27,415 nucleotides of DNA from a virus. The notes beneath the pieces are model-generated. The model was not told where the DNA came from. It did not search any database and saw only the letters and a list, made by a program, of their open reading frames with translations. Every line of letters begins with the position of its first letter. Position 1 is the first letter of the stretch. The stretch spans positions 796-28,210 of the IMG/VR virus record IMGVR_UViG_3300030110_005593. One strand, given 5' to 3'. A program made the translations under genes and the position numbers. Of the stretch, positions 1-27,415 are shown one piece after another.

Positions 1-1415
1 ATGATATTTCTTTTACAAAGACAACAGCTAATGCTGAGACAATACAAGAAATAAACGATGATGTAATATTATACCAAGGTACAATTAAAGAGTATCCGGA
101 TTATACTTCCCAGGGAGAAGAATTTGAAGTCTTACCTATTGTTGTAAAGAATGTTATTGATACTGACAATGATAAATTTATAGCTGATAACACTATTTCT
201 GTCTATGTTAAAGAAGCTGCTAATTCAAAATATTATGAATACAAAGAAACAGATAGTTTGTACTTAAACTCTTCTACTGACAGGGTATATGAAGTTAGAT
301 TAAACGAAAATGGTTATTATGAGTTAAAGTTTGGTAACGGTGTTTTCGGTAGAAAGCTCGAAGCGGGTGATATTGTTTCAGTAGATTATATACTTTCAGA
401 TAACGCAAAAGGAATAATTACAAAAAATATTATAAACGGAAATAATCTATTTGTTTATGATTCAACCAGACAGAGGCAAATATTTAACGACACATATCCT
501 AATAAAAATGAAACAATTTTTGTTGACGTGGCTAATAGCTCGTTAATCACTTTTAGTAACCCTCAAGCGTCGTCAACGCTCGCGCCAGCTGAAACTGTCG
601 AACAAATTAGAGAAAATGCACCTAAAATATTTTCTTCACAATTAAGGCTGGTTACTTCAAATGATTACGAGTCCTTTTTAAAGAAAAATTTAGCCAATGT
701 AATTACTAGTGTAAAGGTTGTAAGTAATGAAAGTTACATTAACGAATACATTCAGTATTTTTATAACATATGCGTCGATCCAAACAAAGTAAATCGTGTT
801 ATCATTAACCAGGTAAATTTTGCTGATGCATGTGATTTTAATAACATTAATGTTTTTGTTGTTCCAAAATTTAATATAACAACAGATCGATCATACCCAG
901 AGTTCCTACCCGGTTCGTTTAAAAATGCAATTGTTAATGAGACTAAGGACAGAAAAATGGTTTCAAATAACGTCGTTCCACGGGACCCGGTCTATGTAGC
1001 TTTTGGATTAGGTATTAGTAATGAAAAGAAATTATCTACAGATATTTTAGATCATAGTACTTTAATTCTTTATAGAGAAAATAATAATAAAATTAACAAA
1101 AACACTCTCAAAACAAGAGTGAGTAATTTAATTACTAAGTTCTTTAAACCAGATAATAATCAATTAGGTTCAAATCTGCAGTTAATTCAATTAACTAATG
1201 ACATACTTTCCTTGGAGGGTATAAAGAGAATAGAAACAAAAAATGAAAGCACAGGTGAAGCTGTAAACGGAATATCCTTTTTAGCGTTTAACCCTCTATA
1301 CCCGGAAAGCGATATTGAAATAATGAATCAAGATACTGCGCTGCCATTTTTTAAATTCCCTTACTTATACTCACCGCTAACAGTAGCTAAACGTATTAAG
1401 GTTTTAGATGAGTAA
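1..1415 (+). CDS. 6: Baseplate wedge protein, T4 gp6 / P2 gpJ-like (5' truncated by window edge)
   Basis: Structural protein of the inner baseplate, where gp6 dimers form the wedge core that links to the hub. The frame is open from base 3 with no stop, so the gene begins outside the window; a TTG at 258 is an internal Leu codon, not a start. The visible part is 470 residues, against about 660 for T4 gp6. The key motif is FGNGVFGRKLEAGD near base 330, the glycine-rich FGDGxxG signature shared by gp6 and the gpJ/Mu gp47 'baseplate J' family. A further stretch at about 600-720, with SQLRLVTSNDYESFL, also resembles the family's 'RAVTxxDYE' region. The stop overlaps the next ORF by 8 bases, which suggests translational coupling. 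The family call is firm; exact gp6 orthology is inferred from the neighbouring T4-type genes. Confidence 0.8.
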   Translation, partial: DISFTKTTANAETIQEINDDVILYQGTIKEYPDYTSQGEEFEVLPIVVKNVIDTDNDKFIADNTISVYVKEAANSKYYEYKETDSLYLNSSTDRVYEVRLNENGYYELKFGNGVFGRKLEAGDIVSVDYILSDNAKGIITKNIINGNNLFVYDSTRQRQIFNDTYPNKNETIFVDVANSSLITFSNPQASSTLAPAETVEQIRENAPKIFSSQLRLVTSNDYESFLKKNLANVITSVKVVSNESYINEYIQYFYNICVDPNKVNRVIINQVNFADACDFNNINVFVVPKFNITTDRSYPEFLPGSFKNAIVNETKDRKMVSNNVVPRDPVYVAFGLGISNEKKLSTDILDHSTLILYRENNNKINKNTLKTRVSNLITKFFKPDNNQLGSNLQLIQLTNDILSLEGIKRIETKNESTGEAVNGISFLAFNPLYPESDIEIMNQDTALPFFKFPYLYSPLTVAKRIKVLDE

Positions 1416-3642
1416 TATAAAAATAGATTATGCTCTTTTTGATGTTATGGATTTTAGGGGTGAGTCTAAGCTCTCTTCCTATAATTTAGAAATAACACCG
1501 CTTACTTTTAAAGCACGTATACCAACAAATGAGTTTGATGAACCAGCTCTAAACAATAAGAAGGTTGAGTTCGATTTTGGAGATGGTACGTTTGGTGATC
1601 AACTAACTAGCCGGCACGTGTATGAATTTCCTGGTCAGTATAACGTTAGAATGATTATAAGAGATTGTGCTAACAATGCTATATTAGCATCTTATTCTGC
1701 TGATGTCGAGATAATCGATTATATTACTAACACGTTTTCAGTCTCCGGGAACATTGGAACAATGCCAGAAGCTGTAACGCTATCTGCTGGTGAATTTTCT
1801 AACGCACTTACATTAGAATCCTTTTCACCGTTTTATCAAGACTTTCAAGATATATACTTTACTATCTCTGCATGTGATTCAGAAAATTATTTTAATTTAT
1901 ACCCAGATATAAATAATAAGCTTAAAAAATATAATTCTTTTTATGAAAGAAATTATTTGCATGTTCTTTCAGCAGTTGAATATGTTGAGATAGATAAGAT
2001 TTCTCTTACATCAGCTAATATATACGCGCAATTAAGCGTCGATGGCGCCGGTGTTACGCAAATACAAAACTGCTTAAGCTCGGGATTATCCAGTCAACTA
2101 GTTGGAGCGTCAGGAGACAAGGTAGTTTATTTTAAAACTGATGAACAGACAAATCCATATAAATTTATTGATTTAGGATTCTTTAAAGATAGAAGTAACA
2201 TATTCGCTAAGAGTATGACAGGTTATAAGAATGTTGACTATATAAACAACTTTAATATTTTACTTTCATCTTTTGTTACGTCAACATCTGCACAAGTTAT
2301 AAGTAGTATAAAAATAAGCTCGAATGGAATTACCGGGGAAGGGTCTGAAGAATCAGATCCATTTGCTATAAGTCAAGTTCAATATAAGGGGTTAGGTATA
2401 CCGTTTATACTCACGCCTAAAAACGATAATAACTTTACCATGAAAGCTCTGTCTGGTAATGTACCTACATTTGAAATATTATCTGGTACAACTCCATATG
2501 TAGCGCCGGGAGTATCAGGTGTATCTATAGCTACAGGAATGAGTTCACAGTATCATGTTATATCAAGCTTAAATGATACCCTCTCAAACATTAATACTAA
2601 TTTTTGGTATCGTGGTGTGCTTACATTCAATGATCATCTATCCGGATCAACATCTGATATTACAATAAGTGCACGAAATCTTTATGCTACACCTGTCGTA
2701 GAAACTACTTCTTCTTTCTTATCTGCGGTTACAGGTGCTGCTGCGTTTACATGCTACCCTAAAAATTACTATAACTTCTATAAACATAATGAAGATTTTG
2801 ATTTTGAACAAACAATCAAAGATTTAAGATTTCAAGAAATATTGCTAGATAAAGAAATATTATTTACTGATTTTATCGGCTCAATATTTGGGGATGTGAG
2901 CAGTCGTTATGATGTTTTAGGTAAGACGCTCTGGGAAAAGATTAATAACTTTGTAGATAATAATAGTGATATTGATTATTGTGATTTGAATGCTCTGTTA
3001 AATCTATCAAATATGGTAGATGAAGATGGACTTGTATTTGATAAATCTCTAATTCAACAACCAGCCGATATAAAGAGGTTAATGGGTATGTTTAGCTTGA
3101 GTTATAATAACTTTAGAGGGACAAAAAACAAATTTCAATCTAATTTTGATAGTAAGGGAAGAACGAGTAAGGATTTATATGGTAGAAACTTAGGTGAACA
3201 AATTAACTCTCTAACTTATGAGGTTACTGCTGGTAATGATATTGTAGCGTATGAAAGGTTTAGTGATTCGTATATTACATTAAACACTTTTCAACCTCTT
3301 TGCGCATTAAGTGGGCAAGCACTAACACCGCATACAGCTGCAGATAATACATATATGTTGAGTTCTATAAGAACAGAAACACATAGCACAAGCAGTGGTA
3401 GGTTTTGGGGGTGGCCATTAGTACTCCCATCCACATACACTATATCTGACATAGATAGATTTTATACATTTTATAGTTTATCTGCAGTTAACGAAAATAC
3501 TATTGAATGCGGTCTAGTTGATTATAAGAACGGTCTTACAACAGTAAATTACGATCAACCATTAAGCGCATTACAGGGAGATGATAATATATTCGATGTA
3601 ATGATTAGAAACTCGTTATTTAGTAGTCTATCCTTGTTCTAG
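1408..3642 (+). CDS. PKD-domain baseplate/tail protein, possible gp7/gpI-position wedge partner
   Basis: A 744-residue protein whose ATG lies inside the end of the gp6-like gene (8-base overlap). Residues about 45-105 form a PKD-type Ig fold, with the diagnostic FDFGDGT followed by HVYEFPGQYNVRM and an alternating beta pattern. Residues about 110-440 are Ser/Thr-rich and beta-like. From about 450 the protein turns helical and polar (around FDFEQTIKDLRFQEILLDKE), followed by a conserved-looking segment with IKRLMGMFSLSYNNFRGTKN at about 555-575. In P2 and T4 the gene after gpJ/gp6 encodes gpI/gp7, the other wedge-core component. Position and the helical C-terminal part fit that role, but I do not see a decisive motif. 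There is no signal peptide or membrane segment, as expected for a virion protein. Functional assignment beyond 'baseplate/tail protein with a PKD domain' is inference. Confidence 0.6.
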   Translation: MSNIKIDYALFDVMDFRGESKLSSYNLEITPLTFKARIPTNEFDEPALNNKKVEFDFGDGTFGDQLTSRHVYEFPGQYNVRMIIRDCANNAILASYSADVEIIDYITNTFSVSGNIGTMPEAVTLSAGEFSNALTLESFSPFYQDFQDIYFTISACDSENYFNLYPDINNKLKKYNSFYERNYLHVLSAVEYVEIDKISLTSANIYAQLSVDGAGVTQIQNCLSSGLSSQLVGASGDKVVYFKTDEQTNPYKFIDLGFFKDRSNIFAKSMTGYKNVDYINNFNILLSSFVTSTSAQVISSIKISSNGITGEGSEESDPFAISQVQYKGLGIPFILTPKNDNNFTMKALSGNVPTFEILSGTTPYVAPGVSGVSIATGMSSQYHVISSLNDTLSNINTNFWYRGVLTFNDHLSGSTSDITISARNLYATPVVETTSSFLSAVTGAAAFTCYPKNYYNFYKHNEDFDFEQTIKDLRFQEILLDKEILFTDFIGSIFGDVSSRYDVLGKTLWEKINNFVDNNSDIDYCDLNALLNLSNMVDEDGLVFDKSLIQQPADIKRLMGMFSLSYNNFRGTKNKFQSNFDSKGRTSKDLYGRNLGEQINSLTYEVTAGNDIVAYERFSDSYITLNTFQPLCALSGQALTPHTAADNTYMLSSIRTETHSTSSGRFWGWPLVLPSTYTISDIDRFYTFYSLSAVNENTIECGLVDYKNGLTTVNYDQPLSALQGDDNIFDVMIRNSLFSSLSLF

Positions 3643-3643
3643 A

Positions 3644-3651
3644 GATAAATA
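3644..3651 (+). promoter_or_regulatory. T4-late-promoter-like box (GATAAATA)
   Basis: GATAAATA matches the T4 late core TATAAATA at 7 of 8 positions. It ends 6 bases before the ATG at 3658. T4 late promoters carry this core from about -13 to -6, so transcription would begin about one base before the ATG. No Shine-Dalgarno sequence is visible in the 15 bases before the start. The box lies in the only gap between the 1408 and 3658 genes. Confidence 0.5.
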
Positions 3652-3657
3652 TGTATA

Positions 3658-6582
3658 ATGGCAAATGTTATTAAAGGCTTTCCCCCTGTAGATTTATCTA
3701 TCACTAATCCTAATGTTAAGCTTGAGGATGCACTAGATAAATTTGCGCCATATTCTTATCTAAAATTCATTCAAACAGTTAGCGAATCTTATCAGCCTGA
3801 TACGCTAGTAGCATTTTACAATGATTATGTTAATAAATGGAATATAAAATCTAATAAAAAGGCAACAAACGAAAAAGATGAAATAATTGCTAGGTATCAA
3901 AACTTTTTACAAGATATAACTTTAAATTTTACCACTAACGCAGAAAGAACTTTTTTAACTCAAATTAATTTTGAAAATCCTCATGATTTAGAAATTGCAA
4001 TGTCCTTCTATAGTAAGAAGATAAGAGATATAATTTCTTACTACAAGAGAAAAAGAGACAACTTACATTATACAACTATAAAGACGAGATTAAAGGGAAG
4101 CAGCTTAGGTGTAGATCAAGCTGCTACCGATCTTATTATAGATTTTTTAGAAAATAGGAGCACAGCAGCTATTGATTATGATATTAATATAATTAAAAGC
4201 AAATTATCTGTATCGTTAACGGAATATTTTGATAATTTTGCTAACTACTTTAACCGTGTACCGGATCGCGAAGAGTATGGAAGGAGCTTTAAAGAGTTTG
4301 ATCCAGAAGGTCCGCCGAGCGCGAATATATTTTTAACAGAAGACTCTGTTCTTATCCAGCAAGTGTTTAGAGGTATAGGTGACACTATTGCTAAGCTCAA
4401 AGAGCCAAGTAGTTTATTTAATAATAAACGAAAACTAACAGAAAAATTTATAGGCGCTGATTTTTATTTCCTCTCAACAGATTCTAATGGTGTTGCTAAT
4501 ATTGACAATAATGGTGAGCCACAACTATTATTTAAAGCAGATAAACCGTATGCTAATTATGTTAATCAAAACTACCCTTCAACTGCATCCGTCTTTTCTA
4601 ATGATATTATAAGTGAAAGAGATCTAGGTTTCTTTAGACCACATAATTCAAGCATAGTATCTATTCAAGGTAAGAGATTAGAATATTTTACAAAATCTGA
4701 GGGTTATGACCAGAATCAACTTTATATTTTTCCAGATCCTTCTCTATATACAAATCCACAGAATATACTGACGTTTATTGTTGATACTTCGAGATCAATT
4801 AATAATAGAAGTAAGGGAATTGCTGTTTATCAACCTAATACTGATAAGGATAGTACTTCGTTTATAGGGTATAATTCTGAAATACCAGGTGAGAGAAATT
4901 TAGATACTAGTCTAGCTTTTCTGTACGATGATGGTTATATTGATGATAGTAAGAAAGATCTTTTCGGTAATATATTTGGTCTGGTAAAAGATGATAATTA
5001 TTATAGAAATAATCTTGAGCTAGAAACACCTAAAAAAATTCTAAGCTTAAATTTAAATGGGTATCAGTTTTATGACGATTTATATGGTGAAGCATACGGG
5101 TTTAATTACGAAACACAAGATTCAGCTACATTTGCAGAAACAATTAGATCAGGGCTGACATCATTTACTAATGGATTCAACTCCGCAGGTGCACAATCAC
5201 CCGAGCTACCGCTGTCAACGTATAACTTATTCTTTAGATATTTTGCACCATATCAATTTCTTAAACAACCGAGTAATTATTTGCAAGTTGATTACAATCA
5301 ACCAGAAGATTTTGAAATTGATGCTGATATTAAAGAAGGGGCTTATTTTGTTTTTAATAATAACGAAACATTAGCAGAACCTATACGAACCGGATTGTCG
5401 GCATACGACGCTAGTTCAGATCAATTTTACTTCTCAGATTTAGTTGAAGCTGGTATTGGTGAAACATGTAACGTTTATCCACCATCAGGTGGTGTTATTT
5501 TTGAAGGAGCAGGGTGTATATTTAGAGCTTTGTGTGATAATACTGACTCATGGACGCGAAGTCTCTCCGGAAATTTCACACCTGCCGTTCGCCTGTCAGC
5601 AGACAATGGTGTTGAAGATTATGATGCTAGATATTTTACAGATAATATTGTCTTTAATTATACCGAATCTGATCCAAGCTATACATATAGAGATGAAGTA
5701 TTTTCAGCAACATCATTTACAACGGTAACAACAGCAGCTGAAAGCTTTTTTGAAAAACAGGATAACGTTGGTGCAATATATGTTAAAAATGTAGGCGTGG
5801 CTGCAGACGCTCCGGCTGTTAAACAACTAACTGATGTGTTAACATATATATCTGGTAAATATAGTTCGTCAATATGCGATGAACTATCTACTTCTGTAAC
5901 AAGTTTTGATTTGTTCTATGACACTTTGTTCATAGAAACAAGCTCCTTCTTTGTTATTGAAAAGACAACATATAAAGATCGTGAATTTATTTCACCGCGA
6001 ACGTTTACTAATTCCTTAACAATAAATACAAATTTCTTTGATAAGATCAGCAATTGCTTAAGAGTCGGTAACAACGTCTTTTATTGTCGACTTGCACGAC
6101 AGCAAGTAGACGGGCAACCATATAGTAACAATGTTTTATACCCTGAAATTTATAAGTATAATTATATCGATGAAGAGGTAACAAAATTATTTCCCACAAC
6201 GACAAACACTGTAGATAGTTCTGCGTTATACTTTAATTTATCAACTGTTGATAACATCTATATTGAAAGTAGTAAACCTATATTAACGTATAGTTCAGAT
6301 AATGAGCAATTTAATTTAGGTGTATTACTCAAAGATCAAAACCAAGGGCCTTTACTAGTTAATTATTTATTTGAATATACTAATGATATTAATTTCTTAA
6401 ACTCAGAAACATTTGTTAATACGACAAGTAAATATACAGCTGACTTTGTTTCCTCTTCCGGTACGATTGATACATTTACTTTTCACCCTTCACTTACTGC
6501 CGGGGTTACTAATTTTCCATCTATTATCATTGGAACATCAGCATTGGGACCTAATCTATCAGCTGCTTCTTTAAGACTATGA
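3658..6582 (+). CDS. Large structural protein of the baseplate/tail block, family unknown
   Basis: A 974-residue protein of unrecognised family. The first ~220 residues are helix-rich and charged, with segments such as SFYSKKIRDIISYYKRKRDN near 115-135 that look like a helical bundle. The rest is beta-rich, poor in charge clusters and full of Ser, Thr, Asn and aromatic residues, typical of extended virion proteins. There is no signal peptide or membrane helix. It begins 15 bases after the previous stop behind a TAAATA-type box, and its last codons overlap the next start by 4 bases (ATGA), so it probably forms a transcription unit with the 6579 gene. T4 gp7 is of similar size (about 1030 residues), so a wedge role is possible, but I have no motif to support it. 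Confidence 0.6.
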   Translation: MANVIKGFPPVDLSITNPNVKLEDALDKFAPYSYLKFIQTVSESYQPDTLVAFYNDYVNKWNIKSNKKATNEKDEIIARYQNFLQDITLNFTTNAERTFLTQINFENPHDLEIAMSFYSKKIRDIISYYKRKRDNLHYTTIKTRLKGSSLGVDQAATDLIIDFLENRSTAAIDYDINIIKSKLSVSLTEYFDNFANYFNRVPDREEYGRSFKEFDPEGPPSANIFLTEDSVLIQQVFRGIGDTIAKLKEPSSLFNNKRKLTEKFIGADFYFLSTDSNGVANIDNNGEPQLLFKADKPYANYVNQNYPSTASVFSNDIISERDLGFFRPHNSSIVSIQGKRLEYFTKSEGYDQNQLYIFPDPSLYTNPQNILTFIVDTSRSINNRSKGIAVYQPNTDKDSTSFIGYNSEIPGERNLDTSLAFLYDDGYIDDSKKDLFGNIFGLVKDDNYYRNNLELETPKKILSLNLNGYQFYDDLYGEAYGFNYETQDSATFAETIRSGLTSFTNGFNSAGAQSPELPLSTYNLFFRYFAPYQFLKQPSNYLQVDYNQPEDFEIDADIKEGAYFVFNNNETLAEPIRTGLSAYDASSDQFYFSDLVEAGIGETCNVYPPSGGVIFEGAGCIFRALCDNTDSWTRSLSGNFTPAVRLSADNGVEDYDARYFTDNIVFNYTESDPSYTYRDEVFSATSFTTVTTAAESFFEKQDNVGAIYVKNVGVAADAPAVKQLTDVLTYISGKYSSSICDELSTSVTSFDLFYDTLFIETSSFFVIEKTTYKDREFISPRTFTNSLTINTNFFDKISNCLRVGNNVFYCRLARQQVDGQPYSNNVLYPEIYKYNYIDEEVTKLFPTTTNTVDSSALYFNLSTVDNIYIESSKPILTYSSDNEQFNLGVLLKDQNQGPLLVNYLFEYTNDINFLNSETFVNTTSKYTADFVSSSGTIDTFTFHPSLTAGVTNFPSIIIGTSALGPNLSAASLRL

Positions 6583-7121
6583 AAACTTACACTTTATCAA
6601 TATCTACCACTGAAACGCAAATTAACTCACAGATACTTAATTCTACTATTGATTTGTTTGATGCTACGGAAGTTTCATTAGATCTTTCTGGTGTGTTTAG
6701 TCGTCTATTTCCAAATTACATTAGTATAGACTGGGGTGATAAATCTCCTGTTTTCGAACCTGATATACAAATATATAGAGATTATAAAAATGATTCTATA
6801 TTTCCAGAGCTAACCGGTGCGATAAAGCCAATGTTTTTAGATACGCCTTATAAGCATAAATTTTATCCATCAGATTATGCACTAAATAAATCAATTGTAA
6901 TAAAAATTAATATTGGTTATGTTACTGGAGAAACGACACAATTAAGCACTCCGTTAAATATTAGAACGGAGAGTTATTATGAGTCGGTAGGAGATATGAA
7001 TATTATAGGGGTAGATTTAATTAATACACAAAACAATAGCTCAAGGTTTACTTTTGTTACAAAAAACGAAGATTATACTGTTCAATTAGACAATAAATCT
7101 TATAAAGAGAGCCAAGCATAA
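6579..7121 (+). CDS. Small PKD-like structural protein, function unknown
   Basis: A 180-residue protein whose ATG overlaps the previous stop (ATGA), so translation is probably coupled. Residues about 30-120 resemble a degenerate PKD/Ig-like fold. YISIDWGDKSP corresponds to the usual xVxWGDG turn, and YKHKFYPSDYALNKSIVIKI corresponds to the 'H-x-Y' strand pair. The C-terminal 50 residues are short strands with Asn and Ser. It is likely a decoration or linker piece of the baseplate, since it sits among tail genes and a longer PKD protein lies two genes upstream. The fold call is moderate and the role is inferred from context only. The stop TAA at 7119-7121 lies within the box that precedes the next gene. 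Confidence 0.55.
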   Translation: MKTYTLSISTTETQINSQILNSTIDLFDATEVSLDLSGVFSRLFPNYISIDWGDKSPVFEPDIQIYRDYKNDSIFPELTGAIKPMFLDTPYKHKFYPSDYALNKSIVIKINIGYVTGETTQLSTPLNIRTESYYESVGDMNIIGVDLINTQNNSSRFTFVTKNEDYTVQLDNKSYKESQA

Positions 7122-7124
7122 ATA
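7117..7124 (+). promoter_or_regulatory. T4-late-promoter-like box (CATAAATA)
   Basis: CATAAATA matches TATAAATA at 7 of 8 positions and ends 6 bases before the ATG at 7131. The stop codon of the 6579 gene (TAA, 7119-7121) lies inside the box, so one short stretch serves as both terminal codon and putative promoter core. The nearest purine-rich stretch (AGAGAG) lies about 25 bases upstream of the ATG, too far for a normal ribosome binding site. Confidence 0.5.
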
Positions 7125-7130
7125 TATTTG

Positions 7131-9638
7131 ATGGGGACCTTAGTTAAATCAGCTCTTAGTGCATTGAGTTCGTGTCCTGCAGAACTCTGTCCAAAAGATG
7201 TAAGCTTAAATCAATTTATACGTACTTTTAACGGTGAATTTAAGCTTAATTTTATTGATGCATTATCTGGTTCACAAAGTTTCGCTAATCTAAATTTTAC
7301 TAATTTTTATTTGTCGGATAGAGTGTTGCTCGACAACGTTACATCGTTTTCAGAAACAACTATAAAGCCTGAAGAGTTTGCTTCAACATTAAATTTTGCA
7401 GAAAGTGCTAAGGAGTATCTTGTTTTTAGACCGGCTTTAAGCGCGTCATTTAAAGAGAATAACGATATGTACAATCAACGTTTTTACGGTGGTACAACGT
7501 TTACGACACAGTTATCTGATAGTAGTAATTTTGAAATAACGTTACTTAATGATTTTGCATGTAGAGTGTCAATTATGTCTGACGATACACGGTATTACCT
7601 TGTAGCATCTAATGATGAAGAAAATAATACAAGGCAATGTCTTTTTGTTTCGCAAAATAAGCTGTTCTTATCAGCATTTAATTTAGAATACAATTTTACA
7701 AAATACTTAACTAATAGTTATATTAATTTATATACTACAAAAAGATTAAACCCGGGTACTGCAGACCAGGTAGATTACAAATATGCTATAGTAAGCGATG
7801 GTGGAAAATTAGTGGCTAGGCGTTTAGAGGCTACACAAAAATTAGACTACGCTTTTTCTACTAGTACGGCAATTAAATTAGATCAAGATGTAAACTTAAC
7901 CGTTCCGTCGCCGTATGATACATCTTATATAACCTATGATAAAAAGGGTAATATTGATGACGATAAGAGTGATTTTCATTTACCGTCTAATTATCTACTC
8001 TATAGCTCTAGTAACAAACCTTGTCAAGATTTCAATATAATTAATTTAAAGAATATTGTTAACTCGCAAGATGGCTTTACTTCATCTAATAATCTTTTAT
8101 CAACTTCTTCCTCTACTATATACTCAGAAGATCTTCGAAACTATACTTCTATATTTTGCGATATTGATAGTGAAAAAAATGAAGTGCTAGCGTTAAACTA
8201 TGTTTATAGTAACTATGATATTTTAGTTAAACCTGGAACAACATTTTTTACTACTCCTTCGTCTATGGTACCATTTAGTAAGCTCAATATAAATGATACC
8301 AAGTTTACAGATTGTGGCGCTTTTGCATTTACACGACCTGATTTATCAGATAGAGTATACATGTTAGATGATGATTCTGTTAAAGATGAAAATGTAACCT
8401 ACCTCTGTACATGGCTCTCTGGTGCTATAGGTCGTCGCGGTATTTGGGTAGATAGGTATTATTACCCTGATTTAATTTCGAAAGAAGACGCATTAGCCGG
8501 CTCTAGATCTCCGCTACCTACATACGACCAACAAGTTGAAAACTTAATTATGACCAACTCTGGTCTTAAAACTTCAGTTACTAAAAAGTTGTTTATGGAT
8601 AAGAAGAGTGATTTGACTTTTGAACCTCAAAAGAGATACAAATACGAAAGAATTAAAAAGTTAGATTTTACAGCAAAGTCACCAACAAATTTCTGCGATG
8701 CATCTTCTATTAATAAAAAGGTTACTAATTACTTCAACACCATTAATACTAATGGTGGATTTGGCTTGGGCTTTACTATACAGAATGATGCCGGTAATTT
8801 TACAGTTGGTTCAAGAAGTAATATGATTGATGGTGGATTTGATTTTGCTGTTCGCGGTAATAAAGTCGACTTTATATTTAAATTATTTGATAATAGTACA
8901 GCTGGATCAGTAGTAAATGAGTTTGGAGACATTATTGCTGATGTATCAATAAGTAGAAGGTTAGCTAAAAATACATTTAGATTTGATTTTGAGATAGACT
9001 TATTTGAAAAGAATAACATATTTTTATCGTTTAATTCACTTCTAGGTATCTGCAGATTATATTTAAACTCTGTTGAAATTTTCTCATTTGAAGTTAACGC
9101 CTTTCAAATGTTCACTAAGAAAATTTTATTTGGTGATATAGTTGTAACATCTGCTGATGAAGAAACTGGAATGGAAACTGTAGGCGTACCGGAATATGAT
9201 TATCTAGGAAACTTAAGGCTTCGGAGTGAAGAAAGGTTTACAGGAACCGACAACAAGAGCTCAGATGGTATTGAAATATTGCTTAATGAAGCTACTAATC
9301 AAAAATTTATTAGTAATTTATATTTAGCGACAGAGCCGTTGAAACAGGATGAAGAATTGGCTGTGATATTTAGTACAAATATGGAAGAGATACAGGATCT
9401 GTATATCTCTTTACCATGTGGTATGCGTAATATGACTGATACTATCGATACTGTCAACTCAATAAATACTAACTTGAAAAATAAGAGTAATGTAGTTGAT
9501 ATAAATGTAAAGAATTTAAATATTCAAGATAAGAATATCACCGACGAGGTAAAGAATATGCTGTTAAATAACATAACGCAATCTATGCCTGAAACAACAG
9601 ATATAAACGATGTTAATTTTATTGACTATAAAAAATGA
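7131..9638 (+). CDS. Structural protein with LamG/concanavalin-like domain
   Basis: An 835-residue protein. I place the start at the ATG at 7131 rather than the TTG one codon earlier (7128), because ATG is the usual start here and the CATAAATA box is then 6 bases away. Residues about 1-530 are beta-rich with no recognised motif. Residues about 539-675 look like a LamG/concanavalin A-type jelly roll: a GFGLGFTIQNDAG-like strand, then FDFEIDLFEKNNIFLSF, then a LYLNSVEIFSFEVNAF strand and KKILFGD. In such domains this pattern forms the sandwich strands that can bind glycans. The last ~80 residues are Asn- and Asp-rich with heptad-like spacing, possibly an oligomerising tail. It overlaps the next gene by 4 bases. 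It is probably part of the baseplate periphery or a fibre connector. Confidence 0.6.
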   Translation: MGTLVKSALSALSSCPAELCPKDVSLNQFIRTFNGEFKLNFIDALSGSQSFANLNFTNFYLSDRVLLDNVTSFSETTIKPEEFASTLNFAESAKEYLVFRPALSASFKENNDMYNQRFYGGTTFTTQLSDSSNFEITLLNDFACRVSIMSDDTRYYLVASNDEENNTRQCLFVSQNKLFLSAFNLEYNFTKYLTNSYINLYTTKRLNPGTADQVDYKYAIVSDGGKLVARRLEATQKLDYAFSTSTAIKLDQDVNLTVPSPYDTSYITYDKKGNIDDDKSDFHLPSNYLLYSSSNKPCQDFNIINLKNIVNSQDGFTSSNNLLSTSSSTIYSEDLRNYTSIFCDIDSEKNEVLALNYVYSNYDILVKPGTTFFTTPSSMVPFSKLNINDTKFTDCGAFAFTRPDLSDRVYMLDDDSVKDENVTYLCTWLSGAIGRRGIWVDRYYYPDLISKEDALAGSRSPLPTYDQQVENLIMTNSGLKTSVTKKLFMDKKSDLTFEPQKRYKYERIKKLDFTAKSPTNFCDASSINKKVTNYFNTINTNGGFGLGFTIQNDAGNFTVGSRSNMIDGGFDFAVRGNKVDFIFKLFDNSTAGSVVNEFGDIIADVSISRRLAKNTFRFDFEIDLFEKNNIFLSFNSLLGICRLYLNSVEIFSFEVNAFQMFTKKILFGDIVVTSADEETGMETVGVPEYDYLGNLRLRSEERFTGTDNKSSDGIEILLNEATNQKFISNLYLATEPLKQDEELAVIFSTNMEEIQDLYISLPCGMRNMTDTIDTVNSINTNLKNKSNVVDINVKNLNIQDKNITDEVKNMLLNNITQSMPETTDINDVNFIDYKK

Positions 9639-11557
9639 TAGAATATTTTAAATTTACAGGTGGAGATGCATTTACTTTAAGCGGTGAAGACTATAACGGC
9701 TTTATTAATGTACGTAATGGTATTGTATATTCTGGTAAGAGTCTCACATCTTCATCAAAGGTGTTAAGTTCAAAAGATACCTTTTTATCTAATAGCTTTA
9801 TATTACAAAAAGAGTTTGATAGAACAGCTGGTACGGTCGATACTACGGGTATGGTTGAAGTTCCAGATATTTCACCGCGTAATATTATTGATCAATCTTT
9901 TATTGATAAAAATCTTGGTATATTAAATTTAAATAATATAAATTTATACTCCCTTAATATTATAGGTAATACTAATTTGTTAGATTTTGCTAATTCAGCA
10001 AAAGATGGGAATGCATACTTTTTAGGATTGTCAAGCGGTAAAAATGATGTAAGAAATAACAGATTCTTAGATTATCAAACAACGGTCCCAGGATCTGATC
10101 CCACGCATAAAACTTATGGTGGACCTAATATAACAGCTCCAAAAGATAATTTATATCCTATACAAATAGACCCATTTAGTTTTGTAGATAAGGTACCAGA
10201 TGTAGATGTTTTAGACGATACAATTGATAGTGAGGTGTTTGTTTATGATGATAAATCTTATTTCTATTTTACTACAACACCAACAAACTCTTATACTTTT
10301 TCTGGTAGCTTTATACCAGGGTCATCTATAGAACGTCTTGATAGTGGGTTATTTCCAAAGAACCTTAAATTTACATACGATAACAGTACAGATACATTAT
10401 ATAGCCTTGTGACAGCGGTCGCGACCGGCGCGCCTAATAGAGTTAAAACCACACTTAAGCTTTACGATAACAGTTTTGTTAATCCTTGCGGTAATCTAAA
10501 ATTAATGGATGAAATTGATTTAGGTACCGATGGTATTTTAGATACTACAGTTCAAATAGGTAATAATCTCTTAGGTTATAGAGTTCAGGATGAAAGCGGT
10601 CTAATTTATATTCAAATTAATGACAAATATTCTCATAAACCTATTGCTAAAATAGAACCTTCGCTACCTGGAGAAAAAATTCTTGCATTTGATATTAGAG
10701 ATACAGATGATTCTATTCTGGTACTTACTGATCCACCTCCGGGGGGAATGATAGAAATAGACCCAGGTGGAGCAGGAGCTTATTATCTATATCAGCTTGA
10801 TGCAGAAAACATTACTGATCTAGGAAATACTCCTAAGATTGTGGGTAAGTTTATACCTGGCTTTGAGTACAGAAAAACTAATGACATAGAAATATTCTTT
10901 TCTGGAAATGATTCAAATATTTTTCTACTGAATGATAACGGATTTATAACATCGCGGTTTATATCTAATCCTTTATTTATTGCTGGATTTGCTTCACCCA
11001 CAAACCTTCTCTATCCCGCGCAAATGTATTTTAATGATACAGTAGAGCGATTTGGTGTAATACAAAAGAAATTCAATACTAATACTTTGAGGTCAAATAT
11101 TTACGATCAAATAAATTTCTTAATTACAAAGAACTCATCAGAAATATTCTATCTTCTACACAATATAGGGAGACTTTATTTCTTTAGAGAAGGTAATTTA
11201 GCATATAAAAATTATGTGCCTTTAGATCTTCCGCATTTATACGATAAGATAACTAGCTGTGAATCGAGCTTGGGTATTTCTTTAAATAGTGAGCTACAAA
11301 ATATTATAAAAGATGCTGTTAATATATACTTAAACTTAAGCTTAATAGCATCAGAAGTTGAGTCTGAAGGTATACCTATTTTAAGAGGCAGCAAGACTTA
11401 TGAAAATATAAAAGTTGATTTTAGAGATCTAGAATTTCATGATAATGAAGAGGTAAATTATAGTGTTATATCTCGTGTATTTAACGCAATTTACGATTTT
11501 CAAAAAACAATTTTAGATGTAATTACAAGTGAAGAAGAAGGGAGGGGAGGTAAATAA
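9635..11557 (+). CDS. Structural protein of the tail block, beta-rich, family unknown
   Basis: A 640-residue protein starting in the stop of the previous gene (ATGA overlap), so probably coupled to it. Residues about 200-480 contain repeated hydrophobic strand pairs separated by Gly/Asp turns (for example SNIFLLNDNGFITSRF), which could be an irregular beta-propeller; I cannot count blades reliably. The C-terminal ~120 residues are helical and charged. A Pro/Gly-rich linker (DPPPGGMIEIDPGGAGA) lies at about 365-381. There is no signal peptide or membrane helix. It comes immediately before the receptor-binding block, so a baseplate-to-fibre connector is plausible, but this is inferred from position. 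Its last codons carry the GGAGG that serves the next gene. Confidence 0.55.
   Translation: MIEYFKFTGGDAFTLSGEDYNGFINVRNGIVYSGKSLTSSSKVLSSKDTFLSNSFILQKEFDRTAGTVDTTGMVEVPDISPRNIIDQSFIDKNLGILNLNNINLYSLNIIGNTNLLDFANSAKDGNAYFLGLSSGKNDVRNNRFLDYQTTVPGSDPTHKTYGGPNITAPKDNLYPIQIDPFSFVDKVPDVDVLDDTIDSEVFVYDDKSYFYFTTTPTNSYTFSGSFIPGSSIERLDSGLFPKNLKFTYDNSTDTLYSLVTAVATGAPNRVKTTLKLYDNSFVNPCGNLKLMDEIDLGTDGILDTTVQIGNNLLGYRVQDESGLIYIQINDKYSHKPIAKIEPSLPGEKILAFDIRDTDDSILVLTDPPPGGMIEIDPGGAGAYYLYQLDAENITDLGNTPKIVGKFIPGFEYRKTNDIEIFFSGNDSNIFLLNDNGFITSRFISNPLFIAGFASPTNLLYPAQMYFNDTVERFGVIQKKFNTNTLRSNIYDQINFLITKNSSEIFYLLHNIGRLYFFREGNLAYKNYVPLDLPHLYDKITSCESSLGISLNSELQNIIKDAVNIYLNLSLIASEVESEGIPILRGSKTYENIKVDFRDLEFHDNEEVNYSVISRVFNAIYDFQKTILDVITSEEEGRGGK
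11546..11550 (+). promoter_or_regulatory. Strong Shine-Dalgarno (GGAGG) for the 11562 gene
   Basis: GGAGG ends 11 bases before the ATG at 11562; a second copy lies at 11541-11545. This is the clearest Shine-Dalgarno sequence in the window, and it supports ATG 11562 over the in-frame GTG at 11529, which lies upstream of it within the preceding gene. It overlaps the putative late box, so it would act only on transcripts that start further upstream. Confidence 0.55.
11549..11556 (+). promoter_or_regulatory. Weak T4-late-promoter-like box (GGTAAATA)
   Basis: GGTAAATA keeps the TAAATA core and ends 5 bases before the ATG at 11562, the same spacing as other boxes here. It differs from the TATAAATA consensus at the first two positions, so it is a weaker candidate. 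It overlaps the preceding TAA stop (11555-11557). Confidence 0.35.
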
Positions 11558-11561
11558 GAGT

Positions 11562-14384
11562 ATGGGTGATGCAATCCGGATTGATAGTAACGGCAATATA
11601 ATACCGCGACCGGACCGTAGTGTTCTTGGTCGTGATTTAGGAAATTTACGTATATCAGATCACTACACCTCGTTATTACATCTAAGTGGACAGACGGGTA
11701 GTATTGAATTTGAAGCCAATGCTGATGGCATAGCACCCCCTCCTTTACCCCCAGGGTTTAGATCCGACGTAAATCCGATATACGATGGTGCCGGTACTAT
11801 GACTGGGTTTTCTCTCAGCTCTTTAAATGATAGAGTTATAATAAACAATTATATTGCATGCTCTGGCTACGGTACGCCTACAGATTGGCTAGAAGCGTTT
11901 TACCCTATTGGATCCGTTATAATGACGGTCAATAACAATAACCCAACCGGTAGAATAAAAGGTACAAAATGGTGTAGAGTCGGTAATGGTAGGTTTTTTG
12001 TTGGAACCGGAAGAGACACTGTCATTAATCAAGAGGGGGAAGCACAAACTTATGAGTTTACAGCTGGTATAGACGGTGAGCTTTTAGGTGAAACGACAGA
12101 AGACGTTGGAACAGGTAACATAGCTGGATCACCCAGTGTTGAGTTAGAGGTTAAACATATACCTGGGCATTCACACCAATTAAATACAGGTCTTAATACA
12201 AGAACTACTATTGATAATGAATCTGGTAGTAGTAACGCAAACTTTATTTTTTACTTCGGTCCTCCTGTTAACCCAGAAGAATTAAGTGACCCGGATGCAG
12301 AAGGTGCATTTTTAGAGCAGGATAGAATTGAAGCTTTTCAAAATAATACCCAGTATGAAGATGATCAAAGATATCGAACTGATGAAATTAAAAGAAGGCA
12401 TGACAACGGTCATAGATATACAGATGCAGATTTTAGCCCTAAATTAGGGGGATACTCTTTAAATGGTTGGGGTAGTAGTCAGGTTGGAGGGCCTGGTTGG
12501 GCTGGTGTTTTTGAAGATGATTTAGAAGATTTTATAACTAATTCATCTCGACCGCCAGGTGTTACATGGCCAAACGATGACAAAGTTCTTCCAACAACAT
12601 ATGATCCAAGAGATCAGAGCAGAGTACACCCGGGTACATTTCGTGATAGTCAATTACTAGAAGCTAGAAATTTAATTATTAACGTACTAGGACAGGAAGA
12701 AGCAGCTATAGCTCTTGAGGGTGTTAATAGATTAAAAGAGCTAGATGAAACTGTAGATCAAGTTGATATTAATAATTCCGAAAACACAAGACTTGTACAA
12801 ATACCCAGTGAAACTATAGTACGTTCTTCAAGTACCGGTAAAGGTGCAAAACATAATAATGTTCCGCCAAGTTATGGTGTATATTTCTGGGTAAGAGTTC
12901 CAAATGACTATATATGTGATGCTGAAGTTATAAGACCGGAATGGGAAAGAACAATAACCAGAGACAAGATTTCTAGTGGATCTGGATTTCATAATAACGA
13001 CACTAACTCTGGTCAGTTTGATCTCGGGGAATGGGCAAGAAGTCAAGGAACAGATCCATGGAACGGTACAGATCCAGTAATTATTACTATAGCTGGTGCT
13101 GATGAATCAGAGGAGGTTGATAGAGATGGTAATAAGAGACCGGTGTATATTTATTCTGATGATCCAGGAGATAATAAAGCAGCTGCAATGGTTATAGGTG
13201 ACTTCCCAAAAGGTTTAACAATAATTAATAATGGATTTATAATGGGCCGCGGTGGTAATGGCGGATTTGATGATCCTCCGCGAGCGAGTGCCGGTGGGCA
13301 GGATGGCGGTGATGCAATAAAAATAACAGGTAACCCCAGTTTAGTGACTATTGATAACACCAATGGTGGAATTGCTGGTGGTGGTGGTGGAGGTGGAGGT
13401 AATACTTCTGGTAGAGTCCGAATTAAATCTGGCGGTGGTGGAGGCGCCGGCGGCGGTCAAGGAGGAGGAAGTTCTGGTGTTGGACAAGTCCACCACGGTC
13501 CCGGAGGTGCGCCCGGTGAAGCTGGGCAAAACGGTGGTGCTTATGTTGGTACAGTGAGTTTCGATTCTATGGATAGAGCGGCGAAAGCGAGACAGATTGT
13601 CACGGATGGTTACGGACCGGTATATGGTATATTTCCTGGAATTGGAGGACAAGCTGGTGGTAGTGGCGGTGGAGGAACGTTTGATTCGCAAGAAGCGGTT
13701 TCGAGGCCAGCTGCTCGAAGTAACGGTAGGGGACAGGGACAAAACAGCAACAGCGCAGGTGGTGGCGGTGGTAGAGTATTATCTCCAAGCGCTATCGGTG
13801 GGGGTACTGGCGGTGCACCGGGTAGTGATTTTAGTGGGCTTAATGCAGACGGTACAATAAAAACCACTCCTGTGGCATCTGGACCGTTCTTTCTTATGGG
13901 ACATCCGGGTGCGGGAAGGGTCCCGGTTGCCGCAAGAAGACGTGGTAGTTTTGGTCCCAATGGACAGCCGGGAGATGGACCATGGCGAAACTACGGTTTT
14001 AGGTATACAGCCGGTCCTAGTAATCCTTTTACGAGGGCCCCTCTATACCTGCAGGCCGGGGGCTTTGTTAATTCGTATTTCTCACCTACCGGGTGGGCGT
14101 TTTCCGCGTGGGGCTTCAATGTCACATCCGCTAATGCCCAAACTGCTGGCGTGCACTGGTCAACTTATGTGCATGGTGGTTATGCCGATACACCAGGCCG
14201 TAATTATGGGGCAGATGGACAATGGGCTGGTGGCGGTGGAGGCTGGGGAGCAGCTGGTGGTAATGGTGATGGTGGCAGTTTAGGTGGTTACGGTGGTTTG
14301 GCTGTTGTTGGTGGTGTTATAGAAATAACTGGGGGTATTGTTTACGGTCATGTTGGATTTAAACCTTCTCAACCGCTAGAGTGA
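11562..14384 (+). CDS. Tail fibre/adhesin: gp10-C-terminal-like collar module fused to gp38-like poly-glycine tip
   Basis: A 940-residue putative receptor-binding protein. Residues about 30-100 are an N-terminal module shared with the 14426 gene (YTSLLHLSG, RVIINNY). Residues about 109-212 contain WLEAFYPIGSV, KGTKWCRVGNGRFFVGTG and HIPGHSH, and residues about 430-447 contain HNNVPPSYGVYFWVRV. This is the pattern of the T4 gp10 C-terminal / collar-type domain, with a ~220-residue insertion between the halves. From about 500 it changes: IINNGFIMGRGGNGG at 554-568, then long glycine runs (604-640 and onward to about 930) broken by aromatic loops. This matches the T-even gp38 adhesin type, in which poly-glycine II helices display variable receptor-contact loops. 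The start is chosen from GGAGG and spacing. It is a likely host-range determinant; trimerisation and receptor are unknown. Confidence 0.75.
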   Translation: MGDAIRIDSNGNIIPRPDRSVLGRDLGNLRISDHYTSLLHLSGQTGSIEFEANADGIAPPPLPPGFRSDVNPIYDGAGTMTGFSLSSLNDRVIINNYIACSGYGTPTDWLEAFYPIGSVIMTVNNNNPTGRIKGTKWCRVGNGRFFVGTGRDTVINQEGEAQTYEFTAGIDGELLGETTEDVGTGNIAGSPSVELEVKHIPGHSHQLNTGLNTRTTIDNESGSSNANFIFYFGPPVNPEELSDPDAEGAFLEQDRIEAFQNNTQYEDDQRYRTDEIKRRHDNGHRYTDADFSPKLGGYSLNGWGSSQVGGPGWAGVFEDDLEDFITNSSRPPGVTWPNDDKVLPTTYDPRDQSRVHPGTFRDSQLLEARNLIINVLGQEEAAIALEGVNRLKELDETVDQVDINNSENTRLVQIPSETIVRSSSTGKGAKHNNVPPSYGVYFWVRVPNDYICDAEVIRPEWERTITRDKISSGSGFHNNDTNSGQFDLGEWARSQGTDPWNGTDPVIITIAGADESEEVDRDGNKRPVYIYSDDPGDNKAAAMVIGDFPKGLTIINNGFIMGRGGNGGFDDPPRASAGGQDGGDAIKITGNPSLVTIDNTNGGIAGGGGGGGGNTSGRVRIKSGGGGGAGGGQGGGSSGVGQVHHGPGGAPGEAGQNGGAYVGTVSFDSMDRAAKARQIVTDGYGPVYGIFPGIGGQAGGSGGGGTFDSQEAVSRPAARSNGRGQGQNSNSAGGGGGRVLSPSAIGGGTGGAPGSDFSGLNADGTIKTTPVASGPFFLMGHPGAGRVPVAARRRGSFGPNGQPGDGPWRNYGFRYTAGPSNPFTRAPLYLQAGGFVNSYFSPTGWAFSAWGFNVTSANAQTAGVHWSTYVHGGYADTPGRNYGADGQWAGGGGGWGAAGGNGDGGSLGGYGGLAVVGGVIEITGGIVYGHVGFKPSQPLE

Positions 14385-14412
14385 AATAAAAGATAGTATT
14401 TCTAGAATGTAA

Positions 14413-14420
14413 CATAAATA
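14413..14420 (+). promoter_or_regulatory. T4-late-promoter-like box (CATAAATA)
   Basis: CATAAATA (7 of 8 matches to TATAAATA) ends 5 bases before the ATG at 14426. The expected transcription start by T4 geometry is the A of the ATG. The 41-base gap between genes contains no Shine-Dalgarno sequence, and I see no hairpin terminator for the preceding gene. Confidence 0.5.
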
Positions 14421-14425
14421 ATAGT

Positions 14426-15673
14426 ATGCCGGAAAGTTTAGCTAACGAATTCATATCTGATTTCTACACTTCTCTACTTCATTTAAGTGGGGCTAAGCTT
14501 GAAAACAAATTAAATAGAGTTTTTGATGGTGCCGGTAACTCTACTGGATTGGCGTTAAGTGGTGAAAGAGTTATTATTAATAATTACGTATACCCAGTGG
14601 GATATGCATCACCAGTAGAGTGGTTAGATGCTTTTTGGCCAGTTGGTAGTATTAAACTGACATTTAATGATCAAAATCCAGGTGATTATTTATTACCACC
14701 ACGAAGTATACTTGACGGACAAGATCCAGATAATTTTCCAGGTATACAAGGAACTAAATGGGAGCGTGTCGGCGAGGGTAGATTTTTAGTAGGTGTAGGT
14801 GAAGATGAAATTAACGGTGCACTTAGAGATTTTTGCCCCGGAGGTAAAGAGGAAGAAGCTGCAGGATTAAGAGAAGGTTCTGGTGATGTTGCAGGGGAAT
14901 ACGAAGTAGAGTTACGCTTAGAACATATACCAGCACATAGTCACACAACTAATACTGGTGCACAAACAGTACAAGTTCGATCGCAAGGAGGGGGACAAAC
15001 ACTTTTTGAAGGTACACCTCCTGGTACAACAAATTCAACACAAAGCTTTGATCAACAACAACGCGCTAGAAATGCCTTACTAGTAAATGTAATTAATTTT
15101 GATGGTGATCGAACTATTGGATCTGCTGGATTAAGTGAAGCAATATCTACAGGTTTTGATGAAGGACCGGGGATGATAGGGCCTATAATGTATGGGTTAG
15201 ATTTAGGTTTTACAAGAGATACTTCTCGTGAGTATAGCCCAGGTGAACGATCAAAATTCGAATCTGTTGAAGGTTATAAAGCTGCAGGCGGGTTTCTATA
15301 TCAAGATAACGATGCAAATTGGCCTAACTATAAAGAAATGATAGGTATATGGAATGGTGAAACACGGTTTGTAGCTGATTTGTCTTCACAAGGTCAACGC
15401 CGTGGTGTTAATCCGGAATTCGGTGCTGTGGCAGAAAGCGCTAATCCTTATACTATTGCTAAATCATTTGGTGCTGTAGATTATACTGATGCGGTAGCTG
15501 GTGAATTTTTAGCACAACATAATAAAACACAAACAACAACAGCTGATAGAGAGGTTGTTGATATAGTTGAAGGATTAGCTCAAAATAGAGCAACAAATTT
15601 TGTAGGGGATAATGAGCCGCATAACAACATACCACCATCATATGGTATATACATTTGGAAAAGAGTAGAATAA
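14426..15673 (+). CDS. gp10-C-terminal-like tail fibre/baseplate pin protein, paralog of the 11562 product
   Basis: A 415-residue protein that aligns by eye with the first ~447 residues of the preceding gene product. Shared landmarks, in order, are SDFYTSLLHLSG, DGAGNSTG, RVIINNY, PVEWLDAFWPVGSI, GTKWERVGEGRFLVGVG, LEHIPAHSH and, at the very end, HNNIPPSYGIYIWKRVE. These are the features of the T4 gp10 C-terminal / collar-type domain, here with a ~200-residue insertion after the HxH motif (a frequent site of variation in such proteins). It ends exactly where the longer paralog continues into the poly-glycine adhesin. It could be the plain fibre form, a chaperone-like partner or an alternative receptor binder. 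The next gene starts 3 bases after its stop. Confidence 0.75.
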   Translation: MPESLANEFISDFYTSLLHLSGAKLENKLNRVFDGAGNSTGLALSGERVIINNYVYPVGYASPVEWLDAFWPVGSIKLTFNDQNPGDYLLPPRSILDGQDPDNFPGIQGTKWERVGEGRFLVGVGEDEINGALRDFCPGGKEEEAAGLREGSGDVAGEYEVELRLEHIPAHSHTTNTGAQTVQVRSQGGGQTLFEGTPPGTTNSTQSFDQQQRARNALLVNVINFDGDRTIGSAGLSEAISTGFDEGPGMIGPIMYGLDLGFTRDTSREYSPGERSKFESVEGYKAAGGFLYQDNDANWPNYKEMIGIWNGETRFVADLSSQGQRRGVNPEFGAVAESANPYTIAKSFGAVDYTDAVAGEFLAQHNKTQTTTADREVVDIVEGLAQNRATNFVGDNEPHNNIPPSYGIYIWKRVE

Positions 15674-15676
15674 ATT

Positions 15677-17314
15677 ATGGCAAACGTAACTATAGTAAAA
15701 TTAAAAATTAGAAGAGGGTCTGATGCTCAACGTAAAACTATTGTCTTAGATCAAGGTGAAGTTGGTTATACGTTAGATACTAGAAGATTGTTTGTAGGGG
15801 ATGGTGCAACGGAGGGCGGCCAGTCTGTAGGAGCTAAAACAGTTGGGCCTTTTAATGATAAAGCTAGTCTAGGTACAGCTGCTGGGGAGTCTCCAGGTTT
15901 ACAGATTGGAGATATAGGGTATGCAGAAAGTAAATTATATACGCTTACCTCAACAATATATACTAACGATTTATCTGGTTGGGCTTATATAGGCCCTAAA
16001 CCTGATGGTACATTTGTAGATTTTGTTGGTGGTTCTGGAACAGATCAAAACTTTTTAACTATTAAAAAGAATCCCGGGGCTATTGATAGTCAATACATGT
16101 CACAAGCTGTTTTTGGTAGAGGTCTTCTTTCCTCTTATAACGTAACTGACGGAGGAACAGTAGAAGTTGGTATAAATACTAACTATTTAGAATTATCTGC
16201 TTCCGGGGTTGGAGGTACCACAAATATTATAGCACCGAAAGCAAACTCTGTAACAGAACGAGAAATATCACCTACTATATTTGATAAAGGCATATTTGGA
16301 GGCTCGGGGGCAGGAGCGGGTGGTTTTAATAAGATATCGCTATCGATAAATACTGATCAATTTCAGTTTGATACTAATAATAGGTTAGAAATTAAAGCGT
16401 TTGGAAATAAGTCTGATGGTGGCTCTCTATCAATTCCAACGCAGTTATGGGCTGGTGATTCCGGGCAAAATTTAGGTACTGGTCTTTCTTTAAATTCTGA
16501 TAATAAGTTACAAGCAGCATTTCGTGGGGTAGGCGAGGGTGCTCCAATTTCTTTAACTGACGGCTTGTTATCGTTGAAAGGTGGGACTTCTGCTGCACAG
16601 GAATTTCCATTCCTCGATACTCGAGAAGGGGTTATTACCGAAATTCAAAGCTCAATTTACGATATGGTAACTGCTAAAGGATTATCAGGTGATAATGCTG
16701 GAGATGGTGTACCTATTGGTTCTATTATACCACATGCAGCGGCCTTTACGAAGATCCCCGCAGGTTATCTTTTATGCGATGGCACAGATGTTTCTAGAAC
16801 AGCGTATAAAGCTCTATTTGATGTAATTGGAACAACTTATGGTAGTAGGCTTGGAACTACCTTTACATTACCTAATTTAACTGGTGGTAATGTAGGGTTA
16901 TATGGAGCTGACGCGGTAGCTACTGGTGCTAATTCGAATACACCCGGTGGTGCAGGTACTTCTGACACTATATACCTATCAGGTACAAAAGCATCAACTT
17001 ACTCTAGTGTTGATTCAGTTACAACTGAATTTGGTTTAAGTGCAACGGCTGTTAACTTTATTATAAAGGCTCTTAAAGATCCGTTATTGAATATTTTTAA
17101 CGGAGCGCCCGACCAAGTAAGTAAAGGTTATTTAGATAACAACGGTCCTCAAGGTGGACCGGTTTTAGAAAATCAAGTATATGAATGTATAGACAATTCC
17201 GGTGAACGAACCCTTCTTTCATCTGCTGGATTTATTAGATTTGGATTATCTGGTACAACAAGAAATACAGATGAAGATTACGATAAATTTGCAATTCCAG
17301 TGTTTAGCTGGTAA
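15677..17314 (+). CDS. Tail fibre protein: RRGS-type N-terminal domain plus phage tail collar domain
   Basis: A 545-residue putative receptor-binding protein. Residues about 5-60 carry the fibre N-terminal signature LKIRRGSDAQRKTIVLDQGE, then GYTLDTRRLFVGDG, as in major-tropism-determinant-type and many other tail fibre N-termini. Residues about 75-340 are a Gly/Ser/Asn-rich beta shaft. Residues about 343-465 form a phage tail collar domain: IPAGYLLCDGTDVSRTAYKA, TFTLPNLTGG, and a closing NFIIKAL. The last ~75 residues form a C-terminal cap without known motif. It starts 3 bases after the previous stop, with only AATAAATT before the ATG and no Shine-Dalgarno. It is a paralog of the next gene. 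The fold call is strong and the receptor unknown. Confidence 0.78.
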   Translation: MANVTIVKLKIRRGSDAQRKTIVLDQGEVGYTLDTRRLFVGDGATEGGQSVGAKTVGPFNDKASLGTAAGESPGLQIGDIGYAESKLYTLTSTIYTNDLSGWAYIGPKPDGTFVDFVGGSGTDQNFLTIKKNPGAIDSQYMSQAVFGRGLLSSYNVTDGGTVEVGINTNYLELSASGVGGTTNIIAPKANSVTEREISPTIFDKGIFGGSGAGAGGFNKISLSINTDQFQFDTNNRLEIKAFGNKSDGGSLSIPTQLWAGDSGQNLGTGLSLNSDNKLQAAFRGVGEGAPISLTDGLLSLKGGTSAAQEFPFLDTREGVITEIQSSIYDMVTAKGLSGDNAGDGVPIGSIIPHAAAFTKIPAGYLLCDGTDVSRTAYKALFDVIGTTYGSRLGTTFTLPNLTGGNVGLYGADAVATGANSNTPGGAGTSDTIYLSGTKASTYSSVDSVTTEFGLSATAVNFIIKALKDPLLNIFNGAPDQVSKGYLDNNGPQGGPVLENQVYECIDNSGERTLLSSAGFIRFGLSGTTRNTDEDYDKFAIPVFSW

Positions 17315-17321
17315 ATAAATA
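17314..17321 (+). promoter_or_regulatory. T4-late-promoter-like box (AATAAATA)
   Basis: AATAAATA matches TATAAATA at 7 of 8 positions. It ends 9 bases before the ATG at 17331, the widest spacing of the set, which leaves a short leader of about 4 bases by T4 geometry. It overlaps the last base of the preceding stop. Confidence 0.42.
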
Positions 17322-17330
17322 TTAAAGACT

Positions 17331-19025
17331 ATGGCTGTAGAAATTTTAGAAAACACTTTATTAAAACTCCTCGTAAGAAGGGGAACTGATTCAGATAGAC
17401 GTAATATTGTTTTAACTGACGGTGAGCTTGGATATACGACAGATACAGAGCGTTTATTTGTTGGTAACTCTTTAGATAAAGGAGGTGTTGTAGTAGGAAA
17501 TAAATATCAAGGAGCTGCTGCTAATTTAACTACTCTAGCACCAGCGGTAACAGGAGACTATGCATATGAGACAGATACCAATGAATTAAAAGTCGTTACA
17601 GCTGGTACAGGAGCATCTCTTAGCAACTGGACTGTTGTAGCAAACAAAATAACAGCTGGTGATAAAACGTTAAATATTGATAATACTAGTAAGATTACTG
17701 TTGGTAAATCGACAGTTGGTGGAGGCCTTTCAGCGGATAATGTTGCCCACGACGCTTTAGGGGATTCAATTGAATTAGATGCGGCTAATAGAGTTGCATT
17801 AAGTGCTAATATTAATATTGATGGTATAACTAAAAGATCAGCTTCTTCAACATATGTATCATTACCCGGAGCACTTAAAATAGGTGCTTATGAATACGAT
17901 TGGCCGACTAACGATCCACAGGACACGTATTTCTTAGGGACAGACGGTAATAATAATTTAAAGTGGTCCATTCCAAATATAGTTGAATCAGCTGTCGCAC
18001 CAACAACTGCTACCACCCTTCCTACTGGTACAATAATTCCTTTTGTTTCAGCATATTCTGGTGCTAGTCCTATTCCCTATGGTTGGTTAGACTGCAACGG
18101 TGCTTTTGTAACCGCAGCAGATTATAGAGATTTATCTGCGGTAATAGGAATTACTTACGGAGGTAAGAAAGCAGATGGCTCTGCTACCACAGATCCAGAA
18201 CTTGCAACTACTTTTGCGTTACCTGATTTAACTAATAAATTAACATACGGTAGCTTTATTGATAATACAGCAGGTAGTAATCTCTATCCTATGGCTTCTG
18301 GTGTTGGGCTTTCTGCTTCACCTCTTTCTGCCTTTGGTGTTAATTATATTATTAAATCAGTTGGTGGGGTTACGAGTCCAACGTTAACTGTAAATAAAAA
18401 TCTTTCGGCATTTGCTAATGCAAATGATGTTACTGGTACAGAGTTTGACTTTTTAAGCGGTAATATTACCATTACAAGACCTACTCCGTTTTATAAGGAA
18501 TATAAAACACAAGGTCAATTTAGCGGTGCTCATCACTTTGTTATGCCACCAGGTGTACATTTTATTAAGTTTATTGCTACGGGATCTGGTGGAGCTTCCG
18601 GCCCGTCTTCTCAAGTTGGTGGAGCAGGTGCTACCGGTATAGGTTATCTTTCAGCTGCACCAGGAACTGTTTTTGCTATAACACCGGCGGCTGCTCCTGT
18701 TGACGGCTCTCCCCAGGGAGGAAGAAGTTCAATAATTGCAACAGCTAGCGGAGAGAGCAGTGTTACATTAGTAATAGCGAATGGTGGGAATGCGGAAAAT
18801 GCAGAAGCTGAATTTACAGACAACCCACATGTGTTAAACGGTATATCCGTCACGGGTGGTGGAGGAAAAGGTGGGTTTGCCGGAACAGGGAGGGGTGTAA
18901 ACACTTGGGGTGCAGCATCGTATTGGGGAGTAGTCCCCGCTCCAGGAGCTGGTCAAAGTACATGGAAAAGACGACCGTGGAGGACATTACCAGGGCCAGG
19001 TATAGTCGTACTTGAGTATAGCTAG
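17331..19025 (+). CDS. Tail fibre protein: RRGT-type N-terminus, tail collar domain and glycine-rich tip
   Basis: A 564-residue paralog of the preceding fibre. Residues about 10-55 contain LLVRRGTDSDRRNIVLTDGE and GYTTDTERLFVGN. Residues about 230-340 are a tail collar domain with PYGWLDCNGAFVTAADYRDL, TTFALPDLTNK and NYIIKSV. Unlike its neighbour it then adds a glycine-rich module (about 395-564) that starts GAHHFVMPPGVHFIKFIATG. This is the 'glycine-rich domain' pattern in which a strand ending in a GxGG turn precedes Gly/Ala-rich repeats, and it ends GPGIVVLEYS. The shaft between N-terminus and collar is much shorter than in the paralog (about 170 against 270 residues). It is probably an alternative receptor-binding tip. 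The next ORF follows after 32 bases. Confidence 0.78.
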   Translation: MAVEILENTLLKLLVRRGTDSDRRNIVLTDGELGYTTDTERLFVGNSLDKGGVVVGNKYQGAAANLTTLAPAVTGDYAYETDTNELKVVTAGTGASLSNWTVVANKITAGDKTLNIDNTSKITVGKSTVGGGLSADNVAHDALGDSIELDAANRVALSANINIDGITKRSASSTYVSLPGALKIGAYEYDWPTNDPQDTYFLGTDGNNNLKWSIPNIVESAVAPTTATTLPTGTIIPFVSAYSGASPIPYGWLDCNGAFVTAADYRDLSAVIGITYGGKKADGSATTDPELATTFALPDLTNKLTYGSFIDNTAGSNLYPMASGVGLSASPLSAFGVNYIIKSVGGVTSPTLTVNKNLSAFANANDVTGTEFDFLSGNITITRPTPFYKEYKTQGQFSGAHHFVMPPGVHFIKFIATGSGGASGPSSQVGGAGATGIGYLSAAPGTVFAITPAAAPVDGSPQGGRSSIIATASGESSVTLVIANGGNAENAEAEFTDNPHVLNGISVTGGGGKGGFAGTGRGVNTWGAASYWGVVPAPGAGQSTWKRRPWRTLPGPGIVVLEYS

Positions 19026-19057
19026 TTGATATTTAGTATTTTTTCAGTAACTAAAAT

Positions 19058-19222
19058 ATGGACGAAATAATAGTTGAAGGCTTAAACTACGAGGATTTTA
19101 TTGCGTTAAAAAAAATTTTAACTGAATGTACTATATTTTCTGCAACACAAAAAGAAGAAATAGCTAATAATTCTGTCTTATTACAAAAAATTGAAGAAAT
19201 TATACAAGTGTTTAATGAATAA
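19058..19222 (+). CDS. Small hypothetical protein (54 residues)
   Basis: A short ORF starting MDEIIVEGLNYEDF and ending IIQVFNE. It fills the otherwise empty stretch between 19025 and 19231 and is read in the same direction. The composition is acidic and helical (LLQKIEEIIQ looks like an amphipathic helix). No Shine-Dalgarno or perfect late box precedes it (only ACTAAAAT next to the ATG). It could be a small chaperone or regulator for the fibres, but nothing shows this; coding status rests on the clean frame and the tight fit. Confidence 0.5.
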   Translation: MDEIIVEGLNYEDFIALKKILTECTIFSATQKEEIANNSVLLQKIEEIIQVFNE

Positions 19223-19225
19223 ATA
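19218..19225 (+). promoter_or_regulatory. T4-late-promoter-like box (AATAAATA)
   Basis: AATAAATA ends 5 bases before the ATG at 19231. The stop codon of the 19058 ORF (TAA, 19220-19222) lies inside the box, the same arrangement as at 7117. No Shine-Dalgarno is visible. Confidence 0.45.
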
Positions 19226-19230
19226 CTTGT

Positions 19231-19443
19231 ATGAATATAAGTGTAGCTCGAGCAAGTTCGCTCTGTGAAGAGTTCTCTGATTATGTACTCTTTGACGAAT
19301 ACTTTGAAAGCGTACTATTAAACGTAGACGAAGAGTATTTTGCGACTATATTTAGAGAACTTCGAAAGCTAGGCTACATATTAGTTTTTAAAACAAGAAT
19401 TGAAACAACTAATTCTTTGACCTGTACTTTTATAAAAGGATGA
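19231..19443 (+). CDS. Small hypothetical protein (70 residues)
   Basis: A 70-residue soluble protein of unrecognised family. It contains LCEEFSDYVLFDEYFES, then a strand-helix segment (EEYFATIFRELRKLGYILVF) and a final strand ending SLTCTFIKG, suggesting a small alpha/beta fold. It is flanked by late-type boxes on both sides and sits in the fibre block. A role in fibre assembly is possible by position only. Confidence 0.6.
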   Translation: MNISVARASSLCEEFSDYVLFDEYFESVLLNVDEEYFATIFRELRKLGYILVFKTRIETTNSLTCTFIKG

Positions 19444-19446
19444 GTA

Positions 19447-19454
19447 ATTAAATA
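19447..19454 (+). promoter_or_regulatory. T4-late-promoter-like box (ATTAAATA)
   Basis: ATTAAATA matches TATAAATA at 5 of 8 positions and keeps the TAAATA core. It ends 6 bases before the ATG at 19461. The intervening bases (TATTAA) contain no Shine-Dalgarno; AAAGGATGAG lies about 20 bases before the ATG, which is too far. Confidence 0.35.
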
Positions 19455-19460
19455 TATTAA

Positions 19461-20360
19461 ATGGCCTTTCCTATCACTGTTACGTTACCAGATAATGCAA
19501 GATACTATAATTTTGTTGAAACAAAAAAGAACTTTAATGCTAATTATGATATAACTTGGTCGTTTTCCTATTACTTTCCAGCTAGTAGCTTCCAGTCCGG
19601 GCAACCCCACTACCAACTCGGATTTGCTACATTTCTTACTTCGTTATCAGCACCGATTAGCGCGTTACCTGGTCAATATTTAGGTGATCAAGATCCATTC
19701 GTCTGGTTAGATTCAGTAAATACAGAATCAGATGAAGCGTTACTAACAGAGGATAGTGAAATAATTAGACTTGAAACTTTTGAACTAAGTGGTTCCTTAG
19801 TAAAAGTAGCCTTTGATTCTACCGGGTTATATGCATTAACCGGGCGAAGTGGGCAGTGGGCGCCTTCGGGAGATGGAAAAAGACCCGGTGTTGGGCTAGA
19901 AACAGATTGCTTTAGGGAAGCACTAGTAGTAAGGGATCTTGATCATAATCTTGTAGCTAATGCACCGTTAAGTACAATGTCTACGTCTTTTAGTACGCTA
20001 TCAACAGATACATTCCGGACGCTTAGATTTAGATACATAAATTTAGGTCAAAAACTACATATTGATGTTCGTGAAAGCGATACAACGACATACTCCACAC
20101 TTACTACAATTAATTTAAATTATCGATTAAATAATGTAACTAACTTAGATAATGTATTTGTTGGATTTTCTCTTTGTACTCCTATATCCACGCGCACTGA
20201 TAACGCCGGCTATGCACTTAGTGCCGGTGACTTTTATTTAAGAAATTTTCACATTGAAGGTCATGAAGGTGATACTGTAGAGACTGAAACTGTTACAACA
20301 CCGTTGCTTAGTACTGTACCAAACATACCTACAACCACTGTAAGTAATATAACAGCGTAA
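19461..20360 (+). CDS. Lectin-like beta-sandwich fibre protein
   Basis: A 299-residue protein. Strand-like segments ITWSFSYYFPASSF (about 31-44), PGVGLETDCFREALVVRD, TFRTLRFRYINLGQKLHIDV and VFVGFSLCTPI, followed by FYLRNFHIEG, reproduce the order expected in an L-type lectin/concanavalin-type jelly roll (curved sheet, GVGxxxD-like strand, VGFS strand, final F-xL-xxFxIEG strand). After residue about 265 it becomes a Thr/Val-rich tail (ETETVTTPLL...TTTVSNITA), which resembles the Thr-rich start of the next protein. The next gene begins 4 bases after the stop, so the two are probably co-transcribed and may work together at the fibre. Glycan binding is inferred from the fold, and I cannot identify binding residues. 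Confidence 0.6.
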   Translation: MAFPITVTLPDNARYYNFVETKKNFNANYDITWSFSYYFPASSFQSGQPHYQLGFATFLTSLSAPISALPGQYLGDQDPFVWLDSVNTESDEALLTEDSEIIRLETFELSGSLVKVAFDSTGLYALTGRSGQWAPSGDGKRPGVGLETDCFREALVVRDLDHNLVANAPLSTMSTSFSTLSTDTFRTLRFRYINLGQKLHIDVRESDTTTYSTLTTINLNYRLNNVTNLDNVFVGFSLCTPISTRTDNAGYALSAGDFYLRNFHIEGHEGDTVETETVTTPLLSTVPNIPTTTVSNITA

Positions 20361-20364
20361 TATA

Positions 20365-23300
20365 ATGTCAACTACTCCATCAGCAAACGACAACGGCAAT
20401 ACCTCAACAACACCGATCGCGACTACAACATCAACAACTGTTGCAGCTGGTGCTACGTTGCTAAATAGTCGTATTGTAGGCCATGAATTAGGTCAGATAA
20501 AGTATCCAGTACAAGGAGATGGTGGAGTTGCAAAATCCTATGCTAACACGTCAGGTAGTGTACAATTAGTATCTGTTGGAATTGATACTAACTATACCGG
20601 TAAATTAACTTATGAAGTTTTTGATATATACGGGGAGGGAGGTGCAGCGGATCCAGAAGTTGTTTTTAGTGGTGAGACAAGTGTAACTAATTGGGATCCA
20701 AGCTCACAAACTGGTGTTATATTAATAAATGCTATAATTCCTTGTAGAGCTGACATGTTAACCTTTGATGGTAGCATGGATCTACAAGTAGTAATTAAAG
20801 ACGAACTTAAGCAACCTGTATATCATAATATAAATGTACCGCAGCCTGAATCTGTAACAGAAGCAGATGAGAAAAAAGAAGCAGATGAAGCTAGATCTAA
20901 AGATACATTAACTAAGCGCTTAGAAGAACTTAAAAGTCTCGAAGCTCAACGTTCTAGAGAAACAGAATATTCTGATGAGTCTAAAGAAGAAGATAGCACT
21001 AATCCGCCAGCAGATCCAGGAAGTGTAGCAGAGGAACCAAATGTTAATAAAATAGGCGATCAATATGATAAGAGTGACCTTACAAGAGATTTAATTGTAT
21101 CCGGAAAATCACGTGTAATTTTTCGCGGTAGTGAGAAGCCACCTGTTCCTGGGGATCAGGTTTATGTTGTAAGTCAGAGAGACGTTACCTTTACTGTTAA
21201 CCCGTATGATGAAATCTCAGTATCGTCCGGAAAGGTAATGACTTTTCTCTCTAACGATGTAGCTCTAACTAAAACCACACAAGGAACTAAAAAGGGAGAT
21301 GTTGTAATTATTGTAGTATCTGATCCAAAAACAGATTCTGGTACATCACCTGATCCGGGTTCAACTGACGCCGGGACAACAAATGATCCTGGTACAACAC
21401 CTGATACTGGAACAACACCTGAGTCCGGGGTAAATACTTACGCTTCAACTACTCCGGTAGCAGAGCCAACAACAACTACAACTACAACTTCCCCTCCGCC
21501 TACTACAACTACTACTACAACAACAACTACAACGGTAAATCCTTTAGGTGAAACTGATGGTACCACCACAACGACTACGACGACAGAAGATCCTAGTGAT
21601 CCAAGACTGCGATTTGATCCAACTACGACTACTACTACAACAAGCGATCCCGGTGATGGTGTAACAACGACAACAACCATGTCTGTAGAAGATCAACAAG
21701 CGTTAAATGATTTATTAAACAGAGCAAGGACGGCAGACGGGACTTATGGTGGGGGAACATCAACAACTACTAGCACCACTACAACCACAACAGCAGAGCC
21801 AACAACAACTACCACTACAACTAGTACGACGACAAGAGATCCAAATAAACCTCCTGTTGATCCGAGATACACCACTACTACTACCACAACAACTGAAGAC
21901 CCAGTGATTAGTCTGAAAAGTCTCCGTTCTTCAGCCCCCTCCGAAGAAATAAGCAGTAGCCTGTATTCTGGTAGTCAAGATGTACCAAAAAATCATGTTG
22001 GTAGTCAAGAAGAATTACTTACAGCGTTAGAAACTTTTGCAAATATATTTTTAACACAGGACTTCGAAATAACAGATATTATTAACGTACCGGCTGGTGT
22101 TACTATAGCTGGTATTAATGACCCAAAAATTACTATGCGTGATACTTCTGTAGCGTTTAAGGTTACAGCCTCAAATGTTACATTAGATGGGTTTACAATA
22201 CAGAGTGCCGAACGTGGTATTAAGAGTAATGGACTTGGAGTTCTAGTTACTCGACCAGAGCCAGGATCACTAGTCAATGTTTCAAATGTTAGTATAACTA
22301 ACATGACTTTTATTGATATAGGAGCTACTAATCGTGATCTGTATGGTGCAATATCAGTTAGGGGTTATAACGCAACGCATAGTAATCCAAAGGTAAATGA
22401 TTTAGTTCCTATACTAAATACAAAAGCTAAACCGTTTAATAATATTAGTATTGATCGTTGTACATTTACTGATTCAGGTAATAATGCTATTGATTTTTGG
22501 ACTGTTAATAATGGAAATATTTCTAATTGTACTATTGATGGAGTTAGTAATAGCAGTTGGAATAGAGGTAATGGTATACGAGGTGTTGATTTACGGGGCG
22601 CGGAAATATCCAATAACTATATAAGAAATGTATCTCAAGTAGGTATTAAGATTTTAGGTCCGAGAACTGAAGATATTAACCTCAGTGACAATCAAATTGA
22701 AGATTGCCCGGGTGTAGCAGGTGTTGGTATAATGATCTATTACGGAGCTAGTTCAGTAGTTGCCCAACATAATGAAATTCAAAATTGCACTAACGGGATC
22801 TTTATTACAGGTGGTTGTACCTTTATCGATCTTAAAGAAAATCTTCTCCACACTATTAAAAACAGCCCCTTGTCAATAGGAGGATTAAGCAATAATATTA
22901 ACGTTACCGGTAATGAGTTTTTATCTACATTAGGGTCTACAGTAATTAAAGTGTTGCAGACGTGGAGTGTAACTCTCGATAGTAACCATATTATAGATCA
23001 TGATTTTGAAATAGGACCAGGATCGGATCCAAAAAGAGGTATTTTAATTGGACAGACAAATGGTACAATCTTAACAAATAATAAAATTGATACTGTTTAT
23101 CCTTCTACAGATAAAAAGAGTTGCCCAATATATATTTGGAGAATATTTCCACAAAATCCGTTATTAAGTGACGGGCAAGAGGCTACTCCAACAGATAACC
23201 CAGACGCATTTCCATGGTTACGGTATTTTCAAGGTACGCCTCTTGTACCAGGAATTGAGGGTGGTGTTGAGGGATTAAAATATGCACGTAAGGAAATTAC

Positions 23301-24477
23301 TAGCGGCGAATTTATATACGGTAAAAGATCTGGAAGTGTAGCTAGTAGCAGTGCTTGGCTCACTGTTAATAGTACCATTAATAAGAATGTCGATGAGTCT
23401 GGTGAGCTTTTAGAATATTGTGTTGATGGTGGTCAAGTTATAACTTCAGATGGTAGAGGTAATAGAGTAGACGTTAACGGTAGTGATGATGGTGATGGTG
23501 ATGGTGATTCACCACCACCACCAGCTGATGAAGTTAAGTATGTTTTAACAGTTACAAATATGGCCCCGGAAAATATAAAAGTTAACGGTACGCTGATTGG
23601 CGCCGGGGGTTCTTTTGACATTACACAACACGAAAATTCATTTAATCTTGATCTAAATTTCTTAAACTATCGGTTGCCAGCGAATAAGCAGTTACCATTA
23701 CAGACTGCTGGAGATAATTTTAGTTACTCAGTTGGTGAAGGTGGTATTGCTGCAGAACAAAGAGGCGACCCCCCTCGGTGGAGATCTTCAATAAATGGAT
23801 ACATTATTGAGCCTTCTGAGGACGGGAACTATAGTGGCTCTTTTACGTTTTCACCGCATTCTGAAGTTGAGGAACGTGACAGTAGTGATGACGGTAGTAG
23901 TGATGATGACGGTGGTAGTGATGATGACGGTGGTAGTGAGGGCGGTAGTAGTGAGGGCGGTAGTAGTGATGACGGTAGTAGTGATGGATCCGGAGAAACG
24001 CCTTTTTGGCCACGAATAATAGAGATAGATGATAGTTCGGGTCCTTTTCTAGATTTTATTCCAACTATTGAAAGAACTCCACCACCGTGGACGTTACCAC
24101 CACCAGTAACATGGACGCCTCCACCATATTTAACACCACCTCCACCGTTAACCGGTACAGGTTCTCTTTTCCAACCACCCACAGGCTGTATAGAGCCGCC
24201 GGTGGATCCACCTATTGAAAAGCCTGAAGAACCGGAAGATCCAGAAATACCTACCACGACGCCGCCACCGCAGGAGCAGTGTGTATACCCTGCTCCGATC
24301 ATACCACTACAACCTAATTTTTATAGAGATGACGATATCTTACTTCTTACATCAACCACAACTACTGAACCTCCGGTGGATGATGAACCGTGGGATGCTC
24401 CGGATATTGAAATTGACCCAGATCCGCAAGATGTAGATTGTGAGGTAGCAGAAGATTGCAATAGCTTGAGTTACTAG
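20365..24477 (+). CDS. Giant tail fibre: mucin-like poly-Thr linkers, right-handed beta-helix, Asp/Ser and Pro-rich tail
   Basis: A 1370-residue modular virion protein. Residues 1-30 are Ser/Thr-rich. About 35-160 is a beta domain. About 165-210 is a charged helix, probably coiled coil (TKRLEELKSLEAQRSRETEY). About 240-318 is a second beta domain. 369-510 is a mucin-like region with six or more runs of 6-11 threonines separated by short Pro/Asp/Gly pieces. About 555-920 is a right-handed beta-helix of the pectin-lyase type, shown by repeated N-x-I rungs roughly every 20-25 residues (ISNCTIDG, ISNNYIRN, LSDNQIED, AQHNEIQN, LTNNKIDT). About 1057-1165 is another beta domain, then a Ser/Asp/Gly repeat (1173-1210) and a Pro-rich tail with four cysteines. 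Beta-helices of this kind form fibre shafts or depolymerase domains, but I see no clear catalytic triad. It lies 4 bases after the lectin-like gene. Confidence 0.7.
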   Translation: MSTTPSANDNGNTSTTPIATTTSTTVAAGATLLNSRIVGHELGQIKYPVQGDGGVAKSYANTSGSVQLVSVGIDTNYTGKLTYEVFDIYGEGGAADPEVVFSGETSVTNWDPSSQTGVILINAIIPCRADMLTFDGSMDLQVVIKDELKQPVYHNINVPQPESVTEADEKKEADEARSKDTLTKRLEELKSLEAQRSRETEYSDESKEEDSTNPPADPGSVAEEPNVNKIGDQYDKSDLTRDLIVSGKSRVIFRGSEKPPVPGDQVYVVSQRDVTFTVNPYDEISVSSGKVMTFLSNDVALTKTTQGTKKGDVVIIVVSDPKTDSGTSPDPGSTDAGTTNDPGTTPDTGTTPESGVNTYASTTPVAEPTTTTTTTSPPPTTTTTTTTTTTVNPLGETDGTTTTTTTTEDPSDPRLRFDPTTTTTTTSDPGDGVTTTTTMSVEDQQALNDLLNRARTADGTYGGGTSTTTSTTTTTTAEPTTTTTTTSTTTRDPNKPPVDPRYTTTTTTTTEDPVISLKSLRSSAPSEEISSSLYSGSQDVPKNHVGSQEELLTALETFANIFLTQDFEITDIINVPAGVTIAGINDPKITMRDTSVAFKVTASNVTLDGFTIQSAERGIKSNGLGVLVTRPEPGSLVNVSNVSITNMTFIDIGATNRDLYGAISVRGYNATHSNPKVNDLVPILNTKAKPFNNISIDRCTFTDSGNNAIDFWTVNNGNISNCTIDGVSNSSWNRGNGIRGVDLRGAEISNNYIRNVSQVGIKILGPRTEDINLSDNQIEDCPGVAGVGIMIYYGASSVVAQHNEIQNCTNGIFITGGCTFIDLKENLLHTIKNSPLSIGGLSNNINVTGNEFLSTLGSTVIKVLQTWSVTLDSNHIIDHDFEIGPGSDPKRGILIGQTNGTILTNNKIDTVYPSTDKKSCPIYIWRIFPQNPLLSDGQEATPTDNPDAFPWLRYFQGTPLVPGIEGGVEGLKYARKEITSGEFIYGKRSGSVASSSAWLTVNSTINKNVDESGELLEYCVDGGQVITSDGRGNRVDVNGSDDGDGDGDSPPPPADEVKYVLTVTNMAPENIKVNGTLIGAGGSFDITQHENSFNLDLNFLNYRLPANKQLPLQTAGDNFSYSVGEGGIAAEQRGDPPRWRSSINGYIIEPSEDGNYSGSFTFSPHSEVEERDSSDDGSSDDDGGSDDDGGSEGGSSEGGSSDDGSSDGSGETPFWPRIIEIDDSSGPFLDFIPTIERTPPPWTLPPPVTWTPPPYLTPPPPLTGTGSLFQPPTGCIEPPVDPPIEKPEEPEDPEIPTTTPPPQEQCVYPAPIIPLQPNFYRDDDILLLTSTTTTEPPVDDEPWDAPDIEIDPDPQDVDCEVAEDCNSLSY
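21469..21894 (+). repeat. Degenerate ACN repeat encoding poly-threonine linkers
   Basis: Runs of ACN codons separated by short Pro, Asp, Gly and Glu interruptions, including a 142-base central part without Thr runs (21664-21760 approximately). ACA, ACT, ACG and ACC are mixed within each run, so there is no uniform trinucleotide tract. The protein repeat is therefore cleaner than the DNA repeat, which fits selection on the peptide. The opposite strand reads as a valine-rich frame, which is a shadow. Confidence 0.85.
23881..23994 (+). repeat. Tandem Ser/Asp/Gly repeat in the fibre C-terminus
   Basis: Near-identical 15- to 18-base units built on AGTAGTGATGACGGT and GGTAGTGATGATGAC encode SSDDG, SSDDDGG, SDDDGG and SEGGS units at residues 1173-1210. 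Here the DNA itself is repeated almost exactly, unlike the poly-Thr region, so length variation by slippage is plausible. The peptide is highly acidic and resembles a flexible or Ca-binding linker. Confidence 0.75.
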
Positions 24478-24489
24478 TAATTATTTTAA

Positions 24490-25323
24490 GTGACAAAGCT
24501 TACTATAGGCACGACTGTGTATGATGATTACGATGGACTATACTTTACTATACAATCCATTAGGTTAAATAATCCTGAAATTTTAAATCGAATTGAGTTT
24601 GTTATTATTAATAACAACCCTTCGTCTGCTAGCGGAAAAGAAATTCGTAAAATTTTAGACTGGATTGAAGAGCCTGTTACATATCTAGAATTTTCAAAAT
24701 ATAACACACCCTTCTTAAAAGGTAGAGTATTTGATTTAGCAGATACGGAATATGTACTTGTTTTAGATTGTCATGTACTTTTAGATCCCGGGTGTCTAAC
24801 CAAACTATTAAACTTCTATGATCAAAAGAAAGATGAGGGTAATTTATTACAGGGACCTCTAATATATGATAATCTTACTGGTATAGCTACACATTATGAC
24901 TTATCGAAGTGGGGGAGTCATATGTGGGGTACTTGGGCAACAGATGAAAGAGGTTTAGATAAAAACGCTGAACCGTTTGAAATTCCAGCACAAGGTATGG
25001 GGCTATTCTCTTGTAGAAAGAGCTCATGGTTAGGTTTTAATAAAGCGTTTAGAGGTTTTGGAGGTGAAGAGGGATATATACACGAAAAATATCGCAATTA
25101 TGGACGAAAGACTCTATGCTTACCTTTTTTAAGGTGGTTACATCGATTTGGTCGACCAAACGGGGCCACATTTAAACCTAATATAAAAGATAAATTTCGT
25201 AACTATATGATAGGGTTTCGTGAAACCGGGAAAGATACAGCTGAAGTTATCAAACAATTTAAAGGCGTTATTTCAAAAGAATATATACAAACAGTTGAGC
25301 AAGAACTACTACAAATTACCTAA
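24490..25323 (+). CDS. GT-A fold glycosyltransferase with DxH motif (GT2/GT27-like)
   Basis: A 277-residue, probably cytoplasmic sugar transferase using a nucleotide-sugar donor. The GTG at 24490 is chosen because the first strand of the GT-A fold, KLTIGTTVYDDYDGL, follows at once and no in-frame ATG precedes it. The acceptor/donor core has FVIINNNPS at 37-45 and the metal-site strand YVLVLDCHVLLDPG at 88-101, where D93-C-H95 replaces the usual DxD. DxH is characteristic of polypeptide GalNAc-transferases. Further parallels to that family are GMGLFSCRKSSW (169-180), FRGFGGEEGYIHEKYRNYG (187-205) and LRWLHRFGR (214-222), which correspond to the GGLFxI, WGGEN and GHxxR regions. There is no lectin domain and no transmembrane anchor. 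It lies 12 bases after a poly-Thr fibre gene. The fold is firm; donor and acceptor are inferred. Confidence 0.75.
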   Translation: MTKLTIGTTVYDDYDGLYFTIQSIRLNNPEILNRIEFVIINNNPSSASGKEIRKILDWIEEPVTYLEFSKYNTPFLKGRVFDLADTEYVLVLDCHVLLDPGCLTKLLNFYDQKKDEGNLLQGPLIYDNLTGIATHYDLSKWGSHMWGTWATDERGLDKNAEPFEIPAQGMGLFSCRKSSWLGFNKAFRGFGGEEGYIHEKYRNYGRKTLCLPFLRWLHRFGRPNGATFKPNIKDKFRNYMIGFRETGKDTAEVIKQFKGVISKEYIQTVEQELLQIT

Positions 25324-25542
25324 AGTTGCTTCAACCTTAAGATCATGTTTCATTGAATGATATCTTTCATCAATATATTTTTGAAACGCTAACGGTTTAA
25401 TCCATTTATCACTTTCAATATCAATATCGTCTCTTCCGCCAACTACCTCTAGAGCTTCTATTAAGCACGCCCACCTTACAAGTTCATCGAACTCCATTTG
25501 CTTGGTAGTACCGTCTTTTAGATCAAAATTATATTTTTTCAT
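25309..25542 (-). CDS. Hypothetical protein (77 residues)
   Basis: A small soluble protein that is last of three leftward genes and converges with the glycosyltransferase gene (15-base overlap of the 3' ends). Features include FDELVRWACLIEAL (amphipathic helix) and SDKWIKPLAFQKYIDERYHS. The family is not recognised. The 11-base gap upstream contains TATAAT-like sequence on this strand, but in such an AT-rich stretch this is weak evidence for a promoter. Confidence 0.55.
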   Translation of the reverse strand: MKKYNFDLKDGTTKQMEFDELVRWACLIEALEVVGGRDDIDIESDKWIKPLAFQKYIDERYHSMKHDLKVEATLGNL

Positions 25543-25553
25543 ATTATATAATA

Positions 25554-26000
25554 TTATAGTTCCGTTCCTTGTTTGTATTCAGATGTTATTTCAACATCTT
25601 TTGATTCTTTATCAAAATCAGCGACAGTTTGGTTTACATCTACTATTTCTGTAACTAACGTTGGAGTTATGTTTACTATTAGCTTAAAGTCATTATTGCA
25701 TTTTTCACAGGTATAGGAATTTTCCAAATTTAGAAAAATATTATCAGTATGGACGTAGTTACCGCATGGACATGGTACGCTAACCTCATTTAAATCTAAT
25801 AATTGCTGAAGCTCTCCTTCAAATTCTCCAGTTAAGGTTTGTACTTTATTTATCCTAAACGATGAAATAGAAAAGGCGACAAGAAATTGTATAACAAATG
25901 CAAGACTTAAAGCTTCCCAAAAACCAAATACATTACGAAGTGCAAATCCAAATAAAATTGATATAATACTAGTAATTAGAAATGATCTTATAAAAATCAT
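25554..26000 (-). CDS. Small membrane protein with cytoplasmic or periplasmic zinc ribbon
   Basis: A 148-residue protein. Residues about 4-22 (RSFLITSIISILFGFAL) and about 27-46 (GFWEALSLAFVIQFLVAFSI) are hydrophobic and long enough to be two transmembrane helices forming a hairpin. Residues 77-101 carry CPCG (C77, C79) and CEKC (C98, C101), a treble-clef/zinc-ribbon-like four-cysteine site. A charged C-terminal tail follows. The start overlaps the preceding gene's stop by 4 bases, so it is coupled to the 26323 gene. This could be a host-takeover or membrane-remodelling protein; no function is shown. Confidence 0.65.
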   Translation of the reverse strand: MIFIRSFLITSIISILFGFALRNVFGFWEALSLAFVIQFLVAFSISSFRINKVQTLTGEFEGELQQLLDLNEVSVPCPCGNYVHTDNIFLNLENSYTCEKCNNDFKLIVNITPTLVTEIVDVNQTVADFDKESKDVEITSEYKQGTEL

Positions 26001-26323
26001 ATTCCTATTTTAGACAATGTCTCAGGAATATCAAGTATCAATTCATTAATAGTATCAATTTTTTCTTTTAGAGCGTCAAGTGGCTGAGTAGGTATATTGC
26101 TTGTTTTTTGTGCATTTGATAACATATTCCTTAATTCAGCTAATGATACAAAGGTATTTCCTAGAACCTCGTTAATTCTCTCTACTTCGTGTGGTAAGAT
26201 TGCCGGTGCTTTTTGGTGTTTTTCGTTATCTTTATACATAGCTATTTGATCCTGAACACTCATGTTATATTTGATAGGTTTATCATCAGGTGTAACGCTA
26301 TAAGGAAATTCTGCTCCATCCAT
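25997..26323 (-). CDS. Hypothetical protein (108 residues)
   Basis: First gene of the leftward trio. The N-terminal half is polar (PDDKPIKYNMSVQDQIAMY) and the C-terminal half is helical with a heptad-like pattern (LAELRNMLSNAQK, then LKEKIDTINELILDI), so it may oligomerise. The family is not recognised. The ATG at 26323 is preceded by CATAAATA and 5 bases on the minus strand. Its stop overlaps the start of the membrane protein gene by 4 bases. Confidence 0.6.
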   Translation of the reverse strand: MDGAEFPYSVTPDDKPIKYNMSVQDQIAMYKDNEKHQKAPAILPHEVERINEVLGNTFVSLAELRNMLSNAQKTSNIPTQPLDALKEKIDTINELILDIPETLSKIGI

Positions 26324-26328
26324 GTAAT

Positions 26329-26336
26329 TATTTATG
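26329..26336 (-). promoter_or_regulatory. T4-late-promoter-like box (CATAAATA), minus strand
   Basis: On the minus strand CATAAATA is followed by ATTAC and the ATG at 26323, the same box-N5-ATG geometry as the + strand genes. Finding the arrangement on both strands argues against it being an artefact of local composition. It is the leftward half of a divergent pair. Confidence 0.5.
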
Positions 26337-26342
26337 CTAGAG

Positions 26343-26350
26343 ACTAAATA
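26343..26350 (+). promoter_or_regulatory. T4-late-promoter-like box (ACTAAATA)
   Basis: ACTAAATA keeps the TAAATA core and ends 5 bases before the ATG at 26356. No Shine-Dalgarno is present. It is the rightward half of the divergent pair packed into the 32-base intergenic gap. Confidence 0.4.
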
Positions 26351-26355
26351 ATTTT

Positions 26356-26811
26356 ATGCATAAGTTTGAAAGACGTTTTTTTAAATCCCTTAATAAGCAA
26401 ACAGCCCTAAATGAACAAGTTGAAGAGGAGAGAGCTGCTTTTGAAGCAGAGCTAGATGATAACACTGAGGCTGGTGATTTCGATGTAGATGTTGAAGTAG
26501 ATGAGGTTGCTGTTGAAGAAGATCCTAATGTAAAGGCTGCTCAAGCTGTTAGTGAGCGTAACGCAGCTATGAGAACACAGCTTGAAGGTTGGGTTGGAGA
26601 GATTGAACAGTTTCTAGAGTACTTAAACGGGTCAACTCCAGATTCTATTCAAACTTTGTTAGCTAATGCTGAGCCTGATACAATCTTTGATCGCATGAAA
26701 GCTTCTGAACAGCGTAAAATTGCTAGAGTTGCTACAGAGCTTGCTGCTTTAAACGAATCCTTTAAAGGTTATATTGCTCAAACTGGAAATGCTCAGTTTA
26801 AATACGTTTGA
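26356..26811 (+). CDS. Acidic helical protein (151 residues), possible prohead core or internal virion protein
   Basis: A basic N-terminus (HKFERRFFKSLNKQ) is followed by a very acidic segment (about 25-60, Asp/Glu-rich with VDVDVEVDEV-like alternation) and then Ala-rich helices to the end. Its composition resembles small acidic prohead core/scaffold proteins of T4-like phages, but I recognise no specific family. Ala codons are mostly GCT and the coding looks more regular than in its neighbours, which fits high expression. It has its own box upstream and a strong terminator 32 bases downstream, so it looks like a single-gene transcription unit. The 3' end overlaps the convergent primase gene by 19 bases. 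Confidence 0.6.
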   Translation: MHKFERRFFKSLNKQTALNEQVEEERAAFEAELDDNTEAGDFDVDVEVDEVAVEEDPNVKAAQAVSERNAAMRTQLEGWVGEIEQFLEYLNGSTPDSIQTLLANAEPDTIFDRMKASEQRKIARVATELAALNESFKGYIAQTGNAQFKYV

Positions 26812-27415
26812 TTACGGTATTTTTTAATCTCAGATAATCTCACAATACCTTCGATTCCGTCGAAGGTATTTTTTTCTATAAAGTTCCACTTTATTTCATC
26901 TATCTTACAAGCAATAGCAATATCATTAAAGTCTTTAAATCTCTTACCAAACTTTTCTGGCCATATAAACACTCTCTCCCTTTGTTTGAGTAGTGCTTCG
27001 GACTTTACTAAGGACGCTTGATCAACCCATTGTGAATCAAGTATCCACGTCTTATCATACCATTTAAGCGTTGTATTTAACTGCTCCTCTTGTCGCTGCG
27101 TAAACGATTTACCACGTTCAGTAATACCCGCTACAGCAATTGAATTTTTCGTAAAGAATGCATTAATAGGTCCCTCGAAGATATAAACACAGTCATGATC
27201 ACTATTTACCCGATCGATATTAAACAGAGTTTTTTCAGCATTAACCTTTCCTAAGTATTTCGGTTTAACCTTCTTATCTTTATTTAAAACTGTTCTTGTT
27301 TGATAGAACTCAATTTCATCTTGCTCATTAAAGAAAGGTATAACGAGTCTATTCTTATGTACCATATCGGTTAATGATACATACAACGCCGAAGGTTTAT
27401 TTACCGCGGTATCTA
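26793..27415 (-). CDS. 61: T4 gp61-like DNA primase, C-terminal part (5' truncated by window edge)
   Basis: DNA primase makes RNA primers on the lagging strand with the gp41 helicase. The frame is open to the right edge, so the start is outside the window; a TTG at 27386 is internal. The 206 visible residues correspond to the Toprim-type catalytic half (T4 gp61 is 342 residues); the N-terminal zinc-finger would lie beyond the edge. Motifs: CVYIFEGPINAFFTKNSIAV has the catalytic Glu in FEGP, KTWILDSQWVDQ corresponds to the gp61 'VFDNxPRN' strand, and VFIWPEKFGKRFKDFNDIAI corresponds to 'VIWP...KDINDM'. The DxxxD-like spacing is altered (LDSQWVD), so activity is not certain. This replication gene reads opposite to the late genes, as T4-type early genes do. 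Confidence 0.8.
   Translation of the reverse strand, partial: DTAVNKPSALYVSLTDMVHKNRLVIPFFNEQDEIEFYQTRTVLNKDKKVKPKYLGKVNAEKTLFNIDRVNSDHDCVYIFEGPINAFFTKNSIAVAGITERGKSFTQRQEEQLNTTLKWYDKTWILDSQWVDQASLVKSEALLKQRERVFIWPEKFGKRFKDFNDIAIACKIDEIKWNFIEKNTFDGIEGIVRLSEIKKYRNQTYLN
26844..26875 (+). terminator. Intrinsic terminator, perfect 11-bp stem plus T run
   Basis: AATACCTTCGA pairs perfectly with TCGAAGGTATT across a 5-base loop, and the second arm runs straight into a T tract (seven T in a row from 26869). It begins 32 bases after the stop of the 26356 gene. It lies within the primase coding sequence, where the minus strand reads NTFDGIEGI across it, so one segment serves as terminator and codes for protein. 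On the minus strand the stem is preceded by an A tract and not followed by T, so it should act in the + direction only. Confidence 0.8.

Follow-up and report, generated by a model that had tools for sequence, protein, structure and literature searches.

The enzymes closest in predicted shape to the one described here are the polypeptide GalNAc-transferases of animals and Toxoplasma, which make up family GT27. CAZy families are defined by sequence similarity, and a ricin-type C-terminal lectin domain is typical, though not universal, in GT27. Glycosylation of phage virions already has precedent, since mycobacteriophage virions carry glycans on the C termini of capsid and tail tube proteins (Freeman et al. 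2023, as cited in PMC12619734). Flagellins of Caulobacter are modified by FlmG, a cytoplasmic O-glycosyltransferase (PMC7591256). Within the literature searched, which was covered in part, there was no report of poly-Thr phage fibres paired with glycosyltransferases, and no mucin-type, GT27-shaped system common to phages and bacteria was found.

The window, i.e., the whole stretch of DNA that was analysed, comprises 27,415 bases out of a 28,508-base uncultivated virus record. Its gene order runs from a T4-like baseplate through collar/Mtd_N short-fibre genes and a 299-aa protein to a 1370-aa fibre and a 277-aa glycosyltransferase (GT). The fibre and GT reading frames lie exactly where the initial annotation had put them.

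14426..19025, + strand: three tail/short-fibre genes, one Gp10_C-like and two with Mtd_N and Collar (Pfam, PHROGs)
19461..20360, + strand: conserved 299-aa protein 5' of the fibre, with homologues in L028, L041 and L032
20365..24477, + strand: ORF for a tail fibre-like protein of 1370 aa with Beta_helix PF13229, the putative substrate
21352..21924, + strand: Thr-rich, mucin-like stretch of the fibre, aa 330–520, with 8 runs of at least 5 Thr
24436..24474, + strand: C-terminal tag of the fibre, DCEVAEDCNSLSY, aa 1358–1370, consensus Cx(3-6)C[NK]xLx[FY]-stop
24490..25323, + strand: GT-A glycosyltransferase with GT27-like predicted fold, 277 aa, GTG start, PF00535 at E 2.5e-9

In the sister phages L028, L041 and L032, the GT directly follows the homologue of the 299-aa protein and the fibre is missing. 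The window's primase is encoded on the opposite strand; the L028 primase is 71% identical to it and ~27% identical to the primases of T4-like phages and cyanophages. Pfam and PHROGs annotation of the window recognised no sugar-pathway gene besides the GT. A conserved TAATTAT between fibre and GT was considered as a special signal and rejected; it is probably a generic expression motif, because similar AT-rich words stand before most window genes. Such words (ATAAATA/TAATTAT) replace a Shine-Dalgarno sequence before many start codons of the window (e.g., 3646, 7119, 17316 and 24478) and could be an initiation or late-promoter-like motif.

The initial annotation likened the GT to polypeptide GalNAc-transferases by its motifs D93-C-H95, GFGGEE (G189–E194) and LHRFGR (L217–R222), all of which are present in the 277-aa ORF. 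Among 52 non-redundant relatives, D93, H95, G189, F190, G191, E193, E194 and H218 are invariant. E194 occupies the position that is a catalytic acid in inverting GT-A enzymes such as B4GalT1 and Asn in GT27. The protein is a single domain that lacks the C-terminal ricin-type lectin domain. Its Pfam matches are of the GT2 type only, with Glycos_transf_2 (PF00535) at 37.7 bits against a gathering cut-off of 23.3 (E 2.5e-9), and PHROGs and NCBIfam gave no match. A profile of the GT family searched against PDB sequences matched TarP, chondroitin synthase/polymerase, the 5tze/5tz8 GT and dolichol-P-mannose synthase, and it found no GT27 match at E values up to 10. The GT2 profile matches span only the nucleotide-binding half of the enzyme. 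Judged by sequence, the enzyme lies outside GT27, with GT2 enzymes (TarP and chondroitin polymerase) as its nearest solved relatives. At least 262 relatives occur in IMG/VR, and at least 479 with a broader profile. The window's enzyme had no tblastn match at E 1e-3 in 50,697 sequenced phage records, and another family member used as query found only a 22% identical GT in sequenced phages.

Predicted structure ranks the families differently. An AlphaFold2 model made with an alignment of relatives as input has a pLDDT of 92.6 and a pTM of 0.91, and the best 50 PDB chains found with it by Foldseek are all polypeptide GalNAc-transferases. The top 29 PDB entries by VIA-align are all GT27 (Z 20.2–23.7, rmsd 2.6–3.3, 246–263 of 277 residues), with 13–17% identity in the structure alignments. 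Below them stand the chondroitin polymerase K4CP (18.4), GlfT2 (18.3), RmlT (17.3) and LARGE1 (17.0). In this ranking, which rests on the single model of the window's enzyme, GT27 GalNAc-transferases are nearest and lie above every GT2 structure. The proposed likeness therefore stands in predicted fold and motifs but not in sequence, where GT2 is closer. Because structure ranks GT27 first and the sequence profile finds GT2, the enzyme is GT27-like in its modelled shape and not a GT27 member by sequence. A common fold with GT27 does not prove a common acceptor.

The fibre combines the Thr-rich stretch with a beta-helix, an Asp/Ser/Gly repeat, a Pro-rich end and the C-terminal tag. Thr makes up 42% of aa 331–520, and successive runs of 7, 11, 8, 7, 5, 6, 7 and 8 Thr lie within aa 369–510. 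The six or more runs of 6–11 Thr first reported prove to be seven, against a chance expectation of 0.006 at the fibre's Thr frequency. The tract is encoded by mixed codons (ACA 25, ACT 23, ACC 9, ACG 6), so the enrichment is at the protein level and not that of a simple DNA microsatellite. The Beta_helix match covers aa 692–852 (E 1.3e-12). After it, an Asp/Ser/Gly-rich tandem repeat with units of 15–18 bases occupies window positions 23881–23986, followed by the Pro-rich stretch. Scans of viral contigs with the beta-helix and with the 299-aa protein, at a sensitivity limited to close relatives, found no relatives of either.

Viral loci were fetched by the GT alone (80 loci), one locus was counted per 95% cluster (n = 52), and an ORF with at least 12 Thr in 40 residues was called Thr-rich. 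Across the 80 loci, the ORF that ends ~14–17 bases 5' of the GT is usually Thr-rich. Position −1 holds a Thr-rich ORF in 33 of 52 non-redundant phage loci, compared with 6 of 325 at positions 3–6 genes off. When Thr tracts and the final 20 residues are masked out, the partners from all GT loci form 62 BLAST groups, a figure inflated by short masked remnants; the pairing is therefore not just one fibre carried along. Distant phages with an untagged Thr-rich partner directly 5' of the GT include L398, L399/L400, L405/L415/L437, L458 and L544/L546. By eye, the partner at L405:8148-9989 appears to have a formylglycine-enzyme/C-type-lectin-like domain, of a kind that retroelements diversify.

Each element is also found by itself. 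Of 74 further viral loci with the GT, about 34, many of them short, lack a Thr-rich ORF, and some viral GTs are flanked by portal and capsid genes or belong to replication modules (e.g., L462). At L443:7638-14581, the GT lies between a portal gene and a GroES-like gene, 5' of the major capsid gene, an order that suggests a capsid target. Viral loci picked by (ACN)10 contain the GT in only 3 of 120 cases, so poly-Thr alone does not imply the enzyme.

The C-terminal tag, absent from the initial annotation, has the consensus C, 3–6 residues, C, N or K, any residue, L, any residue, F or Y, stop. It is present on most phage partners, in 65 distinct versions on 128 proteins. Its regular expression matches 76 of 4367 ORFs in 81 phage loci, and nearly all of these are Thr-rich ORFs 5' of the GT; tandem Thr-rich neighbours are often tagged as well. 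The tag is carried by otherwise unrelated Thr-rich phage proteins, and its −5 residue is often Asp in phages without the GT.

Coupling of tag and GT appeared near perfect at first. Strict coupling was rejected once the window's lineage had been sampled by its primase: 30 loci had GT and tagged fibre, 7 GT only, 10 tagged fibre only and 33 neither. Among loci of this sample with tail genes, the counts were 21 with both, 6 with GT only, 7 with tag only and 5 with neither (Fisher p 0.26). GT-dependent Thr richness was likewise rejected: Thr in the last 70 residues differs overall (18 vs 6, p 4e-5), but complete tagged fibres of the window's lineage are equally Thr-rich with or without the GT (T40 p 0.89). 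Records with a tagged fibre and no adjacent GT lack the GT in their available sequence, including one of 170 kb. In that 170-kb tagged-fibre sister phage (G064, the record of L520), a 532-aa frame at 97156–98454 has two GT2 matches. Fibres lacking the GT could be unmodified, or could be served by a host or other GT. Because the tag also occurs without the GT, the likeliest reading is that it belongs to the fibre and may help to recruit the enzyme but is not dedicated to it. Its retention without the enzyme suggests a role in the fibre, e.g., in assembly or as a disulfide-closed tip. Enzyme and Thr fibre are thus associated yet separable, since the GT and tagged Thr-rich fibres each occur alone and some GTs lie elsewhere.

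The family extends to bacteria, with 117 relatives of the GT in GTDB genomes (39–51% identity in the 80 loci fetched). There the GT domain usually stands within a longer protein, in most cases of ~480–1150 aa; in three proteins examined, the fused domains are HprK-related-kinase-like, DUF6065 and GT25. A Thr-rich ORF occurs in 29 of 44 long bacterial loci compared with 4 of 20 control loci (p 7e-4), the loci being phylogenetically non-independent. The controls were 20-kb regions that surround other GT2 genes in part of these genomes, and ORFs were counted in six frames, as greedy ORF picking undercounts in GC-rich bacteria. Most often the partner is a small protein that combines a Tat signal with a W-x-KP...PAHA segment and a Thr/Pro tail; some loci have two or more copies of it in tandem, and no specific NCBIfam family was found for it. 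These Thr-tailed Tat-signal peptides typically lie ~1 kb from the GT domain; at some loci this domain is joined to that of an HprK-related kinase. Genes of the PqqD type and of PF14907 are found near the fusions to HprK-like domains, as are Tat-exported Thr-rich peptides. Tat-signal, PAHA-motif, Thr/Pro-tailed proteins were seen at L209:7639-8902, L232:7266-8137, L272:1452-2916, L247:8165-8980 and L253:6570-7402. Co-occurrence of GT and Thr-rich protein, which the initial annotation had named as a check, proves wide: it spans several lineages of phages as well as bacteria, and the partners are unrelated. In the window's own lineage the two are separable.

On balance, the enzyme is probably a protein O-glycosyltransferase acting on the Thr stalk of the fibre. 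Two results favour this reading, namely the rank of GT27 among the structural matches and the repeated pairing with unrelated Thr-rich proteins in both viruses and bacteria; separability within the lineage, the GT2-like sequence and E194 temper it. The 277-aa protein, from a GT-A family with a predicted GT27-like fold, would work as a soluble polypeptide O-glycosyltransferase that depends on metal. It would act in the infected cell on newly made fibre, before assembly. D93xH95 would bind the nucleotide sugar and metal, with the invariant H218 a likely further ligand. A sugar, perhaps HexNAc, would be moved onto Thr hydroxyls in the Thr-rich part of the fibre, turning that part into a stalk that is glycosylated, extended and mucin-like. 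Which protein is modified, with what sugar and stereochemistry, at what time and to what benefit (a stiffer stalk, shielding from proteases, or adhesion) is inferred.

A protein O-glycosyltransferase could instead have another virion protein (capsid or other tail protein) as its main target, its proximity to the Thr fibre reflecting a shared tail module. L443 and L453, where the GT is flanked by portal and GroES/major capsid genes and lacks a Thr-rich neighbour, fit such a target, as do the sister phages that keep the GT without the Thr fibre and the mycobacteriophage capsid and tail tube glycans noted above. Adjacency to Thr-rich ORFs recurs with unrelated partners, also in bacteria, which makes this explanation rather unlikely. 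Thr stalk glycosylation also has a stricter version, in which the tag is a docking signal for the GT, and enzyme, tag and Thr tract are obligately linked as a module. A scan with two tag patterns found 19 two-Cys tagged ORFs in 17 loci, all of them Thr-rich and 15 of the loci with the GT. The −5 position is N or K in 60 of 63 GT+ tags vs 3 of 8 GT− tags, a preference that is possibly linked to the enzyme but is confounded by relatedness. The 10 sister loci with the tag and no GT leave an obligate module improbable. In an AlphaFold2 model of an in-frame tag-GT read-through, the tag had a pLDDT below 50, too low to be informative.

The enzyme could also be an ordinary GT2 whose acceptor is a polysaccharide of the host surface, a lipid-linked sugar or LPS, in which case the GT27 ranking would reflect the common GT-A fold. 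TarP and chondroitin polymerase are the best PDB sequence matches, PF00535 is a broad GT family and one bacterial relative has a GT25 domain. This is judged improbable as well, given that GT27 exceeds all GT2 structures by ~2–5 Z units over a full-length alignment, that the window has no further recognised sugar-pathway gene and that Thr-rich exported proteins are commoner beside the bacterial relatives than beside other GT2 genes. Glucosylation of hydroxymethylated DNA bases is a common role of phage GTs (PMC12619734), and some relatives do lie in replication modules, as in L462. It was rejected as very improbable here: a thymidylate-synthase-family hydroxymethylase (PF00303) was found in 0 of 15 long related phage records (80–212 kb, possibly incomplete), and bacteria carry the same family beside Thr-rich exported proteins.

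If glycosylation of the Thr stalk is borne out, phages coat their own adhesion fibres with mucin-like glycans, and virion adsorption, stability and recognition would be affected. The bacterial members would offer glycoprotein engineering a poly-Thr glycosyltransferase that is compact and soluble, and they would bear on the origin of mucin-type glycosylation. More tentatively, phages and bacteria may share a mucin-type O-glycosylation of their own, in which a GT27-fold family serves tagged Thr-rich fibres in the former and, fused to HprK-like domains, Tat-exported Thr-rich peptides in the latter, maybe with common descent with the animal GalNAc-transferases.

The bacterial loci with HprK-related kinase A (TIGR04352) and PqqD-type genes have the same GT domain, there fused to HprK-like domains; in the phage, this domain stands by itself and is partnered by a fibre and not an exported peptide. 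FlmG shows that a soluble enzyme can O-glycosylate a filament protein in the cytoplasm and recognise its substrate by a part other than the catalytic domain; it differs in having its own substrate-binding domain and in using pseudaminic acid as the sugar (PMC7591256). Mycobacteriophage virion glycosylation, as cited in PMC12619734, is alike in kind, with a phage structural protein as the glycan carrier (here proposed). There, glycans are reported on capsid and tail tube C termini; here, the candidate carrier is a Thr-rich fibre of an unrelated lineage. With GT27 the phage enzyme shares a whole-chain structural match, DxH, a GGE motif, a downstream invariant His and a putative substrate rich in Thr with Pro. 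It is unlike GT27 in having no profile-detectable sequence similarity, no lectin domain and GGEE in place of GGEN. GT27 works in the Golgi, whereas the phage-family enzyme would work in the phage or bacterial cytosol.
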